Shown here: positions 1-64,000 of the stretch, one piece after another
How the letters are laid out: each line of letters opens with the position of its first letter
Position numbering within the stretch: the stretch's first letter is position 1
NCBI RefSeq assembly: GCF_000020725.1
Contig: NC_011146.1
Location: 2,479,501 to 2,543,500 of the forward strand
DNA from: Citrifermentans bemidjiense Bem
GTDB taxonomy: Bacteria; Desulfobacterota; Desulfuromonadia; Geobacterales; Geobacteraceae
Reading direction: 5' to 3'
DNA length: 64,000 nucleotides
Notes under the pieces: generated by a model
What the model saw: the letters and a program-made list of their open reading frames with translations, nothing else
What the model was told of the DNA's origin: nothing
Databases searched by the model: none
Made by a program: the position numbers and the translations under genes

Positions 1-1435
1 AAAGCTGCCGGTACTCGTCGTGGACCATCTCGAAGTGCCCCTGCAGGGTCCTGGGAAAGGTTCGATCCATTCCCAGGATCTCCTCCAGTTTGCTGGAGCA
101 GTTCCAGCGGTCCCCGGCCAGATCGAGGACGTAGCTTCCCAACTGGGCGATTCTCTGGGTTTCGCGCAGCAACCGGTCGTTGTCGGCCATGACCTGCTCG
201 CGCTGCTTTTGTTCCGAAACGTCCTCGAGCGTCACCACGGTCCCGCTCACCTTGCTGGCCTGATCCAGGAAAGGGGCGGTGCTGATGGAGAGGAGCGCGG
301 CTACGCCGTCCGGGCGCAGGAACCGGAAGCAGGCGTTCGACAGGGTATCGCCTGCGCGCAGCAGTTCCCCAAGCGACAGGTCGGGCGCGACGCTGCCTTG
401 GCTTTGTTCGCGGGTGATGCCCCAGACCGGGGAGCCGTCGTTTCTGGCCGCCATCTCCTGCTTGGACTGCCCGAGGATAAGTTCGGCGCGGGGATTGGCA
501 AAGGCCACCTTGCCGCCGGGTTCGATGAACATGATACCGACGGGGCTCGTGGCGGTGATCAGGTTCAGCAGGTCGTGCTCCATGCGCAGCAGGTGTTCCA
601 TCATCTTGCCCTGGTTGATGTCGCACAATATCCCTGCCAGCCGGATTGCCCTACCTGATGCGTCTCGGCCGGCCGCTTTCCCCTCACAGCGAAACCAGCG
701 CCATTTTCCCTCGTTGGTCTTCAGGCGGAATTCGAATTCGAAATTCTCCACGGCCCCCTCTACGCATCTTTCCTTGAGGGCGCGCGCGGCTTCCAACTGT
801 GCCGGGTGCAGGATGCAGCTCCAGTCCTCCAGTTTCACCGGCGACTGCCCGGGGCGGTAGCCGAGCATCTCGTAGCAAAAGGGGCTGAAGAAGCAGGTGC
901 TGGTGGCGACGTCCAAATCCCAGATTCCCGCACTCACCGCCTCCACCGCCTTACGGTGGCGCTCCTCGCTGAGTGCCAGTTGTTCGTTGACGCGCACTTC
1001 AGCTGTGATGTCGAGGTTGCAACCCTGGTAGCCGGTTACTTCGCCCCGGCTGTTTCGCACCTGGGCGATCACCGCATGCAGCCAGAAAACCCTGCCGTCG
1101 GCTGAACGGTACTTGAAGCGTTGCGACCATTGGGCTCCGCTCTCCATGCTCTGCTGCCAGCTGGCCGTGAGCTCCTTGCGCTCCTGGGGGTGGATGAAGC
1201 CGATCAGCGCTTCGTTCTCGCCATCCTCTGCAACACCTGCGATTCTCCGGCCGTCGATGTCGGTCTGGTACAAGCCAAGGGGCGCCGTTGTGAAGATGGT
1301 GCGCAGCACCTGCTCATAATCGATGCGGATAGGCTCCCGCTGCATGAGTGGGGCGGATGCGGGGTCCGCAAAAGGAATAGGAGTTCTTTTCGTCCTGCTG
1401 TTGACAGGGGTCGCAACTTCCGACAGATTGTTCAT
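1..1435 (-). CDS. multi-PAS sensor protein, C-terminal part outside window
   Basis: An open reading frame on the minus strand begins at ATG 1435, after a GGGGGA ribosome site, and runs without a stop to the window edge, so about 478 residues of the N-terminal part are visible. I read four PAS-like units in series: roughly residues 35-150 (ends in a PAC-like GYQGCNLDIT), 155-285 (starts GIWDLDV, then a Cys/Phe-rich turn), 295-415 (SPVGIMFIEPGG, then PRAELILGQ) and a fourth from about 430 (IAQLGSYVLDL) that is cut. No transmembrane segment or signal peptide is seen, so it should be a cytoplasmic sensor. Histidine-kinase or diguanylate-cyclase output domains would lie beyond base 1 and cannot be judged. 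A sensor kinase is the likeliest class by analogy with the other multi-PAS proteins in this window. Confidence 0.85.
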   Translation of the reverse strand, partial: MNNLSEVATPVNSRTKRTPIPFADPASAPLMQREPIRIDYEQVLRTIFTTAPLGLYQTDIDGRRIAGVAEDGENEALIGFIHPQERKELTASWQQSMESGAQWSQRFKYRSADGRVFWLHAVIAQVRNSRGEVTGYQGCNLDITAEVRVNEQLALSEERHRKAVEAVSAGIWDLDVATSTCFFSPFCYEMLGYRPGQSPVKLEDWSCILHPAQLEAARALKERCVEGAVENFEFEFRLKTNEGKWRWFRCEGKAAGRDASGRAIRLAGILCDINQGKMMEHLLRMEHDLLNLITATSPVGIMFIEPGGKVAFANPRAELILGQSKQEMAARNDGSPVWGITREQSQGSVAPDLSLGELLRAGDTLSNACFRFLRPDGVAALLSISTAPFLDQASKVSGTVVTLEDVSEQKQREQVMADNDRLLRETQRIAQLGSYVLDLAGDRWNCSSKLEEILGMDRTFPRTLQGHFEMVHDEYRQL

Positions 1436-1750
1436 TTTTCCCCCGTTGCCGATGTTGCCCGCACGCATTCGAGATATTGTCATAGCTGCCGGAAAGACTG
1501 GCAGTGCTTGGATATTTGAGCGTTCTCTAATATATCTGCGAATTTTTAAACTAGCAAGTGCAAATTATATATTGATAATGTTTTCTTGCAAATTTGTCGT
1601 ACTGGCAGATAACTTTTCATACTCACTTGCCGCCGCGCCTGTGAGTCATGGCGCACACGCTGATAGTCGACTGACAGATGTATTGACTGCCACCACATGT
1701 TTGGGGTAGTTGTAGTTCGATAATTCATATCCATCGAGGAGGCTTAAGAC
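1436..1750. other. non-coding, AT-rich divergent promoter region
   Basis: This lies between the leftward PAS sensor gene and the rightward Cys-rich small gene. It is markedly more AT-rich than its surroundings (about 1520-1615), as expected for a divergent promoter region. I see no convincing hexamer pair, riboswitch or repeat. Confidence 0.4.
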
Positions 1751-1933
1751 ATGGAATCCAACAAGACCTGCCAGTGCGGTGCCAAACATACGGGCCACAT
1801 CTGCATGTTGAAGAGCGCCGGGCGCAGCGAGGAAATCGCGCACATAAGCGACCATCCGACAGTCACCTGCTTCACCTGCGGGGCAGAGGCCAACTCCGCC
1901 GACAACGTCTGCAACCCGATGCCCATGGGGTAG
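1751..1933 (+). CDS. small cysteine-rich protein
   Basis: A 60-residue protein starting at ATG 1751 behind a perfect AGGAGG at 1737-1742. It has seven cysteines arranged as CxC near residues 7-9, single Cys near 18, a CxxC (CFTCG) near residues 40-43, and a last Cys near 54. There are also two His that could join metal ligation. The pattern suggests a small zinc- or iron-binding knuckle protein in the cytoplasm; no signal peptide is visible. I do not recognise a named family. It ends 31 bases before mutM and may share its transcript, but nothing ties it to DNA repair. Confidence 0.7.
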   Translation: MESNKTCQCGAKHTGHICMLKSAGRSEEIAHISDHPTVTCFTCGAEANSADNVCNPMPMG

Positions 1934-1964
1934 CAAGCGGCACGCCGGTCCACACGGAGCACCG

Positions 1965-2774
1965 ATGCCCGAATTACCTGAAGTCGAAGTGACGCGGCTT
2001 GGGATCGCCGCACAACTGGTCGGAGCCAGGATCGCCGCTGTCGCCATTCGCAGCGCCAAACTGCGCACCATGGTGCCGCAGGAACTCCCGCGTCTTCTTG
2101 TCGGCCAGAGCATCCTTTCGCTGACCCGTCGCGGCAAGTACCTGATCATTACCTGCCGGCAAGGCTCCTTGCTGCTGCACCTGGGCATGACCGGGCACCT
2201 GCGCCTGGTTCCCGCCGGAGCCGGCGCAGGCGTGCACGACCACTTCGACCTGGAGCTTGAGTCCAGCCTTATATTGCGGCTCAACGACGTGCGCCGCTTC
2301 GGCTCGATTCACTTCACCTCCGGCGACCCGCTAAAGCACAAGCTTTTGCAGGGAATCGGGCCGGAACCTTTGACCGATGAGCTCACCGGGCCCTACCTCT
2401 ACCGCAAAAGCCGCGGCAAGAAGGCGCCCCTGCAGCGCTTCCTGATGGATAGCTCCGTGGTCGCCGGGCTTGGCAACATCTACGCGGCCGAGACCCTGTT
2501 CCGCTGCGGCATGCTTCCGCCCACACCCGCGGGCTCCCTCTCCGAGGCCGACTGCGACAGGCTTTGCGACTGCATCAAGAAAACCCTCGCCGCCTCCATC
2601 GAGGCCGGCCGCGTCATGGATTTCAGCGTCCGCGAGGAGAAGCTCGTCTATTTCCCGCAACAGCTCTTCGTCTACGGCAGGGAAGGGCTCGCCTGCCGGC
2701 AATGCGGCAGCGCCATAGAGCGGGGAAGGCTCGGCAACCGCTCCACCTTCTACTGCCCCCGCTGCCAGAGCTAG
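1965..2774 (+). CDS. mutM: formamidopyrimidine-DNA glycosylase
   Basis: 269 residues, the usual size for Fpg/MutM. This bifunctional glycosylase/AP lyase removes 8-oxoguanine and other oxidised purines from DNA. The mature N-terminus PELPEVEV supplies the catalytic Pro2 and Glu3. The conserved Lys of RRGKYL (about residue 57) and the H2TH segment (SSVVAGLGNIYAAE, about 163-176) are present. The C-terminal zinc finger has CRQC and CPRC pairs (about residues 244-266) with the intercalating Arg region between them. It follows the Cys-rich small gene by 31 bases. Nothing is odd. Confidence 0.97.
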   Translation: MPELPEVEVTRLGIAAQLVGARIAAVAIRSAKLRTMVPQELPRLLVGQSILSLTRRGKYLIITCRQGSLLLHLGMTGHLRLVPAGAGAGVHDHFDLELESSLILRLNDVRRFGSIHFTSGDPLKHKLLQGIGPEPLTDELTGPYLYRKSRGKKAPLQRFLMDSSVVAGLGNIYAAETLFRCGMLPPTPAGSLSEADCDRLCDCIKKTLAASIEAGRVMDFSVREEKLVYFPQQLFVYGREGLACRQCGSAIERGRLGNRSTFYCPRCQS

Positions 2775-2872
2775 CTTTAACTGCGCCTTTGCATTGACCT
2801 TCCCCTGCCGGTTGATAAGCTGCCGCAGGGGTTGGGGCTTGCCCCGCGATTCTTTTATAGGGAGGGTAACCA

Positions 2873-3934
2873 ATGAGCATGCTCTTTACCCCGCTGCAGC
2901 TGCGGGAGCTGACCTTCAAAAACCGCATCTTCGTCTCCCCCATGTGCCAGTATTCGAGTAAAGACGGGATGCCGACGGATTGGCACCTGGTACATCTGGG
3001 AAGCCGGGCGGTCGGCGGCGCCGGGCTCGTCATGGTCGAAGCGACGGCGGTTTCCCAGCAGGGGCGCATCTCGCCGGACGACTCCGGCATCTGGAGCGCG
3101 GACCACGCCCGGGCCTTTGCCCCCATCGCCCGCTTCATCAAGGAACAGGGTGCGGTGCCGGGAATCCAGCTGGCCCATGCCGGGCGCAAGGCTTCCACCG
3201 ACCTTCCCTGGAAAGGGAGCGGCCCGGTGGATGCGAACCACCGCGGCTGGCAGACCATCGCCCCCAGCCCGGTTCCGTTTGCCGGAAACTTCCCCTCTCC
3301 CAGGGAGGCAACCGTCCAGGACCTGGAGATCATCCTGGGGCAGTTCGCCTCCGCCGCGCGCCGCAGTGCCGAAGCCGGATTCGAGGTGGTGGAGATTCAC
3401 ATGGCGCACGGCTACCTGCTGCACGAGTTCCTCTCACCGCTGGCGAACCTGCGCGCGGATGATTTCGGAGGGTCGCTGGAGAACCGTTGCCGCTTCCCGT
3501 TGCGGGTGGCGAAGGCTGTGCGCGAGATCTGGCCCGAGCATCTTCCGGTGTTCGTGAGGGTCTCGGCATCGGACTGGATGGAGGGGGGGTGGGATCTGGA
3601 GCAGACGGTGGAACTGGTACGGAGGCTCAAGGCGATCGGAGTCGACCTGATCGACTGCTCCAGCGGCGGACTGGTCCCCGAGGCTGCGCCCCCTTTCGGC
3701 CCCGGCTTCCAGACCCCCTTCGCCACCGAGATCAGGAAACAGGCAGGCATCGCCACCGGTGCCGTCGGTTTCATCACCGCCCCGGCGCAAGCCGAGCATA
3801 TCGTGGCGACGGGGCTTGCCGATGCGGTGTTCCTGGCGCGCGAGATGCTGAGGGACCCGTACTGGCCGCTGCACGCGGCCAATGCGCTGCAGGTCGACCC
3901 CGCCTGGCCCAGCCAGTACGAAAGGGCTAAATGA
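2873..3934 (+). CDS. namA: NADPH dehydrogenase / ene-reductase, YqjM class of old yellow enzyme
   Basis: 353 residues, a single FMN-binding TIM barrel. Old yellow enzymes of the YqjM class use NAD(P)H to reduce activated C=C bonds of enones and nitro compounds in the cytoplasm. The N-terminal SPMCQYSS carries the Cys that tunes FMN potential in the YqjM (thermophilic-like) class. IQLAHAGRKAS, HMAHGYLLHEFLSP (substrate-binding His pair) and the phosphate-binding end AVGFIT...GLADAVFLAREMLRDPYW are all in place. ATG 2873 follows GGGAGGG at 2861-2867. It is monocistronic as far as can be seen. The physiological substrate cannot be told from sequence. Confidence 0.93.
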   Translation: MSMLFTPLQLRELTFKNRIFVSPMCQYSSKDGMPTDWHLVHLGSRAVGGAGLVMVEATAVSQQGRISPDDSGIWSADHARAFAPIARFIKEQGAVPGIQLAHAGRKASTDLPWKGSGPVDANHRGWQTIAPSPVPFAGNFPSPREATVQDLEIILGQFASAARRSAEAGFEVVEIHMAHGYLLHEFLSPLANLRADDFGGSLENRCRFPLRVAKAVREIWPEHLPVFVRVSASDWMEGGWDLEQTVELVRRLKAIGVDLIDCSSGGLVPEAAPPFGPGFQTPFATEIRKQAGIATGAVGFITAPAQAEHIVATGLADAVFLAREMLRDPYWPLHAANALQVDPAWPSQYERAK

Positions 3935-4170
3935 AGCTGTGTGTCGTTGGCCGCAACCAGCGTGACGTCACACTGGCACCTTCATTGAGTGACAAATGCT
4001 TGTCCATGGTCGAACAGGCTGTACATTCTGGCAGATTTGTCTGTATAATCACCGGCGTTGCCAATATATTTCAAACACGGTGGGCTTTTATTCAAGCGTA
4101 TTAGGTGAAGACAACCTTGACCGAAAGTATAAGCGCCCGTATCAAAACGCGAATAACTAACGGAGAGAGC
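3935..4170. promoter_or_regulatory. upstream region of the Bax-inhibitor-1 gene
   Basis: 236 non-coding bases. A short perfect dyad GTGACGTCAC sits near 3961 directly after namA, but there is no T-run to make it a terminator. The stretch 4060-4140 becomes AT-rich and is the probable promoter area for the membrane protein gene. The reading frame of that gene is open back to ATG 4105, but the ribosome site favours ATG 4171. Confidence 0.35.
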
Positions 4171-4845
4171 ATGGAAAGATATCAGACACAAGCAAGAACG
4201 ATCAGCATCGCCCAGGGGGGCGTAATGAGGGGAGTCTACGGATGGATGGGGGGCGGCTTGGCTCTCACCGCCCTGGTCTCGCTGATGACCGCCTCCTCGC
4301 CGGCGCTCTTACAGGCTATCCTCGGCAACCGCATCCTCTTTTACGCGCTGGTGTTCGGCGAACTGGGGCTCGTTATCGCCATCAGCGGCGCCATCAACAG
4401 GATCAGCGCCACCACGGCGAGCGCCCTTTTCCTTCTTTACGCCGCGGTGAACGGACTCACCATGTCGAGCATCTTCGTCGCCTATACCTCGACCTCCATC
4501 GCCTCGACCTTCCTGGTCACCTCGGGTATGTTCTGCGCCATGAGCCTGTACGGCTACCTGACCCGCAGCGACCTCACCTCCTGGGGAAGCTTCCTGTTCA
4601 TGGGGCTCGTCGGGGTGGTGATCGCCTCCCTGGTGAACATGTTCCTGCATAGCTCCATGCTCTCCTGGGTACTGAGCGTCTGCGGCGTGATCGTCTTCAC
4701 CGGGCTCACGGCTTACGACACGCAGAAAATCAAGCAGATGGGGAACGCCGGCCGCAAGGGAGCCGTTCTCGGCGCCCTTACCCTTTACCTCGACTTCATC
4801 AACATGTTCCTCTCCATGCTGAGGCTCTTCGGCGACCGCCGCTAG
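4171..4845 (+). CDS. Bax inhibitor-1 family inner-membrane protein (YbhL/YccA type)
   Basis: 224 residues from ATG 4171, which has GGAGAG at 4162-4167. An upstream in-frame ATG at 4105 lacks such a site. Seven hydrophobic segments are readable: WMGGGLALTALVSL, ALVFGELGLVIAIS, TASALFLLYAAVNG, SIASTFLVTSGMFC, WGSFLFMGLVGVVI, LSWVLSVCGVIVF and a re-entrant last one. The C-terminal half has the family signature TAYDTQKIKQ with its conserved Asp pair, followed by LYLDFINMF. Members are pH-gated ion (Ca2+) leak channels or partners of the FtsH protease. The role here is unknown. A bidirectional terminator follows. Confidence 0.93.
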   Translation: MERYQTQARTISIAQGGVMRGVYGWMGGGLALTALVSLMTASSPALLQAILGNRILFYALVFGELGLVIAISGAINRISATTASALFLLYAAVNGLTMSSIFVAYTSTSIASTFLVTSGMFCAMSLYGYLTRSDLTSWGSFLFMGLVGVVIASLVNMFLHSSMLSWVLSVCGVIVFTGLTAYDTQKIKQMGNAGRKGAVLGALTLYLDFINMFLSMLRLFGDRR

Positions 4846-4851
4846 ACCCAG

Positions 4852-4880
4852 GGGGACTGGCTCCGCAGGTGCCTGTCCCC
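4852..4880. repeat. dispersed 29-bp hairpin repeat, copy 1
   Basis: Imperfect palindrome GGGGACTGGC...GCCTGTCCCC around a CTCCGCAGGT centre. The same unit occurs three more times at 50999-51158. A truncated half-copy CCTGTCCCCC follows directly at 4886-4895. It is intergenic, GC-rich and not linked to any transposase here. Confidence 0.8.
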
Positions 4881-4915
4881 CTTAGCCTGTCCCCCTTAGC
4901 CAGTTGCCATAACGT

Positions 4916-4951
4916 AAAGAGCCCGGATCGCAGCAGCGACCGGGCTCTTTT
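4916..4951. terminator. bidirectional rho-independent terminator
   Basis: AAAGAGCCCGG pairs with CCGGGCTCTTTT around a 13-base loop (4916-4926 with 4940-4951). A-run and T-run flank both sides, so it can end the rightward BI-1 transcript and the leftward cvfB transcript, which converge here. Confidence 0.9.
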
Positions 4952-4975
4952 GATTTGCTGGGAGGGGAGGGGCGG

Positions 4976-5800
4976 TCAGCGCAGCCGGATACCCTCAGGC
5001 GTGATCTGGATCACCCCTTCCTTGTAGAGGTTCCCGATCACGGTCTTGAAGCTCTTCTTGCTCATGCTGAACATCTCCGAAATCAGCTCCGGCGAGGACT
5101 TGTCGCCTACCGGAAGAAAGCCCCCCCTCTCGCTCAGCACCCGAAGCACGCTCTCGCGGCTGCCGTGGAGGTCCTTCCCGCCGCCTTTCCTGAGCGTCAC
5201 GTCGATCTTTCCGTCGGGGCGGATCTTCTTGACGAACCCCTTGGCCGAAGTGCCCACCTCATATCTGCCGAAGAGCTCGCTCTTGAACAAGAGCCCGTCG
5301 TAACGGTCGTTGATGATGACCTTGGCCCCCAGGTCGCCGAACTGGTAGAAGGTCAGTCTTACCTCATCTCCCTCCTTCAGTTCGATGCGCGACTTCTCAA
5401 GGAACTTCCCCAGCTTGGCCGAGGCGGCGATGCGCTCCGAACGGTCCAGGTAGACCCGCACCAGGTGCTTTTCTCCCTTGTTCATCGGCTTTGGCTGTTC
5501 GCTGAAAGGTACCAGCAGGTCCTTTTCCAGCCCCCAGTCCAAAAAAGCGCCCACGTTGCCTACATCTTTCACTTCCAGTACGGCGAAGTCCCCCACCTGG
5601 GCCTTGGGGGTCAAGGTGGTCGCCAGGAGACGGTCTTCCGAATCGAGGTAGACGAAGACCTTTACGTGCTCGCCCGGGTGCAGCCCCTCGGGGACGTATT
5701 TGGTCGGCATCAGGATGTCACCTAGTTCCGAGACGAGGAATGCGCCGATGGCGCTGATCTTCTTTACTTCGAGCCTGTTGTATTTTCCTACTTCCAGCAT
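4976..5800 (-). CDS. cvfB: CvfB/YitL-type S1-domain RNA-binding protein
   Basis: 274 residues if started at ATG 5800 (MLEVGKYN), which has GGAG seven bases upstream; an in-frame ATG at 5830 would add ten residues. The protein has tandem OB/S1-like units: about 1-62 (NRLEVKKISAIGAFLV), about 65-130 (LEVKDVGNVGAFLDWGLEKDLLVPF) and about 140-215 (YDGLLFKSELFGRYEVGTSAKGFVKKIRPDGKIDVTLR). A C-terminal winged-helix segment follows (MFSMSKKSFKTVIGNLYKEGVIQITPEGIRL). This order is that of Staphylococcus CvfB, an RNA-binding regulator. It is cytoplasmic and monocistronic. The RNA target is unknown. Confidence 0.92.
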   Translation of the reverse strand: MLEVGKYNRLEVKKISAIGAFLVSELGDILMPTKYVPEGLHPGEHVKVFVYLDSEDRLLATTLTPKAQVGDFAVLEVKDVGNVGAFLDWGLEKDLLVPFSEQPKPMNKGEKHLVRVYLDRSERIAASAKLGKFLEKSRIELKEGDEVRLTFYQFGDLGAKVIINDRYDGLLFKSELFGRYEVGTSAKGFVKKIRPDGKIDVTLRKGGGKDLHGSRESVLRVLSERGGFLPVGDKSSPELISEMFSMSKKSFKTVIGNLYKEGVIQITPEGIRLR

Positions 5801-6124
5801 CGGTTGGCGCTCCATTTCATGTTGCGGCACAGCGTAACATTCAAAATCTATTTTATTTTTTAGCAGTTATTCCGATTACTATAGCAGATACTGCATCAAA
5901 GCCCGACAGTTATTTTAATCTGCCCAGTGAGCGGGCACTACCGTTAAAAATAGCTAGTTAGCGGCTCATCCGGACGGCGCAGCCGTCTCTTTTTGGTCTG
6001 GACAGGGAGCAGGAATCCATATTAAGGTGACGTGTTTACGGTATTGTCGCCACACGCAACGGCCGCTTTTGTATAAAACAGGCGGCCACCATCGCATAAC
6101 TTTGGTTGATAGCACGGAGGCTGC
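5801..6124. other. non-coding region upstream of a hybrid kinase gene
   Basis: About 320 bases between divergent genes, AT-rich at 5840-5960. A short hairpin GACGGC-gca-GCCGTC followed by TCTTTTT (5973-5994) looks like a rightward terminator or attenuator. The kinase start has GGAGG at 6116-6120. I looked for GEMM-type motifs here and found none. Confidence 0.4.
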
Positions 6125-9100
6125 TTGCTACCTTTCAGTCTGAAAACCAAGATGACGGTTACCATATCCCTGCTGATAGCGGGGTTGTTGTCCGTACTCG
6201 CTATTTCCACCCAGATGTACTTCGTGAACCAGCTCAAGCAGTTGCTGTACACCCAGCAGTTCAACATGGTCTCCGCCGTCGCGGATCAGATCGACGACAA
6301 GATATTCTCGTCCCAGACCGAGCTGGTTGCTGCCGCCGGAACCCTGAGCAAGGGGGCCGTCACGGACCCGGTCGCCCTCAAATCGTTCTTCGATGACCGG
6401 CCCGATACGCTCGCCATGTTCGACAACGGACTGTTCCTTTTTTCGCGCGAGGGGGTGCTCATCTCCGCCAACCCGGCGGAAACGACGCTCCTCGACAAGA
6501 ACTTCCTGCACCGCGACTACCTGAAAAACACACTTGCCACAGGGAAAGCGCAGATATCCGAACCCTTCATCTCTGCGCAGCCGCATCATCATCCGATCAT
6601 CATGTTCACCGCGCCAGTCTTCGGCAACGACGGGAAGGTCTCCGCCGTCCTGGGCGGGAGCATCGACCTCACCAAGAACAACTTCCTGACCAGGATCGGG
6701 AGCGTGGTGCTCGGGAAGGAAGGGTACCTGTACCTGTACAACAAAGACCGGACCATGGTCGTTCATTCCGACCACAGGCGAATCTTCCGCAAAGATGTAC
6801 CGGTCGGCGCCAACGTCCTCTACGACCGGGCCCTTGCCGGGTTCGAGGGGACCGGCGAGACGGTGAACTCCCGCAAGGTGCAGGTGATCAGCTCCTTCAA
6901 GAGGCTGAAATCCACCGGCTGGATACTCGCCTCCAATTTCCCGCAGCAGGAAGCCTACTCCCCGATCTACAAGGCGCGTACCTACGTTATTTTCGCTTTA
7001 GCGGTGGTGCTGCTCATCTCGATACTGATCGTCTGGCTCTCGATGAAGTTCCTGACGGCGCCGCTACTTGCCTTTACCGAACAGATCCGCGGCATGACCC
7101 AGCACAAAGAGGCGGCTCAACCGGTCGGCGTCAACACCGGCGACGAGATCGAGGTGCTTCGCGACGCCTTCGACCAGCTCCTGGCCGAATTGGAAGCCCA
7201 GAAAAGCGAGTTGAAGAGACAGTTGGACTTCTCCAGGATACTCATCGACATCATCCCCATCCCGGTGTATTACAAGGATGCTCAGGGGCATTACCTTGGC
7301 TGCAACCAGGCCTTTTTGGACTTCAACGGCCTTGGCAGGGAAGAACTCATGGGCAAGACCGTCCACGACGTAGTCCCGCCGGATCTGGCCGACAAGTACT
7401 ACCGCTCCGACAAGGAACTGTTTGGTGTAGGCGGAGTGCAGGTCTTCGAGGCCAAGGCAGTTAACGGCCAACTCGCACAGCGCGACATCACGTTCTTCAA
7501 GACCACCTTCCCGGCCAGCGACGGAAGTCATGGCGGCATCCTTGGCGCCATGCTGGACATAACCGAACACAAGCAGGCCGAGGAAGCGCTGCAGACGCAG
7601 AAAGAGTTCGCAGAGAGCCTGGTGATGAAGTCGACGGTGCCGACGTTCGTGCTGGACCACAGGCATCGCGTCATCATCTGGAACTCCGCATTGGAGGCAC
7701 TCACAGGCATAAAGGCCGATGACGTGCTCGGCTTGGAGAACCTCTGGAAGATATTCTATGAAACGGAGAGGCCGCTTCTGGCCGACTTGATCCTCGACGA
7801 GGCGCTCGATGGCTTGTCCGAGCATTACGGCCACTACCGGCATTCCCCTTTGATCAGCGGCGGCATTCAGGCCGAGGGGTGGTACCGCGACCCGTCGGGG
7901 GCGGGTCACTACATCACCATCAGCGCCGCTCCCATCAGGGACAGAAACGGGGTGTTGGTAGGCGCCTTGCAGGTGATGGAGGACATCACCGAACGCAAGC
8001 TGGCCCAGGACGCACACGAAAAGACCAGGCGGCAACTGCAGCTGATTCTCGATGCCGCGGGCGAAGGTATCAACGGCGTAGACACGCAGGGTAGGATCAC
8101 CTTCGTAAATCCTGCGGCCGCCGATATGGTGGGGTGGACACAGGAGGAACTGCTGGGACAAAACCAGCACGCGCTGATGCATCACAGCAGGGAGGACGGC
8201 TCGCCCTTTCCGGTGCAGGAGTGCGCGGTCGCCGCGGCGTGCCACGAAGGGCGCCCCTACAAGAGCGAAGAACTCTTCTGGCGCAAGGACGGCACCAGCT
8301 TCTACGTGGAGTGCAACTGCAGCCCGCTAAGAGAGGACGGGGAACTGGTGGGCGCCGTCATCATCTATAAGGACATGACCGAGCGCAGGCTCGCGGAAGA
8401 GCAATTGCTGAAGCTCTCCCAAGCGGTTATGCAAAGTCCCGTTTCGATCATCATAACCGACACTCTCGGCAACATCGAGTTCGTGAATCCCCGCTTTACC
8501 CACGTCACCGGCTACGAGGCGGATGAAGTCATCGGCCGCAACCCGAGGCTTTTGCAAAGCGGCAAGACATCGCCCGAACTGTACCAGGGGCTCTGGAATA
8601 CTATTACCTCGGGGCGGGTCTGGACCGGGGAGCTCAACAACCGGTACAAGAGTGGAGCAACCCACTGGGAGCATGCCACCATCTCCCCGATCAGAAACAG
8701 CGCCGGCGCCATAAGCCATTTCATGGCGTTCATGGAGAGCATCTCGGAGCGCAAGAAGCTCGAGGAGCAGCTGCGCCAAGCTCAGAAGATGGAAGCCATC
8801 GGCCAGCTTGCAGGGGGAGTCGCCCACGACTTCAACAACATACTGACCGTCATCATGGGGTTCGGGCAACTGCTGCAGCACTCGCTGCCGGCGGGTGACC
8901 CGATGCTCGAGAGCATGGAACAGATCCTCGACGCCGCCGACCGCGCCACCCATCTGACCAGAAGCCTTCTTGCCTTCAGCCGCAAACAGGTTATGCTGCT
9001 GCACCAGGTCGAATTGAGCGACCTGGCGCGAAAGCACGCGAAATTCCTGGTCCGCATCATCGGCGAAGATGTGACGCTAAAGACCTATTTCTGCGAAGAA

Positions 9101-9907
9101 AAGCTGATGGTGATGGCCGACAGCGGACAGATCGAGCAGGTATTGATGAACCTTGCCACCAATGCGCGGGACGCCATGCCCGGCGGCGGCGAGCTGACCA
9201 TCAAGACCGAGGCGGTGCAACTGGACGAGGAATTCCACCGGATGCACGGGTACGGCATGCCTGGCCGCTACGCCCTGATCACGGTGACGGATACCGGAAC
9301 CGGAATGGATCCCGAAACGCAGCAAAAGATCTTCGAGCCGTTTTTCACCACCAAGCTTCCGGGGCGCGGGACAGGCCTTGGTCTCTCCATCGTGTATGGC
9401 ATCATCAAGCAGCACGGGGGGTACGTCACCATCTTCAGCCAACGCGGGTTCGGGACCACCTTCAGCATTTATCTCCCCCTTAACGTCGAAAAGCCGCAGA
9501 CGGTGGAGCAGGCCGCCACCTTCGTTCCGCAGGGAGGGAGCGAGACGATATTCGTCGTCGAAGACGATGCCTCGGTAGGTCGACTCGTTGAGTCGGTATT
9601 GAAGAGATACGGGTACAACGTCATCCTGGCCGGAAGCGGTGAAGAGGCGCTCGAGATCTACCAGTCGAGGTCTCACGACATCAGCCTGGCGCTGTTGGAC
9701 GTTATCATGCCCAAGATGAACGGAAAAGAGCTCTGCGAAAAGCTCAGGGAGCGCTCGCCGCAGCTAAAGGTGCTCTTCTTGAGCGGCTACACCGCAGACC
9801 TGATCCAGGACAAGGGTATCGCTATGGATGGTATCGACCTCATCCGCAAGCCCGCGAAGCCGATGGAATTGGCAAGAAAAGTCCGCGAGATGCTGGACGC
9901 GCAGTAG
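6125..9907 (+). CDS. membrane hybrid sensor histidine kinase (dCache-HAMP-4xPAS-HK-REC)
   Basis: 1260 residues from TTG 6125, chosen because GGAGG ends four bases before it. Order: a membrane segment about 14-33, an extracytoplasmic dCache-type sensor about 40-285 (YLYNKDRTMVVHSD, TGWILASNFPQQEA), a second membrane segment about 287-308, HAMP to about 360, then four PAS/PAC units to about 885. The kinase core has GGVAHDFNN with the phosphoacceptor His901, an ATPase domain (NLATNARDAMPGGG, DTGTGMD, GRGTGLGLS), and a C-terminal receiver with Asp1192 (LLDVIMPKMNG). It is therefore a self-contained phosphorelay start that senses a periplasmic ligand. No partner regulator is adjacent. The signal is unknown. 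Confidence 0.95.
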   Translation: MLPFSLKTKMTVTISLLIAGLLSVLAISTQMYFVNQLKQLLYTQQFNMVSAVADQIDDKIFSSQTELVAAAGTLSKGAVTDPVALKSFFDDRPDTLAMFDNGLFLFSREGVLISANPAETTLLDKNFLHRDYLKNTLATGKAQISEPFISAQPHHHPIIMFTAPVFGNDGKVSAVLGGSIDLTKNNFLTRIGSVVLGKEGYLYLYNKDRTMVVHSDHRRIFRKDVPVGANVLYDRALAGFEGTGETVNSRKVQVISSFKRLKSTGWILASNFPQQEAYSPIYKARTYVIFALAVVLLISILIVWLSMKFLTAPLLAFTEQIRGMTQHKEAAQPVGVNTGDEIEVLRDAFDQLLAELEAQKSELKRQLDFSRILIDIIPIPVYYKDAQGHYLGCNQAFLDFNGLGREELMGKTVHDVVPPDLADKYYRSDKELFGVGGVQVFEAKAVNGQLAQRDITFFKTTFPASDGSHGGILGAMLDITEHKQAEEALQTQKEFAESLVMKSTVPTFVLDHRHRVIIWNSALEALTGIKADDVLGLENLWKIFYETERPLLADLILDEALDGLSEHYGHYRHSPLISGGIQAEGWYRDPSGAGHYITISAAPIRDRNGVLVGALQVMEDITERKLAQDAHEKTRRQLQLILDAAGEGINGVDTQGRITFVNPAAADMVGWTQEELLGQNQHALMHHSREDGSPFPVQECAVAAACHEGRPYKSEELFWRKDGTSFYVECNCSPLREDGELVGAVIIYKDMTERRLAEEQLLKLSQAVMQSPVSIIITDTLGNIEFVNPRFTHVTGYEADEVIGRNPRLLQSGKTSPELYQGLWNTITSGRVWTGELNNRYKSGATHWEHATISPIRNSAGAISHFMAFMESISERKKLEEQLRQAQKMEAIGQLAGGVAHDFNNILTVIMGFGQLLQHSLPAGDPMLESMEQILDAADRATHLTRSLLAFSRKQVMLLHQVELSDLARKHAKFLVRIIGEDVTLKTYFCEEKLMVMADSGQIEQVLMNLATNARDAMPGGGELTIKTEAVQLDEEFHRMHGYGMPGRYALITVTDTGTGMDPETQQKIFEPFFTTKLPGRGTGLGLSIVYGIIKQHGGYVTIFSQRGFGTTFSIYLPLNVEKPQTVEQAATFVPQGGSETIFVVEDDASVGRLVESVLKRYGYNVILAGSGEEALEIYQSRSHDISLALLDVIMPKMNGKELCEKLRERSPQLKVLFLSGYTADLIQDKGIAMDGIDLIRKPAKPMELARKVREMLDAQ

Positions 9908-9950
9908 AGCGGCGGTTTCCATTCCTCCTGCAGGATGGCAAAATAGGGGA

Positions 9951-10025
9951 GGGGAAGCTTCGCATCCCCCTAGCGCGCCACGACCCTCCCCTCCTCCAAT
10001 TGCAAAAGCAGGGGAGGGGATTCCT
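9951..10025. repeat. GC-rich palindromic intergenic repeat
   Basis: Two nested hairpins: GGGGAGGGG with CATCCCCC, then CCCTCCCC (9984-9991) with GGGGAGGGG (10011-10019), the latter followed by ATTCCTTG. It could terminate the kinase transcript. It is related in composition to the CCCTCCCC repeat family at 38352, 42482 and 58079. Confidence 0.6.
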
Positions 10026-10069
10026 TGTAAAATCCTTTTGAATTCAATTATTTATGAAGGAGATTCGCC

Positions 10070-10789
10070 ATGTTGATAGAAGGTATGACCATGGAGGAGT
10101 TTTCCCGGGGACTGACGGTCAGTAAGACCGTGTACATTCCGTTCGGGTCGGTCGAGGAGCATGGCAGCCACTTGCCGTTATCCACCGACACCATCGAGGC
10201 ATATGAGGTCGGCAAACGCGCGGCTGAAAGAATTCCGCTATTCGTGGCGCCGCCGATCCATTATGGATCCTGCCGATCGACGTCGTGCCATCCCGGGACC
10301 GTATCGATCAGCACTGCGACCCTGAAGTCGCTGCTCAAAGATATTGTGCGATCCCTGCACGCGCATGGGCTCACCAATTTCATAGCATTGACCGGTCATG
10401 CGGGCGGTTCGCACAAGATGGCGTTGCAGGACGCCGGCGAGGAACTGATACGCGAGTTGCCGGAGATAAACATGGCCGTCGTCACCGAATACGATTTGGC
10501 CAAGGAAGCCGGCGCCGGTATCATCGAGACTCGTGGCGATGCGCACGCCGGCGAGATCGAGACCTCGAGGATCATGCACTCGCATCCGCATCTGGTCAAA
10601 GGGCTTGCCGAGGCCGAGTACCCGTCGTTTCCGACCGGGATCCTGGTTCGGGACAAACGGAGTTTCTGGCCCGGCGGTGTCTGGGGCGATCCCGGCAAGG
10701 CGACCGCGAAAAAAGGGCGCATGCTGGAATCCCTGGTCGCGGACAAGGTGGTCGAACTGGTAAAGGCGTTGGAGAGCCGGCGCTGGTAA
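10070..10789 (+). CDS. creatininase-family metal-dependent amidohydrolase
   Basis: 239 residues from ATG 10070 behind AAGGAG at 10056-10061. The N-terminal IPFGSVEEHGSHLPLSTDT contains the Glu, His and Asp that bind the two metals of the creatininase fold. ALTGHAGGSHKMALQDAGEEL and GDAHAGEIETS add the remaining His and Glu ligands. Family members hydrolyse cyclic amides such as creatinine or FAPy compounds, and MftE acts on mycofactocin. No mycofactocin genes and no pterin genes are adjacent, so the substrate is open. It is isolated by repeats and a strong terminator. Confidence 0.9.
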   Translation: MLIEGMTMEEFSRGLTVSKTVYIPFGSVEEHGSHLPLSTDTIEAYEVGKRAAERIPLFVAPPIHYGSCRSTSCHPGTVSISTATLKSLLKDIVRSLHAHGLTNFIALTGHAGGSHKMALQDAGEELIRELPEINMAVVTEYDLAKEAGAGIIETRGDAHAGEIETSRIMHSHPHLVKGLAEAEYPSFPTGILVRDKRSFWPGGVWGDPGKATAKKGRMLESLVADKVVELVKALESRRW

Positions 10790-10840
10790 AAGTGCCCAAA
10801 AAAGAGGCTTCCAAATTTGCCGTTTAAAGGGACTTTTTGC

Positions 10841-10873
10841 ATGGGTGCAGGGGTAGGCCTGCACCCATTTTTC
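10841..10873 (+). terminator. rho-independent terminator after the creatininase gene
   Basis: ATGGGTGCAG pairs with CTGCACCCAT around GGGTAGGC and is followed by TTTTC. It ends the 10070-10789 transcript. Confidence 0.9.
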
Positions 10874-10879
10874 GTACAA

Positions 10880-11239
10880 CAGAGATAGAAGCGGTTTTAC
10901 CTGGTCGGAGGCGTCGACGCAAGGAGTTTGACCGTAAGAGTCGAAACTGAAACGTCGAAAGTACGAGAAGGGATTTCAAGTGAAGCCATTCCAGAGGGTC
11001 GGGGCGTGCGGCGGGTCTTAAGCGGCAAGGCGCGAACACGACGACTAGGCCAGGGGGGCGAAAGTTTTTTAAAGCCAAGCGTGCGATGTGCACGGCGGGG
11101 TATATAATTGAGCCTGTCTCCTAGATAGGCGAAACACGAAGAGAGCAGAGAACCTTCAGCGGTATAATCCTGCCACCAATCCCTTCGAAAACGAGCAAGT
11201 CGCTCACCTCCGTGCAAACCCTGCGAACCCATACACTCA
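10880..11239. other. non-coding stretch leading to the first dif-like site
   Basis: About 360 bases with no coding sequence I can support on either strand. The base composition is uneven: GC-rich with many CGAAAC and GTCGAAA words from 10900 to 11060, a TATATAAT at 11101, then AT-rich. A minus-strand frame of 126 codons exists but has no ribosome site and a low-complexity C-terminus. It may be a structured RNA or a decayed gene. Confidence 0.35.
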
Positions 11240-11267
11240 ACTTGACATAATATATCTTGCGAAGGAT
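11240..11267 (+). other. dif-like site 1 (left boundary; altered right arm)
   Basis: Left arm ACTTGACATAA and centre TATATC are identical to site 2. The right arm TTGCGAAGGAT keeps only the first two bases of TTATGGGACGT. This is what the left junction looks like when an element with a diverged arm has recombined with a chromosomal dif. Confidence 0.65.
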
Positions 11268-11326
11268 TATGTGACATGCGGTAATTCCTATGTAATTGAG
11301 AATAAACAAATTACGAATTAGCGAAA

Positions 11327-11770
11327 TTAAAGAATTTGTTCCAGCCCGTGTTGCATGTTTGCATCACTAGGAAGCGCCAACCGAGAGAGCCACTGTTCCA
11401 GAGTTTCACGGTGGTAAAGAATTTTTCCACCAATTTCAATCTCTCCGGGAATCTCCCCAGATTTACGCATCCTGTAAAACGTGGTCCGAGAAACGTTAAG
11501 CAGCTCGCACACCTGAACCATGGTAAGTAGCAACGGAACCAGCGGCGTAGATGCCGATAAGGGAGCAGGGGAAGGGGAGACGCTAAGACTAGGGCTGTCG
11601 CCCTGGTCGACGCTACATGGCATAGCAGAGGGACCTTGAGAGACAACCGCAGACATATACCCATCATCATCAATGGCTCGACGTTGCGACTTCTCATACT
11701 CAGACTGCAGCAGATCATAAGGAGAGCGGTTAACCCTCTTGCCAGTGTTCTTTTTCTTTCGCTGAGCCAC
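11327..11770 (-). CDS. excisionase-like MerR/HTH_17 DNA-binding protein (module 1)
   Basis: 147 residues from GTG 11770, with GGAGG four bases upstream. The N-terminal 80 residues are basic then Ser/Pro-rich and probably disordered. The C-terminal part (about residues 83-135) is a winged helix of the excisionase/helix_turn_helix_17 type: LTMVQVCELLNVSRTTFYRM, then GEIPGEI, and the wing KILYHRETLEQWL. Such proteins act as recombination directionality factors or repressors in mobile elements. It is the gene next to dif-like site 1, and five phased GTTTC boxes lie directly upstream, so it may control its own promoter, recombination or replication of the module. Confidence 0.8.
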   Translation of the reverse strand: MAQRKKKNTGKRVNRSPYDLLQSEYEKSQRRAIDDDGYMSAVVSQGPSAMPCSVDQGDSPSLSVSPSPAPLSASTPLVPLLLTMVQVCELLNVSRTTFYRMRKSGEIPGEIEIGGKILYHRETLEQWLSRLALPSDANMQHGLEQIL

Positions 11771-11781
11771 ACAACCTCCAT

Positions 11782-11871
11782 GTTTCAGAATGTTTCAATC
11801 AGTAGTGATTATGACCCATAGCATTAACTGTGGATTGTGTCAAACCGTTTCTAAATGTTTCCTAGCGTTTC
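11782..11871. promoter_or_regulatory. five GTTTC boxes on one helical face (iteron-like)
   Basis: GTTTC (GAAAC on the gene strand) starts at 11782, 11792, 11847, 11857 and 11867, so spacing within each group is exactly 10 bp. They lie upstream of the GTG start at 11770 of the HTH gene. The arrangement suits cooperative binding by a small HTH protein, or iterons of a replication origin. Confidence 0.5.
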
Positions 11872-11884
11872 AATAACGAAAATT

Positions 11885-11908
11885 ACCCCCGTGTTACAGA
11901 ACGGGGGT
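11885..11908 (-). terminator. rho-independent terminator of the module 1 operon
   Basis: ACCCCCGT (11885-11892) pairs with ACGGGGGT (11901-11908). On the minus strand it is followed by AATTTTCG. It would end leftward transcription from the 12652 promoter before the HTH gene. Confidence 0.75.
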
Positions 11909-11969
11909 GTCAGCTGTCTCAGCATCCTCTCTCCGGCTTACGCCTACGAGCCGTCAGCATAGCCAGCTT

Positions 11970-12022
11970 GCCTGACGCGCTACCGCTTGTCCTGGGGGCA
12001 CGAATACCCGGCAGAGCCGGGC
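11970..12022 (-). repeat. conserved module motif, copy in module 1
   Basis: On the minus strand: hairpin GCCCGGCTCTGCCGGGT, about 15 variable bases, then GACAAGCGGTAGCGCGTCAGGC with one small insertion relative to module 2. The same motif is at 12723-12776 on the plus strand. Position and structure suggest an origin, packaging signal or small RNA. The function is unknown. Confidence 0.55.
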
Positions 12023-12050
12023 ACACGCGCCCCCAATAGGGAATAACCTG

Positions 12051-12242
12051 TCAGAGATACCAAGAGCGAATTTTAAGGACACGGCGACAGGACGGGTGTA
12101 AAAGGCGAGATTTCCCAACCATGCGATCATACACAATACGAAGAGCCTTTTTGCGCTTACGATCACAAGGATTCTTCTGCAACCACCAGAGGACATAAAT
12201 TTCCATTTCATGGGAAGTAGCACCCACCCCTCGTAAACTCAT
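12051..12242 (-). CDS. small basic protein, coupled to the module 1 AGR-family gene
   Basis: 63 residues, rich in Arg, Lys and Trp (EIYVLWWLQKN, then CDRKRKKALRIVYDRM). Its ATG (12242-12240) overlaps the TGA of the preceding gene as ATGA, which is the main support for it being real. A competing frame of 89 codons over the same bases lacks such coupling and runs through the conserved structured motif. Function unknown; the charge suggests nucleic-acid binding. Confidence 0.5.
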   Translation of the reverse strand: MSLRGVGATSHEMEIYVLWWLQKNPCDRKRKKALRIVYDRMVGKSRLLHPSCRRVLKIRSWYL

Positions 12243-12652
12243 ACCTTGACCCCCTTTGATCTAAGATACGGCCTAGATAAACGGCCAGCTTTGCGAACAA
12301 TTAATTCCACTGAGTAACAATCAATACAGTGTCCTGACTCTCTCAAATGGTCCCTTGTCTTACGTATGATGTGATAAACAGTCAAATCAGGGCAAAGGTA
12401 AATATCAAAGACAGAGACAACAAGAGAACTGAAACGATCAAACTCAGCACGTCTCCTTTGTTGCTCGATAGCAGATTGGCTTTTTTCTGTAGCCTTTGCT
12501 ACACGTGCACGCGTCTGTGCATATTGAGAAATATGGAGTGTAGAACGGAGGAAATCTTGAAAGGGACGAAACAGGGCTTCAGGAATAGAAAGTGTAAGTA
12601 TCGCAACACCGTCTTTGTATTGAACTGAATCGATCTTGTAAACTTCGGGCAA
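12239..12652 (-). CDS. AGR-family protein of module 1 (two-domain form)
   Basis: 137 residues from TTG 12652, without a clear ribosome site. Residues about 10-55 (DGVAILTLSIPEALFRPF, then ARVAKATEK) match the N-terminal part of the module 3 protein at 14117 (YVYLSIALPEEMTRFF, then ARAAVAVRKA). Residues about 72-130 (VVSVFD, then VRKAGRLSRP) match the C-terminal domain shared with modules 2 and 3. I call this shared domain AGR after its conserved triplet. The open frame continues upstream into dif-like site 2 with no start codon, so the gene may have lost its N-terminus at the junction. No known family is recognised. Confidence 0.7.
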   Translation of the reverse strand: MPEVYKIDSVQYKDGVAILTLSIPEALFRPFQDFLRSTLHISQYAQTRARVAKATEKSQSAIEQQRRRAEFDRFSSLVVSVFDIYLCPDLTVYHIIRKTRDHLRESGHCIDCYSVELIVRKAGRLSRPYLRSKGVKV

Positions 12653-12665
12653 ATTGTCAAGTTCA

Positions 12666-12693
12666 ACTTGACATAATATATCTTATGGGACGT
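12666..12693 (+). other. dif-like site 2 (both arms intact)
   Basis: ACTTGACATAA / TATATC / TTATGGGACGT. By hand alignment it matches 19 of 28 positions of E. coli dif (reverse complement) and 19 of 28 of B. subtilis dif. The reversed left arm TTATGTCAAGT fits a XerD half-site (E. coli TTATGTTAAAT) at 9 of 11. The right arm would be the XerC half. It is the best candidate for the chromosomal dif sequence itself. Confidence 0.7.
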
Positions 12694-12722
12694 AACTGGT
12701 CTCTACTGACCGAGCACTCGGC

Positions 12723-12776
12723 GGCCCGGCTCTGCCGGGTGGCTGTGGGCTCGCGACAAGCGAAGCGCGTCAGGCC
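12723..12776 (+). repeat. conserved module motif, copy in module 2
   Basis: Hairpin GCCCGGCTCTGCCGGGT, about 13 variable bases, then GACAAGCGAAGCGCGTCAGG. It lies between dif-like site 2 and the only gene of module 2. The copy in module 1 is on the opposite strand, so modules 1 and 2 are inverted relative to each other by this marker. Confidence 0.55.
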
Positions 12777-12836
12777 TTTTGGGTTTATTACCTGTTCGCA
12801 ATCTCCGACAGAATTTCTTGGGGAGGGTCAGCTCTA

Positions 12837-13241
12837 ATGCAGATGCACAGGAAGATCAGCCTGCGCCTCGATGCGGACCTCGCTGATCGCTTACAGATGC
12901 GCGCAGATCGGGAACGAGTGCCAGTGTCCTGTCTGCTTCGTCACCTCGTTGTCAGGCTGCTTGATGGCTCCCAGGTTGGAGAGAGACCCGCCCTCTCCCC
13001 CCATCGTCAAGAAGCACCTGGGCACCTGAAAAGCAGGACCGAGCAACTGCAAGCTGAGTTCATGTCAGAGGTCTGCTCAACCTATGACTCCTTCAAGAGG
13101 CAGGGTCATGATTGGGTTGTGGCCACAAAGCTCACGAATAAGGCTCTCAAGGCCAAGAACCACCCTTGGGCAACGTATGAGGTCATCCAGGGAGTACTGA
13201 GAAAAGCAGGCCGATACCGGAAGCAGAAGCTTGTTTCATAA
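12837..13241 (+). CDS. ribbon-helix-helix / AGR fusion protein (module 2)
   Basis: 134 residues from ATG 12837, with GGAGGG ten bases upstream. Residues 4-45 (RKISLRLDADLADRLQMRA, then VPVSCLLRHLVVRLLDG) form a ribbon-helix-helix DNA-binding unit close in sequence to the separate 61-residue protein at 13942. After a short linker, residues about 75-132 (FMSEVCSTYDSF, NKALKAKNHPWATYEVI, RKAGRYRKQ) are the AGR domain found in the proteins at 12239 and 14117. It is the only gene of module 2. A DNA-binding regulator, replication initiator accessory or partition-like role is possible; I do not recognise the family. Confidence 0.85.
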   Translation: MQMHRKISLRLDADLADRLQMRADRERVPVSCLLRHLVVRLLDGSQVGERPALSPHRQEAPGHLKSRTEQLQAEFMSEVCSTYDSFKRQGHDWVVATKLTNKALKAKNHPWATYEVIQGVLRKAGRYRKQKLVS

Positions 13242-13343
13242 GGCGGAACTTGACACCGGTCCGACAAACGCCGCAAGATGCCAGACAAATCGTCCGGACA
13301 ATCGCGGGTAAGGGGAAGCTGTGCAACGTAACTGCCCGATATC

Positions 13344-13371
13344 ACTAGACAGTCTATATCTTATGGGACGT
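13344..13371 (+). other. dif-like site 3 (altered left arm)
   Basis: ACTAGACAGTC / TATATC / TTATGGGACGT. Centre and right arm are identical to site 2. The left, presumed XerD, arm matches at ACT and GACA only. It marks the boundary between modules 2 and 3. Confidence 0.65.
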
Positions 13372-13398
13372 AAATAATGCGTCCAAGAGGAGAGTATT

Positions 13399-13887
13399 AT
13401 GGCCAAGAAAGAGTGTTTCCACCTATCCAGAGGCGGCTCCTGCGAGCTGCCCTCCTGCGACTACAAGCGGGTTGAGCTGCAAATTGTCGACTGGACCGGA
13501 TGCAACGGCAACGGCCGCGATGAGTCCTTCGACGTTTCCACCTGGACACCTGAGCAGTTCGCTGCACATCATGCCTTCGTCAATCTTACGGCAGGAACCC
13601 CTACGGCTTTCGACAAAGAGCTGGAAGGAATCTCTGAACCGCCGCTACGGCTTTTCCATCTTCTGCATTCGCTCTTTGGTTCTGAGGGCGTCAAGCGTGT
13701 TTATTCTCTGCCGACCATACGCAATTACAGGCGGCGTCTGCGTGATGCCGGCTTTGATTACCCCTCTCGTCACGTTCCGACCGGACCAAGGAAACCCCGC
13801 GCCATGAAGGACCTGTCGATGGGACCATCGAAGCCTCGAAGGTCATCCGAAGCCGCGCAGCGTGCGGTAAGTAATACCGCACTCTAG
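13399..13887 (+). CDS. unrecognised protein with N-terminal Cys cluster (module 3)
   Basis: 162 residues from ATG 13399, behind AGGAGAG. The first 40 residues hold five Cys and one His (ECFHLSRGG, SCELPSCDY, TGCNGNG), a possible zinc knuckle. Residues 48-115 are predicted helical (TWTPEQFAAHHAFVNL, PPLRLFHLLHSLFG). The tail from about 118 is rich in Arg, Pro and Lys and looks disordered and nucleic-acid-binding. It is the first gene of module 3, 55 bases before the RHH gene and in the same direction, so the three genes probably form one operon. I do not recognise a family. Confidence 0.75.
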   Translation: MAKKECFHLSRGGSCELPSCDYKRVELQIVDWTGCNGNGRDESFDVSTWTPEQFAAHHAFVNLTAGTPTAFDKELEGISEPPLRLFHLLHSLFGSEGVKRVYSLPTIRNYRRRLRDAGFDYPSRHVPTGPRKPRAMKDLSMGPSKPRRSSEAAQRAVSNTAL

Positions 13888-13941
13888 TCCACTACGGTAG
13901 ACTTTTGCCCCTTTTCGAAGGGATCGAATGGAGGGTTTCAG

Positions 13942-14127
13942 ATGGTCATTTACGACAGGAAAATCAGCGCCAAGATCGACGGCGAACGCCTAGAAGCGTT
14001 GCAGGAATATGCGAGGAAAGAAGGAGTCACTGTATCAACCTTGCTCCGGCATTTGGTTTGCCGGTTCCTTGAGAGTCAACAGCGATTTGCACCGACGATA
14101 CAGCAAGGGGTGAAGGATGGCTTCTAA
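13942..14127 (+). CDS. stand-alone ribbon-helix-helix protein (module 3)
   Basis: 61 residues from ATG 13942 with GGAGGG upstream. MVIYDRKISAKIDGERLEAL gives the beta strand and first helix, and EGVTVSTLLRHLVCRFLES the second helix. The LLRHLV core is identical to that in the module 2 fusion protein. It would bind DNA as a dimer. Its 3' end overlaps the next start by 11 bases, so it is translationally coupled to the AGR-family gene at 14117. Probable transcriptional or copy-control regulator. Confidence 0.85.
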   Translation: MVIYDRKISAKIDGERLEALQEYARKEGVTVSTLLRHLVCRFLESQQRFAPTIQQGVKDGF

Positions 14128-14647
14128 TCTATCTACGATCAAGAAAGCTGGACTTGGTCGCCCTCCCCTTGCGCCTCAATCAATGACCGTTGACATTGAT
14201 CGGGCGCTTTCGCAGTTGAACACAGCGTTCAACCCGTTGCACCAAGACTTTGCCTTAGACTTTCACGTCCAGGGCGCCAAAAACGGCTATGTTTACCTGT
14301 CCATCGCTTTGCCCGAAGAAATGACCCGCTTCTTTGTCCAACTGCTGGAGTCGATGCACGGCTTTTTCCGTTGCATGGACATCAAGGCCCGAGCCGCTGT
14401 CGCAGTCAGGAAAGCTGCCGATCCCTTCGCGATCATGGAGGCCGAGGAGCGGCACGAGGCGTTTAAGGAAAAGGTCTGTTCCGTGTTCGATGCTTTTAGG
14501 GGTCAGGGGATGGAGTCAAAACAGGCGATCAGCCGAACGAACGAGGCCCTTAAGGCCGAAAATTGCCCTTGGGCCACCTACGAGACTATCGTGGGTATCC
14601 TGAGAAGCTCAGGACGCTTCAGGAAGCTGAGGCGTTCAAGGGACTGA
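14117..14647 (+). CDS. AGR-family protein of module 3 (two-domain form)
   Basis: 176 residues from ATG 14117, with a GAAGG just upstream inside the RHH gene. Residues about 25-100 (IDRALSQLNTAF, YVYLSIALPEEMTRFF, ARAAVAVRKA) match the N-terminal domain of the module 1 protein. Residues about 115-172 (EKVCSVFDAF, NEALKAENCPWATYETI, RSSGRFRKL) are the AGR domain. With the RHH gene just before it, modules 2 and 3 hold the same parts fused and split. Function unknown; a partner of the RHH protein is the simplest reading. Confidence 0.85.
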   Translation: MASNLSTIKKAGLGRPPLAPQSMTVDIDRALSQLNTAFNPLHQDFALDFHVQGAKNGYVYLSIALPEEMTRFFVQLLESMHGFFRCMDIKARAAVAVRKAADPFAIMEAEERHEAFKEKVCSVFDAFRGQGMESKQAISRTNEALKAENCPWATYETIVGILRSSGRFRKLRRSRD

Positions 14648-14964
14648 CGAAGAGCGGAGGCTGCGCCCGGAGCGACGAGGAAGTCCAAGGAATGCGCAGT
14701 TGCCCGAGCAATCCCCAAGGAGGTGAGATTAGACGGGTCGAGTCGGTATTCCCCAAGACCAAGCGAGGCCCGGCTAGCTCCTTGGGGGTTGGCCAGGATG
14801 GGGCCGGTTAGCACGGATAGCCTCTGTGCGAATTATCCTATAGGAAAACGCTTAGTTAGCTTTAATCGAATGCTTGACAAATGGTGCGACAAAGGCGTAA
14901 AAAGTCCGACCTTATAGGGGGACACTTTGCGGGTCAGGGACTCTATGTCTTTGTAAGTAATTGA
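14648..14964. other. non-coding end of module 3
   Basis: No gene is supported. Several GC-rich inverted words occur, notably CCCCAAG/CTTGGGG pairs at about 14750-14790. This could be the counterpart of the structured motif of modules 1 and 2, but the sequence is not the same. After 14830 it turns AT-rich up to dif-like site 4. Confidence 0.35.
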
Positions 14965-14992
14965 ACTTATTAGAGTATATCTTATGGGACGT
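14965..14992 (+). other. dif-like site 4 (right boundary; altered left arm)
   Basis: ACTTATTAGAG / TATATC / TTATGGGACGT. The left arm keeps only ACTT; centre and right arm equal those of sites 2 and 3. This is the expected right junction of the array. Confidence 0.65.
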
Positions 14993-15149
14993 AAAAAGTA
15001 AGTTCCAGGGAAGGGCCAAAAGCCTCCCTCCCATCCATCCCACACCGCCGAAGGCCAGTCATGTAGACGAAATGTAACGAAATTCTTCACTCCCAACTTT
15101 GACAAACAGATGGATGTTCCCAAGTGGTACAACTTTTTAAAAACGTGAT

Positions 15150-15475
15150 CAGTTTAATTGAAAAGAGTTCCACTTTTCAGTAGACCAGTTACGCTTTTCG
15201 CCAAACAGGAACAGTTTCCATAAAAGCAGTTCCACTTTCCCGGAAACCGGTCCAGCTTTTTTCTAATCTGGTACAGCTTTTTTCTAATCTGGTAACAGTT
15301 TTGAGGAAAACGGTTCCACTTTTCCCAAAACCCGTTCAGCTTTTTTCTAATCTGGTACAGTTTTGAATAAAACCGGTCCACTTTTTCCAGAACCGGTTCA
15401 GCTTTTTTCTAATCTGGTACAGTTTTGTGGAAAACAGTTCCACATTTCCGAAACTGGTTCCCCTTTTCTCCAGAC
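15150..15475. repeat. degenerate tandem array, about 20-bp period
   Basis: Roughly fifteen imperfect units built on GGTwCAGCTTTT or GTTCCACTTTTCC and separated by AAAACC or TAATCT words. The longest exact unit, CTTTTTTCTAATCTGGTACAG, recurs three times, with a fourth partial copy. It begins about 160 bp beyond dif-like site 4. It is not a CRISPR because the units abut without unique spacers. It may be the multiple terminal repeats of a lost transposon, or iterons. Confidence 0.7.
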
Positions 15476-15675
15476 AGCCAATTCAAGAATGCCAAGTCTG
15501 GATTGTCACCCTCCGTTTCGATTCCTAATGTTTATTAAAGACCGCAAATCATGTGCTGAATACAAAGTTTCGATATTCCGGCATATTAATCCTGGAGGGC
15601 CTTGATCCACCCACTCAACTGGATATACTAACCTTTGCTAAAAACTTCCGAAAATTTCACAAAGGAGATCACATC

Positions 15676-16608
15676 ATGAGAAGAATTAAAGCAACCTTTG
15701 TCTCTGCCGCTATTCTCACTCTAACACTGGCTGGATGTGGCGGTGGTGGTGGCTCCAGTACACCGACAGTATCGGGAGTTGCGGCCACAGGCATGCCTAT
15801 GAGCGGGACTGTATTCCTAAAGGATTCCGCCAACAGTGAGACGAACACGACAATAAATCCGCAAACCGGCAGCTTTTCGTTCAACGTCAGCGGCAAAACC
15901 CCTCCGTTCATGCTGCGGGCTGGTGCATTGTACTCTATGAGTGCAGGGGCTGGGACTGCCAACATAAACCCCGCGACAACGCTCATGGTCGCCAATATGG
16001 GAAGCTTCACTAATATGTCGTCCCTAAACAGCTTCTACAGATCGCCCAATTCAACGACCATGGTTTCGATGATGGCTAGTGAGCCTGCATCGTATCAGCA
16101 ATTCCAGCAGAAAATGGTACCGCTCCTGAACCAGTACGGTGCGACGAACATGGATCCCATGACGGGATCTTTCACCATCGGGCAAGGTTTAGACAAGATG
16201 TTCGATGACGTGAAAATGACCATAGATAATAATGGAAACGTCAGCATGATGTACGCCAATGGCACCGCAGTATTCACTGGCCCCATGGGTAATATGGCAG
16301 CCGGCACCATGATGTCTGGAAATATAGTTATGCCTGGTACCGCGCCCACATCAAGCGCGATAGCTGTATCACCGTCAACGATCAGACTGCAGGTGGGTGG
16401 TGCGCAACAGTTCACAGCAAGTGTTCCAGTTACTTGGTCGGTCATCACCGCCAACGGCGGCAGCATCTCTTCCACAGGGCTTTACACGGCCCCAAGTTCG
16501 GCGGGGATTTTCATGGTCAAGGCAACAAGCATCGCGGACCCGACTAAGTCCACCATGGTAATGATCCAGGTCGGAAATACAGGAATGGTTATGATGAAGA
16601 TGTCATGA
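15676..16608 (+). CDS. Met-rich lipoprotein with C-terminal Ig-like domain
   Basis: 310 residues from ATG 15676, with AAAGGAG seven bases upstream. A lipoprotein signal ends at LTLAGC (Cys about 22), followed by a Gly/Ser linker. The middle (about 35-230) is rich in Met, Asn and Ser and resembles the lipoprotein at 31949. Residues about 232-305 (AVSPSTIRLQVGGAQQF, GLYTAPSSAG, ATSIADPTKS) form a bacterial Ig-like (Big2-type) unit. It is likely anchored to the outer membrane. Met-rich stretches can bind Cu(I), but that is inference. A good terminator follows. Confidence 0.85.
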   Translation: MRRIKATFVSAAILTLTLAGCGGGGGSSTPTVSGVAATGMPMSGTVFLKDSANSETNTTINPQTGSFSFNVSGKTPPFMLRAGALYSMSAGAGTANINPATTLMVANMGSFTNMSSLNSFYRSPNSTTMVSMMASEPASYQQFQQKMVPLLNQYGATNMDPMTGSFTIGQGLDKMFDDVKMTIDNNGNVSMMYANGTAVFTGPMGNMAAGTMMSGNIVMPGTAPTSSAIAVSPSTIRLQVGGAQQFTASVPVTWSVITANGGSISSTGLYTAPSSAGIFMVKATSIADPTKSTMVMIQVGNTGMVMMKMS

Positions 16609-16629
16609 TCGGGTTGTGAAGGGAAGGCA

Positions 16630-16673
16630 ACGGTGTGTGCACTGTACAACTTATGGCGCACACACCGTTTTTA
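16630..16673 (+). terminator. rho-independent terminator
   Basis: ACGGTGTGTGC pairs with GCGCACACACCGT and is followed by TTTTT. It ends the lipoprotein transcript. Confidence 0.88.
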
Positions 16674-16814
16674 GGTTAATTGGTCAAGACGCCGATGCAA
16701 TTGCGAAATGCCGTGGTCATCTTTTAAGCGAATTGATATGGAAGCTTTACGAGAAGGAAAAACGGGGAGAAAGAGCACCGGGACACCATTCGAGATGTCT
16801 TCGGCCGTTAACAA

Positions 16815-17489
16815 TCACACCTTCTTCTCTGCCTCTTGGTGGGGGATTAGGTCTTCAAATTTCTCCAGAAAAAGGTCCCTGCAGTGCTCGGAACAAAAAT
16901 AATAGGTGTAGCCGTTACGCTCCAGGGTCGTCGCTGCTGAAACGAATGAAATATGCATGCCGCAAACGACGTCGACAACCAGGTTGTCCTTCTGGTAAAG
17001 CGGGTGAGTTTCCAGCCTGAGGTAATCGTCGAGAAAGGCAAGGACCCTGTCTTCCACCCATGCGGCGAGGGACTCCTCGTCTCCCAACTGAATGTTCTTC
17101 TCGGCATTTTGGGAATATTCCATCAAGGCAGGAAGAATGCTGAGGTCATATCGCGCGGTCAACTGATCGGAAGAGGCCGGCAACAGCTCGATACTGAGCC
17201 TCACCGTTGCAGGAAACTGAGGGGTGTGCGCAAACCTGCAGGTGGAGATAAAACCTTCATCGGTGTGCACGACCTCGATCTCGGCATTCTGGAACTGGCG
17301 AGCCAGACGTTCCAGGCGCGGCATGATGATGGCCTCGACCCGGGACTCCGCCACGGCAGACAATCGCTCCCTCTGTTCCAACAACTCCTTCATGGTCTGG
17401 TCAAGCTGCTGTTGCTTCACCGCGAGCTGTTTTTTGTGCTGTGCCAGCTTCTCGGTGATTCTTTCTTCTAAAGCAGTCAGGCTTCCCAC
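16815..17489 (-). CDS. coiled-coil protein with C-terminal YHS domain
   Basis: 224 residues if started at GTG about 17489, which has GGAGG six bases upstream. Residues 1-55 form a long charged coiled coil (ITEKLAQHKKQLAVKQQQL). The central part about 60-165 is alpha/beta without a motif I know. Residues about 170-215 (VVDVVCGMHISF, GYTYYFCSEHCRDLF) are a YHS/TRASH metal-binding unit with Cys in VCGM and FCSEHC. YHS domains accompany copper ATPases and other metal proteins, as in CopA at 48076. It is cytoplasmic by sequence and stands alone between non-coding stretches. Possible metal sensor or chaperone. Confidence 0.8.
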   Translation of the reverse strand: MGSLTALEERITEKLAQHKKQLAVKQQQLDQTMKELLEQRERLSAVAESRVEAIIMPRLERLARQFQNAEIEVVHTDEGFISTCRFAHTPQFPATVRLSIELLPASSDQLTARYDLSILPALMEYSQNAEKNIQLGDEESLAAWVEDRVLAFLDDYLRLETHPLYQKDNLVVDVVCGMHISFVSAATTLERNGYTYYFCSEHCRDLFLEKFEDLIPHQEAEKKV

Positions 17490-17886
17490 TGGGCACCTCC
17501 ACCACAAGAAAAGGCTCTCTCATTTTGAACTGGACTCACCGCTTGCTTTTCAACCTTTAGCCGAACTATACCATAAATATTACCGTCACATGCCTCGCAT
17601 CAAGCCCGCCTTCCCGGCTTCCCGGCTTCCCGGCTTTTGCTGTTGCTCCGGGCAGGCGGGAATCCTGATACTGTGGGCAGATTCCGATTACCTATTCATG
17701 CAAGTTTCCTTGGCATAAACGTGTTTATGGTTGTCACAGAAGTCAATTTGTTGTATTAATGAAGCGTTCCTGGTCCTAATTCGTCGAGTGCGGACTCTGT
17801 GTTTATTCTCTGTTGAAGAATTTCACTGACAGTGCCGCCTCGCGTGTTAGAGACGAGGAAAATTTTATTTCAGGAGGAGTTGTTTC
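17490..17886. other. non-coding region with a small direct repeat
   Basis: About 400 bases between divergent genes. CCGGCTTCC is repeated three times in tandem near 17609-17635. The rest is AT-rich (17690-17770) and probably holds the promoters of both genes. GGAGGAG at 17872-17878 serves the gene at 17887. Confidence 0.4.
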
Positions 17887-18720
17887 ATGAAGAAGATGAT
17901 TCTGGCAGTAGTTGGCGGAGTACTTTTGACCTCGACCGCAGCGCGCGCGGAACACAAGTTGCTGATCACGGACGTCCTCGACAAGAAGCAGGTCGAGGCG
18001 CAGGCCCTGTTCGAATATTCCCACACCAGCGGCAAGCTCAGCACTCCTGCCGAGTCCGGTAAGGCAACCTCGAACGCAACCGAGTCCGTTTACTCGCTCG
18101 GCGTCGGTCTCGGCAGCGGCCTGGAAGTCTCCGCATCGATCCCCTACGTATTCAGCGAGCGGGCTAAGGCACAGTTCGACGGGTTCGAGCCGGAATACGA
18201 AAAACGTGACGGTTTCGGCGACTTCGCTGTTGAAGCCAAATATCGCCTTTTGGGTGGCGAAGAGAAGCCGTGCACCGTGGTGACCGGTCTCGGCGTCAAG
18301 TTCGACACCGCCGGCGGCAACAACGCAGGGTCCGGCACCACCGACGTGAGCCCCTTCATCGCGGCGAGCGCCAACCTGGGGCACCACAACATCCCCTACG
18401 CCGTCTACCGCGCTACCATCAGGAACCACGACGCGCAGGACACCCATACCGTTTCCCTCGGTCTCGAGAAGGAACTGAGCCACGAGGTTACGCTCGATGC
18501 CAAAATTGACGCCAACTTCAACACCTCCACCCGCGAAGTGACCGCCAACGAGAACTTCACCTTCGAAGTGGCCAGTTACATCCAGTTGGCGCACAACTTC
18601 TATCTGCTGCCGAGCGTTGCCTACGTTGTCGAAACCGATTCGACATTGAAGGCGCTCGACGTTCGCGCGACTTCCGTCGATGGTTTCAAGGGCGCCGTTT
18701 CCCTTTACTACCTCTTCTAG
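17887..18720 (+). CDS. outer-membrane beta-barrel protein
   Basis: 277 residues with a signal peptide (MKKMILAVVGGVLLTSTAARA). The mature chain alternates polar and hydrophobic residues in about ten strands, for example VYSLGVGLGSGLEVSASIPYVF, FGDFAVEAKYRLL, THTVSLGLEKEL and the terminal GAVSLYYLF ending in an aromatic residue, as outer-membrane barrels do. ATG 17887 has AGGAGGAG upstream. The class matches transporter-like or OmpW/meta-pathway-type barrels of Geobacter, with no more precise assignment. It is monocistronic with its own terminator. Confidence 0.85.
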   Translation: MKKMILAVVGGVLLTSTAARAEHKLLITDVLDKKQVEAQALFEYSHTSGKLSTPAESGKATSNATESVYSLGVGLGSGLEVSASIPYVFSERAKAQFDGFEPEYEKRDGFGDFAVEAKYRLLGGEEKPCTVVTGLGVKFDTAGGNNAGSGTTDVSPFIAASANLGHHNIPYAVYRATIRNHDAQDTHTVSLGLEKELSHEVTLDAKIDANFNTSTREVTANENFTFEVASYIQLAHNFYLLPSVAYVVETDSTLKALDVRATSVDGFKGAVSLYYLF

Positions 18721-18740
18721 AAGCTAGCAACGGATCTGAA

Positions 18741-18784
18741 AAAGAAACCCGCCTCGGCAGCATGCAGAGGCGGGTTTCTTTGTT
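18741..18784 (+). terminator. rho-independent terminator (usable both ways)
   Basis: AAAGAAACCCGCCT pairs with AGGCGGGTTTCTTTG around a CGGCAGCATGCAG loop. It sits between two convergent genes. Confidence 0.92.
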
Positions 18785-18810
18785 TACCGCATCAAATCGC
18801 AGTCTGATTC

Positions 18811-19479
18811 TCACATGAGCTCAAGCAGTTTGGTTACAGCCGGAGTCCTTTCACCCCCCTCCCCTGCCACCACGCTTCTCGGACCTAGATACTTGTTGCC
18901 GTAGTACGAGGCATTGGCGTCGTCGTCCACCATGATGGCGGCACCGTTCAGCGCCACTCCGGCAAAAAGGCCCCGACTGCGCGAATAGGAGTAGATCTCC
19001 GCCTTGAGCGTAAGGTCGGTGGCCCCTTCGGCGCTTCTCCCCACCGGCCCTGCAGCTACAGACGCGTCGGCGCCCAGGGTGAACCTACCCTGGAATATGC
19101 CGTCCACGCTCTTTTTGGTTTTGAACACCAGGATAAGGTCGGTCGATTCCGCTCCGATCTGCCAACCGAGGCTACCGCCTGCAATTTTGATGAAGACAGG
19201 TGCGGACCAGTTCCCCTTTGCGTCGCGCACGGTAAGAACACCGGTGCCGTACCTGCCGCCAATGACGAAGCCGACCTTGATGACACTTGGAATAACCGCT
19301 ATAGCCTGGGCGTCCTTCAGAAGCATCGGAGGAACACCCTGTTCCGGGATGGCCTTGATGGCTTTGACAACCTCGATGCAGTCCTCGATTTTGGTGGCAC
19401 CACTTTCTGCAAAGGCCGCTGTGGTAGAAAGGGCCATCACCAAGGCCAACACTGCAAATATGATTTTTCTCTGTCTCAT
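18811..19479 (-). CDS. SYLF-domain (YSC84/DUF500) exported lipid-binding protein
   Basis: 222 residues from ATG 19479 with AAGGAGGAGG upstream; the longer frame to 19572 would run into the riboswitch terminator. A signal peptide ends at AAFAES (about residue 24). The rest is one SYLF domain: AIPEQGVPPMLLKDAQAIAVIP, VGFVIGGRYGTGVLTVRD, PVFIKIAGGSLGWQIGAESTDLILVF, AEIYSYSRSRGLFAGVALNGA. SYLF proteins bind phosphoinositides in eukaryotes; bacterial ones are periplasmic with poorly known roles. The leader holds a GEMM-I aptamer and terminator, so expression should follow a cyclic dinucleotide. Confidence 0.93.
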   Translation of the reverse strand: MRQRKIIFAVLALVMALSTTAAFAESGATKIEDCIEVVKAIKAIPEQGVPPMLLKDAQAIAVIPSVIKVGFVIGGRYGTGVLTVRDAKGNWSAPVFIKIAGGSLGWQIGAESTDLILVFKTKKSVDGIFQGRFTLGADASVAAGPVGRSAEGATDLTLKAEIYSYSRSRGLFAGVALNGAAIMVDDDANASYYGNKYLGPRSVVAGEGGERTPAVTKLLELM

Positions 19480-19532
19480 AAATCCTCCTCCTTGTGAATG
19501 CAGATCCACGTTATTGATTATAATGCAGACGC

Positions 19533-19580
19533 AAAAAAGCCGGGGCTGAATATCGCGTTGATATTTCGGCAACCCGGCTG
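19533..19580 (-). terminator. riboswitch expression-platform terminator
   Basis: On the minus strand GCCGGG (from 19579) pairs with CCCCGGC followed by TTTTTT (19545-19533). The upstream strand belongs to the 3' part of the aptamer, so ligand binding and terminator formation are mutually exclusive. Confidence 0.8.
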
Positions 19581-19645
19581 TCTCAAGGAGACCCTGTAGG
19601 CTTTCCGCCCCACCCTCGCGAGTGGTTGAGTATTATCGTGTATCA
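19559..19645 (-). ncRNA. GEMM-I riboswitch, A20 (3',3'-cGAMP) type
   Basis: Reading the minus strand: P1 TGATA with TATCA, CACGATAATACTCAACC, the tetraloop stem CACTCGCGAGGGTG, GGGCGGAAAGCC, then the second stem-loop and GACAGCCGGGTTGCCG. This matches the cyclic-di-GMP-I class in order and spacing. In Vc2 numbering the base at position 20 is A instead of G. That change marks the Geobacter GEMM-Ib variant shown to prefer cyclic AMP-GMP. It precedes the SYLF gene by 80 bases. Confidence 0.88.
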
Positions 19646-19951
19646 GGTATTGGAGACCCGTATTATCACACCAACTAGAGACCTGTCAACCTGAGGCACA
19701 TCAAGGTTGCCTGCTTTCATCCCCCACTGTTCGTAATTGGGGGCGTTGAAGCGTCCGCACATGAACGTTATTCAGATTAGGCGAGAAAGATATCGTGTGG
19801 TTGTAATTAGGTAATTAGCTGGTATTGTTCGGGATGTCGACAGGGTCCACCTGAACGCGACGACTCTTTTGCAGGGTCCCAGTAACGCAGCGGTAACTGA
19901 ACCAGATTAGCCTTTACGTGGAGAAACAACTAAATACAAGGGGAGACAAAA
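19646..19951. other. non-coding, divergent promoter region
   Basis: It contains the promoter side of the riboswitch leader and, near 19722-19746, a hairpin CCCCC...GGGGG. Upstream of the SDR gene is AAGGGGAG at 19939-19946. No further motif is recognised. Confidence 0.4.
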
Positions 19952-20713
19952 ATGGCTCAGCGTGTATTGGTTACAGCCGGAGCCTCCGGCATCGGAAAAG
20001 AAATCGCTAGCGCCTATGCCGCGACCGGCGCAGAAGTCTGCGTCTGCGACATCGATGAGAAGGCGCTGGATACCGCGGCAAAGGATATTTCTGGCCTGAA
20101 GACTATTGTCTGCGACGTCTCGAAGCCTGACGACATTAAACGCATGGTCACCTCTGCCATCGAGGCGCTGGGTGGGCTCGATGTGCTGGTGAACAACGCC
20201 GGCATCGCAGGACCGACAGCGCCCGTTGAGGACGTTGACCCCGACCAATGGGAGGCGGTCATGACTGTTGATGTCATCGGGACGTTTCATGTCACGCGCC
20301 TTTGCATTCCTCATCTGAAAAAATCCGCAGCCGGAAGCATCGTAGTGATGTCGTCGCTTGGCGGTCGCTTTGGCTATCCGAACCGCAGCGCATATTGCAC
20401 GGCAAAGATGGGGCTCATCGGCTTCGCTAAAACACTTTCGCGTGAACTGGGTCCTTACAATATTCGCGTCAACGCCATCGCGCCCGGAGCCGTCGCAGGC
20501 GACCGGATCGAACGCGTCCTTCAGGGCCGCGCTAGCGCGGAACACAAGACGCTGGAGGAGGAACGATCCGCCGCGATGAGCCTCCAGTCGCTGAAGCGAT
20601 TCGTAGATCCCAGGGACATTGCCGCGCTGATCCTGTTCCTGACATCGGATGCCGGAAAATCAATCTCCGGCCAGGTACTGCCCATCGATAACGATGCACA
20701 GACTTCCGCTTAG
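19952..20713 (+). CDS. SDR-family NAD(P)-dependent oxidoreductase
   Basis: 253 residues, the normal size for classical short-chain dehydrogenases. The dinucleotide motif is TAGASGIG (residues 8-15), the structural motif NNAG (about 86-89), and the catalytic Ser (SSLGG) and YCTAK (Tyr about 150, Lys about 154) are intact. The acidic Asp after strand 2 (CDIDEK) favours NAD. The closest pattern I know is 3-oxoacyl-ACP reductase-like or sugar/hydroxy-acid dehydrogenases. Together with the M20 hydrolase 205 bases downstream it may form a small catabolic pair. The composition hints at alphaproteobacterial origin, which I cannot test. Confidence 0.92.
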   Translation: MAQRVLVTAGASGIGKEIASAYAATGAEVCVCDIDEKALDTAAKDISGLKTIVCDVSKPDDIKRMVTSAIEALGGLDVLVNNAGIAGPTAPVEDVDPDQWEAVMTVDVIGTFHVTRLCIPHLKKSAAGSIVVMSSLGGRFGYPNRSAYCTAKMGLIGFAKTLSRELGPYNIRVNAIAPGAVAGDRIERVLQGRASAEHKTLEEERSAAMSLQSLKRFVDPRDIAALILFLTSDAGKSISGQVLPIDNDAQTSA

Positions 20714-20917
20714 TTCACAAAACGACAAGCAAGCATTACGTGCTCTGCTAAGCGCTGCCTCTCATGTCGGCTGGTAGAACCCAACGTTTAGCCCAGGCAT
20801 CGGCGCGTACGCATGCAGCAGCGAAGGATCCGAGTAGCAGGAGAACAGACGTGCATTCTCCGCGGGGCTTCTCCGACACTTTGACGTTCGATCTACCATT
20901 ATGTGAGGGCGACAGTT

Positions 20918-22186
20918 ATGAACACGAAGACAGCAACTGCCTCGGAGCAAGTCCTGAAAAATCTCGACCGGCTGAACCCCGACCTTGAAACCCTGTACAA
21001 AGACCTGCATGCCCACCCCGAGTTGTCGATGCAAGAGACCCGAACCGCTGCGCTAGCTGCGGACTGGCTTCGCAGAGCAGGTTATGAGGTGACGACCGGC
21101 GTAGGAAAGACGGGGGTGGTAGGACTGCTCCGCAACGGAGAAGGGCCGACGGTCATGCTGCGCGCCGACATGGATGCGTTACCCATTGAAGAGGCGACAG
21201 GTCTTTCCTACGCGAGTCAAGTGACCGCGACGGATGCGGAAGGGAAGGTCGTGCCGGTCGGACATATGTGCGGCCATGACATGCATGTGGCCTGGCTCGC
21301 CGGCGCCGCTGCCTTGTTCGCTCAGGAGTCGGATTCCTGGCAAGGGACGCTGATGGTGGTCTTCCAGCCCGGCGAGGAGACGGCACAGGGCGCCCAGGCC
21401 ATGATCGACGATAATTTTCTTGCGCGTTTTCCCCGACCAGTTGTCGTACTTGCGCAGCACGTAATGCTCGGAGCGACCGGCGACATCGCCGGAAGCGCCG
21501 GCCCCATCACCTCGGCGGCGGACAGCCTTCAAATCAGGCTGTTCGGTCGTGGTGCACACGGATCGATGCCGCAAGCCAGCGTCGATCCCGTTGTCATGGC
21601 GGCGGCGACGGTCCTTAGGCTTCAGACTGTCGTTTCGCGCGAGGTGGCCGCGACCGAGGCTGCGGTCGTCACGATCGGCGTTTTGCAAGCCGGCACGAAA
21701 GAGAACATAATCCCGGACGAGGCGATAATAAAGCTGAATGTTCGGACCTTCGATGCCGGCGTTCGTAAGCGCGTGCTGGCGGCGATCGAACGCATCGTCA
21801 ACGCCGAGGCCGCAGCATCGGGTACCCCCCGGAAACCGGAGATCACGCCGTTAGACCGCTATCCCCTCAACGTGAATGACGAGGCGGCGAGCCAACGGAT
21901 CGCCGACGCGTTCCGCGCCCATTTCTCCCCGGCACGCGTGCACCATACCGGACCGGCGCCAGCCAGCGAGGACTTCGGCTGTTTCGGCACGGCCTGGCAG
22001 GTTCCGTCGGTCTTCTGGTTCGTTGGCGGCACCGAAAGGGAAACCTATGCAAAGGCCAAAGCGGCTGGAACGCTCAATGAGCTGCCGGTCAACCATAGCC
22101 CACAATTTGCCCCCGTGATCCATCCCACGTTGGAAACCGGTGTCGAGGCACTGGTCGTCGCGGCGCTCGTTTGGCTGGCGCCATAG
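20918..22186 (+). CDS. M20-family amidohydrolase (hippurate/IAA-amino acid hydrolase type)
   Basis: 422 residues from ATG 20918; GTG 20903 in the same frame is a possible earlier start. The metal centre is visible: GHMCGHDMHVAW (Cys and His ligands), QPGEETAQGA (catalytic Glu pair), LAQHVM, and the C-terminal His in VNHSPQFAP. ADMDALPIEE is the family signature near residue 90. A dimerisation domain lies at about 185-300 (GRGAHGSMPQ). It is a cytoplasmic hydrolase of N-acyl amino acids. No transporter is adjacent. It likely belongs with the SDR gene upstream. Confidence 0.92.
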   Translation: MNTKTATASEQVLKNLDRLNPDLETLYKDLHAHPELSMQETRTAALAADWLRRAGYEVTTGVGKTGVVGLLRNGEGPTVMLRADMDALPIEEATGLSYASQVTATDAEGKVVPVGHMCGHDMHVAWLAGAAALFAQESDSWQGTLMVVFQPGEETAQGAQAMIDDNFLARFPRPVVVLAQHVMLGATGDIAGSAGPITSAADSLQIRLFGRGAHGSMPQASVDPVVMAAATVLRLQTVVSREVAATEAAVVTIGVLQAGTKENIIPDEAIIKLNVRTFDAGVRKRVLAAIERIVNAEAAASGTPRKPEITPLDRYPLNVNDEAASQRIADAFRAHFSPARVHHTGPAPASEDFGCFGTAWQVPSVFWFVGGTERETYAKAKAAGTLNELPVNHSPQFAPVIHPTLETGVEALVVAALVWLAP

Positions 22187-22299
22187 GGCAAGCCGGTGTT
22201 TCGGTGCGGTGAGGGGACCCGCTGCAGCAGGATTTCGAGGAGACGGCAAATGCCAAGTTCGCACAGCTTGGGTTTTGAAATACAAGAGGGAGCGCATCA

Positions 22300-23526
22300 A
22301 TGATCAGCATCGAGCAAGCGCAACGCACCGTCTTCGAGCAGATAGTCCCGCTGGAAACGGAGAATGTTCCGGTCTCCCAGGGGCTGAACCGGGTTACTCC
22401 GGAGAACCATCTCGCCCCCTGGGACATCCCCGCTGCTGACAACTCCGCCATGGACGGCTTCGCTTTCCGCCACCAAAGCGCTGACCCGGTCGAGCTGAAG
22501 ATAACCGGTTTTCTCCCTGCCGGGGAGGTCATAAACGATTCGGTTCCCGCCGGGTGCGCCATCAGGATCATGACCGGAGCCCCCATCCCTCCCGGATGCG
22601 ACACCGTGGTTCCCATCGAGGACGTAGAGTTGCAGGGGGATCTGGTCCGGCTTAAGTCGCCGGTGAAGGCTGGCAACCACGTCCGCAGGCGTGGCGAGGA
22701 CATAGCCTGCGGCAACGTCGTCATACCTGCCGGCTCCGTGCTCCGCCCCCCGGAGATCGGCATGCTCTGCGCCATGGGAAAAACGTCCTTGTCGCTTTAC
22801 CGCAAAGCGAGAGTCGCCATCCTCGCCACCGGCGATGAACTTCTCGAACCAGGATCCCCCCCCTCCCCCGGCAAGCTCATCGACAGCAACAGTTACAGCC
22901 TCGCCGCGCAGGTCGTCGAAGCGGGAGGCGAACCCATTGTCCTCGGTATCGCCGCAGACACGCTTGAGGAGACCTGCGACAAGATCAAGGCGGGGTTGGA
23001 CGCGGACATGCTGGTCGTCTCGGGAGGGGTATCGGTCGGGGACAGGGATTACGTCAAGGCGGCCATAGAGCGGTTGGGAGGCGAGATCCAGTTCTGGAAG
23101 GTCAACATGAAGCCGGGTAAGCCGTTGGCCTTCGCGCACCTGAAGGGTAGGCCTATCTTCGCCCTTCCCGGAAACCCTGTTGCCGCCATGGTCTCCTTCG
23201 AACTCTTCGTGCGCCCCTCTATCTTGAAAGCGATGGGACATAGGCGCATCCTCCGTCCCGTGGTGAACGCGCTCTTGCAGGAGCGCGCCAGCAACAACGG
23301 GGAGCGGCCGCACCTGGTGCGGGGCATCGTCTCCCGGCACGGAGAGCGCTATGAGGTCTCCACTACGGGCAATCAAAGCTCGGGAAGACTCTCCTCCTTG
23401 ACCTTGGGCAACGGCTTGATGAAGCTGGCACCCCAGTCGACGCAGGAAGCGGGGAGCGAGGTAGAGGTCATGCTCCTGGACCGGTGGTTTGAACAGGGGG
23501 GGCTCGAAGATGACGGCGTTGCCTGA
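22300..23526 (+). CDS. moeA: molybdopterin molybdenumtransferase
   Basis: 408 residues from ATG 22300, with GAGGGAG upstream. MoeA inserts molybdenum into adenylylated molybdopterin, the last step of Mo-cofactor synthesis needed by enzymes such as the formate dehydrogenase at 60-63 kb. Motifs: APWDIPAADNSAMDGFAF (about 46-63), MTGAPIPPGCDTVVPIED, the MogA-like domain with ATGDELLEPG, SGGVSVGDRDYV and LPGNPVAAMVSFELFV. The C-terminal domain IV is complete. The 3' end overlaps a 19-codon frame and is 39 bases before the TauE gene, so they may be cotranscribed. A 60-base copy of its 3' part lies at 24401. Confidence 0.97.
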   Translation: MISIEQAQRTVFEQIVPLETENVPVSQGLNRVTPENHLAPWDIPAADNSAMDGFAFRHQSADPVELKITGFLPAGEVINDSVPAGCAIRIMTGAPIPPGCDTVVPIEDVELQGDLVRLKSPVKAGNHVRRRGEDIACGNVVIPAGSVLRPPEIGMLCAMGKTSLSLYRKARVAILATGDELLEPGSPPSPGKLIDSNSYSLAAQVVEAGGEPIVLGIAADTLEETCDKIKAGLDADMLVVSGGVSVGDRDYVKAAIERLGGEIQFWKVNMKPGKPLAFAHLKGRPIFALPGNPVAAMVSFELFVRPSILKAMGHRRILRPVVNALLQERASNNGERPHLVRGIVSRHGERYEVSTTGNQSSGRLSSLTLGNGLMKLAPQSTQEAGSEVEVMLLDRWFEQGGLEDDGVA

Positions 23527-23569
23527 AGTTCTCGACCTGGAACTCTATCCCGAGAGGGTGCGCCTGTGA
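23510..23569 (+). CDS. 19-codon ORF between moeA and tauE (uncertain)
   Basis: ATG 23510 follows GGGGGG eight bases earlier, inside the end of moeA. The frame reads MTALPEVLDLELYPERVRL and stops at a TGA that overlaps the GTG start of the next gene. It may be a coupling leader peptide, or the relic of a gene lost between moeA and tauE. The only evidence is its position. Confidence 0.25.
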   Translation: MTALPEVLDLELYPERVRL

Positions 23570-24303
23570 CCTTGCCGCTTCTGACATTGTTATTGGCTGC
23601 GGTGCTCGTGGTCGCCGCCCTTTATTCCAGCGTAGGGCACGGCGGCGCTTCGGGCTACATCGCAACCCTGGCCCTTTTCAGCGTTGCGCCTGCTGCCTTC
23701 AAGCCGACCGCGCTGGTTCTGAACCTTGTGGTAGCCGGCGTGGCCACCTGCATATTCTTCCGCGCCGGCCACTTCTCCTGGCGGCTATTCTGGCCCTTCG
23801 CCGTCACCTCGATCCCTTGCAGCTTCATCGGCGGCTACTTGAGCCTCCCGGACCACATCTACAAGCCGTTGGTGGGGCTCGTACTGGTTGCTTCCGCACT
23901 CCGCCTCAGCTTCCACAGCGAAAGGAAGACCGAGCCGGTCCGACACCCCTCCATGCCGGTCGCGTTTTTGGCCGGCGCGCTGCTGGGCCTTCTCTCCGGT
24001 CTTACCGGGGTGGGGGGAGGAATTTTTCTCAGCCCGTTGCTCCTGCTGCTCAATTGGGGGAAAGTCAGGGAAGTGTCCGCGGTCGCGGCGCTGTTCATCC
24101 TGGTGAACTCCGCGGCAGGGCTCCTCGGGCATCTCAGCAGCCTGCAGCAGATCCCCTCTTTCGTTCCGCCGCTCGCGTTCGCAGCGCTTTCCGGTGGAGT
24201 AATAGGGTCGTATCTAGGGAGCGCAAGGCTCCCGGTGGCGGGAATAGTGAAGGCGTTGTCTTTGGTGCTAATGGTGGCGGGGTTCAAAATGCTGCTGGTG
24301 TAG
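23566..24303 (+). CDS. TauE/SafE-family membrane exporter
   Basis: 245 residues from GTG 23566. Eight hydrophobic segments are seen, with the two half-repeats typical of TauE/SafE: VVAALYSSVGHGGASGYIA near the N-terminus and LGLLSGLTGVGGGIFLSPLLLLLNW near residue 140. Family members export sulfite, sulfoacetate or other organosulfur anions through the inner membrane. No sulfur-metabolism genes are next to it. About 170 bases of a closely similar but not identical gene remain at 25418. Confidence 0.93.
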   Translation: MTLPLLTLLLAAVLVVAALYSSVGHGGASGYIATLALFSVAPAAFKPTALVLNLVVAGVATCIFFRAGHFSWRLFWPFAVTSIPCSFIGGYLSLPDHIYKPLVGLVLVASALRLSFHSERKTEPVRHPSMPVAFLAGALLGLLSGLTGVGGGIFLSPLLLLLNWGKVREVSAVAALFILVNSAAGLLGHLSSLQQIPSFVPPLAFAALSGGVIGSYLGSARLPVAGIVKALSLVLMVAGFKMLLV

Positions 24304-24465
24304 GCTTTGGTAGGCGAAGCGATTCTTTGAACGCATGGCCCCAGCCCGCCGCTGGAACGGGGCGAAGATCTTATCCGCATCGGCCATGTCGAACCCCATC
24401 CCGTTGGCCTTCGCGCACCGAAGGGTAGGCCTATCTTCGCCCTTCCCGGAAACCCTGTTACCATC
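24304..24465. pseudogene. chimeric scar made of kinase and moeA fragments
   Basis: Just after tauE, 24310-24325 reads GTAGGCGAAGCGATTC, identical to 25586-25601 at the 3' end of the kinase gene. 24326-24406 is a close copy of bases 25717-25797 of that kinase gene, and 24401-24465 is a close copy of moeA bases about 23127-23185. The switch between the last two falls on the shared CCGTTG. Both copies keep the + strand orientation of the sources and have small indels. Non-functional. Confidence 0.85.
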
Positions 24466-24480
24466 TATCATTGCTCGCGC

Positions 24481-25083
24481 TCAGTTGCGTATCCAGCCCA
24501 TCGCAATCGGGCGGGCCAGCAGGTATCGATACAGGCGCTCGGTCATACTGGTTATGGATGCACCCAAGACACGCCAAAGCGGCGACACGATGCTATAGGT
24601 ACAGGCCGCGACACCGACTGCACCTACCATATCGAGCGGAAAATGCACGCCCAGGAACACCCGCGCCCAGGCCACGCACAGCCCCGTCAGCATCGTAGCG
24701 ATACCCCATTCGCCCGCGCCATCCAACAGCAGGGTCAGTCCGACCCCGGCAAACACGGTCATGTGATCGCTCGGGAACGACGGGTCGGCCGCGTGCTGAA
24801 TCCAGGCATGACCGAGTCCGATCATGAAGGGGCGCGGGTGGGGCCAGACCACACCGACGATCTGGTTTGCCGCGACACCCAGCAAGGCAATCAGACACGA
24901 CTTGATCGCCAGGTTTCGTCGTGCATAATCACCCTGCAGCCAAAGACCAAGCAGCAGCAGCGGAATCAGGTCGATCAGGTAATCGGCCATGCCGATGGAG
25001 GCTTGCACCAACCAAGCTGGGGTATAGTTGCCGCCGTTAATGTGCAGGAATAAAGTGCGGTTTAAGGCTTCGATTTCGTTCAT
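24481..25083 (-). CDS. PAP2-family phosphatase (BcrC-like undecaprenyl-diphosphatase)
   Basis: 200 residues from ATG 25083 (MNEIEALNRTLF). Five or six membrane spans. The three phosphatase motifs are present: RPFMIGLGHAW (Arg-Pro of KxxxxxxRP), SFPSDHMTVFAG (PSDH) and ARVFLGVHFPLDM (His nucleophile and Asp). This is the order of BcrC-type undecaprenyl-pyrophosphate phosphatases, which recycle the lipid carrier of the cell wall and can give bacitracin tolerance. It lies inside the rearranged segment between the two sets of fragments, which suggests it came in with, or was spared by, the rearrangement. Confidence 0.9.
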   Translation of the reverse strand: MNEIEALNRTLFLHINGGNYTPAWLVQASIGMADYLIDLIPLLLLGLWLQGDYARRNLAIKSCLIALLGVAANQIVGVVWPHPRPFMIGLGHAWIQHAADPSFPSDHMTVFAGVGLTLLLDGAGEWGIATMLTGLCVAWARVFLGVHFPLDMVGAVGVAACTYSIVSPLWRVLGASITSMTERLYRYLLARPIAMGWIRN

Positions 25084-25417
25084 TGTTTCTCGGTGTCCAA
25101 TAGGATTTAGGTTGGGCAATGGCTTTGGCAAGTGCACCAGGATCAGGTATGCGATTGATGCGGGAACCCAACGGTACAAAGTTGATATCGAAACTCCAAG
25201 ATTTGTCTGATCCCGAAGATAGTGGCGAAAATCGAGTGAATGGCATTGCAACGTACGTCATTTCTCATCGAAACTCGCTGAGATAGTACGTTGGGGAGAA
25301 TACAGTTTCAAGAATTATTTTTGAGAACCCGTGCCACTAATTTTCCGCCGCTTGGCTGGGAGCACAGCAATCTGACAGCGATTATGTGTGGCGTAGCAGC
25401 GTGAAGATGGGTGCAGG
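25084..25417. other. non-coding upstream region of the PAP2 gene
   Basis: About 330 bases of lower GC than the surroundings. No start codon with a ribosome site and no known motif is seen. It ends abruptly where similarity to tauE begins. Confidence 0.4.
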
Positions 25418-25587
25418 ATGCCGGTCGCGTTTTTAGCTGGTGCGCTGCTGGGCCTTACCTCCGGTCTTACCGGGGTGGGTGGAGGACTTTTCCTCAGCCC
25501 GTTGCTCCTGCTGCTCAATTGGGGGAAGGTCAGGGAAGTATCCGCGGTAGCGGCGCTGTTCATCCTGGCGAACTCGGTGGCGGGTAG
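25418..25587 (+). pseudogene. truncated second tauE copy
   Basis: These bases encode MPVAFLAGALLGLTSGLTGV and continue to FILANSVAG, matching residues about 131-186 of the TauE protein at 23566. Differences are mostly at third codon positions. Both ends of the gene are missing. The mainly synonymous differences mean it diverged as a working paralog before truncation and is not a fresh duplication. Confidence 0.85.
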
Positions 25588-25597
25588 GCGAAGCGAT

Positions 25598-27535
25598 TCA
25601 ACTTTCCAGCGTGAAGTAGAAGGTGGCTCCCTTGTCCGGCTCGCCCTCTGCCCAGATTCTTCCGCCGTGCCGCTTGATGATCTTTTCCACGGTCGCAAGG
25701 CCGATGCCCGAACCTTTGAACGCATCGGCCCCGGCCAGCCGCTGGAAGGGGACGAAGAGCTTATCCGCATCGGCCATGTCGAACCCCATCCCGTTGTCCT
25801 TGATGAAGTAGACCGGTTTTGCCCCCCCTCCCCTCACACCGAACTCGATGTATCCCTCTTCACGGCCACCGGTATATTTCCAGGCGTTGCCCAGGAGGTT
25901 TTCCAGCGCAGTCCTCAACAGCCGGGGGTCGGCATTGACCTTTGTCTCTTCCGCTATCACTGTGGTTATCCTGCGCGGCGGCTCGGCCAGATAAAATTCC
26001 GCGAGTATCACCTGTACCATCTCGCTGATGTCGAAATCCTCTCGCATCAAATTCCCATGGGTCGAACGCGAGAAGGAAAGCAGCGTCTCGATCATTGTGT
26101 TCATGCGCAATACCGACTGTTCGAGGGTCTGCACGCTTTGCCGGCACTCGGGGGTGTCGCTGCTGCATAGCATCTCGATGTGCTGGCCGGCAAGGGACAT
26201 GATGTTCAAGGGCTGCCGCAGGTCGTGGGATATCATCCGGTTGAAGGCATCCAGTTCCTGGTTTCTCTCCTCCAGTTCGGCTAGGTGCGCCCCCAGGTCG
26301 GCGTTCAGCCGGGCGATCTCCTCTTCCGCCCTCTTGCGCTCCGTTATGTCCCTGGCAACATGAACCGTTCCGATAGATTTGCCGTCCGCCGCAACAAGGG
26401 GCGTGGTGCTGACCAGAAAGGTCCCGGACAGGTGGGGATCGTAGACCTCGACAATGTGCTGCATATTGTCCATCAAGCTCTGGCCGTGGGGGCAGAAATG
26501 AGGCGGCGCATTCTCCCCGTGAAGAACCTGGTAGCAAAAAAGCCCGACACACCCGTCGGCGCTGATATGGACCCGCTGCGCCATGGCCTCGTTGACCCGG
26601 ACGATGCGGCACTTTTCGTCTAGTATGGCGATGAGATCGGGGACGCTGTTGAAAGTGCTTTCCCATTCCTCCTTCGCTCGCAATAACGCCGCTTCCGTTT
26701 TTTTCGTCTGGGTGATGTCCAAGGCTATGCCTGCCATCCGCAGCGGTTTCCCCTGGCTATCGTAGAAGGCGTGCCCTTTGCTCATCACCCACCGCACCTG
26801 TCCGTCTTGCAATATCACCCTCAGCTCTACTGCATATTCGGACTTGTCCTGCAAAGCCCTCTGAACCGCTTGGTCTACCCTCTGCCGGTCCTCCTCCGCT
26901 ACGGCGTCGAGGAAAGCTTCGTAGGTCATCTGAAAGTCGTGAGGATAGCCGAACAACTCCTTGCACCTGTCGCTCCAGACCAGGTCCCCTGTCAGCAGAT
27001 CGTAGTGCCATATGCCGATATCCGCCGCCAATGCCGCGAAGCGGAGCATCTCCTCGCTCTGGGTAAGCGCCTCCTCTGCCCTGCTCCGCTCGGAGATCTC
27101 AACTTGCAGTGCCCGGATGGCCTGCATCAGTTCCTTGGTACGTTTCTGTACCAGTTCCTCCGCATCGCGGCCGATGGAGGACAGGCCGATCAGCGTATTT
27201 TGCCTGTCCAGTATCGGGGAGAGCGTCAGTGAGACGAAAACCTGGCTGCCGTCTTTGCGCCGGCGGTAGCGGTCATAGTGCCGGGATCGCTTCTCCTTTT
27301 GCACCTCTTGCAGCTCCGCCGCGATCTCGCCGGGGCGCTCCAAAGATTCCAGTACGGAAATATCGCAGCCTACAGCTTCCTTTGCGGAATACCCATAGAG
27401 CCTGGTCGCAGCGGGGTTCCAGCTGCTGATGGTACCGTCCAAGTTCATTCCGACAATCGCGTCGCCAGACGATTCCACCATTGCTGCCAATTTGTCTGCG
27501 TCCATGGGCATGGCCGCGCCGTCACCCCGCTTCAT
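25598..27535 (-). CDS. cytoplasmic three-PAS sensor histidine kinase
   Basis: 645 residues from ATG 27535, with GGGAGG upstream. PAS units lie at about 12-135 (SSGDAIVGMNLDGTISSWNP), 165-285 (IGIWHYDLLTGDLVW, ending AGIALDITQTKK) and 290-410. The third contains CVGLFCYQVLHG and HFCPHGQSL, a Cys/His pattern seen in Geobacter PAS sensors that may bind a metal or haem. The HisKA box is MISHDLRQPLN (His about 436), and the ATPase domain has ENLLGNAWKYT, DNGMGFD and GSGIGLATV. There is no membrane segment, receiver or adjacent regulator. Its 3' end abuts the truncated tauE copy. Confidence 0.93.
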   Translation of the reverse strand: MKRGDGAAMPMDADKLAAMVESSGDAIVGMNLDGTISSWNPAATRLYGYSAKEAVGCDISVLESLERPGEIAAELQEVQKEKRSRHYDRYRRRKDGSQVFVSLTLSPILDRQNTLIGLSSIGRDAEELVQKRTKELMQAIRALQVEISERSRAEEALTQSEEMLRFAALAADIGIWHYDLLTGDLVWSDRCKELFGYPHDFQMTYEAFLDAVAEEDRQRVDQAVQRALQDKSEYAVELRVILQDGQVRWVMSKGHAFYDSQGKPLRMAGIALDITQTKKTEAALLRAKEEWESTFNSVPDLIAILDEKCRIVRVNEAMAQRVHISADGCVGLFCYQVLHGENAPPHFCPHGQSLMDNMQHIVEVYDPHLSGTFLVSTTPLVAADGKSIGTVHVARDITERKRAEEEIARLNADLGAHLAELEERNQELDAFNRMISHDLRQPLNIMSLAGQHIEMLCSSDTPECRQSVQTLEQSVLRMNTMIETLLSFSRSTHGNLMREDFDISEMVQVILAEFYLAEPPRRITTVIAEETKVNADPRLLRTALENLLGNAWKYTGGREEGYIEFGVRGGGAKPVYFIKDNGMGFDMADADKLFVPFQRLAGADAFKGSGIGLATVEKIIKRHGGRIWAEGEPDKGATFYFTLES

Positions 27536-27907
27536 GTCTTTGCCTCCCGTGCGCGCCGGTTTTCTTGCAGTACCGCGCCAGCAAGTGTTATAGGGGGTAT
27601 CCCCCTGAAAGACAAGTGCGAATTATAACACTTTAATATTGACGATGCGCACAGAGATGATCTGTCGAGACAATTGAAATACTGGCTGAGGGTAAGGTGA
27701 GTCCGTCACTCGCAGGAGGGATGATATCTCTTTCCATGAACATCTGTCAGAGACGCAGCGTTTACTGTTACGGTAGTAATCGCCAAAGGCACAGGTGCCT
27801 GACATTTGTGATTTCTGTGGTATTTAAGTAAGGTGGAAAATATTCGGAAGGCTTATTTACTGTATCAGCAATTGCCGACGATGGTATCAATGGTTCTGGA
27901 GGGGTCC
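27536..27907. other. non-coding divergent region
   Basis: It separates the leftward kinase gene from the rightward binding-protein gene. There is a short GGGGTATCCCCC dyad at about 27595-27606. Otherwise AT-rich, with GGAGGGG at 27898-27904 as the ribosome site of the next gene. No other feature is seen. Confidence 0.4.
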
Positions 27908-28753
27908 ATGTGCTCAAAGCTGCATACCTGCTGTATCGCTTTCGCAATCCTTCTATTGCTTGCCTTGCCTGCACTGTCAGCAGAGCCAGCGAAAAGAAGC
28001 TATACATTGGCAGTTGTCCCCAATCAGCCTGCCATAACACTGCACAAGAACTGGACCCCTTTCGTGCAGTACCTCTCCAAGCAACTGGGCGTGGAAATCG
28101 AGTTGAAGCTTTACGACAAGATCGACGTCTTTCTGTCGGAGACGCAGAAAGGCGCGGCGGATCTCATTTATTCCGCACCGAACATGTTCTATCTCGCCTA
28201 CCAGAAGCAGAAATACGTTCCGCTGGTGCGCAGCTCCCATCCGTTGCAGGGGCAGGTCTTCGTGAGAAAGGACTCCCCCTACCTCAAGGTGAGCGATCTC
28301 AAGGGTAAGACGATCGCTTCCGTCGGGCCCAGATCCATCTGCAGCGTCATCACCCGCCACGCGCTGCTCACCGGCCAGGGCGCCATCGACTACAACTCGA
28401 CCTTCAGTGGATCGACCATCAACGTGGCCAAGAGCGTCCTATTGGGGAAGGTCGACGCCGGCGTCACCCTTGACACCAGCGTCATCAACGACGCCCCCGA
28501 AATGCTCAGCGAGTTCCGCGTCATCCTGCGGACGGAGAAGATAGCGCCGCACCCTTTGGCGGCCCACCCCCGCGTCCCCAAAAAGCTCCAGGATGCCGTG
28601 ACCAGGGCGGTGCTAGCCCTGGACCAGTCGGAGGAAGGGCGCAGGATGCTGAAGGACGTGAAGCTTGTGGACCCGATAAAGGCGAACTTCAAGCGGGATT
28701 ACAGCTTCTTTGCCAAGGTCGATCTTGAGGGACCTCGGCAACAGGCGAAGTAG
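27908..28753 (+). CDS. PhnD-type periplasmic substrate-binding protein
   Basis: 281 residues from ATG 27908, chosen for the GGAGGGG just before it. A signal peptide ends at LPALSAEP. The mature part is a type-2 periplasmic binding fold of the phosphate/phosphite/phosphonate family: YTLAVVPNQPAITLHKNWTPF, LYDKIDVFLSETQKGAADLIYSAP, GQVFVRKDSPYLKVSDLKGKTIASVG, and STINVAKSVLLGKVDAGVTLDT. No permease or ATPase gene follows. Instead a membrane kinase starts ten bases downstream, so this protein probably presents a ligand to that kinase. The ligand is unknown. Confidence 0.9.
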   Translation: MCSKLHTCCIAFAILLLLALPALSAEPAKRSYTLAVVPNQPAITLHKNWTPFVQYLSKQLGVEIELKLYDKIDVFLSETQKGAADLIYSAPNMFYLAYQKQKYVPLVRSSHPLQGQVFVRKDSPYLKVSDLKGKTIASVGPRSICSVITRHALLTGQGAIDYNSTFSGSTINVAKSVLLGKVDAGVTLDTSVINDAPEMLSEFRVILRTEKIAPHPLAAHPRVPKKLQDAVTRAVLALDQSEEGRRMLKDVKLVDPIKANFKRDYSFFAKVDLEGPRQQAK

Positions 28754-28762
28754 CCCAGCCAG

Positions 28763-31024
28763 ATGACGAGCCGCCTCGAAGTAAAGATCATCGTCTCCCT
28801 CGCCCTCATCCTCACCTTGCTCATCGCCGTTTACGGCTGGTGGATCGGTAGCCGGCAGACCTCCGTCTACATTCAGACCCTCTCGGACAACCTGCGCATC
28901 CTCTCCCGCAGCAACGCCGACAACGCGGCCCATTTCATGGTGATAAAGGAATACGCCGGCTTGGAAGCGCACATGCTGGACAGTGCCAACCTCCCCGAGG
29001 TGGTCAGCATCCAGGTCGCCGAACCGGACGGGAACCTTCTGTGCAACGTCGTGCGCCCCAACCGCGCCGACCTGCCCAAGGTGAGCTACGACGTGAAGTG
29101 GGTCAGGGTGCCGCAGGGGTCCCAACCCGTTCTGAAGCGCGAGGGAAACCAACTGGTGAGCTGGTCTCCCATCGTCGCCGGCGAAAAGCTTGGCTGGGTA
29201 AAGATCGCCCTGAGCCTGGATACGGCCCAGCGGCTCCTGCATGCAACCTGGCGCAGCACGCTTGTCATCGGTGCGCTCTGGATCATTGTGGGAACCGTGC
29301 TGATGGCACTGGTGGTCAAGCCGCCGCTGCGGGCGGTCCGGGAGCTGGCCCGCTTCGCCCATGAGCTGCAAAACCGGAAGGGTGCGCAGGTCTCGGTGTC
29401 GCGCGGGGTTTACGAAATCGACATGTTGACCGATGCTCTGAACCATTCGTCTGGGGAACTCCTTTTGGCCGAGCAGCGCCTGTTAGCGGAACAGGAACGC
29501 CTCTCCGTAACGCTGCAATCCATCGGCGACGGCGTCATCGCCACCGACACCGAGAGCAGAATCGTGCTGGTCAACCACGTCGCCGAGCTTATGACCGGCT
29601 GGACCGAGAAACAGGCCACAGGCGTAGGCCTGGACCAGGTCCTTTGCATCGAGCCAAGCGACTCCCTCCCGGACGTCGGGGAAGAGCTTCAGGCGGTAAT
29701 GGAGCGAAGACAGACCATAGAGCTCTCCGGCCTGCACCGGGTGTGGTCCCGGGACGGCGTTTCCCGCACGGTAACCGTGATCGGCGCTCCCATCATAGAC
29801 AGCGCGGCCCGGCTGGCAGGTATGGTGCTAGTGATCCGCGACCTGACGGAGAAGGCGAAGATGGAGGCCGAGAAGACGGGGCTTGCCGAGCAACTGCTTC
29901 AGTCGCAGAAGATGGAGGCTGTAGGCAAGCTGGCCGGAGGGGTGGCGCATGATTTCAACAACATGCTGGGGGTCATCATAGGCAATGCCGAGCTGGCCAT
30001 GATGGAAGTCGAGCCTTCAGGGAAACTCCATGAACGGCTGCAGGGGATCCTCGATGCCGCGAACCGCTCCGCCGATATCACCCGCCAACTGCTCGCTTTC
30101 TCCCGCCAGCAGCACGCAAAGCCCAAGGTACTCGATCTGAACGAAGTGATCGCAAAGATGCTGAAGATGCTGCACAGGCTGATAGGCGAGGATATCGAGG
30201 TCGTCTGGTCGCCGGGACGGGACATCTGGAAAGTGAAACTGGATCCGACCCAGTTGGACCAGATCATGGCCAACCTCTGCGTCAACGCCAGGGACGCCAT
30301 AGCGGGAATCGGGAGAATGGACATCCGGACGGAGAACGTCGAATTGTCACCTGAGCAAAAAAACCCCGCGGTAGAAATGCCCCAGGGAAGGTGCGTGATG
30401 CTGGAGGTGAGCGACAGTGGCTGCGGCATGAGGCGCGAGGTGATGGAAAGGATCTTCGAACCCTTCTACACCACAAAGGAGGTCGGGCGCGGAACTGGGC
30501 TTGGGCTCGCGACCGTTTTCGGTATCGTGAAGCAAAACGACGGGCACATCGAGGTGCAGAGCGAGCCCGGGGCCGGTACCAGCTTCAGGATCTATTTCCC
30601 TGCTGTCGAGGAGGAAGTTCAGGAGCATCAAAACAGGAGCGTCGTGGCTATAAGGGGGAACGAGACCATACTCATAGTGGAGGACGAGCCGTCCATCAAT
30701 GCGCTTGCCACCACCATGCTGTCCGAGCTTGGGTACCGGGTTCTGTCGGCGGGGACCCCTGGCGAGGCTGTGAAGATGGCGGACGGCGGCCAGATGAAGA
30801 TAGACCTGTTGCTGACGGACATCATAATGCCGGGCATGAACGGGCGCGATTTGTCGGAGCTGCTGCAACGGTCGTATCCCGACATGAAGTGCCTGTTCAT
30901 GTCGGGATATACAGCGGACATCATCTCGGAGCGCGGCAACATCGGACGAGAGGTCTGCTTCGTGCAAAAGCCCTTTACCACGCAGGCGCTGGCGGCGAAG
31001 GTCAGAGAGGCGCTGCAGGCTTAG
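28763..31024 (+). CDS. membrane hybrid histidine kinase paired with the PhnD-like protein
   Basis: 753 residues. Membrane segments lie at about 9-29 and 167-192, enclosing a periplasmic domain (AGLEAHMLDSANLPEVVSIQ). Then a HAMP-like linker, a PAS unit about 245-360 (IGDGVIATDTESRIVLVNH), the kinase core with GGVAHDFNNM (His396), an ATPase domain (NLCVNARDAIAG, DSGCGM, GRGTGLGLA) and a receiver with Asp686 (LLTDIIMPGMNG). The sibling at 6125 has the same core design. Spacing to the binding-protein gene is ten bases, so they are one operon and probably one sensing system. Confidence 0.94.
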   Translation: MTSRLEVKIIVSLALILTLLIAVYGWWIGSRQTSVYIQTLSDNLRILSRSNADNAAHFMVIKEYAGLEAHMLDSANLPEVVSIQVAEPDGNLLCNVVRPNRADLPKVSYDVKWVRVPQGSQPVLKREGNQLVSWSPIVAGEKLGWVKIALSLDTAQRLLHATWRSTLVIGALWIIVGTVLMALVVKPPLRAVRELARFAHELQNRKGAQVSVSRGVYEIDMLTDALNHSSGELLLAEQRLLAEQERLSVTLQSIGDGVIATDTESRIVLVNHVAELMTGWTEKQATGVGLDQVLCIEPSDSLPDVGEELQAVMERRQTIELSGLHRVWSRDGVSRTVTVIGAPIIDSAARLAGMVLVIRDLTEKAKMEAEKTGLAEQLLQSQKMEAVGKLAGGVAHDFNNMLGVIIGNAELAMMEVEPSGKLHERLQGILDAANRSADITRQLLAFSRQQHAKPKVLDLNEVIAKMLKMLHRLIGEDIEVVWSPGRDIWKVKLDPTQLDQIMANLCVNARDAIAGIGRMDIRTENVELSPEQKNPAVEMPQGRCVMLEVSDSGCGMRREVMERIFEPFYTTKEVGRGTGLGLATVFGIVKQNDGHIEVQSEPGAGTSFRIYFPAVEEEVQEHQNRSVVAIRGNETILIVEDEPSINALATTMLSELGYRVLSAGTPGEAVKMADGGQMKIDLLLTDIIMPGMNGRDLSELLQRSYPDMKCLFMSGYTADIISERGNIGREVCFVQKPFTTQALAAKVREALQA

Positions 31025-31040
31025 CTAAGGCACCTCATGT

Positions 31041-31559
31041 TCAAGGTTTTCCCTGGTCGATAAAGCGCCCCTGATATCGCGCCGATCCGATACAACGCTC
31101 GAAAACAAACTGGCAGATTTTGGTACCCGGATAAAGCGCCAACGGCCTGTGGCCCAAATTCACGATTTCCAACACCTGGTGATTCGAGATGCCAGGCTGC
31201 ATGAACCCCGCTGTAACGTGTACAGCCAGGCCGAAGCGGGCGAAGCGGCTACGCCCTTCCAACCATCCGGCCATTGTTTCTGCAAGCGTGATCCTCTCCC
31301 TGGTGATGCCGAGAATCATTTCGCAGGGGGCTATGGTGATGTATTCCCCTTCTTCCAGCGAGATAAGGTCAGTAACGTCGGCAAAGTCGGACTCGTTGTG
31401 TACGTGGCAGATCCCGATCTCTTTTTTGAAAACCCTGAAGTCGTTTCCCAATGTCAAATCGACCGATCCTGGACCGATTTGAGACTCATCCAGCGGATCT
31501 ATGACTATCTCGCCCCGTTTGATTGCATCCAGCATTTCCTGCCCTACCAGTATGGACAT
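31041..31559 (-). CDS. dcd: dCTP deaminase
   Basis: 172 residues. It deaminates dCTP to dUTP (or to dUMP in bifunctional forms) for thymidylate supply. The trimeric dUTPase-like fold shows in IGPGSVDLTLGNDFRVF, the substrate-binding LEGRSRFARFGLAVHVTAGFMQPG (Arg-Ser-Arg and catalytic Glu region) and YQGRFIDQG at the C-terminus. ATG 31559 follows GGGGGG. It converges on the hybrid kinase gene with a 16-base gap and no clear terminator between. Confidence 0.9.
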   Translation of the reverse strand: MSILVGQEMLDAIKRGEIVIDPLDESQIGPGSVDLTLGNDFRVFKKEIGICHVHNESDFADVTDLISLEEGEYITIAPCEMILGITRERITLAETMAGWLEGRSRFARFGLAVHVTAGFMQPGISNHQVLEIVNLGHRPLALYPGTKICQFVFERCIGSARYQGRFIDQGKP

Positions 31560-31710
31560 GCTCAGCCCCCCCGTTATTCAGAAATGACCCTTGCAGTACG
31601 TTGTGGGCTTTTCAATCATAGCACGATTTTAGTCTGCAAAGGTTGTTTCACAGTCAATGATACGGAAGTGTCACCTTGAGCTTTGTGCATTGTGAAAATA
31701 CCGAAGAGAC

Positions 31711-31821
31711 ATCGCACGCGGATGACGCGGATCCAAAAACGATTACCGCGGATAAGACAAAACTTGTGTTTTCAAGATCAATCCGATTTTATCCGCGTCA
31801 TCCGCTAAATACGTGTGCGAT
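31711..31821. repeat. long inverted repeat with GCGGATGACGCGGAT arms
   Basis: ATCGCACGCGGATGACGCGGAT on the left is mirrored by ATCCGCGTCATCCGC and GTGTGCGAT on the right, with ACCGCGGATAAGAC between. It would fold into one long cruciform or RNA hairpin. It looks like a palindromic intergenic repeat element and carries no coding sequence. Confidence 0.75.
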
Positions 31822-31860
31822 GCCGTTGGCGGGAGAGGGTCTGGGTGAGGGCGACGTTGA

Positions 31861-31909
31861 AAACGAAAAACGGCACCTGCCGACGGGATCGAACCGCCGA
31901 TAGGTGCCG
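31861..31909 (-). terminator. rho-independent terminator of the lipoprotein gene
   Basis: On the minus strand CGGCACCT pairs with AGGTGCCG and is followed by TTTTTCGTTT. The loop contains GGTTCGATCCC, which imitates a tRNA T-loop but is not part of a tRNA. Confidence 0.85.
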
Positions 31910-31948
31910 CTTCCACATTTGCAGCATAGGAAAGGGCGTAGCCCCTGG

Positions 31949-32755
31949 CTATCTACCCATCATGGAGCCGCCCCAGCTCATGCCGCTTGTGAAGGAAGAC
32001 ATGTTCTGGGAAGGCATGCCGGCGGTGATGTTGCTGATATTGCTGGTCATACCGCTGGTCATCTGGGGCATCTGCGCCCCGGTCCTGACCGCCGACATGT
32101 TGCTGAAGATGGCGCCCATCATGCCGCGGTAGCGGGTGACGTCGAGGCGGTTAGCGCCGGAGTAGTTGCGGAACATCAAGCCGGACTGTGCTCCCATAAG
32201 CTGCGCCATGTTCTGGGCTGCAATATGGAGGGTGTTGTTCTGGCCGGCAATGTAGTCGCCCATGATGTTGGTCCCGGGTGTAACACCGAGCCTGGTTCTA
32301 AGGCCAGCCATGGCGTCCTGCATGTTGGCGTAGCTGCCGGACTCCATCATCTCCCGCAGCTGGGTCGACATCGGGCTCACGAAGTTGCTGCTGACCGTGC
32401 CGGTCACGCTCTCTTTGGGGAGGCTCATGATGTAGCTGTGGGCTACAGCGGTGTTGGTGTCTTTATCGATGGTGACGTTGGCATCGGCACGCGCGATGAT
32501 GGGATACTTACCTACATCGGCGGGATCAACCGTCAGCGTGTACTCACCTTTGTCGTTGGTGATGGCACTAGGTTCCCCCGCATCTAATTGGTAGTTGCCG
32601 TTTTTGTCCATGAAGACGACGGCGTTGACCAGGTATCCGTCGGCGACTTTGCCGGCTACTGTGGCAGTAGTCGGTGCGGTGGACCCTCCGCCTCCGCCGC
32701 ACCCGGCCAGCAAGGCTGCTGCGATAATCGTTGCTGCCGCGATCTGTTTTTTCAT
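31949..32755 (-). CDS. Met-rich lipoprotein with SdrD/carboxypeptidase-like domain
   Basis: 268 residues from ATG 32755 with GGGGG upstream. The lipoprotein signal ends at ALLAGC followed by GGGGG. Residues about 33-90 (VAGKVADGYLVNAVVFMDKN, DAGEPSAITNDKGEYTLTVD) form a beta-sandwich of the kind that decorates surface proteins. The C-terminal 130 residues are rich in Met, Asn and Gln (MPQMTSGM, GMPSQNMSS, GGSMMGR). It is last in a run of leftward genes that encode a barrel protein, a Gly/Met-rich secreted protein and a tiny lipoprotein. The related lipoprotein at 15676 shares the Gly linker and the Met-rich body. Confidence 0.88.
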   Translation of the reverse strand: MKKQIAAATIIAAALLAGCGGGGGSTAPTTATVAGKVADGYLVNAVVFMDKNGNYQLDAGEPSAITNDKGEYTLTVDPADVGKYPIIARADANVTIDKDTNTAVAHSYIMSLPKESVTGTVSSNFVSPMSTQLREMMESGSYANMQDAMAGLRTRLGVTPGTNIMGDYIAGQNNTLHIAAQNMAQLMGAQSGLMFRNYSGANRLDVTRYRGMMGAIFSNMSAVRTGAQMPQMTSGMTSNISNITAGMPSQNMSSFTSGMSWGGSMMGR

Positions 32756-32780
32756 ATGGTGCCCCCTTCTCTTGTTTGTC

Positions 32781-33671
32781 TTAGAAATCATGGTAGATGG
32801 CCAGCCCGACGCCATAGTCAGGGGAACTCCGGGTAATGCCCTTGGCGATATACCCGTCGATCCCGCTTTTGGCCCCGACCAGCATTTTCAATTTAAGTCT
32901 CAGCTCCAGCAGGTCGCTGGCTCCCTCTATGGGAGCACCGGCCGCTTTGATGAGCATCATGGGGAGAAACCTTTCTCCCAGTTGATAACCTGTTCCGGCG
33001 TTAAAGCTGAAGTAATCCTTGAGCGGCAAGACGGCAGAGGTGCCTTGAAAGGTGTAGCCTCCTTCCGCGAAGGAGTACCAGTTGCCGTACTGCTTGGAGA
33101 ATTCCACTGCGAACCCCTCGTCGAATTCCCCGGTCCCCAGCATCTGCTCACGGTCGGCGGTCGGGAACTTGACGAAGAGGTAGGGGCGCACCCTTGGAAC
33201 AAACTCCCCTTCCGGCACGAGGACGTACCCCCCCTTGAGGGTCAGGTCCCCTACCCCTTGGCGGGACTTCTTCGACACGGTGCTGCCGGAGGAGGTCCCT
33301 CCCCCGCTGCCACTGCCGGTTCCGGACATGGTGCCACCCGCTCCGGGCATTGCGGCCGCCTCCTTGCGCATCCCGGTCATCTGCCCTCCCCCTGGCCCCA
33401 GGAGGATGCCGGTGTTGACGGCTGAACTGCTCTGGTAGACGTACGGGATCTCCAGCAGGAACCCGAGCCGCTCAGAGGGATAGACCGCCAGCGTGAAGGG
33501 GACGTAGATGGAATCGGTCTTGGTGCCGAGACCGTACGAACCTGAGGCGAACTCGAAACCGACGCCGGTCGAGACCAATGGGCCTTCGGCACGCACCCCT
33601 CCCGGAGTCAGCAGGCAAAGTGCCTGCATCAGAACAACAAACATGATCCGGAAGGTTTTCAATCTGGTCAT
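32781..33671 (-). CDS. outer-membrane beta-barrel protein
   Basis: 296 residues from ATG 33671, with AGGAG five bases upstream. The signal peptide ends near GGVRAEG. The chain alternates strand patterns such as VSTGVGFEFASGSYGLG, FTLAVYPSERLGFLLEIPYVY, VRPYLFVKFPTA, YSFAEGGYTF and ends in YGVGLAIYHDF with a terminal Phe. An unusual insert of Gly/Ser/Thr (about 105-135) breaks the barrel and is probably a long surface or periplasmic loop. It is cotranscribed with the lipoprotein 25 bases downstream. It may be a channel for the Met-rich partners; the substrate is unknown. Confidence 0.85.
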   Translation of the reverse strand: MTRLKTFRIMFVVLMQALCLLTPGGVRAEGPLVSTGVGFEFASGSYGLGTKTDSIYVPFTLAVYPSERLGFLLEIPYVYQSSSAVNTGILLGPGGGQMTGMRKEAAAMPGAGGTMSGTGSGSGGGTSSGSTVSKKSRQGVGDLTLKGGYVLVPEGEFVPRVRPYLFVKFPTADREQMLGTGEFDEGFAVEFSKQYGNWYSFAEGGYTFQGTSAVLPLKDYFSFNAGTGYQLGERFLPMMLIKAAGAPIEGASDLLELRLKLKMLVGAKSGIDGYIAKGITRSSPDYGVGLAIYHDF

Positions 33672-33690
33672 TCGCACTCCTGGGCCGCGA

Positions 33691-34233
33691 TCAGCGCCTC
33701 ATCATGCCGCCGCCACCCATCATTCCTCCGCCGCGCATGAACCCGCCGCCTTGGAATCCTATCCCGCCCCTCATCTGGGCTGCACCGGCGCTGCGTCCGG
33801 ACCATGCCGGCTCGCCGCGATCGTTTCGTATTTCCACCTGTTTTCCGTTACTGCGGTTTACCAGCTTCTGCGTGAGGAGATAGGTTTTCCCGTCTTGCCC
33901 CTGGGCACGCGAACCCTTGGCGGTGATCTCGTCGTCGACTTTCACCGGGATGCCCTTTTTCTCCCAGAAGTTCTCCGGCCCGACGCTTAGGTTCACCGTC
34001 TCCGATCCGCTCTCGATCTCGATGAGATACTGCCCGTTTTCAGCAAGCCGCGGCGACTCAGTCACCCGCCCGGAGAACGTCCCGACCGTGTTCAGATCGT
34101 ACCCACGGCTGAAATCGAGGCCGCTCTTCCCCTTGACTTCTGAGCCGAAGCCGAAAAAACCGGCGTTTGCCTGGCCCAGAAGCTGGCAGTTCAACAGCAC
34201 TGCGCATATGAGGATGAGGGAAAAACGTTTCAT
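33691..34233 (-). CDS. secreted protein with Gly/Met-rich C-terminus
   Basis: 180 residues from ATG 34233 (ATG 34239 in frame is also possible; the GGAG is better spaced for the former). The signal peptide ends at GQANAGF. Residues about 50-150 (TFSGRVTESPRLAENGQYLIE, VKVDDEITAKGSRAQGQDGK) look like an OB-type barrel of the kind found in periplasmic nickel/cobalt or nucleic-acid-binding proteins. The last 25 residues are GGGFMRGGGMMGGGGMMRR-like, an extreme Gly/Met composition that could bind Cu(I). It is 20 bases before the barrel gene. Confidence 0.8.
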   Translation of the reverse strand: MKRFSLILICAVLLNCQLLGQANAGFFGFGSEVKGKSGLDFSRGYDLNTVGTFSGRVTESPRLAENGQYLIEIESGSETVNLSVGPENFWEKKGIPVKVDDEITAKGSRAQGQDGKTYLLTQKLVNRSNGKQVEIRNDRGEPAWSGRSAGAAQMRGGIGFQGGGFMRGGGMMGGGGMMRR

Positions 34234-34312
34234 TACCATTGACTCCGCATGGGTCAGACGCGATACCGCTAGCAGGACCCGCGCCGTCCTGCCCCTCGCC
34301 TGACCGCAACCA

Positions 34313-34396
34313 TTACCAGATGTGATGCAACCCGCAGCAACCCGACAAAGCCAGAAACGTTGCCGCCAAAAGCGCCGCTGCCATTAAACCCTTCAT
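34313..34396 (-). CDS. 27-residue lipoprotein
   Basis: ATG 34396 follows GGGGGAG five bases upstream. The sequence MKGLMAAALLAATFLALSGC is a complete lipoprotein signal with lipobox LSGC, leaving a mature peptide of only eight residues after modification at the first of two Cys (C, C, G, L, H, H, I, W). Size and layout resemble entericidin-type peptides, but the sequence does not. The His-His and Cys suggest possible metal binding. It is the first gene of the leftward run that ends at 31949. Confidence 0.6.
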   Translation of the reverse strand: MKGLMAAALLAATFLALSGCCGLHHIW

Positions 34397-34644
34397 GCTA
34401 ACTCCCCCTTTTGTACCAGTGAGGCAGACCGGTCGGAGGGAGTTCCTTCCGCCTGCATCCCGATACCTCTCTATTGATGATTCCCTGCGTCGCCGCGTGA
34501 CTTACCAGTAGTTATCACACTTCGTGCCAATTCGCCTGTAATAGGCAAGTGGCTGATTTAGCAGGAGACCAACAGCAAAGGGCGCTCGCGCCAAGGGGGA
34601 AATGGTGCAATCCTTTGCACTCGGGCGACGCGGATTTGCACCGG
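34397..34644. promoter_or_regulatory. upstream region of the lipoprotein/barrel operon
   Basis: 248 bases between the sigma-54 regulator gene and the operon that starts at 34396. A TTGGCACG on the minus strand (34530-34523) resembles a -24 element, but the -12 position reads GA where GC is needed, so I do not call a sigma-54 promoter. Confidence 0.35.
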
Positions 34645-35994
34645 TCAGCTTTCGTCAAGAAAGCCGTAATCCTTGAGCTTGTACTGCAGGGTCCGCCGCG
34701 ATACCCCGAGTTCCTCGGCAGCCAGGCGCCGGTTGCCGTGATGCTTCTTGATCGCCTCTGCGATGATCTCCCTCTCCGCCGACTTCAGCCTCTCGCGGCT
34801 ATCGAGGGCATCCGGCTCGGGCGTGCGCAGCATTTCCTCCGGGAGGGCGGATAGCCCCACCTTTTCCCTGGAGAGGATGACGGCCCGCTCCATTACGTTT
34901 TGCAGCTCCCTGATGTTGCCGGGCCAGCGGTACCTTTCCAGGGCGGCGAGGGCGTCGGCGTCGATCCCTTTCAAGGTTTTGCCAGTCTGACTACTGAAGC
35001 GTTGCATGAAGTATCTGCTCAAAACCGGCACCGCATCGCCCCTTTCCCGCAATGGAGGGAGCTGCACCGGGAATACGTTGAGGCGGTAGTAAAGGTCCTC
35101 GCGGAAGCGGCGCTCCCTGACCTCCTCGCGCAGGTTACGGTTGGTCGCCGCGATCAGCCGGACGTCGGCCTTGATCTCTTTGGTCCCTCCCACCCTCTCG
35201 AAGACGCGCTCCTGGATCACCCGCAGGAGCTTGGCCTGCAGGGCAAGCGGCATCTCCCCGATCTCGTCCAGCAGGATGGTTCCGCCCCGGGCCAGTTCGA
35301 ATTTCCCCTGCCTCGCCTGCACCGCACCGGTGAAAGCCCCCTTCTCGTGCCCGAAAAGCTCGCTTTCCAGAAGGGTTTCCGGGATGGCGGCGCAGTTTAG
35401 CGCGACGAAGCCGGCCTCCCGGCGGGAACTCAGCTGATGAATGGTCCTTGCGACCAATTCCTTTCCCGTTCCGCTCTCGCCGAAGACGAGGACGTTCGCC
35501 ATGGTGCCTGCCACGTCGTGTACCAGCTTGCGCACGGGGGCCATGGCTTGGCCGGCGAAGATGAGATCCTCCGGCGGCAGCCCGGCTACCTCGCACTGCT
35601 TGAGGGAGAGATAGTCGCGCTCCCGGAGCTGTTCCTCGATGACGTGCCGCACCAGGCGGAGCAGCACATCCGGATCCTGCAGCGGCTTGGTGAGGAAGTC
35701 GACCGCCCCTTCCTTGATGGCGGCGACGGCTTCTCCGACCTTCCCGTAGGCGGTCAGGAAGATGAACTGCGGCGCGGCTGGATCGTTGCGCGTCTCACGA
35801 AAGAGGTCGAGGCCGCTTTTGCCGGGGAGCTTCAGGTCGGAGACCACCACGTCGTAGCTTCCCTGCTTCAGCAGACGAAGCGCATTTTCGCCATCGGCGG
35901 CGGTCTTTACCTGGTGCCCGTCGTCCTGCAGCACTGTCTCCAGAAAAGCGCGGAAGGTGCCGTCATCCTCGACCACCAGAATGTTTCCTTTCAT
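34645..35994 (-). CDS. sigma-54-dependent response regulator (NtrC family)
   Basis: 449 residues from ATG 35994, with AAGGAG upstream. The receiver domain (1-120) has ILVVEDDGTF and the phosphoacceptor in VVSDLKLPGKSG (Asp about 53). The AAA+ domain (about 140-370) has GESGTGKELVA (Walker A), GAFTGA (sigma-54 contact loop), GGTILLDEIGEMP (Walker B) and the arginine finger region. The C-terminal Fis-type helix-turn-helix is HHGNRRLAAEELGVSRRTLQYKL. The start overlaps the kinase gene by four bases. It activates sigma-54 promoters; the neighbouring operon at 34396 is an obvious candidate target. Confidence 0.96.
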   Translation of the reverse strand: MKGNILVVEDDGTFRAFLETVLQDDGHQVKTAADGENALRLLKQGSYDVVVSDLKLPGKSGLDLFRETRNDPAAPQFIFLTAYGKVGEAVAAIKEGAVDFLTKPLQDPDVLLRLVRHVIEEQLRERDYLSLKQCEVAGLPPEDLIFAGQAMAPVRKLVHDVAGTMANVLVFGESGTGKELVARTIHQLSSRREAGFVALNCAAIPETLLESELFGHEKGAFTGAVQARQGKFELARGGTILLDEIGEMPLALQAKLLRVIQERVFERVGGTKEIKADVRLIAATNRNLREEVRERRFREDLYYRLNVFPVQLPPLRERGDAVPVLSRYFMQRFSSQTGKTLKGIDADALAALERYRWPGNIRELQNVMERAVILSREKVGLSALPEEMLRTPEPDALDSRERLKSAEREIIAEAIKKHHGNRRLAAEELGVSRRTLQYKLKDYGFLDES

Positions 35995-37229
35995 GTCTGC
36001 TCCTTGTCCGCGGGGAGCAAAGGCAAGGCGAGGGTCACCGTGGTCCCCTCCCCTATCCTGCTCTCCAACCCGATGGTTCCGCCGTGCTCTTCGATCACCT
36101 TTTTGCAAAGGGCGAGTCCCAGCCCGGTTCCCCTGGCCCTTGTGGTGAAGAATGGCTCGAAGACCTTGGGAAGGTCCGCCTCCGCTATCCCCTGCCCGGT
36201 ATCCTTGATGCTGATTTGCGCTTGTCCCCCGGCCGAGGCGCACGCTATTTCCAGTACGCCCCCTGCGTCCATCGCCTGCAGCGCGTTTTTACCCAGGTTG
36301 AGGAGCGTCTGCTCGATCCGGTCCCTGTTTCCCATCACGAAGAAGGAGCAGGTGCTGCTGCAGCAAACGGATACCTCGCGCTCGACTGCCTCCGGGGCCA
36401 GGAGCGAGAGGGTGTTGTCGATCAGTTCGCCCAGGTCGAAGGGCGCCCGCTGTGCTCCGTCGCCGGCGGCATAGGCCAAAAGGTCGTTAACCAGCGCCTC
36501 CAGCCGCACCACCTCGGTGACGATGTTTTGTGCGAAGGCGGCGTTGCGTGCCTCCTGCGGCTTTTTGGCGATCACCTGGGCGAACCCCTTGATGCCGGCA
36601 AGAGGGTTCCTGATTTCGTGGGCCAGGAGCGCCCCCATTTCGCCCAGCTTGGCTAGGTTCACCTTGCGCGTCATTTCGGCCTGGTGCAGTTCTTCCCTGC
36701 GGGCATAGCGGAAAAGGCCGAGACTAAGGAGCCAACCTGTCGCAATCAGCGCAAGCATTACGGTCAGGTTCAGCTTGGCGCTGCGCACGACAGCATCGGC
36801 GCGATAGGTGTGCAGGGTGAGATGAAGGGAGAGAATTTCGCCGTTTAAGTTGATGGGAGTTGTTACCAGGAATGCCTGCTCACCCGTCCCCAGGGCGACT
36901 CGCGACTCGGATCGCTCAAGTTTTGGTGCAGCTTTGCGTTCGGCTTCCGGCAGGGAGGCACCGATCAGGTCCGGGTTCGAATGGAAGCGGAAACGGCCCT
37001 GGCTGTCCACCAGGGCGAAGTAGGCGATATCGTTAGTGCGGAATTTGGCAAGGCTGGCAAGGTTCGGGTCGTTAACCGCGAGGTTCTCGATGGCGGAGGT
37101 AAGCGTGAGGGCGAGTCCGCGCAGGTTCTCCTGGGCGATGGGGCCGGCCTGGCGGTAGTTGTAGAGGGTGAACCAAAGCAGGGAACAGGTTGCGAATATT
37201 CCGATTATCAGCGTCGCTTTTCTGAACAT
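35991..37229 (-). CDS. sensor histidine kinase, partner of the sigma-54 regulator
   Basis: 412 residues from ATG 37229 (GGGAAG upstream; ATG 37247 adds six residues). Membrane spans at about 6-24 and 165-185 enclose a small periplasmic sensor (NDIAYFALVDSQGRFRFHSNP). The dimerisation box ALLAHEIRNPLAGIKG holds the phosphoacceptor His. The ATPase domain has NLGKNALQAMDAGG, DTGQGI and GTGLGLALCK. ATPase residues CCSSTCSFF form an unusual Cys cluster at about 313-320. The gene is translationally coupled to the regulator, so the two are a cognate pair. Confidence 0.95.
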   Translation of the reverse strand: MFRKATLIIGIFATCSLLWFTLYNYRQAGPIAQENLRGLALTLTSAIENLAVNDPNLASLAKFRTNDIAYFALVDSQGRFRFHSNPDLIGASLPEAERKAAPKLERSESRVALGTGEQAFLVTTPINLNGEILSLHLTLHTYRADAVVRSAKLNLTVMLALIATGWLLSLGLFRYARREELHQAEMTRKVNLAKLGEMGALLAHEIRNPLAGIKGFAQVIAKKPQEARNAAFAQNIVTEVVRLEALVNDLLAYAAGDGAQRAPFDLGELIDNTLSLLAPEAVEREVSVCCSSTCSFFVMGNRDRIEQTLLNLGKNALQAMDAGGVLEIACASAGGQAQISIKDTGQGIAEADLPKVFEPFFTTRARGTGLGLALCKKVIEEHGGTIGLESRIGEGTTVTLALPLLPADKEQT

Positions 37230-37290
37230 TCGCTTCCCGTAGCCCATTTTTCAGGCTGCCGCTCAAAAACCGCGTCTTTCACTGTTTCCA

Positions 37291-38157
37291 TCAATGCTCC
37301 CGCACTTCGAGCATCATCTCCGTTTGCCCGGAAGAGTTACGTCCTATCTTATCGGTCACATTCCAGCGCACTTGAACCGGCAATCCCGCGCTGAACTTGG
37401 CCGGGTTCTTCGGTTTGAGCACCCCCGCCATGTCGAAGACGGAGTGGAAGATCTCACCCTCGAAAGGCTTGCCGTCGGCATCCAGAAGCCTGAGTTCCTT
37501 TATCTGCACCGGCCGGTCGAAGAAGGCGTCGACCTCTTCCACCGTGGCCGCCCCTTTTTCCTTCATCCCGGTTACGCTCAGCAAACGAGGCGGAGCAAGC
37601 GGCAGCACTACGGATTCGTCCGCCTTTTGCGCCTGCTTGTCCGTGGTCGCCGGCGCACCTTCGACCTGAAGGGCTACCTGCCCTACCCCTTCGAACTGCT
37701 TCAGCGTCAAAACCACCGCGTTCACAAGCCCCAGATCGGTGCGGGCGGCGGCGAGCTCCTTGCTGAAGACGGCAGTGACCGACCCGCCGGACTGCTGCAG
37801 GTCGAGCAACCGGGCTCCAGCGGGAAACGGCTGCGCGATCTCGCCCTGGTAGCTCTTGAGATCCCCAAGGCCGCCGATGAGCTTCGCCAGCGCCACCTTC
37901 TTCAGGCTCGCCTCGTCGAAGCTGAAGAACGGGAAGGGAAGCACCTTGCCCGGCTGTTTCGCCGAGGGGAAGTAGATGACGAAAGCGTAGGCGGTCCCCT
38001 TCTCGACTGACGGAGCCGGTCCGAACTCCTTCACGAAGGCCTTGGTCGCCTTTACTGAGCCCGGCTTTTCAGCTTTAGCCGGCTGCCGTTCGGAAGAGTT
38101 GCAGGCGGCAAGGGCCGTTATGACAAGAATGAGGATGAAGCTCCGCAGGTAGCGCAT
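37291..38157 (-). CDS. lipoprotein of unknown function
   Basis: 288 residues from ATG 38157. The signal ends at ALAACNSS (lipobox LAAC). The body has no Cys cluster. Segments read YAFVIYFPSAKQPGKVLPFPFF, VTAVFSKELAAARTDLGLVNAVVLT and the last third (about 190-285, EEVDAFFDRPVQIKELRLLD, KFSAGLPVQVRWNVTDKIG) looks like a beta-sandwich. The middle part resembles GerMN-type domains (VVLTLKQFEGVGQVALQVEG), which I offer as a weak suggestion. It lies 62 bases before the kinase gene and could be a sensor accessory. Confidence 0.7.
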   Translation of the reverse strand: MRYLRSFILILVITALAACNSSERQPAKAEKPGSVKATKAFVKEFGPAPSVEKGTAYAFVIYFPSAKQPGKVLPFPFFSFDEASLKKVALAKLIGGLGDLKSYQGEIAQPFPAGARLLDLQQSGGSVTAVFSKELAAARTDLGLVNAVVLTLKQFEGVGQVALQVEGAPATTDKQAQKADESVVLPLAPPRLLSVTGMKEKGAATVEEVDAFFDRPVQIKELRLLDADGKPFEGEIFHSVFDMAGVLKPKNPAKFSAGLPVQVRWNVTDKIGRNSSGQTEMMLEVREH

Positions 38158-38351
38158 CGTGGTTTCCTCGCTCGGCATTGAGGAGGAAACCTTGCTCCTT
38201 ATGCCGGTAGAATTTACATATATCGGAATGAATATGCAAGTGGATTAAAAAGCAAATCTCCGCTGTCCCCCCTTCGCAGAGCTACCGCTTCGGGGGGGAG
38301 GCCCCACTTCGCGAAGGGGCATCGGAAAATACCGGGGAAAGCCGCTCTTGG

Positions 38352-38460
38352 TCCCCCTCCCCTTGCGGGAGGGGGTTAGGGGGTGGGGGTAGGTGCCACC
38401 TTTTGAGCTGCTGGCAAGTTCACCCACCTCCCTTGCCCCCTCCCGTCAAGGGAGGGGGAG
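38352..38460. repeat. CCCTCCCC dispersed repeat, copy 1
   Basis: CCCCCTCCCCTTGCGGGAGG, then GGGGTGGGGGTAGGTGCCACC, about 20 variable bases, TTCACCCACCTCCC, and CCCCCTCCCGTCAAGGGAGG. Outer arms and inner arms are each palindromic. Further copies lie at 42482 and 58079. Confidence 0.8.
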
Positions 38461-38584
38461 AGCTCGAAACGGCTTGATTAAGTAGTGCAAATACGTATCT
38501 GGACAGTGCTGCCCTGTCCCCCTTCGCAAAGGGGGGTGACGTTTGGGCTCCCTAGCCTTTCAATGAAACGGCTCGGTAAAGCAG

Positions 38585-38641
38585 AAAGGGGATCTGCTGC
38601 TTTATCCGTAGTCCAAAAAGATACAGCAGCCTATCCCCTTT
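38585..38641. repeat. large hairpin downstream of the Met/His-rich protein gene
   Basis: AAAGGGGATctGCTGC pairs with GCAGCctATCCCCTTT around a 25-base loop. It lies just downstream of the leftward gene at 38674. A proper T-run is missing, so it may act as an mRNA 3'-end stabiliser and not as a terminator. Confidence 0.55.
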
Positions 38642-38673
38642 CCGGGTGCGGCGTTGACAAAAAGCGGCGATGG

Positions 38674-39156
38674 CTACTTAACGGTGTACCAGAACTTGGA
38701 GCTGCGCACCTGGCCATCTTTCAGCTTGAACTTGCACATGATGCCGTACTTCCCTTTTTTGGAAAGGTCGAAGTCGGCGCCGAAATGCCCCTGCATCCCC
38801 ATCAGCTCCTTGGTCTGCTCGGACTTGTCCGGGCCCTGAAGCTTCAGCTTCACTTCCCCTTCGGTGAGCGCCTTGCCTGTCTTCGCGTCTTTGAACTCGG
38901 CGGCGATGTGATGGGTCTCTTTCATCCCCTTGGGCATCTCCATCTTCATCGCTTTCATATGCTCTTTCATGCTCATGACCTTGTAGGTGGCCTTGACGCC
39001 GTTGACTACCTCTTCGTGCGCGACGTCTCCGCTGCCGTGCTCCATGTTCATGGAACCGTGGTCCATATTCATGGCGCCATGATCCATGGCTGCAATGGAG
39101 GCCACCGGTGCAGAGAGAGCGAATGCTGCTGCGATAAGGACGACAAGCTTTTTCAT
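38674..39156 (-). CDS. periplasmic Met/His-rich metal-binding protein
   Basis: 160 residues from ATG 39156 (MKKLVV), with AAAGGAG upstream. The signal peptide ends at ASIAAMDH. The mature N-terminus repeats MDHGAMN, MDHGSMN, MEHGSGD, a clear Met/His copper-binding pattern as in PcoE- or CusF-type proteins. Residues about 60-155 (GVKATYKVMSMKEHM, HIAAEFKDAKTGKALTEGEVKLKL) resemble YtkA-like beta-sandwich domains. It is the last gene after cusCBA in the same direction, 147 bases away, and probably buffers copper in the periplasm. Confidence 0.88.
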   Translation of the reverse strand: MKKLVVLIAAAFALSAPVASIAAMDHGAMNMDHGSMNMEHGSGDVAHEEVVNGVKATYKVMSMKEHMKAMKMEMPKGMKETHHIAAEFKDAKTGKALTEGEVKLKLQGPDKSEQTKELMGMQGHFGADFDLSKKGKYGIMCKFKLKDGQVRSSKFWYTVK

Positions 39157-39303
39157 GTTTTCATTCTCCTTTGAGTGGGAAATCTCATGCTCTAATAGCA
39201 TGTGCTGTGCCAGGCTCTTAACTATTCATTTTACCGACTTTGAGGCGGCAAGGTACCGCTGCCGCTGTCGAATATGCTACGACGGCCGTGGGATATTCTT
39301 CTT

Positions 39304-42300
39304 TCAGTGCTTCATCCCCGAGTACTTGAGTTTACCTTTCTTCAGGTCGTGCTTCTTCATCAGAACGAAGATAACCGGGGTCATGATGAGAACGTGGACG
39401 GCCGAAGAGATCATCCCCCCTATCATGGGCGCGGCGATCGGTTTCATCACGTCGGCGCCGGTGCCTGTCGACCACATGATCGGGACCAGGCCCAAGAGGG
39501 CGACGGCGACGGTCATGAGTTTCGGGCGCAGCCTCAGTACCGCCCCCTCGAAGGTGGCGTCATAGATATCCTGTTCCGTGACCGGCCCTTTGAGGAGCTT
39601 CTTGTCTAGCGCCTCGTGCAGGTAGATGACCATTACCACCCCTGTCTCGACGGCTATCCCATAGAGGGCGATAAACCCGACCCAGACCGCAACGGACATG
39701 TTGTAGCCGAGCAGCTTGACCAGGTAGACGCCGCCGACCAGCGCGAACGGTACCGAGAGCATGACCATGCTCGCCTCCAAGGCCGAGTGGAAGGTGAAAA
39801 AGAGCAGGATGAAGATGATCAGGATACCGGCAGGCACCAGCATCTGGAGGCGCGCCTTGGCCCGCACCTGGTTCTCCCACTGGCCGGACCAGGCGACGTA
39901 GTATCCCGGGGGGAGCTTCAGCTGCTTTTCCAGCACGGTCTTGGCCTCGTTGACGAAGCCGCCCATGTCGCGCCCCCTGACGTTCAGGAAGACGATGGAG
40001 CGGAGCAACCCTCCCTCGCTGTTGATCTCAGGCGCGCCGGTGGAGACCTTGAGCTTCGTCACCAGGGAGAGCGGCACTTGGGCCCCCCCCATCCCTGAGA
40101 CGAGGATGCGCTGTATGGAGGGGATGTCGCTGCGCATCTCCCGCATGTAGCGAAGCCGGATGGGGAAGCGGTTGCGCCCCTGCACCGCGGTGGAGAGCAT
40201 CTCTCCTCCAAGAGCTGTCGAGATCACCTCCTGGATGTCGCCGACGTTCACCCCGTAACGGGCGGCCGCCTCGCGGTCGATGTCGATGTCGATGTAATTG
40301 CCGCCGGTGACGCGCTCCGCCACGACATCCGCAGCGCCCGGGACCGTCTTCAGTATCCCCTCGGCCTGCACCGCCAGGTCTTTCAGCACGTTGAGGTCGG
40401 CGCCGAAGATCTTGACGCCCAAGTCGGTACGGACCCCCGTGGAGAGCATGTTGATCCGGTTGATGATGGGCTGGGTCCAGCCGTTCCTGACCCCTATCTG
40501 CTGCAGTTTCGAGTCAAGTTCGGAAACGATGTCCGCCTTGGTCACCCCCGCGCGCCACTTGTCCTTGGGTTTCAGGATGATGATGCTCTCGAACATGGAG
40601 ACCGGCGCGGGGTCGGTCGAGGTCTCGGCGCGCCCCACCTTGCCCAGCACGTGCTCCACCTCGGGTACGCTCTTGATCACTGTGTCCTGCACCTGAATCA
40701 GGCGCTTCGCCTCGTTGATGGAGACGTTGGGGAGCGTCACCGGCATGTAGAGGAGCGACCCCTCGTCGAGGGGGGGCATGAACTCGCTGCCGATGCTCAT
40801 GAACATGGGGATGGCGATGGCGAGCGCCACGACGTTCAGCGCGATGGTGGTCTTCTTCCACTTGAGCACCCACCTGATGATCGGGGAGTACATCTTGATG
40901 AAGAAGGTGGAGACCGGGTTGGAGCTTTCCGGCGGCATCTTCCCGCGCATCAGGAAGTACATGAGCACCGGCACGAGCGTTATGGCGATGAAGGCCGACC
41001 CCATCATGGAGAAGGTCTTGGTGAAGGCCAGCGGGTGGAACATCTTTCCTTCCTGCCCTTCGAGCAGGAACACCGGCACGAAGGAGAGGATGATGATGGC
41101 CAAAGAGAAGAAGATGGCACGCCCTACCTGCTTGGCCGAGGCGATGATCACATCAAGACGCTTTTCCTTGCGCTCCTCGGGGGGCATCTCGGAGAGGTGG
41201 CGGTAGCAGTTCTCCACCATGATGACGCCGGCGTCGACCAAGACGCCGATGGCGATGGCGATGCCGCCAAGGGACATGATGTTCGAGCTGACCCCCATGA
41301 GCTTCATGGTGATGAAGGAGATGAGCACCGCGATAGGAAGCGTCAGCACGATGACCAATGCGCTCTGGAAATGGAGCAGGAAGACGAGGATCACCAGCGA
41401 CACTACGATGGATTCCTCGACCAGCGAATGCTTCAGCGTGTCGATGGCCCGCTCGATGAGGTCGCTGCGGTCGTATGAGACCATGATCTTGACGCCGGGG
41501 GGAAGCCCTTTCTCCAAGGAGACTATCTTCTCCTTGACCCGGTCGATGACGTCCTTGGCGTTCTCGCCGTAGCGCATGACCACGATGCCGCCCACGGCCT
41601 CGCCTTCGCCGTTCATGTCCAGCATGCCGCGGCGGATGGCGCCGCCGAGTTGCACGGTGCCCAAGTTCTTCACGTAGATCGGGGTGCCGCGCATGTCGGC
41701 GCCGACCACGATGTTTTCCAGGTCCGCGGTCGATTTCACGTAGCCGCGGCCGCGGATGAGGAACTCGGCGTCGGCCTGTTCCAGGAGCCTGCCGCCGACG
41801 TCGTTGTTGGACTTCTTGATGGCGTCGGCCACCTGGGAGACCTTGATGTTGTAGGCGAACAGGCGGTTCGGGTCGAGGTCTACCTGGTACTCGCGCACGA
41901 AGCCGCCGATGGAAGCGACTTCGGCAACGCCCGGGACCGTGTTCAGCTGGTAGCGGACGAACCAGTCCTGCAAGGTGCGCAACTGCTCCAGGTCGTACCC
42001 CTTCCCTTCCAGCGTGTACCAGAATACGTGACCCACCCCGGTGCCGTCGGGGCCAAGGGTCGGCACCACCCCCGAAGGAAGCAGCGACGCCGCGTAATTG
42101 AGGCGTTCGAGGACGCGGGTTCTGGCCCAGTAGATGTCCGCCTTGTCCTCGAAGATCACGTAGATCATGGAGAAGCCGAAGGCCGAGGAGGCGCGCACGG
42201 CGCGGACTTGCGGCAGCCCTTGCAGGTTAACAGCCAGCGGGTAGGTTACCTGGTCCTCGACCACCTGCGGCGACCGGCCGGGGTAGTCGGTGAAGACGAT

Positions 42301-42441
42301 GACCTGGTTGTCCGAAAGGTCGGGAATCGCGTCGACCGGCGTCTTGTAGACGGACCAGACGCCCCAGGCGATGATCAGGGCGAACAGCATCAGGATGATG
42401 ACGCGGTTTCGGGCGGAATATTCGATGATTTTCTCAATCAT
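39304..42441 (-). CDS. cusA: heavy-metal efflux RND transporter, Cu(I)/Ag(I) type
   Basis: 1045 residues, the full length for the HME family. Twelve membrane spans in two blocks with large periplasmic loops. IIEYSARNRVIILMLFALII starts the first span, and IAIAIGVLVDAGVIMVENCYRHL carries the proton-relay Asp in TM4 and matches the monovalent-metal (CusA) style better than the CzcA DGAVV style. GIAVETGVVMVIYLHEAL is the second repeat equivalent. The pump is driven by proton import and moves metal from the periplasm to the exterior via CusBC. It lies third in the tolC-cusB-cusA order on the minus strand, 190 bases after cusB. Confidence 0.93.
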   Translation of the reverse strand: MIEKIIEYSARNRVIILMLFALIIAWGVWSVYKTPVDAIPDLSDNQVIVFTDYPGRSPQVVEDQVTYPLAVNLQGLPQVRAVRASSAFGFSMIYVIFEDKADIYWARTRVLERLNYAASLLPSGVVPTLGPDGTGVGHVFWYTLEGKGYDLEQLRTLQDWFVRYQLNTVPGVAEVASIGGFVREYQVDLDPNRLFAYNIKVSQVADAIKKSNNDVGGRLLEQADAEFLIRGRGYVKSTADLENIVVGADMRGTPIYVKNLGTVQLGGAIRRGMLDMNGEGEAVGGIVVMRYGENAKDVIDRVKEKIVSLEKGLPPGVKIMVSYDRSDLIERAIDTLKHSLVEESIVVSLVILVFLLHFQSALVIVLTLPIAVLISFITMKLMGVSSNIMSLGGIAIAIGVLVDAGVIMVENCYRHLSEMPPEERKEKRLDVIIASAKQVGRAIFFSLAIIILSFVPVFLLEGQEGKMFHPLAFTKTFSMMGSAFIAITLVPVLMYFLMRGKMPPESSNPVSTFFIKMYSPIIRWVLKWKKTTIALNVVALAIAIPMFMSIGSEFMPPLDEGSLLYMPVTLPNVSINEAKRLIQVQDTVIKSVPEVEHVLGKVGRAETSTDPAPVSMFESIIILKPKDKWRAGVTKADIVSELDSKLQQIGVRNGWTQPIINRINMLSTGVRTDLGVKIFGADLNVLKDLAVQAEGILKTVPGAADVVAERVTGGNYIDIDIDREAAARYGVNVGDIQEVISTALGGEMLSTAVQGRNRFPIRLRYMREMRSDIPSIQRILVSGMGGAQVPLSLVTKLKVSTGAPEINSEGGLLRSIVFLNVRGRDMGGFVNEAKTVLEKQLKLPPGYYVAWSGQWENQVRAKARLQMLVPAGILIIFILLFFTFHSALEASMVMLSVPFALVGGVYLVKLLGYNMSVAVWVGFIALYGIAVETGVVMVIYLHEALDKKLLKGPVTEQDIYDATFEGAVLRLRPKLMTVAVALLGLVPIMWSTGTGADVMKPIAAPMIGGMISSAVHVLIMTPVIFVLMKKHDLKKGKLKYSGMKH

Positions 42442-42481
42442 TTGAAACCTCAGTGGTCAATGCATTTAATTGCCAGGCATG

Positions 42482-42590
42482 TCCCCCCTCCCCTTGCGGG
42501 AGGGGTTAGGGGGTGGGGGCAGGTGCCACCATTGCGGTGCTGGCAGGTTCACCCACCCCCCCAGCCCGCTCCCATCAAGGGATGGGGAGA
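42482..42590. repeat. CCCTCCCC dispersed repeat, copy 2 (inside the cus operon)
   Basis: Same architecture as 38352: CCCCCTCCCCTTGCGGGAGG, GGTGGGGGCAGGTGCCACC, variable centre, TTCACCCACCCCC, and CGCTCCCATCAAGGGATGGGG. It sits between cusB and cusA and would form a stable mRNA hairpin there, which could tune the ratio of the two products. Confidence 0.8.
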
Positions 42591-42631
42591 GCTGGAGGCT
42601 GCTTGATGTTCAGTGCGAAAAATACCTCTTG

Positions 42632-44002
42632 CTACATTTTCATGTCATCCATGTTCATGCCGCCGCCCTTCTTGGGGGCGGCCGGAGCAACGGCTCCGGG
42701 GGCTGTGCCGCCGGGAGCTTTCGCTCCTCCTGCGTGCCCTTCGTGGCCGCCGCCACCGCTCCCTGCCGAGAGCTGCGACTCGGAATCGATCAGATAACCG
42801 CCGGAAGCCGCGACCTTGTCCCCCCGCTTCAAGCCGGAGAGGATCTGTACCTTGTCCCCCACCCGCGCGCCAACCTGCACGTCGCGCGGCTCGAACATGC
42901 CGGGCTGCGACTCCACCCAGACGACCTGGCGCTTGCCGGTGTCCATCAGCGCCGTCGCCGGCACCACCAGCGTGTTGCCAAGCGGCGCCTTGATCTGGGC
43001 GTTGACGAACATGTCGGTCTTGAGCTTCAAGCCGGGGTTCGCCAGGTCCACCCTGACCTTGACGGTACGGGTCTTGGGATCGAGGAAGGGATAGATGAAG
43101 CTGACCCGCCCGGAGAAGGTCTTGCCAGGATACGACTGGGAAAGTATCTCGACCCTCTGTCCCACCTTCACGAAGGCGAACTCATTCTCGTACACCTCGA
43201 CCTCGACCCAGACGCTGGAGAGGTCGGCGATGCTGAAAAGGGGCTCCCCCATGTTCACGTACTGCCCTTCCTGGACCATCTTTTCGATCACCACACCGGA
43301 GAGGGGGGTGTAAATGGGGAGCTTTATGTTGGGATGTCCGGCCTTCTCCAGCCCTGCAATCTGCTCGTCCCTCACCCCCATGAGCTTCAGCCTCTGGCGG
43401 GCGGAAGAAACGAGCCCGTCTCCCCCTTGGGAGATCGCCTGTATGGAGGATTTCTGGAACTGCTCGCGGCTCTTCAGGGCTAGGAGATACTCCTGCTGCG
43501 CGGCTACCAGATCGGGAGAGTAGATCTCTGCTACCGGTCGCCCCTTGGAAACGTAGGCGCCGACTGTGTTGACGAGGAGCTTGTCGATGCGCCCCGCCAC
43601 CCAGGCCGTGACCTTCGCCTGTCTGGACTGGTCGTACTGCACGATGCCGACCGCGTTAATCTCTTTGGAGAGAGGTGCAAAATCGGCCGGAACGGTCGCC
43701 ACGTTGGCCATGACCGCCTGGGTGGGAGAGAGTGAGACGTGCCCCAGCATCTTCTGCTCCTGGGCGCTCGCCTGGGCTCCCTCGACCTTCTTGATCAACT
43801 GCATGCCGCAGATGGGGCAGGTTCCCGGCTTGTCCTTGATGATGAAGGGGTGCATCGCGCAGGTGTAGAGCACCGGCCCCTGCGCCGCCTTGTCTTTAGC
43901 TGCGGGGGGATTTTTCTTCTGTGCCAGGTAATAGCCGCCGCCGGCAACGGCGGCCACCAGGATAACGACAATCGGGATTGCAACCTTGACACTTTGTTTC
44001 AT
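42632..44002 (-). CDS. cusB: RND periplasmic adaptor with HMBD domain
   Basis: 456 residues. An N-terminal signal-anchor (VAIPIVVILVAAVAGGGYYLA) is followed by a heavy-metal-binding unit (YTCAMHPFI, then GTCPICGMQL; about 50-75), as in CusB-type adaptors. Then come the hairpin and lipoyl-like domains (VGIVQYDQSRQAKVTAWVAGRI, RPVAEIYSPDLVAAQQEYL) and the barrel domains (GKTFSGRVSFIYPFLDPKTRTVKVRVD). The C-terminus is rich in Gly, His and Met (GGGGHEGHAGG, GGGMNMDDMKM) and may bind metal. It links the RND pump to the TolC-like channel and lies 26 bases after the latter. Confidence 0.94.
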   Translation of the reverse strand: MKQSVKVAIPIVVILVAAVAGGGYYLAQKKNPPAAKDKAAQGPVLYTCAMHPFIIKDKPGTCPICGMQLIKKVEGAQASAQEQKMLGHVSLSPTQAVMANVATVPADFAPLSKEINAVGIVQYDQSRQAKVTAWVAGRIDKLLVNTVGAYVSKGRPVAEIYSPDLVAAQQEYLLALKSREQFQKSSIQAISQGGDGLVSSARQRLKLMGVRDEQIAGLEKAGHPNIKLPIYTPLSGVVIEKMVQEGQYVNMGEPLFSIADLSSVWVEVEVYENEFAFVKVGQRVEILSQSYPGKTFSGRVSFIYPFLDPKTRTVKVRVDLANPGLKLKTDMFVNAQIKAPLGNTLVVPATALMDTGKRQVVWVESQPGMFEPRDVQVGARVGDKVQILSGLKRGDKVAASGGYLIDSESQLSAGSGGGGHEGHAGGAKAPGGTAPGAVAPAAPKKGGGMNMDDMKM

Positions 44003-44028
44003 ATCAATACCTCGTGGTCGGGATTTTT

Positions 44029-45300
44029 TTAGAGTTCTTTGCCGATCAGCGCCTCTAGCTGCGCCAGCTTCATCTGGTAGTCGGCCATCGAGTCGTAGTA
44101 CTCCCGCTCGTAGTTGAACAGGGTGACCCGGTTGTCGAGCAGGGTCAGGAAGTCCACCTTGTTGACCCGGTAGCCGATCACCGCGCTTTCCAGCGACTCG
44201 GACGCCTGCGGGATGATCCCGGAGCTGTAGAGGTCGACGAGCTTCTTGCGGCGGTCCATCTGCGCCAGCAGGTCGGCGATGCCGGCGGTGATAGTGTTCT
44301 TAACCCCGGCTAGTTCCTCACCGGCCATGGTTATCTCGGAGGAGGACTCGGCCACCATCGCCTGGCGCCGCTCCTTCTGGATCGGGAGGTTGAAGGTCAC
44401 CCCGAGCGAGTACATGTCGGAGCCGTCGCTCCCCATCGCTCTTTGCCGCTGCATGTATTCGAAGGAGACGTTGAAGTCGGGATAGGATTCCTTCCGGGCA
44501 AGTTCGTGCCCCGCCCTCCCCTTTTCGATCTGGGCCCTGAGCGCTTTCAGCTGCGGGCGGTTTGCTTCGGCCGTGCCCCAAAGCTGCTCTGGGGTCTGAC
44601 TGAGCGGGGTGAGCTTGAAGTCGGCGACCCGCCCGACCGGCGTGGACTGCGGACGGTTCAAAAGCGAGTTGAGGTTCGCCTCCAGGCTCCTTCTCTGCTG
44701 TTCCAAGGTGATCTTCATGTCTAGCATGCGCGAGCGCTCCAGGAGCGCCTTGTAGATATCCTGCTGCGCCCCCTGCCCCACCGAGTACTTGGTCTGCGCC
44801 AGCGTAATGAAGTCGTCGATGATCTTGATGTTTTTATCGAGGATGCCAAGCGATTTGTCGGTGAAGTAGATCTGGTAGTAGGCCTCCTTCACCATCCGGG
44901 TCAGCTCGAGTTTGCGCTCCTCGATGCTCCAGCGGTAGGTTTCAGCCTCCTTGGAGGCGATCTCCTCCTTGAGCTTCCTCTTGCCGGCGAAGGGGAGTTG
45001 CTGGCTGATGCCGATCACCTTTTGGGTCATGCTGTCCGCAGTGAAACTAAGCGGGTTGGTAACGATGCCGTTCTGGATCTTCAACATGAGCATCGGGTCT
45101 TCCAGCGCCCCCGCCTGGGCAGCCCGGCTTCGGTACATCTGCCAGCGCGCGGCGGAGGACTTCAATTCCGGGTTGTTGGCAAGCGCGTTTTCGATGAGAG
45201 ACGAGAGGTTTTCTACGGGCGGGGCCGGCTCGGCGTGGGTCGTTGCGACCGGAAGAAAGAGAGCCAGCAATAGGTAGAACGATAAAAGCCGGTGTTTCAT
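44029..45300 (-). CDS. cusC: TolC-family outer-membrane efflux channel
   Basis: 423 residues with a signal peptide ending near THAEPAP. The two tandem outer-membrane-efflux halves are seen in the repeated coiled-coil pattern: NPELKSSAARWQMYRSRAAQAGALEDP and NRPQLKALRAQIEKGRAGHELARKESYPDFNVSFEY. There is no lipobox, unlike E. coli CusC. It is the first gene of the cus operon, so the cus promoter should be in 45301-45606. Confidence 0.93.
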   Translation of the reverse strand: MKHRLLSFYLLLALFLPVATTHAEPAPPVENLSSLIENALANNPELKSSAARWQMYRSRAAQAGALEDPMLMLKIQNGIVTNPLSFTADSMTQKVIGISQQLPFAGKRKLKEEIASKEAETYRWSIEERKLELTRMVKEAYYQIYFTDKSLGILDKNIKIIDDFITLAQTKYSVGQGAQQDIYKALLERSRMLDMKITLEQQRRSLEANLNSLLNRPQSTPVGRVADFKLTPLSQTPEQLWGTAEANRPQLKALRAQIEKGRAGHELARKESYPDFNVSFEYMQRQRAMGSDGSDMYSLGVTFNLPIQKERRQAMVAESSSEITMAGEELAGVKNTITAGIADLLAQMDRRKKLVDLYSSGIIPQASESLESAVIGYRVNKVDFLTLLDNRVTLFNYEREYYDSMADYQMKLAQLEALIGKEL

Positions 45301-45606
45301 GATGACTCCAGGATCTATAACAGTAGGTGCGACTATTAAGAGCAGGAACTGTGCCGGATGGGCAAGTTGTTGTTTTTGAATAGTTTTGCTTTAGTCTGAA
45401 AGCTGTACCAGAAGGATATTCCGCAGTAACAGTTGAATATTATACATGTTGAGGCCGATGTCGCAGTACATGGTCAATATTTCTTGTCGGATAAAAAAGA
45501 AAAATCTGAAAGAACTTTGGCTCTTGTCACAGCCAGCATTCTCCAGATCTTCCTTGTGACGCAACTTTGGTGTATCCGTCCTGACTGCTCCAGACGAATG
45601 TGAGCC
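45301..45606. promoter_or_regulatory. upstream region of the cus operon
   Basis: 306 non-coding bases, notably AT-rich (45340-45500). No palindrome of the CsoR operator type found at 50901 is present, so the cus operon appears to be controlled separately. No good -35/-10 pair stands out by eye. Confidence 0.4.
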
Positions 45607-46275
45607 TTATGCGCTGATCAGGCCGTCTCTCAAGCTTATGGTCCTATCGGAGTAAGCGCCGTTTTCCGGGTTATGAGTGACCATCACCACGGTCTGGCCC
45701 GCCTCATTCAGTTGCCGGAATAGCGCCATGACTTCCTCGCTGGTTTTGGAGTCAAGATTTCCAGTCGGCTCGTCCGCCAGCAGGATGTGCGGGTTGTTCA
45801 CTATGGCGCGGGCGATGGCGACCCTTTCCTGCTCGCCGCCGGAGAGCTGGTTAGGGAGCCGGTCCGCTTTGCCGCCAAGCCCTACACGCTCCAGAGCAGT
45901 GCGGGCGGCGTCCTTCTTTGCTGCAGTGCTCATCTTGACGATGGCGAGCGGCAGCATCACGTTCTCCAGCGCGGTCAGATACTGGATCAGGTGGAAGGAC
46001 TGGAAGACGAAACCCAGGTTCTGCGCACGGAAATCGGCCAGTTTCTCGCTGGGAAGCTGGTAGAGCTTCACCCCCGCCATCTCCACCTCGCCGCTGGTGG
46101 GATGGTTCATCCCCCCCAGGACCGACAGGAGCGTGCTCTTGCCGGAGCCGGACTGCCCCATGATGGTGATGAACTCACCCGCCTCGATGCTGATGTCCAC
46201 GCCGCGCAGGGCCTCGACCATGTCCGACCCGGTCTGATACTGCTTCTTCACATCCTTGATCTCAATGAGTGCCAT
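45607..46275 (-). CDS. ABC transporter ATPase (MacB/LolD type)
   Basis: 222 residues. Walker [18 protein letters not shown]-loop [20 protein letters not shown], signature [15 protein letters not shown], Walker [17 protein letters not shown] and the H-loop VTHNPEN are all intact. This is the LolD/MacB subfamily, which powers extraction or mechanotransmission and not import. It begins 12 bases after the permease gene on the same strand and forms a two-gene unit with it. Confidence 0.95.
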
Positions 46276-46287
46276 ATTTTCCTCTTT

Positions 46288-47448
46288 TTAAAGAGCCCTG
46301 AGGGCCTCGGTCGGATCCATCTTGCTGGCGTGCAGCGCAGGGTAAAGGCTCGCCACGAGGCCGAGCAGGATGGCCAGGCCGACCGAGCCGAAGGCGACAG
46401 TGCTGTCCCAGACCAACTGCGCGTTCTTGGTTTCCGCCATGAAGGGGAGCGCCAGCTTCGCCCCGCCCATCCCTGCGGCGTAGCCTAAGAGCCCTGCCAG
46501 GAGGCTTACCAGTGCTGCCTCCAGGAGGATGATGCGCATGATGTGGCTCTTGCGGAAACCGATGGCACGGAAGACGCCGATCTCGGTGGTGCGCTCGTTG
46601 ACGCTGCCCATCATGGTGACGAAGACGATGAGCGAGCCGATGAAGACGACGACCGCGGCCATGGCGTAGGAGAAGCGCTTGAAGTGGTCCAGCGCCTTCA
46701 GCCGCCCTTCGACCACCTGCTGGATGGCGGAGACTTTGGTATCGGGGAGCTTCTCGGCGATCTGGGTCACCATGTCGCCGATGGGGCAGCCCGAGCAAAG
46801 CGCAGCCACCTCGGCCATGGTGATCTTTCCTTCTTTGCCCAGGAGTTTCTGTGCCTTGGGGAGCGAGGCGAAGACCAGCGAGTCGTCCTGCGAGCCGGTC
46901 TGGTTCAGTACGCCGGCGACCTTGAAGGTTTCGCCCTTGATCTGGATGCTGTCGCCCGAGCTGGCGTTGAGGACGTTGGAGGCGTCGCTACCCAGGAGAA
47001 GCTCGTGGTCCCCCTTGGGGGCGTTGCCGAAGATCTGCCACCACTGTTTCATCTTCAGTTCGCTGGCGAAGTCCACGCCGACCAGCAGCACGTCGTGACT
47101 GCCGATCTTGACTCCGCCCAGGACCTTGGGAGAGATGGCCGAGATGTTCTTATGGTTCTTGATGGTGCGGATCTGCGCCAGGTCCTCTTCCTTGATCTCG
47201 CGCTGGTCGAAGGTAACCCCGCCCAGGCTGATGCCGCCGTAGTTCATGGAGAGGCCGTTACTCTGGGGAGTGACCAGGATGTTGGCGCCGAACTCGTCCA
47301 TTTTGCGCTCGATGTCCGTGGACATCGACCTGGTGAGGGTCACCAGGGTGACGATGGTGGCGATCCCGACCATGAGGCCGATGGTGAGAAAGGCCATCTT
47401 TGCCTTGCGGCGCTTCAGATTGTTGATTGATATCGTGTGCAGTTTCAT
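46288..47448 (-). CDS. MacB/FtsX-type ABC transporter permease
   Basis: 386 residues: TM1 at about 18-40 (MAFLTIGLMVGIATIVTLVTL), a periplasmic MacB-PCD domain about 45-260, then three spans (AMAAVVVFIGSLIVFVTMMG, LEAALVSLLAGLLGYAAG, GSVGLAILLGLVASLYPAL) forming an FtsX domain. SLYPALHASKMDPTEALRAL is the family C-terminus. The periplasmic part has an unusual Cys pair, ALCSGCPIG. No MacA-like adaptor is adjacent. Its position between cus and cop genes suggests a metal- or envelope-stress role, by context only. Confidence 0.93.
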   Translation of the reverse strand: MKLHTISINNLKRRKAKMAFLTIGLMVGIATIVTLVTLTRSMSTDIERKMDEFGANILVTPQSNGLSMNYGGISLGGVTFDQREIKEEDLAQIRTIKNHKNISAISPKVLGGVKIGSHDVLLVGVDFASELKMKQWWQIFGNAPKGDHELLLGSDASNVLNASSGDSIQIKGETFKVAGVLNQTGSQDDSLVFASLPKAQKLLGKEGKITMAEVAALCSGCPIGDMVTQIAEKLPDTKVSAIQQVVEGRLKALDHFKRFSYAMAAVVVFIGSLIVFVTMMGSVNERTTEIGVFRAIGFRKSHIMRIILLEAALVSLLAGLLGYAAGMGGAKLALPFMAETKNAQLVWDSTVAFGSVGLAILLGLVASLYPALHASKMDPTEALRAL

Positions 47449-47848
47449 CGTGTCTCCGTGTAACGGATGTTAAATGGTTCCCCGTCCCTGCCTTCTCAGG
47501 CTTCAAGCTCCCTCACCCCGACCCTCTCCCATAGGGCGAGGGAGAGTTGGAGGAGTCCATCCCCTCTCCCACTGGGAGAGGGTGCCCGCAGGGCGGGCCT
47601 GCCCACCGTAGCGCTTCAGCGCGAAGGTGGGTGAGGGAGATGCCGCGGAGCCAACCCATTAACCCCGCAGCACCCCTCTATCAACGACTACGGCATGATC
47701 TTTATCAATTGTCGTGCCAAGGATCACCGCAGAGGTAACGCCGTGATACCACGTAGGTCTACAGCCCGCAACCGACGGGTAGCCGGACTGGGCGGGGGGA
47801 ATATTCTACGGGCCGCAGCAGAATATTCCACAGCTCCGGATATCCCTG
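47449..47848. other. repeat-containing intergenic region
   Basis: It holds the nested palindrome at 47511-47640 and, after it, about 200 bases with no recognisable feature except several short GC-rich dyads. No gene is supported. Confidence 0.5.
47511..47640. repeat. nested CCCTCACCC...GGGTGAGGG palindromic repeat
   Basis: The outer arms CCCTCACCC (47512) and GGGTGAGGG (about 47632) enclose two inner hairpins, CCCTCTCCCATAGGGCGAGGG and CCTCTCCCACTGGGAGAGGG, and a CCCACCGTAGCGCTTCAGCG segment. The layout is typical of a palindromic intergenic repeat of the type common in proteobacteria. Confidence 0.75.
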
Positions 47849-48070
47849 CTACTTCCCGACCTCGTCGCTTCTGACCAGCTTCATGCCGCAGATGGAGCAA
47901 TCGGCGGTCGGGTCGTTGCTGGTGATCCAGGGGTGCATCGGGCAGGCGTAAAGCCCACCCTTCTCTTTCGCACTAGCATGCCCGGCTTCTTTCTTGCCGA
48001 AAAAGAACCAGAGGTTGAGCGCGATGAGCGCCGCCCCGGCGATAGTGACTGTTATCTGGGTCAGGTCCAT
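47849..48070 (-). CDS. small membrane-anchored heavy-metal-binding-domain protein
   Basis: 73 residues. One N-terminal membrane segment (VTIAGAALIALNLWFFFG), then a linker and an HMBD unit YACPMHPWI...CSICGMKLV. The HMBD matches the one inside CusB of this window (YTCAMHPFI...CPICGMQL). It is five bases downstream of copA and clearly in its operon. It probably hands Cu(I) released by CopA to periplasmic carriers or to CusB. Confidence 0.9.
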   Translation of the reverse strand: MDLTQITVTIAGAALIALNLWFFFGKKEAGHASAKEKGGLYACPMHPWITSNDPTADCSICGMKLVRSDEVGK

Positions 48071-48075
48071 TCTCT

Positions 48076-50571
48076 CTACCCCCTTTCTATGGTGAACCCG
48101 CGCAGGCGCAGGGCATTGGTGACTACGCTGACCGAGGAGAGCGCCATGGCAAGCGAGGCGATGATAGGGCTCAAGAGCCAGCCGGTCAGCGGATAGAGGA
48201 CCCCTGCCGCGATGGGTATCCCCATGATGTTGTAGACGAAGGCGAAGAAGAGGTTCTGCTTTATGTTGGCGATGGTGGCCCTGGACAGCGCGATGCTGGA
48301 GATGACGCCGTTCAGGTCGCCGCGGACGAGCGTAATGTCGGCCGCCTCGATGGCGACGTCGGTGCCGCTCCCCATGGCGATGCCCACATCGGCCTGGGCC
48401 AACGCGGGGGCGTCATTGATGCCGTCGCCGACCATGGCGACCACCTTCCCCTGCGCCTGCAGCTTCTTGATCTCTTCACCCTTGGCGTCGGGGAGCACCT
48501 CGGCGACCACCCGGTCCACCCCCACCTGCCGCGCGATGGAGTCGGCGGTGCGCCGGTTGTCTCCGGTCAGCATGATCACTTCGAGCCCCAGGTCGTGCAG
48601 CTTCTTTACCGCCTCGGCCGAGCTTTCCTTGATGGGGTCGGCTATGGCGATGATGCCGGCATAGGCACCGTCGACTGCAACGAAAATGGGGGTTTTGGCC
48701 TGGTCCGCTAGCAGGTGGGCGGCATTCGTGTCGGCCACGATCCCCTCTTTTTGCAACAGCAGCGCGGTTCCGATCACTACCCTCTTACCGTCCACGGTGG
48801 CCTCGATGCCGTGGCCAGGTATGGCGTTGAAATCGCGGGCGGAAAGGCGTTCGAGGCCGTTCTCGTCGGCGTAGCGAACGATCGCCTCCCCCAGCGGGTG
48901 TTCGCTTCCCGCCTCGGCGGCCGCCGCCAACTGCATCAGCGCCTGGCGCTCGAAGTTTGCCGTCTCTATGTCCGTAACCGAGGGGACGCCGCTGGTGATG
49001 GTGCCGGTCTTGTCGAGAACGATGGTGGTGAGTTTGTGCGCGGTTTCCAGCGCCTCCCCCCCCTTTATCAGGATGCCTCCCTGGGCGCCGCGCCCGGTGC
49101 CGACCATGATGGCCGTTGGGGTGGCGAGCCCGAGCGCGCAGGGGCAGGCGATGATCAGCACCGAGACGAAGGTCAAGACCGCCATGTTGAGCCGGGTATC
49201 CGGCGGCGAGACGTCGAACCAGACCACGAAGGTGGCGATGGCGAGCGAGATGACCACCGGGACGAAGTAGCTGGCGATCAGGTCGGCGAGTCGCTGGATC
49301 GGGGCCTTGGTCCCCTGGGCCTGCTGCACTAGCCTCACAATCTGCTGCAGCACGGTGTCCTTGCCGATCCTGGTGGCGCGCATGCGGAAAGAGCCGGTCT
49401 TGTTGAGGGTCGCGCCGATGACCGTGTCCCCCTCGCTTTTGCGCACTGGAAGCGGTTCGCCGGTCAGCATGCTCTCGTCGACCGTGGAAGAACCCTCGAC
49501 CAGCTCGCCGTCCACCGGCACCTTTTCGCCGGGCCGGACCAGGATGGTGTCGCCCAACTGCACCTCGGCTATGGGGATGTCCTGCTCGGTGCCGTCCCGC
49601 AGCACACGCGCCAGCTTCGGCTGCAGGCCGATGAGGGCGTGGATAGCGCCGCTGGTCTTGCTTTTGGCGCGCGCCTCCAGAAGGCGTCCCATGAGGATGA
49701 GGGTGACGATGATGGCGGCGACCTCGTAGTAGACGCCGACCGCCCCCTCGTGCCCGTGTCCAGCCGCTGCGGTTCGTGCGCTCAGCCATTGCGGCGCAAC
49801 GGTGGCCACTACGCTGAAGAGATAGGCGGAAAGCGTCCCCAGCGACACCAGGGTGTTCATGTCGGCGACGCGGTGCTTGGCGGCGCTCCAGGCGCCGGTG
49901 AAGAATTCCCGGCCCGCCCAGAAAAGTACCGGCGTGGTCAGCGCGAGTTCCACCCAGGCCCGGCCCGGGAAATTGAAGGCGTCGGCCAAGGAAGGAACAA
50001 GATGTCCGGCCATGGCAAGAACCGCCACGGGGATGGTGAGCGCGAGGGCGACCACGAACTTGCCGCGGTTCTTCAGATACTGCTCCTCGTGCACCCTGGA
50101 CTGCGCTTCCAGAAGCTCCGCTTCGTCGGTCTCTGCCCCGCCGCTTCCCGTCTCTAGGATGTCGTACCCCATGTCCCGCACCACCTGTTTGAGCGCCTGC
50201 GGGCTTGTCACCTGCGGGTCATATTTGATAGTGGCCCGGGTGGTGGCGAAATTGACCGCGGCCCTGGCGACGCCGGGGGAGCCGGAAAGCGTCTTCTCGA
50301 TGCGGCCCGCGCATCCGGCGCAGTTCATTCCCAAAAGCGGGAATTCGCACTGCTCGGCATGCTCTGGCGCTGCCGTGGCAACCGCTGACGGTGCCTCGAC
50401 AGCAGGCGGCGTTTTAGTCGTTAAGTAGCTCTCCGGGTTCGCCTCGAATTTTTCTTTGCACCCTGCGGAGCAGAACTTGTATGTGACACCGGCATTGGTC
50501 GCGCTGTGGGGCGCGTCCTCGCGCACGTCCATGCCGCAGACGGGGTCTTGTAATACGTTATTTTCCGACAT
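48076..50571 (-). CDS. copA: copper-translocating P1B-type ATPase
   Basis: 831 residues. The N-terminus is a YHS unit ([22 protein letters not shown]; about 7-48), followed by one HMA domain with [12 protein letters not shown] (about 83-94). The membrane CPC motif is [17 protein letters not shown], the phosphorylation site is DKTGTITSG, and the hinge reads [36 protein letters not shown]. The C-terminal [18 protein letters not shown] has the Met/Ser residues of Cu(I) pumps. It exports Cu(I) from the cytoplasm. It sits 17 bases downstream of csoR. Confidence 0.96.
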
Positions 50572-50588
50572 CTCTTGGTCCTCCCTTG

Positions 50589-50879
50589 TTACCTCAAAAA
50601 GCGCGACAGCGCGGTCTTTACCTCGTCAAGCAGCGCCTGCTGCGACATCGGTTTGGCAGATTCGTGTTGGCTGTCGGTCCCTTGGCCGAGTACGCAGTTC
50701 TCCAGGTGGCGGGTCAGGAGTTCGACGCCGAGCGCATCCAAGGCGGAGCGGACTGCCGAGATTTGGTTGAGGATGTCGACGCAATAACGCTTTTCCTCCA
50801 GCATCCGCTCGATCCCCGCCACCTGTCCGGCGATCCGCTTTACGCGCGTGGTCATTTTGTTTTTGGGCGACTGGCTCAT
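50589..50879 (-). CDS. csoR: CsoR-family copper-sensing repressor
   Basis: 96 residues, the usual size. All-helical DUF156 fold with the Cu(I) ligands Cys33 (RYCVDIL), His58 and Cys62 (TRHLENC), the C-H-C set of true CsoR proteins. [16 protein letters not shown] is the DNA-contacting first helix. ATG 50879 has AAGGAGG upstream. It is the first gene of the csoR-copA-HMBD operon and should repress that operon until Cu(I) binds. Confidence 0.95.
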
Positions 50880-50900
50880 GGCGCCTCCTTATGCTTTGTG

Positions 50901-50952
50901 ATACCCCATGGGGGTATTCTTTCGATAAGCCGAAGATACCCCCATGGGGTAT
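50901..50952 (-). promoter_or_regulatory. double CsoR operator and csoR-copA promoter
   Basis: Two 17-base dyads, ATACCCCATGGGGGTAT (50901-50917) and ATACCCCCATGGGGTAT (50936-50952), are inverted copies of each other about 18 bases apart. The G-tract palindrome is the CsoR operator type. On the minus strand TTGACC (50962-50957) and GTATCT (50939-50934) are 17 bases apart and could be the -35 and -10, which puts the distal box inside the spacer. The proximal box lies 22 bases before the csoR start. Confidence 0.8.
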
Positions 50953-50998
50953 GTGTGGTCAAGAGGAAAATTTGGGGGGCGAGAGGCAGGGGCTGGGA

Positions 50999-51158
50999 GG
51001 GGGACTGGCTCCGCAGGTGCCTGTCCCCCGGGGCCTTAGGAACGAGAGTATGAGGGGGATAGAAAGGAAAGGGGGACAAAGAAAAGGGGGACAGGCACCT
51101 TGCGGAGCCAGTCCCCCTGGCAATAGAAAGGGGACTGGCTCCGCAGGTGCCTGTCCCC
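50999..51158. repeat. three copies of the 29-bp hairpin repeat
   Basis: Copies at about 50999-51029 (+), 51086-51117 (inverted) and 51130-51158 (+), each GGGGACTGGC...GCCTGTCCCC or its reverse. The unit is the same as at 4852. The cluster separates csoR from acnA and may end leftward acnA transcription. Confidence 0.85.
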
Positions 51159-51202
51159 TTTCGCTTCCCTCTCCCCTGCCATTGTCCCCTCGTAAGCCGC
51201 GA

Positions 51203-54007
51203 CTACTTCAAAAACTGCCTGAGCACAAAGGGGAGGATGCCGCCGTGGCGGTAATAATCGAGCTCGTTGGTGGTGTCGATCCGCACCTGTACCGTGAACG
51301 ATCCTTGCGCGCCATCGACATTCCGATAGTTGACCTGCAGCTGCTGCCCAGGCGCGACTTCCGACAGCCCTTCCAGGTCGAAGCTTTCGGTGCCGTCCAA
51401 TCTCAGGGTTGCCGGGTTCTCGCCGGGCAGAAACTGCAGGGGAAGAACGCCCATGCCGACCAGGTTGGAACGGTGAATCCTCTCGAAGCTCTCGGCGATG
51501 ACGGCTCTCACGCCGAGGAGCTTGGTTCCCTTGGCCGCCCAGTCGCGGGAGGAGCCGGTGCCGTACTCTTTGCCGGCGATCACTATCAGCGGCACGCCGG
51601 CCGCACGGTATTTCTCGGCGGCATCAAAGATGGACATCTGCCCGTTACCCTTGCCGTTGCCGACAAAGCACTTGGTTACGCCCCCTTCCACTCCAGGAAC
51701 CAGCTGATTCCTGATGCGGGTGTTGGCGAAGGTCCCACGCACCATTACCTCGTGGTTGCCGCGGCGCGCGCCGTAGGAGTTGAACTCCTTGGGTTGGATG
51801 CCCAGGGAGATGAGGTAGCGCCCGGCAGGCGAATCCTTCGCTATGGATCCTGCCGGAGAGATGTGGTCGGTGGTGATGGAATCCCCCAAAAGGGCCAAGA
51901 CCCGCGCCTCCTTCACGTCCTGAACAGGCTGCGGCCCCCTTGTGAGATCGGCGAAGAAAGGGGGCTCCTTGATGTAGGAGGAACCTTCCTGCCACTGGTA
52001 CAGCTCGCCAGTGGGCACCTGCAGCGCCATCCACTGCTCGTCCCCCTGGAAGACGTCTGCGTAGTTGCGAGAGAAGGATTCGGCATGGACGCAGCTTTGC
52101 ACCAGCTGCGCGACTTCCTGTTCGTTGGGCCAGATGTCCTTCAGGTAAACCGGGTCGCCGTTGGGGTCGGTGCCGATGGCGTCCAGGGTGAGGTCGATGT
52201 TGACGTTGCCGGCCAGCGCATAAGCGACGACGAGCGGCGGCGAGGCGAGGTAGTTGGCCCGGACATGGCTGTTGATGCGCCCCTCGAAGTTGCGGTTGCC
52301 GGAGAGAACGGCTGCTACGGCGAGGTCCCCCTTGACGACGGCGCCGGATATATGCTCCGCCAAGGGGCCGCTGTTGCCGATGCAGGTGGTGCAACCGTAC
52401 CCGACCAGGTGGAAGCGCAGCGCCTCCAGGTAAGGCGTGAGCCCTGCGGCGGCCAGGTAGTCGGTGACCACCTTGGAGCCGGGAGCGAGGCTCGTCTTCA
52501 CCCAGGGGCGCACCTGCAAACCACGCCTCACCGCATTACGCGCCAAGAGACCGGCCCCTATCATAACCGAGGGATTGGAGGTGTTGGTGCAGCTGGTGAT
52601 GGCGGCGATTACCACGGAGCCGTGGCAAAGGTTGTAGGCGGTGCCGTCGGGCTGGCGCACCGGGACGCAGTGCCCCAGCGCTCCCAGCGACTTGTCGGGG
52701 TGCTCCATCAACTCGGGCGCGACGGTCACCGGCGCTCCCCCCTCCCCTAGCCACCGGCTCATGGTTTCCTTGTCGACGCGGGCGGCGTCGTGGGACCTCA
52801 GGGTGATCAGCTGCTTTCGGAACGATCCCCGTACCTCCTTCAGGTTGACCCGGTCCATGGGGCGCATCGGTCCGGCGAGGGACGGTTCAACCTGGGCCAG
52901 GTCCAGTTCGAGGATGTCGCTGTAGGAGGGATCCGGCTGGTTCACATCGTGCCAGAGCTTTTGCTGCTGGTAATACGCCTCCACCAGCGGGACGATGTCC
53001 CCCCTGCCGGTCAGGCGCAGGTATTCGGTGGTCTGCCCGTCGACGGGGAAGACCCCGATGGTGGCGCCATACTCAGGCGCCATGTTGCCGATGGTGGCCC
53101 GGTCGGCGATGTTGAGGGAGGCGGCGCCGGGGCCGAAGAATTCCACGAATTTGCCGACCACCCCCTTCTTGCGCAGCATCTGGGTCACGGTAAGGACGAG
53201 ATCCGTTGCCGTGGCGCCTGGAGCGAGCGCGCCGGTCAGACGAAAGCCGACCACTTGGGGAATGAGCATGGAGCAGGGCTGCCCCAGCATGGCTGCTTCC
53301 GCCTCGATCCCCCCTACTCCCCAGCCGACTACGCCCAGGCCGTTGATCATGGTGGTGTGGGAATCGGTCCCGACCAGCGTGTCGGGGAAGACCCAATCCT
53401 CCTCCCCGGTTTTCGCCACCATAGCCACCTGCGACAGGTACTCGAGGTTTACCTGGTGGCAGATGCCGGTTGCGGGGGGGACCACGCTGAAGTTCCTGAA
53501 GGCCGACTGCCCCCAGCGCAGGAACTGGTAGCGCTCGTGGTTGCGCTCGAACTCGATGGAGGAGTTCCCCCAGAGGGCGCCGGTGGTTCCGTAGAGGTCC
53601 ACCTGCACCGAGTGGTCGATGATCAGGTCGGCGGGCTGCATCGGGTTGATATGTGAGGGGCTCCCCCCCAGACGCGCCAGGGCCGATCGCATCGCTGCCA
53701 GGTCCGCTACGGCGGGAACCCCGGTGAAGTCCTGGAGCAGTATGCGAGCGGGCATGAACTGGAGCTCTTTGTCCGGTTCGGCGGAGGCGTCCCAGCGGGC
53801 CACCGCCTCGATGTCCTCCCTCTTGACCACCACCCCGTCCTCCCGTCTCAGCAGGTTCTCCAGGAGGATCTTAAGGGAATACGGAAGCCGCGAGATGTCC
53901 AAGCCGGAATTCTGCTCGAACGCCTGCAACGAGTGGAAGCGGTAGCTCTTCCCGCCCGCGGTGAGCGTGCTCAGGGTGTTGTAGCTGTTGGATGTCGTGA
54001 CGCTCAT
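51203..54007 (-). CDS. acnA: aconitate hydratase A
   Basis: 934 residues from ATG 54007 (MSVTTSNSYN), with AGGGAG upstream; the frame is open to 54058 but lacks a site there. It interconverts citrate and isocitrate in the citric acid cycle. The [4Fe-4S] ligands are the Cys of ITSCTNTSNP and the pair in GCTTCIGNSG. DSHTTMINGLGVVGWGVGGIEAEAAMLGQP and the C-terminal swivel domain with GSSRDWAAKGTKLLGVRAVIAESFERIHRSNLVGMGVLPL (split here across the catalytic Ser-Arg) are complete. It is of the IRP/AcnA type, monocistronic or followed by repeats. Confidence 0.97.
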   Translation of the reverse strand: MSVTTSNSYNTLSTLTAGGKSYRFHSLQAFEQNSGLDISRLPYSLKILLENLLRREDGVVVKREDIEAVARWDASAEPDKELQFMPARILLQDFTGVPAVADLAAMRSALARLGGSPSHINPMQPADLIIDHSVQVDLYGTTGALWGNSSIEFERNHERYQFLRWGQSAFRNFSVVPPATGICHQVNLEYLSQVAMVAKTGEEDWVFPDTLVGTDSHTTMINGLGVVGWGVGGIEAEAAMLGQPCSMLIPQVVGFRLTGALAPGATATDLVLTVTQMLRKKGVVGKFVEFFGPGAASLNIADRATIGNMAPEYGATIGVFPVDGQTTEYLRLTGRGDIVPLVEAYYQQQKLWHDVNQPDPSYSDILELDLAQVEPSLAGPMRPMDRVNLKEVRGSFRKQLITLRSHDAARVDKETMSRWLGEGGAPVTVAPELMEHPDKSLGALGHCVPVRQPDGTAYNLCHGSVVIAAITSCTNTSNPSVMIGAGLLARNAVRRGLQVRPWVKTSLAPGSKVVTDYLAAAGLTPYLEALRFHLVGYGCTTCIGNSGPLAEHISGAVVKGDLAVAAVLSGNRNFEGRINSHVRANYLASPPLVVAYALAGNVNIDLTLDAIGTDPNGDPVYLKDIWPNEQEVAQLVQSCVHAESFSRNYADVFQGDEQWMALQVPTGELYQWQEGSSYIKEPPFFADLTRGPQPVQDVKEARVLALLGDSITTDHISPAGSIAKDSPAGRYLISLGIQPKEFNSYGARRGNHEVMVRGTFANTRIRNQLVPGVEGGVTKCFVGNGKGNGQMSIFDAAEKYRAAGVPLIVIAGKEYGTGSSRDWAAKGTKLLGVRAVIAESFERIHRSNLVGMGVLPLQFLPGENPATLRLDGTESFDLEGLSEVAPGQQLQVNYRNVDGAQGSFTVQVRIDTTNELDYYRHGGILPFVLRQFLK

Positions 54008-54076
54008 GTTCTTCTCCCTAGTTTGTTTTATACCGGCCGGTGGACCTAATGGACCCAATGCACCAAAACCTGACTT

Positions 54077-55411
54077 TCACACTTTCTTTACCGCGACGTT
54101 TGCGGCGATGAGGATCGGGTCCCAGACCGGCGAGTAGGGAGGCGCGTAGGCCAGATCCAGTTCGGCGATCTCGAAGACGGTCATCTGCTTGTAGATAGCC
54201 GTCGCCAGCACGTCGAGCCTCTTGGCCACCACGTCCTCGCCGACGATCTGGGCGCCGAGGAGCAACCCGTCCCCTTTTTGGCAGAAAAGGATGACGCGCA
54301 TGGTGCTCCCGCCGGGGAATTCCCCTCGGGTGGGGCTGTCTACGGCGACCTTGACGTAATCCTTGCCGAGCGCTTGCAACTGCCTCTCGTTTAGACCGGT
54401 GGTGGCGACGCTCAGCTCAAAGAACTTGAAGACCGCGGTCTGGTCGATCCCCCAGAATTCCATCATGCGGTCGGGGTTGGCGACGTTGCTCCCTATGACG
54501 CGCCCGTGCTTGTTGGCAGCAGGGCCCAGCGGGAAATAGGAGTTCGCCCCCAGTTGCCGGACGTAATGCTCGGCGCAGTCCCCCCCGGCGAAGACGGAGT
54601 CGAGGTTGGTGCGCAGGAAGCGGTCGACCTTGGCCGCCCCCGCCGTCCCCAATTCGCCTCCAGCCGCGGCGAAAAGCGCGGTGTTGGGGCGGGTTCCGAC
54701 GGCGACCACCACCAGGTCGGCGGGGAAAACGCCAGCCGAGGATCGCACCTCGCCCCCCGCCTTCTCGGCGATATCGACGCCGGTTAAAAGCTCGATTCCC
54801 CTCTCCTTCACCTTGTCCATCACCTTCGCCCTCGCCTCCTCGCAGAACGAGGGAAGAATGGTGGGGGCTTTCTCCAGGATGACCGGCTTGATCTTCATGT
54901 TGGTGAGGACGTCGGCGACTTCGAGGTTGGTGTAGCCGGCGCCGACCAAGACCGCGTGCTTCGGCGCCTTGTCGTAGATGAACTGCTTCACGTGGCGGGT
55001 ATCGTCGAGCGTCTTGAAGCAAAAGACGTCGCTGTCGTCGAAGCCGGGTGCGGTGAGCCTGATGGCGCTGTTGCCGGTGGCGTAAACCAGGAAGTCGTAG
55101 CGCTCTTCGTAACTCCTGCCGGTGGCGAGATCGGTTACGCTCACTATCTTGCCGACCGGGTCGATGCCGGTGACCTCCTGCCGCAACCGGTAGTCTATCC
55201 CCCGCTCCTTGCGGATGGTCTCAAGCGACAGCGCGTAGAGCTTTTCGACCGGCTTCTCCTTGAAAAAGAGGTTGTACGGCATGCCGCAGGCGGCATAGGA
55301 GACGTCGCCGCTTTTCTCCAGCACTATCACTTCCGACTCGGGGGACAGTCGCTTTGCCTGGCTTGCCGCCGACAGCCCTGCAGCGACCCCGCCGATGATC
55401 ACAGTCTTCAT
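54077..55411 (-). CDS. CoA-disulfide reductase / NADH oxidase-like flavoprotein
   Basis: 444 residues from ATG 55411, GGAGG upstream. The FAD motif is VIIGGVAAGLSAASQAKR, and the single redox Cys is in YAACGMPYNLFF (Cys about 43), typical of CoA-disulfide reductases, NADH oxidases and the persulfide reductase group. The NAD(P)H motif is AVLVGAGYTNLEVADVL, the second FAD motif VFAGGDCAE, and the dimerisation domain ends in LDLAYAPPYSPVWDPI. There is no C-terminal rhodanese domain. It begins a unit upstream of acnA and downstream of rubredoxin, so rubredoxin-linked electron transfer is possible. Confidence 0.9.
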   Translation of the reverse strand: MKTVIIGGVAAGLSAASQAKRLSPESEVIVLEKSGDVSYAACGMPYNLFFKEKPVEKLYALSLETIRKERGIDYRLRQEVTGIDPVGKIVSVTDLATGRSYEERYDFLVYATGNSAIRLTAPGFDDSDVFCFKTLDDTRHVKQFIYDKAPKHAVLVGAGYTNLEVADVLTNMKIKPVILEKAPTILPSFCEEARAKVMDKVKERGIELLTGVDIAEKAGGEVRSSAGVFPADLVVVAVGTRPNTALFAAAGGELGTAGAAKVDRFLRTNLDSVFAGGDCAEHYVRQLGANSYFPLGPAANKHGRVIGSNVANPDRMMEFWGIDQTAVFKFFELSVATTGLNERQLQALGKDYVKVAVDSPTRGEFPGGSTMRVILFCQKGDGLLLGAQIVGEDVVAKRLDVLATAIYKQMTVFEIAELDLAYAPPYSPVWDPILIAANVAVKKV

Positions 55412-55437
55412 ACAGCCTCCGCATGGCATAAAATGAA

Positions 55438-55481
55438 ACGGGCTGCCTTTGTATCAGCGTCGAAGCTGAAGGCAGCCCGTT
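55438..55481 (-). terminator. terminator between rubredoxin and the flavoprotein gene
   Basis: ACGGGCTGCCTT pairs with AAGGCAGCCCGT around about 20 bases. On the minus strand it is followed by TTTCATTTTATG. It could end the rubredoxin transcript or attenuate read-through into the flavoprotein gene. Confidence 0.75.
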
Positions 55482-55491
55482 CCTTGCTGTA

Positions 55492-55650
55492 TCACATCTC
55501 TTCGAACAAGCTCTTCTCGGCCCCGCACAGAGGGCAGACCCAGTCCTCGGGGATGTCTTCAAAGGCAGTACCCGGCTGCACGCCGCTGTCCAAGTCACCA
55601 GTCTCGGGGTCGTAGATGTAACCGCATACAGTGCAACGATATTTCTTCAT
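55492..55650 (-). CDS. rubredoxin
   Basis: 52 residues from ATG 55650, with AAGGAGGGAG upstream. One iron is bound by Cys6, Cys9 ([10 protein letters not shown]) and Cys39, Cys42 (WVCPLCG). It is a one-electron carrier in the cytoplasm that often serves oxygen- or peroxide-reducing enzymes in anaerobes. It is next to an NADH-oxidase-like flavoprotein, a plausible partner. Confidence 0.97.
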
Positions 55651-56010
55651 AATTCTCCCTCCTTCTCCTGTTAATTGATAAAAGTCATCCCCCTGTAGTT
55701 GTTCAGGGAGTAAAAACATCCATATAAAGTAGCTGGAGAGACATTGTTGTCAAGCAGATGCAAATGATAAAGCTCTACTTGGAAAGCTATGTACAGATGG
55801 AACGGTTAAATGGTATTACCGTCAAGCAAGATTTGGTTTGATCTCGTTCCCAAGGTCCACCTTGGGAACGCAGACTGCTGAAGCTCTAACTTCAGGATGC
55901 AAAGCAGGAGCTTTGCGCCGCATTGGGTTCCCAAGCTGGAGCTTGGGAACCAGGAGCCCCCGAATCGTGGGCAACGCCGGATTGTCACACAGCAAACGAT
56001 GGAGAGTTAC
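55651..56010. other. intergenic region with GTTCCCAAG palindromes
   Basis: 360 bases between divergent genes: an AT-rich part (55680-55840) that should hold the rubredoxin promoter, then the repeat cluster at 55845. The MFS gene has GGAGAG at 55999-56004. Confidence 0.5.
55845..55951. repeat. GTTCCCAAG palindromic repeat cluster
   Basis: CGTTCCCAAGG with CCTTGGGAACG (55845-55870), GCAAAGCAGGAGCTTTGC (about 55899-55916) and GGTTCCCAAGC with GCTTGGGAACC (55926-55951). A further copy is at 63491. Palindromes of this type recur in many bacterial genomes as non-autonomous repeats. Confidence 0.8.
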
Positions 56011-57207
56011 ATGAAGCGTCTACTGGGGAAGATCGACGAGGGGCTGCTCACTTCCGAGCAGCGTCCGATGCTGCGCTTCCTGATCATCCTCACCGCGGCT
56101 TCGACGATCGGGCTGCAGGGTTACACCATTCTTTTCAACAACTTTGCAGCCGAGATGGTGCACCTGGACGGTAGCCAGGTCGGCATGACGCAGTCGGTGC
56201 GGGAAATTCCGGGGCTACTGACGCTGCTGGTGGTCTTCGTGCTAATGTTCATGCGCGAGCACAAACTGGCCGCGCTCTCGGTGCTGCTCTTGGGGCTCGG
56301 TACCGGTATCACCGCGCTCATTCCGTCCTACGGCTGGGTGATCTTCACCACGGTAGTGATGAGCTTCGGTTTTCACTACTACGAGTCGACGAACCAGTCG
56401 CTCACGCTGCAGTACTTTTCCACCGCCGTGTCCCCCATTGTCTTTGGACGCCTCCGAGCGCTGGCAGCGGTTTCCAGCGTGGTAGCGGGTATCATGGTCT
56501 ACTGCCTGAGTTCAGTGGTGCAGTACCGGGGAATGTATCTGGCTATCGGCGCGGTGGTGGTCATCGCAGGCCTTTGGGGACTTTGCCAGAACCCCACCCA
56601 CTCAGGGATCGTGCCCCAGCGCAAGAAGATGATACTGCGGCGCAGGTATTCGCTCTTTTACATCCTGACCCTTCTCTCCGGGGCCAGGCGGCAGATCTTC
56701 GTAGTCTTCTCGATACTGCTATTGGTGCAGGTGTTCCATTTCACGGTGCGGGAGATGACCATCCTTTTCATCGTGAACAACATCGTCGCCTATATCCTCA
56801 ACTCTTTGATAGGAAAGGCGATCAACCGTTTCGGCGAACGATTCATCTCCTCCTGCGAATACGCCGGTGTCATCGTCATCTTCCTGGTCTATGCCTTCAG
56901 CACCTCGAAATATCTGGTCATGTTCATGTACATACTGGACAACATCCTCTACAATTTCGAGGTTTCGATCCGGACCTACTTTCAGAAGGTGGCAGACCCT
57001 GCCGACATATCCTCATCCATGTCTGTAGGTTTCACCATCAATCACATAGCCGCCGTTTTCCTCCCCGCCCTGGGCGGTTACTTCTGGATGTTGGACTACC
57101 GCATCCCATTCATCGGAGGCACCGTACTGGGTGTGATTTCCCTGATCGCGGCACAGTGGATGCGGGTACCTGAGAAGGCACCGAAGGCGGAGACGTCAGC
57201 TAGTTAA
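56011..57207 (+). CDS. MFS-family membrane transporter
   Basis: 398 residues from ATG 56011 (MKRLLGKIDEG), preferred for the GGAG before it. Twelve hydrophobic segments are readable, from FLIILTAASTIGLQGYTILF to RIPFIGGTVLGVISLIAAQW. The cytoplasmic loop after TM2 has the MFS-like VREIPGLLTLL variant, and the central loop is RKKMILRRRYSLFYIL. The two halves are of similar size. The substrate is unknown, and nothing in the neighbourhood points to one. Confidence 0.87.
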   Translation: MKRLLGKIDEGLLTSEQRPMLRFLIILTAASTIGLQGYTILFNNFAAEMVHLDGSQVGMTQSVREIPGLLTLLVVFVLMFMREHKLAALSVLLLGLGTGITALIPSYGWVIFTTVVMSFGFHYYESTNQSLTLQYFSTAVSPIVFGRLRALAAVSSVVAGIMVYCLSSVVQYRGMYLAIGAVVVIAGLWGLCQNPTHSGIVPQRKKMILRRRYSLFYILTLLSGARRQIFVVFSILLLVQVFHFTVREMTILFIVNNIVAYILNSLIGKAINRFGERFISSCEYAGVIVIFLVYAFSTSKYLVMFMYILDNILYNFEVSIRTYFQKVADPADISSSMSVGFTINHIAAVFLPALGGYFWMLDYRIPFIGGTVLGVISLIAAQWMRVPEKAPKAETSAS

Positions 57208-57273
57208 AAAGGAAAATAACGAAAGGTATGGCGGTAAGTAGATACGCAGATATGACAGTAAGGAGGTGTGCTG

Positions 57274-57654
57274 ATGTTTAAGCGAATAGACCACGTAGAG
57301 ATCATTCCACGCGACTTTGAGCAGTCCATCTCATTTTACACAGAAACTTTGGGTTTCACCATGAAGCAGCGCATGACTGTGTCTGCTCCGCCCCTGGAAG
57401 AGATAGCTTATCTCGCGCTGGGTGACACAGTGCTGGAATTGATGAGAGTGAAGGACCCCACCCTTTCGGCCCCGGAGCCTTGGAGCACTGGGTACCGGAT
57501 GATGGCGCTGGAGGTTGGAGACATGGACCTGGCGCTGTTATACCTGGCTGGAAAAGGGATCGAGCCGACCTGGGGGCCGGTTACGCTGGGGCCATCGAAG
57601 AAAGCGGAAATCCACGATCCGGACGGGCTGCCGATCGAACTGAGGCAGTGGTAA
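57274..57654 (+). CDS. VOC/glyoxalase-fold protein
   Basis: 126 residues from ATG 57274 with AAGGAGG seven bases upstream. Two beta-alpha-beta-beta-beta units of the vicinal-oxygen-chelate fold: FKRIDHVEIIPRDFEQSISFYTETLGF (His8 metal ligand) and GYRMMALEVGDMDLALLYLAGKG. Glu in the VLELMRV strand and the C-terminal DPDGLPIELRQW supply the other ligands. The family includes glyoxalase I and methylmalonyl-CoA epimerase; the substrate is not determinable. It is 36 bases before the PNPOx-fold gene, so the two are one operon. Confidence 0.92.
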   Translation: MFKRIDHVEIIPRDFEQSISFYTETLGFTMKQRMTVSAPPLEEIAYLALGDTVLELMRVKDPTLSAPEPWSTGYRMMALEVGDMDLALLYLAGKGIEPTWGPVTLGPSKKAEIHDPDGLPIELRQW

Positions 57655-57690
57655 CTGCAGCAACAACTATAAAAACTGGAGGTTATGCAG

Positions 57691-58062
57691 ATGATCCCTG
57701 ACAAGATGAAAGAAGTGATGAAGCATGAAGGTGTGGTCGCCATTGCGACGCAAGGCGAAGACGGGCCGCATCTGGTAAATACCTGGAACAGCTACCTGGC
57801 GATAGACGCCGACGGGAGACTGCTGATTCCCGCGGGATACATGCATGTGACCGAAAAGAACGTGGTCCGCAACCCGAAGGTGCTGCTGACCCTGGGGAGC
57901 CGCGAGGTGCAGGGGGCGCACGGCCCCGGAACCGGGTTCCTGGTCGAAGGGAACGCACGGTTCATAACTTCCGGCCCGGTTTTCGAGACCACCAAGAGCA
58001 CCTTCCCCTGGGCCAGAGGTGTGCTGGAGATTACCGTATCCAATGTGACACAGACGCTGTAG
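57691..58062 (+). CDS. pyridoxamine-5'-phosphate-oxidase-fold FMN-binding protein
   Basis: 123 residues from ATG 57691, eight bases after GGAGG (ATG 57685 is too close). The split-barrel flavin fold is seen in MKHEGVVAIATQGEDGPHLVNTW, LLIPAGYMHVTEKNVVRNPKVLLTLGS and GPGTGFLVEGNARFI. These small proteins bind FMN or F420 and reduce varied substrates. The pairing with a VOC protein suggests detoxification. The substrate is unknown. Confidence 0.88.
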   Translation: MIPDKMKEVMKHEGVVAIATQGEDGPHLVNTWNSYLAIDADGRLLIPAGYMHVTEKNVVRNPKVLLTLGSREVQGAHGPGTGFLVEGNARFITSGPVFETTKSTFPWARGVLEITVSNVTQTL

Positions 58063-58078
58063 CGACTGGCGGCTAAGT

Positions 58079-58192
58079 TCCCCCTCCCCTTGCGGGAGGG
58101 GGCTAGGGGGTGGGGGTAGATGCCACGGTAGCGCAGATGGAAGCTTCACCCTCCCCCCCGGCCCCCTCCCGTCAAGGGAGGGGGAGACAGGG
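58079..58192. repeat. CCCTCCCC dispersed repeat, copy 3
   Basis: CCCCCTCCCCTTGCGGGAGG, GGTGGGGGTAGATGCCACG, about 20 variable bases, TTCACCCTCCCCCC, and CCCCCTCCCGTCAAGGGAGG. It lies between convergent genes and can act as terminator for both. Confidence 0.8.
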
Positions 58193-58203
58193 CCCCTGGC
58201 GAT

Positions 58204-59241
58204 TCACCCTCCCCCCTGCATTCTTCTTCTTTGCGGCCCGATTACCGCCTGAGGCTCCCGCGCCGCATCCTTCCCGGTTTCCAGCAGCGCATACCTGAGA
58301 CAGATAGCACCGAGCGTGGTGAGGACGCCGCTAGCTTTCCTTCGGGCAGTGGACTTGGCAGGGATGAGGTCCAGCACCACACCTGCCACCAGCGCCACTT
58401 TCGCCGCGTTCCAAAGTAGCCCTCCCCTCCCCTTTTCGACGCCGTAGACCGCCTCCTTGTTCGTCGGAGTACGCCGTTCCATGGCCACCATGGCGGCTGC
58501 TTCCCCAACCTTGCCTACCATGCCGAAACGCTGCACCACCTTTTCCTCGTGCTGGTTCAAGGGGCGCAACTCCAAGGCGCCGGCGGTGCTAGCTATTGCG
58601 GAGGCGATGAAAAGCGGGGGGAGCAGGCGGCGCTTTTCCAGCCAAAGAGGGTTCGCCGTGTTGCCCAAGAGCACCCCGGTGTAGCCTGCGACCATGACAC
58701 CGCCAAAGGCGGTTCCGTAACGCACCGAGCTCGGCGCCTTCTTGCCTAAGAGCAGCGACAGAGTCGCCAACATCCCGGTTCCCGCCAGGGACCAGGAACC
58801 GACGCTCATGGGGGAGGAGGGACGAAAGACGCGCAGCATGTTCAGAAAGCGGGTCATCTTTCCCAGGTCCCAGGTCAAAAGCGCCGGGCCGACGGTCACA
58901 CCGGCGCAGGCGAGCAGGCGACACCAGGAGGCCAAAGCGTCGAACCTGCGCTTCCCCGGGAGCGCCGCTGCCAGGACCGCGCAGCCTCCGGCGACGCCTC
59001 CCAGATAGAAGTACGCCGGAACCGACCAGATCCAGACCGGCTCCTTCAGAAGCGGGAGACGGTAGTAGTCGGGAGGGCTCTCGGCCGGTCGCGAGGAAAC
59101 CTGCCGCCACAATGGGACAATGGACCCCGCGTCCGGTTCCGCCTGCTTTACCCGCTGCTGCGCCCCCTCCCCCGTGAGCATCGCCAAATCCGGGTCCATC
59201 TCCCTTCCGATCTTCAAGCCACTGGTCAGAGCTTGGCTCAT
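58204..59241 (-). CDS. NrfD-type membrane subunit of the formate dehydrogenase
   Basis: 345 residues from ATG 59241 with AAGGAGGG upstream; the ATGA overlaps the stop of the beta-subunit gene. Eight or nine membrane spans, beginning WIWSVPAYFYLGGVAGGCAVLAAAL, with conserved GGxAGG turn and LLTWDLGKMTRFLNMLRVFRPSSPMSVGSW, the quinone-site region of NrfD/PsrC proteins. It anchors the catalytic pair to the membrane and passes electrons to or from menaquinone. It replaces the cytochrome b subunit of E. coli FdnI. The tail after the last span is rich in Arg. Confidence 0.92.
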   Translation of the reverse strand: MSQALTSGLKIGREMDPDLAMLTGEGAQQRVKQAEPDAGSIVPLWRQVSSRPAESPPDYYRLPLLKEPVWIWSVPAYFYLGGVAGGCAVLAAALPGKRRFDALASWCRLLACAGVTVGPALLTWDLGKMTRFLNMLRVFRPSSPMSVGSWSLAGTGMLATLSLLLGKKAPSSVRYGTAFGGVMVAGYTGVLLGNTANPLWLEKRRLLPPLFIASAIASTAGALELRPLNQHEEKVVQRFGMVGKVGEAAAMVAMERRTPTNKEAVYGVEKGRGGLLWNAAKVALVAGVVLDLIPAKSTARRKASGVLTTLGAICLRYALLETGKDAAREPQAVIGPQRRRMQGGG

Positions 59242-60032
59242 TTTTTCCCTCCTTCCACGAATCGAACCGCAGCCACCGCGGCAGCGACCATGCCTGCCGC
59301 CGCCACACCCATCGTCCCCCACGAAGCCCCTACTCCCTTGGTCGGCACGGTCGGTTTGGGAGGGAGGTTGTACGCCTCGGGACGATCCAGCAGCAGGAAA
59401 AAGGCGTGCAGCCCCTCGGTGCCGGGCTGGTCGTCGTCCGTCATCCCGTAAAGGTACGCCTCGTGGACCCCGCGGCTATGCAGCAGCTCCAGGCGTTTGC
59501 GGGCTATCTCTCGCAGTTCGTCGAGTTTTCCGAAGGTGATGGAATCGGTGGGACAGGCCTTGGCGCAGGCGGGCTCCCCTCCGGCTTTCTGGCGGTCGTA
59601 GCACAAGGTGCATTTCCAGGCGCGGCCGTCGTCCTCGCGGCGGTTGATCACCCCGAAGGGGCAGCAGACCACGCAGTAGCCGCAGCCGTTGCAGACGTCG
59701 GGTTGCACGTACACGCTCTCGAACTCGGTGCGGACGATGGCGCCAGTCGGGCAGGCCTCCAGGCATCCGGCGCGTTCGCAGTGCTTGCAGACGTCGGACA
59801 TGAGCAGCCAGGAGAAGGGGCGCGCCGTTATCTGGCCGCTTAACTGCAGGGAGCGCTCCACGAAGGCCACATGCCGCCAGGTGGTGGCTTCAAGGTGGAT
59901 GGTGTTGTCGTAGGATCGCCCGCTGAAGAAGTTGCCGTCCGCTGGGAGCTGGTTCCACTGCTTGCAGGCGACCTCGCAGGCCTTGCAGCCGATGCAGACA
60001 CTCGTATCGGTGAAGAAACCGGTAGCTGTCAT
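59238..60032 (-). CDS. fdhB: formate dehydrogenase iron-sulfur (beta) subunit
   Basis: 264 residues starting one base after the alpha-subunit stop. Four clusters are predicted from CIGCKACEVACKQW (about 12-26), VCKHCERAGCLEACPTGAI (about 82-100), VCNGCGYCVVCCPFGVI (about 114-130) and CTLCYDRQ...CAKACPTDSI (about 141-165). The C-terminus has one membrane segment (TMGVAAAGMVAAAVAAVRFV). It carries electrons between the alpha subunit and the NrfD-type protein. No signal peptide is seen. Confidence 0.95.
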   Translation of the reverse strand: MTATGFFTDTSVCIGCKACEVACKQWNQLPADGNFFSGRSYDNTIHLEATTWRHVAFVERSLQLSGQITARPFSWLLMSDVCKHCERAGCLEACPTGAIVRTEFESVYVQPDVCNGCGYCVVCCPFGVINRREDDGRAWKCTLCYDRQKAGGEPACAKACPTDSITFGKLDELREIARKRLELLHSRGVHEAYLYGMTDDDQPGTEGLHAFFLLLDRPEAYNLPPKPTVPTKGVGASWGTMGVAAAGMVAAAVAAVRFVEGGKK

Positions 60033-60033
60033 G

Positions 60034-63000
60034 TCAGGCCTCCTCCGTCAATTCGGTTTTTCCTGCCTTAAGGCCGTGCCTTCCTTCGGGTTTATCCTGA
60101 ACCGGGGGTTGGTCGCGTTTGGGGCCGTCCGAGTCCGGCTCGTTAAGGGGGCCACCGGCCGCGGCACGTCTATCGCTTCGTTTGCGGCCGGCGATGACCT
60201 GTACCGAGAAAGCCTTCGACTCCTCTATGCTGACGTTGGGGTCGGCGATGAAGGCGGTGAGTTCGTTGGCGGCGTCTCCCCTGGAGCGCCCGACGTAGCT
60301 CCAGTGATAGGGGATTCCCACCGTATGCAGCGTGGTGCCGTTCTGCACGTAGGGTTGCATCCGTTCGGTCACCAGCACCCGTGCCTCGATTTCCCCCCGC
60401 ATGGTGCTGATCGTGGCCCAGCCACCGTTTTTGAGCCCCCTCAGTTCGGCCAGTTCCGGAGAGACTTCGATGAACATCTCGGGCTGCAGCTCGCAAAGCC
60501 AGGGGAGCCAGCGGCTCATCCCTCCTGCGGTGTGGTGCTCGGTGAGCCGGTAGGTCGTGGCGATGAAGGGATAGCGCGAGTCTCCCCATGCCTTGTGATA
60601 GGGGTTGTCGCGCCGCACCCATTCCATGCGCGCGGGGTTGCATTGCTGGCTGTAAAGCGGGTTTTTGAGCACGGATTCTTCGGGCTCGTAATGGGTCGGG
60701 AGCGGGCCGTCCAGAAGGCCGCTCGGGTCGTAGAGCCATCCCTTCCCTTCCGCCTGCATGATGAAGGGATCTATCCCGGAGAGGGTGTCTATCCCCTTGG
60801 CGTCGGGACCTGGGCGGTAGTCGGGCGGGCGGTTGACGATGAAGTCAGGGGTGTCGTAGCCGGTCCACTTCTTTTGCTCCTCGTCCCACCAGACGTACTT
60901 CTTGCGCTCCGACCACGGTTTCCCTTCCAGGTCGGCGGAAGCCCTGTTGTAGAGGAGGCGCCGGTTGTCGGGCCAGGCCCATCCCCACTCCTGCGCGACC
61001 CAGTTCTGTTCGCTCGCCGGCTTGCGCCGGGCCGGCTGATTCACGCCGTCTTTGTAACAGCCGCAGTAGATCCAGCAGCCGCAGATAGTGGTGCCGTCGC
61101 TTTTCAGCTCCTTGTAGCCGGAGATGTATTTCTGTTCGCTGGAATCGTAGCCGTTGATCTCCGCCAGCACCCTTTCGGCCTCCGGCTCTTCTATCGCCCC
61201 CTTGCTCCCGTAATCCCAGGTGAGGTCGCGAATGGCGCGGTCCTTGGAGTCGGGAGAGTCGCGGTAGAGCTCCTTGAGCCGCCGCCCCAGGTGCCAGATG
61301 AAGTGCAGATCGGAGCGGCAATCCCCCGGCGGCTCCACCGCCTTGTGCCGCCACTGCAGCAGCCGTTGCGTGTTGGTGAAGGTCCCTTCCTTCTCGGTAT
61401 GGGCCGCGCAGGGGAAGAAGAAGACCTCGGTGGCGATGTCGGTTGTCTTGATCTCTCCAGAGGCAATTTCCGGTGCCTCACGCCAGAACTCGGCCGTCTC
61501 GGTCGGGGCGAAATCGTTCACCACCAGCCATTTCAAATTCCGCAGACCCTTGCGCTGCAGCGCCGTGTTCATGGAACCGACCGCCGGGTTCTCTCCCATC
61601 ACGAAATACCCCTGCACCATGCCGTCGGCCATGGCGGCGACGGTGACCATGTGGGAATGGTCGCCGGTTATGTGCGGCAGATAGTCGTAGCACCACTGGT
61701 TTTCAGCCGTGGCCGCGGGTCCGTACCAGGCCTTGAGCAAGGAGACCATGTACTTTGGGAATTCGCTCCACCACCCCGAGGCCGATTCGTTGAATTCGAT
61801 GTATTTCTTAAGGTCGGTGTCGTAGGTCGCTTTCGGCATGGGGAGGTAGCCGGGAAGCATGTTGTAAAGGGTGGGGATGTCCGTGGAGCCTTGAATGGAG
61901 GCGTGTCCCCTGAGCGCCATGATGCCGCCGCCGGGACGGCCGATGTTTCCCAAGAGGAGTTGGATGATGGCCGCGGTGCGGATGTACTGGACACCGACCG
62001 TATGCTGGGTCCAGCCGACGGCGTAGCAAAAGGCGCTGGTCCTTTCCCGCCCGGAGTTGTCGCAAAGGGCTTGGGCGACTTTCTCGAAAAGCACCCTGGG
62101 AATGCCGCACGCCTCCTCGACCACCTCGGCGGTATAACGCGAGAAGTGCCTTTTTATGATCTGGAAGACGCATTTGGGGTCGGTCAGGGTGTAGTCGTGC
62201 TTTTCCGCGGCTATGATGGCGCCGCGCTCCGCACGCGGCTCCCCGCTGAACATCTCCCTGTGCCCGGCTGCCGGCGACACCTCGACCCCCTCGTACTGCC
62301 ATGAGGCCGGGTCGTACTGCCCTTTTTCCGAGTCCCAGCCGCTAAACAGGCCGTCCAGGTCCTCGGTGTCCTGGTAGTCCTTGGAGATGAGCGCGGCCGC
62401 GTTGGTGTAATTGACGACGTAATCCTTGAACCAGAGATCGTTGCTGATGATGTAGTTGACGAGTGCGCCCAGGAAGGCGATGTCGCTCCCGGCGCGGATC
62501 GGGATGTGGATGTCGGCGACGGCGCTGGTGCGGGTGAAGCGCGGGTCGATGTGGATGATGGTGGCCCCTCTGCGTTTGGCTTCCATGACCCAGCGGAAGC
62601 CGACGGGGTGGCATTCAGCCATGTTGGAACCTTGGATCAGGATGCAGTCTGCATGTTGCAGATCCTGCTGGAAGGTGGTGGCGCCTCCCCTGCCGAAAGA
62701 GATCCCCAGACCGGGGACCGTGGAGGAATGTCATATTCGGGCCTGGTTCTCGACCTGGACCATCCCCAGCGAGCAGAACAGCTTCTTGATCAGGTAGTTC
62801 TCCTCGTTGTCGAGGGTGGCGCCGCCAAGGTGCGCGATACCCAGCGTGCGCCTTAACGGGTGCCCGTCCTTATTCTGCTCCTCCCACGTTTCGTCCCGCG
62901 TCTTTTTCACACGGTCGGCGACCATCTCCATCGCCTTTTGCAGCGGCAGCTCCTCCCATTGGGTGCCATACGGGCGGCGATACAGGACTTTCTTGACTCT

Positions 63001-63300
63001 GTGGGTGCCGGCTACCAGTTGAGAGCTGGCCGACCCCTTGGGGCAGAGAGCGCCTAACGAGATGGGGGAATCGTAGTCACCCTCGATGTCCATGATCTTG
63101 CCGTCTTTGACGTAGACCTTCTGGCCGCAGCCGACGCCGCAGTACGGGCAGACCGAATCGACTACCCTGTCGGCGTCAGCCGTGCGCGGCTTGAGCGCGC
63201 GGGTTCTTTCCGACATGGCCGACTCTCCCAGGCCCAAAGGATCCAGTTCGGCTATCTGCCGGAGAGCCGGCCATTTAAGCAGCGACCATTTCTTTGACAT
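60034..63300 (-). CDS. fdhA: selenocysteine-containing formate dehydrogenase alpha subunit
   Basis: 1088 residues from ATG 63300 (MSKKWSLLKW), with AAGGAG upstream. The frame contains one TGA at 62733-62731 (codon 190), in the context NQARI-U-HSSTVPGL, exactly where Mo/W formate dehydrogenases carry selenocysteine. A SECIS-type hairpin follows, so the gene is one unit despite the stop. The N-terminal cluster motif is CPYCGVGCGQ (about 74-83) with the later Cys in ALCPKGSAS. FGRGGATT, QGSNMAECHP and HIDPRFTRTSA belong to the bis-MGD domain, and ATISTMRGEIEARVLVTERM to the C-terminal barrel. No Tat motif is visible. It oxidises formate to CO2 (or reverses). Confidence 0.96.
62704..62733 (-). 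promoter_or_regulatory. selenocysteine codon and bacterial SECIS hairpin
   Basis: TGA at 62733-62731, then 14 bases, then CCCC-GGTCT-GGGG (62716-62704 on the minus strand). The GGUCU apical loop on a short GC stem, at that distance, is the SelB-binding design of E. coli fdhF and fdnG. Confidence 0.93.
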
Positions 63301-63490
63301 GGGCACGCTCCTTCTTAATCTGGGGTGAAAAACATTAGTGGTGTTTAACATCCTGTAGATAAAAGTCAATTAGACCAGGCAAGTTTGGTTAGAGCGCCGT
63401 CCTCCCTTTCTCATTGGATTTTGGCTGCCAGAACAGCCGTTTTCCTGCGGTGGATAGTGCCAAGGGGAAGCGGAGCTTCCGGTCGCCTTT

Positions 63491-63516
63491 CGTTCCCAAA
63501 GTGGACCTTGGGAACG
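63491..63516. repeat. GTTCCCAAG palindromic repeat
   Basis: CGTTCCCAAAG with CCTTGGGAACG, close to the unit at 55845-55870. Confidence 0.8.
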
Positions 63517-63610
63517 AGAATTAGGCAGGTCTTGGAGCACGGTTCCCCCGCCCCTTGCGGGAGGGGGAGCAGAACAAACAACTAGTCCCTTACGGGCAGT
63601 AGCCGGACGC

Positions 63611-63648
63611 AAAAAAGCACCTGAGGACAGAGCCCGCAGGTGCTTTTT
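63611..63648 (-). terminator. rho-independent terminator of the cytochrome gene
   Basis: AAAAAGCACCTG pairs with CAGGTGCTTTTT. On the minus strand a T-run of six follows. Confidence 0.92.
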
Positions 63649-63670
63649 AAATTGTGTTTGTGGTTTGGGT

Positions 63671-64000
63671 CTACTTGAACGTGGTCAAGATGTACTTCGC
63701 GATGGCGGTGGCCTCTGCATCGGGCACTGCTTTCGCGTCGAACTTGGTCATGCCCGCGCCGGGGTTGCGCATCTTGGCGACGATGTCTTTTTCGCTCTTG
63801 ATGCCGTGGCCCGCCAGCGATTTCTTGCTGAGCGTCTTGTCAGGCCTGATGATGTTGCCCCCTTTGGGGTGACAGGCGACGCAGTGCTGGTCGAATTTCG
63901 CCTTGGCATCGGTCTTCTCGGCTTTCTTCGCCGCACAGATTCCAGGAGCGGCCATCACAGCCAGGGACAGTACCGATACCGAGACAATAACCAACTTCTT
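63671..64000 (-). CDS. small monohaem c-type cytochrome, 5' end outside window
   Basis: At least 109 residues. The frame is open to the window edge and begins KKLVIVSVSVLSL, so an ATG just beyond base 64000 is likely. The signal peptide ends at APGICAAKK. One haem site CVACH (about residue 40 of the visible part), a His-rich approach, and the axial Met candidate in GAGMTKFDAKAVPDAEATAIAKYI define a class I cytochrome of the c5/c551 type. It is a periplasmic electron carrier. It lies upstream of the formate dehydrogenase operon in the same direction, but a terminator separates them. Confidence 0.9.
   Translation of the reverse strand, partial: KKLVIVSVSVLSLAVMAAPGICAAKKAEKTDAKAKFDQHCVACHPKGGNIIRPDKTLSKKSLAGHGIKSEKDIVAKMRNPGAGMTKFDAKAVPDAEATAIAKYILTTFK

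Follow-up and report, generated by a model that had tools for sequence, protein, structure and literature searches.

What kind of element lies between dif-type sites set in tandem on a bacterial chromosome? The question is raised by positions 11240-14992 of a 64,000-nt stretch of Citrifermentans bemidjiense Bem (contig NC_011146.1), hereafter called the window. Four exact 28-bp sites, all with the centre TATATC, divide this array into three modules (Table 1), and the sharing of arms among the sites reported in the initial annotation was reproduced exactly.

Table 1. Sites, modules and features of the array, in window coordinates.
Feature	Position	Strand	Module	Details
Site S1	11240..11267	+	1	Outer att of module 1; ACTTGACATAA.TATATC.TTGCGAAGGAT; intact XerD arm, degenerate XerC arm (class B)
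Site S2	12666..12693	+		Intact chromosomal dif; ACTTGACATAA.TATATC.TTATGGGACGT
Site S3	13344..13371	+	2	Outer att of module 2; ACTAGACAGTC.TATATC.TTATGGGACGT; intact XerC arm, degenerate XerD arm (class A)
Site S4	14965..14992	+	3	Outer att of module 3; ACTTATTAGAG.TATATC.TTATGGGACGT; intact XerC arm, degenerate XerD arm
Module 1	11240..12693			Class B; 1426 bp site to site
Module 2	12666..13371			Class A; 678 bp site to site
Module 3	13344..14992			Class A; 1621 bp site to site
HTH_17 (excisionase/AlpA-like) protein	11327..11770	-	1	147 aa; PF12728, 2e-14
Type-1 origin-like hairpin	11885..11908	-	1	ACCCCCGT(TCTGTAAC)ACGGGGGT
GC-rich structured block	11970..12022	-	1	Common to module 2 and the G005 module
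Small ORF	12051..12242	-	1	63 aa; no family match
H protein	12239..12652	-	1	137 aa
GC-rich structured block, module 2 copy	12724..12775	+	2	
RHH-H fusion protein	12837..13241	+	2	134 aa; RHH match below Pfam cut-off
GGGTAAGGGGAA motif	13306..13317	+	2	38 bp before outer site
ORF	13399..13887	+	3	162 aa; no family match
Type-2 origin-like hairpin	13862..13882	+	3	GTGCGGTAAGTAATACCGCAC
RHH protein	13942..14127	+	3	61 aa; match below Pfam cut-off
H protein	14117..14647	+	3	176 aa
GGGTAAGGGGAA motif, degenerate copy	14931..14942	+	3	8/12; 34 bp before outer site

Site S2 differs by one base from the reverse complement of the published Geobacter sulfurreducens dif, ACGTCCCATAAGATATATTATGTAAAGT (PMC2731167), so the right arm was assigned as the XerC arm and the left as the XerD arm. 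Within the window the right half-site was matched three times at three or fewer mismatches (0.01 expected) and the left half-site twice (0.02 expected), and all of these matches were exact. The word TATATCTTATGGGACGT had been predicted not to occur at many unrelated loci; its three exact copies in the whole 4,615,150-bp genome all lie within the array. At three or fewer mismatches one extra genomic place was found (two mismatches), and because the reversed-pattern control gave four matches, only exact matches were counted. The dif core CATAATATATCTTATGGGA was found at three or fewer mismatches in 53 of 58 genomes (G000 included), with the congener G016 among the five that lacked it at this threshold. 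GC skew across the window was too flat for placing the terminus, which was therefore judged by distance to dnaA: with dnaA at genome position 178 and dif at 2,492,166, dif lies 54% of the way round.

The modules hold little besides small DNA-binding proteins and a protein family here called H. No coat, morphogenesis or Rep gene was matched among the seven array ORFs with Pfam and PHROGs, and a search of the tested ORFs against the same databases gave no match to a recombinase. The genome encodes XerD-like (372 bits) and XerC-like (318 bits) genes outside the array, in agreement with the earlier description of modules that carry no recombinase of their own. Recognised cargo was not found in the window modules, and an Rfam scan of 10500-16000 gave no match. 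The HTH protein of module 1 was similar (45%) to that of a module in G015, and HTH ORFs judged by eye to have a like start were present in modules of G064, G075 and G135; a recurring set of HTH, RHH and H proteins is common to the small modules.

Comparison with related genomes bears on how the array was assembled. An exact empty site, as had been predicted, was found in G006, in which both window flanks lie flush against one dif and all three modules are absent. In other genomes of the genus, a whole-module relative of module 2 stands alone at dif in G005, and a relative of module 3 stands alone at dif in G002 (Geomonas anaerohicana Red421), where the arm exchange is visible. The H gene and right end of module 1 were closest to an insertion in G008. 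Serial integration at dif by host XerC/XerD, the route first suggested for this locus, would account for the empty site, the single-module relatives, the arm exchange and the lack of a local recombinase match, and is well supported by them. It is extremely unlikely that the array is one composite element or resident island moving as a block: the three modules are adjacent and all are missing from G006, but relatives of modules 2 and 3 are found on their own in other genomes, the internal sites are exact, and the modules differ in att class and in origin type.

The outer sites fall into two mirror-image att classes, inserting on opposite sides of dif and each leaving dif intact. Class A, in which the XerC arm and centre are kept and the XerD arm is degenerate, comprises modules 2 and 3 and 18 other outer sites. 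Class B comprises module 1 and seven other sites, in which the XerD arm is kept (9-11 of 11 bases) and the XerC arm is lost; this arrangement matches none of the three att types set out in the portions of the literature reviewed. The att-proximal motif GGGTAAGGGGAA of the small modules was scored on the very sequences from which it had been derived, and the degenerate copy in module 3 does not by itself exceed shuffled sequences. The motif is absent from four class A phages and from G117s. Class labels cluster on the H tree (3 changes versus 7.2 when shuffled), as they would if H clade determined att class, but this was not relied upon because long branches meet and near-copies inflate the clustering.

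The H family, previously undescribed, is encoded by all three modules, by small dif modules in related genomes and by complete inovirus prophages inserted at the same place. It was present in 26 of 141 genomes of the order and 49 of 277 of the class. An intact dif lies within 8.6 kb of 28 of 33 H ORFs (on stretches from 25 of the 26 H-bearing genomes). Seven larger dif insertions (5.8-9.0 kb) each carry H, and Zot was matched in 7/7 with a model that gave matches in 4 of 14 control genomes as well; their Rep belongs to PF02486 (G135, G136, G126, G043, G125) or PF05144 (G117, G046). In G135 and G117 a small module and an inovirus stand in tandem at a single dif. Searches of H against Pfam, PHROGs, PADLOC (modules 1 and 3 only) and PDB sequences gave nothing above curated cut-offs, with weak matches at E 0.03-0.23. 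Module 3 H had no match among phages or in 72,556 plasmid records, and its predicted fold (10 sequences; pLDDT 72.6, pTM 0.43) had no structural match in PDB or BFVD at E<=0.001. Viral-contig scans using the H proteins of all three modules and the class A alignment A2 gave no confirmed match, and neither an excised circle nor a particle nor transfer was observed. Comparison of the RHH-H fusion of module 2 with its G005 counterpart gave dS 2.10 and dN 0.20, and that of module 3 H with G002 gave dS 1.45 and dN 0.29; these estimates indicate purifying selection on H and RHH in the tested pairs.

The second feature in common with inoviruses is a pair of candidate origin hairpins, in modules 1 and 3, of which the type-1 hairpin resembles a rolling-circle origin. 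The type-1 hairpin lies within the rep ORF of seven of the eight Rep_trans elements read, the rep of G125 having a similar stem and a different loop, and it stands without rep in module 1, the single exact pattern match in this genome. In 141 genomes the type-1 pattern gave 14 matches against none for the reversed pattern, ten of the 14 being already known when the pattern was written and four being new; one of the new matches (G040:204406) adjoins an integrase, without H. An exact scan of 2.9 million viral contigs gave two matches, both accompanied by Zot, Rep_trans, H and dif-like sites. In an alignment whose rows had been picked as hairpins, 95.5% of cells were paired and the covariation score was reached by 0 of 500 shuffles; among weaker measures, the count of both-sided pairs was reached by 10 of 500 and that of pair types by 405 of 500. 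The type-2 hairpin of module 3 has a loop common to two Phage_CRI-type inoviruses and, with five sequences in all, is more thinly supported than type 1. Its exact pattern, whose loop is one base too long for module 3, was found only in G077 and G117 among the 141 genomes and not at all in the viral contigs.

Taken with the shared H genes and the tandems of small module and inovirus, these hairpins suggest that the modules are probably inovirus satellites of 0.68-1.62 kb that lack Rep and coat genes, are integrated by host XerCD and are replicated and packaged by a helper. The initial annotation had named IMEX phages and plasmid pdif modules as relatives in mechanism and had left origin and cargo open; the XerCD mechanism stands, and the evidence on origin now points to inovirus satellites. 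It is very unlikely that the modules are pdif-like cassettes, phage-unrelated Xer modules that move on plasmids with host-useful cargo. The module boundaries and the lack of a recombinase match would suit such cassettes, and chromosomal islands of dif modules are described in Acinetobacter in the abstract of PMC12907356, but module 3 H is absent from the plasmid records, H and the hairpins are held in common with inoviruses, and the window modules are without recognised cargo.

A different origin, as deletion remnants of full inovirus prophages with no life of their own, deserves more weight and is still improbable. The origin hairpin of the G005 sister was not found in module 2, which is without a recognisable origin and may have lost the ability to replicate; in G119 a 322-bp derivative has arisen by deletion from the 1.8-kb module of that genome; and Zot had no match in this genome, so that no resident helper was seen. 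These points would fit decay, but they are set against the purifying selection on H and RHH in the tested pairs, the recurring HTH/RHH/H set, the recurrence of the same module types in separate genomes and the lack of the small-module att-proximal motif in the phages noted above. In the H tree, moreover, six class A phage proteins form a group of their own (98/93), and the small-module H of G135 groups with that of G138, apart from that of G135's own phage.

For the satellite reading, we infer excision, use of a helper Rep, packaging and a role for H as follows. Three satellites would have inserted at dif, a single one beside the XerD arm and the other two beside the XerC arm, each arriving as a circular molecule whose only dif-like att retains one good arm besides the centre. 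Recombination of the circle with dif by host XerC/XerD would place the degenerate half-site outermost and leave an intact dif beside the host arm; with dif rebuilt, more elements could stack and dimer resolution would be kept. When a helper inovirus is present, its Rep (Rep_trans for module 1, Phage_CRI for module 3) would nick the released circle at a hairpin resembling the one in the helper rep, and helper coat proteins would package the satellite DNA. The satellites retain only H and small DNA-binding proteins (HTH, RHH). H, common to satellites and phages and tied to dif, may act as an accessory factor when Xer recombines the degenerate att site, a proposal given slightly less than even confidence; the chief competing role would be to regulate the helper or replication.

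To our knowledge, filamentous-phage satellites are known mainly from Vibrio (RS1 and TLCphi), and the modules are best regarded as a variant of such satellites and not as a new kind of cassette. RS1 encodes RstA, RstB, RstR and RstC and brings its own replication gene. Like the modules, RS1 is a filamentous-phage satellite accompanying a dif-integrated phage (CTXphi), but in the source sections consulted it is listed under the CTX type of integration. Begomovirus betasatellites, which belong to plant viruses and for which no homology with the modules is claimed, are likewise tiny ssDNA satellites that lack Rep and have an origin hairpin in common with the helper. Schmid et al. 2024 reportedly describe a plasmid as an inovirus satellite; judged by title, it is likewise a small replicon and differs in being autonomous. 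The closest likeness in att is to TLCphi of Vibrio cholerae, a coat-less satellite at dif whose att, as given in the passages available, has the XerC arm and centre with a degenerate XerD arm, like class A (PMC4246890, PMC5357621). TLCphi is described there as having its own replication module, whereas the window modules are small and without a recognised one; class B is degenerate in the opposite arm and does not conform to the TLCphi-type att, and H is not known in TLCphi. The Acinetobacter dif/pdif modules also form arrays of Xer-bounded modules, but they carry resistance genes, IS elements and others as cargo, and the abstract mentions no phage link (PMC12907356). The earlier remark that no such chromosomal array was known is tempered by these islands and by the tandem inoviruses at dif described in the part of PMC7307601 consulted.

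More tentatively, the class may host an ancient lineage of dedicated ssDNA inovirus satellites without Rep or coat genes, down to 0.68 kb and a bacterial counterpart of the betasatellites, each with a helper-like origin hairpin and a new Xer-activating H protein, in two mirror-image att classes that load dif from either side and always rebuild it intact. If the satellite reading is right, an ssDNA-phage satellite can be reduced to as little as an att site with an origin and one or two small proteins, and elements of this kind recur at dif across a bacterial class. The mirror-image att class would demonstrate that elements can exploit Xer through either arm, and H would be a natural choice as a candidate new accessory factor of Xer, making the recruitment of XerC/XerD by broken-arm elements directly testable.

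All four 28-bp dif-like sites proposed in the initial annotation were matched exactly in the window. Site 2 is the intact chromosomal dif: its core recurs with three mismatches or fewer in 53 of the 58 genomes compared, counting G000, and the published Geobacter sulfurreducens dif (PMC2731167) differs at a single base from its reverse complement. On the window strand, the XerD arm is on the left and the XerC arm on the right. The genus is here called Geomonas and the order Geobacterales, names that we infer; NCBI places Geobacterales within Desulfuromonadia.

Coordinates of the dif-like sites and of features discussed with them
Feature	Sequence	Position	Motif
Site 1	window	11240	centre TATATC
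Site 2	window	12666	centre TATATC
Site 3	window	13344	centre TATATC
Site 4	window	14965	centre TATATC
Intact dif	chromosome	2,492,166 of 4,615,150	
dnaA	chromosome	178	
Inverted XerD-arm-like word	window	11267-11277	TTATGTGACAT
AT-rich repeats	window	15120-15470	TTTTTTCTAATCTGGTACAG type
Long imperfect hairpin	L036	10235-10333	
G008 class B insertion	L042	9980-13570	
G007 single dif	L041	9851-9878	XerC arm TTATGGGCGTT
G119 322-bp unit	L089	10160-10509	
G040 hairpin match without H	L161	G040:C1:204406-204425	

The empty site anticipated in the initial annotation was found in the relative G006, where both window flanks lie flush against one dif; the window segment bounded by sites 1 and 4 was therefore inserted at dif. 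Identity in the left flank was 94% over 2.9 kb, but only 77% over the last 0.2 kb, and in the right flank 96% over 0.35 kb. AT-rich repeats just right of the array are partly conserved in G006. Among the 20 dif regions first compared (17 of the genus and three of its family), four had extra sites (G002, G005, G008 and G015) and 16 had a single site at the scan threshold. Because the G005 and G002 elements are whole-module relatives of modules 2 and 3, respectively, the modules are separate units. The inner site of G002 carries TTATGGGCGAT and the outer site TTATGGGACAT, which fits the arm-exchange prediction. The single dif of G007 has an XerC arm unlike that of most congeners and may be the scar left by an excised element. 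A 322-bp unit between two dif-like sites in G119, a deletion derivative of the 1.8-kb module there, keeps only the two ends and has no ORF of 50 amino acids.

Two classes of attachment site were distinguished. In class A (modules 2 and 3) the XerC arm of the outer site is intact and the XerD arm degenerate, and in class B (module 1) the converse holds; 20 and eight outer sites were catalogued, respectively, with the XerD arm of the G121 class B site matching at 9 of 11 bases. Wherever an intact dif was found, the classes lay on opposite sides of it, and G117 holds both around one dif, as in the window. Class A agrees with the TLCphi type of attachment, whereas class B matches none of the three integration types in the accessible parts of two reviews (PMC4246890, PMC5357621). 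An inverted XerD-arm-like word lies 16 bp past the XerD arm, intact here, of site 1; no such word was found at the other class B sites.

Each window module encodes a member of one family, designated H, and the members tested had no match above any curated cut-off in family searches. Within the order, 26 of 141 genomes have H, and across the class 49 of 277 do. Larger stretches, read for 25 of the 26, contain 33 H ORFs, a count that leaves out a second H-like frame in G008, matches on other contigs of G077, G135 and G041, and a weak match in G069, at a 3-kb locus with a class B-like half-site close by. An intact dif lies within 8.6 kb of 28 of these ORFs; the others are two in G040, one each in G131 and G121, both beside a class B half-site, and a contig-edge fragment in G041. 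When six genomes of other orders were compared with the threshold relaxed, a two-armed dif-like site was seen in the G175, G176, G232 and G189 stretches, a weaker one in G254 and none in G230. Zot was present in two of 12 H-bearing genomes from other orders. Substitution rates indicate that H function is kept (dS 2.10 and dN 0.20 for module 2 against G005; 1.45 and 0.29 for module 3 against G002). Six class A phage H proteins form one group (support 98/93) apart from small-module H proteins, which mostly do not resolve among themselves in the tree.

Seven insertions at dif, of 5.8-9.0 kb, all carry H, Zot and Rep, the last being PF02486 in G135, G136, G126, G043 and G125 and PF05144 in G117 and G046. 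Zot alone is not proof of an inovirus, because the model was also positive in four of 14 control genomes. Most of the seven insertions have attachment-like and coat-like ORFs by eye; one coat ORF tested against families gave weak matches. A smaller H module adjoins the inovirus at one dif in G135 and G117. Small modules measure 0.68-1.83 kb from site to site and carry some or all of an HTH, an RHH and an H gene; a Rep is encoded by two larger modules (G117, 3.2 kb, PF02486; G008, 3.6 kb, PF23343). In the G008 class B insertion, genes for a G2P-like Rep and for an FRG-domain protein are accompanied by a second H-like frame, lacking a usual start codon, that adjoins dif; the insertion is perhaps two fused modules. 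Among 15 class A small modules, a GGGTAAGGGGAA-like motif 34-38 bp before the outer site scored at least 8 of 12 in 13 and exceeded shuffles at 0.05 in 10; it scored only 5-6 of 12 in four phages and G117s. An imperfect hairpin of about 100 bp, common to G002, G008, G015 and G064 modules, is a candidate packaging or complementary-strand signal.

Module 1, other small modules and inoviruses have in common a 24-nt hairpin (type 1; stem GCCCCCGT, loop NNNRTAAC). It lies inside the rep ORF, towards the 5' end, in seven of eight Rep_trans elements (G135, G136, G126, G043, G125, the 3.2-kb G117 module, and L117 and L118, which were found via the hairpin itself); G125 has a similar stem at the same place with a different loop. 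In an alignment of 16 sequences, 11 distinct, 95.5% of cells were paired, rows chosen as hairpins favouring pairing, and four of eight pairs showed both-sided change. Pairing and covariation score were each reached by 0 of 500 shuffles, both-sided pairs by 10 and the number of pair types by 405. Searched as a pattern, the hairpin matched 14 times, in 10 of the 141 genomes (10 of these matches previously known, four new), and the reversed control pattern not once. Of the new matches, two in G040 neighbour H genes close to a variant dif-like site, the one in G095 has Zot and a Rep-like ORF alongside, and another in G040 adjoins a tyrosine-integrase-like ORF, with no H. Scanning 2.9 million viral contigs for exact matches, which we regard as the cleanest independent test, yielded two, each on a contig that bears Zot, Rep_trans, H and dif-like sites. 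In the window's genome only module 1 matched; module 2 lacks the hairpin that its G005 relative carries. A second hairpin, with loop AGTAATAC, occurs in module 3, in G073 and G077 modules and in two phages with a Phage_CRI Rep, those of G117 and G046; its support is thinner than that of type 1.

No Rep, coat or recombinase match was found within the three-module array. Integration would be catalyzed by XerCD, and the satellite would be nicked by a helper Rep and packaged by the helper. H may act as a Xer accessory factor, by analogy to XafT and RstB. Literature searches covering dif, IMEX, satellites, inoviruses and filamentous phages of Geobacter, with subscription papers and preprints outside their scope, gave no title or abstract on these elements among the top matches. 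We place the elements with the dif-integrating filamentous-phage satellites, a known kind, as a new variant. As Zot had no match anywhere in the window's genome, they would wait there for an incoming helper.
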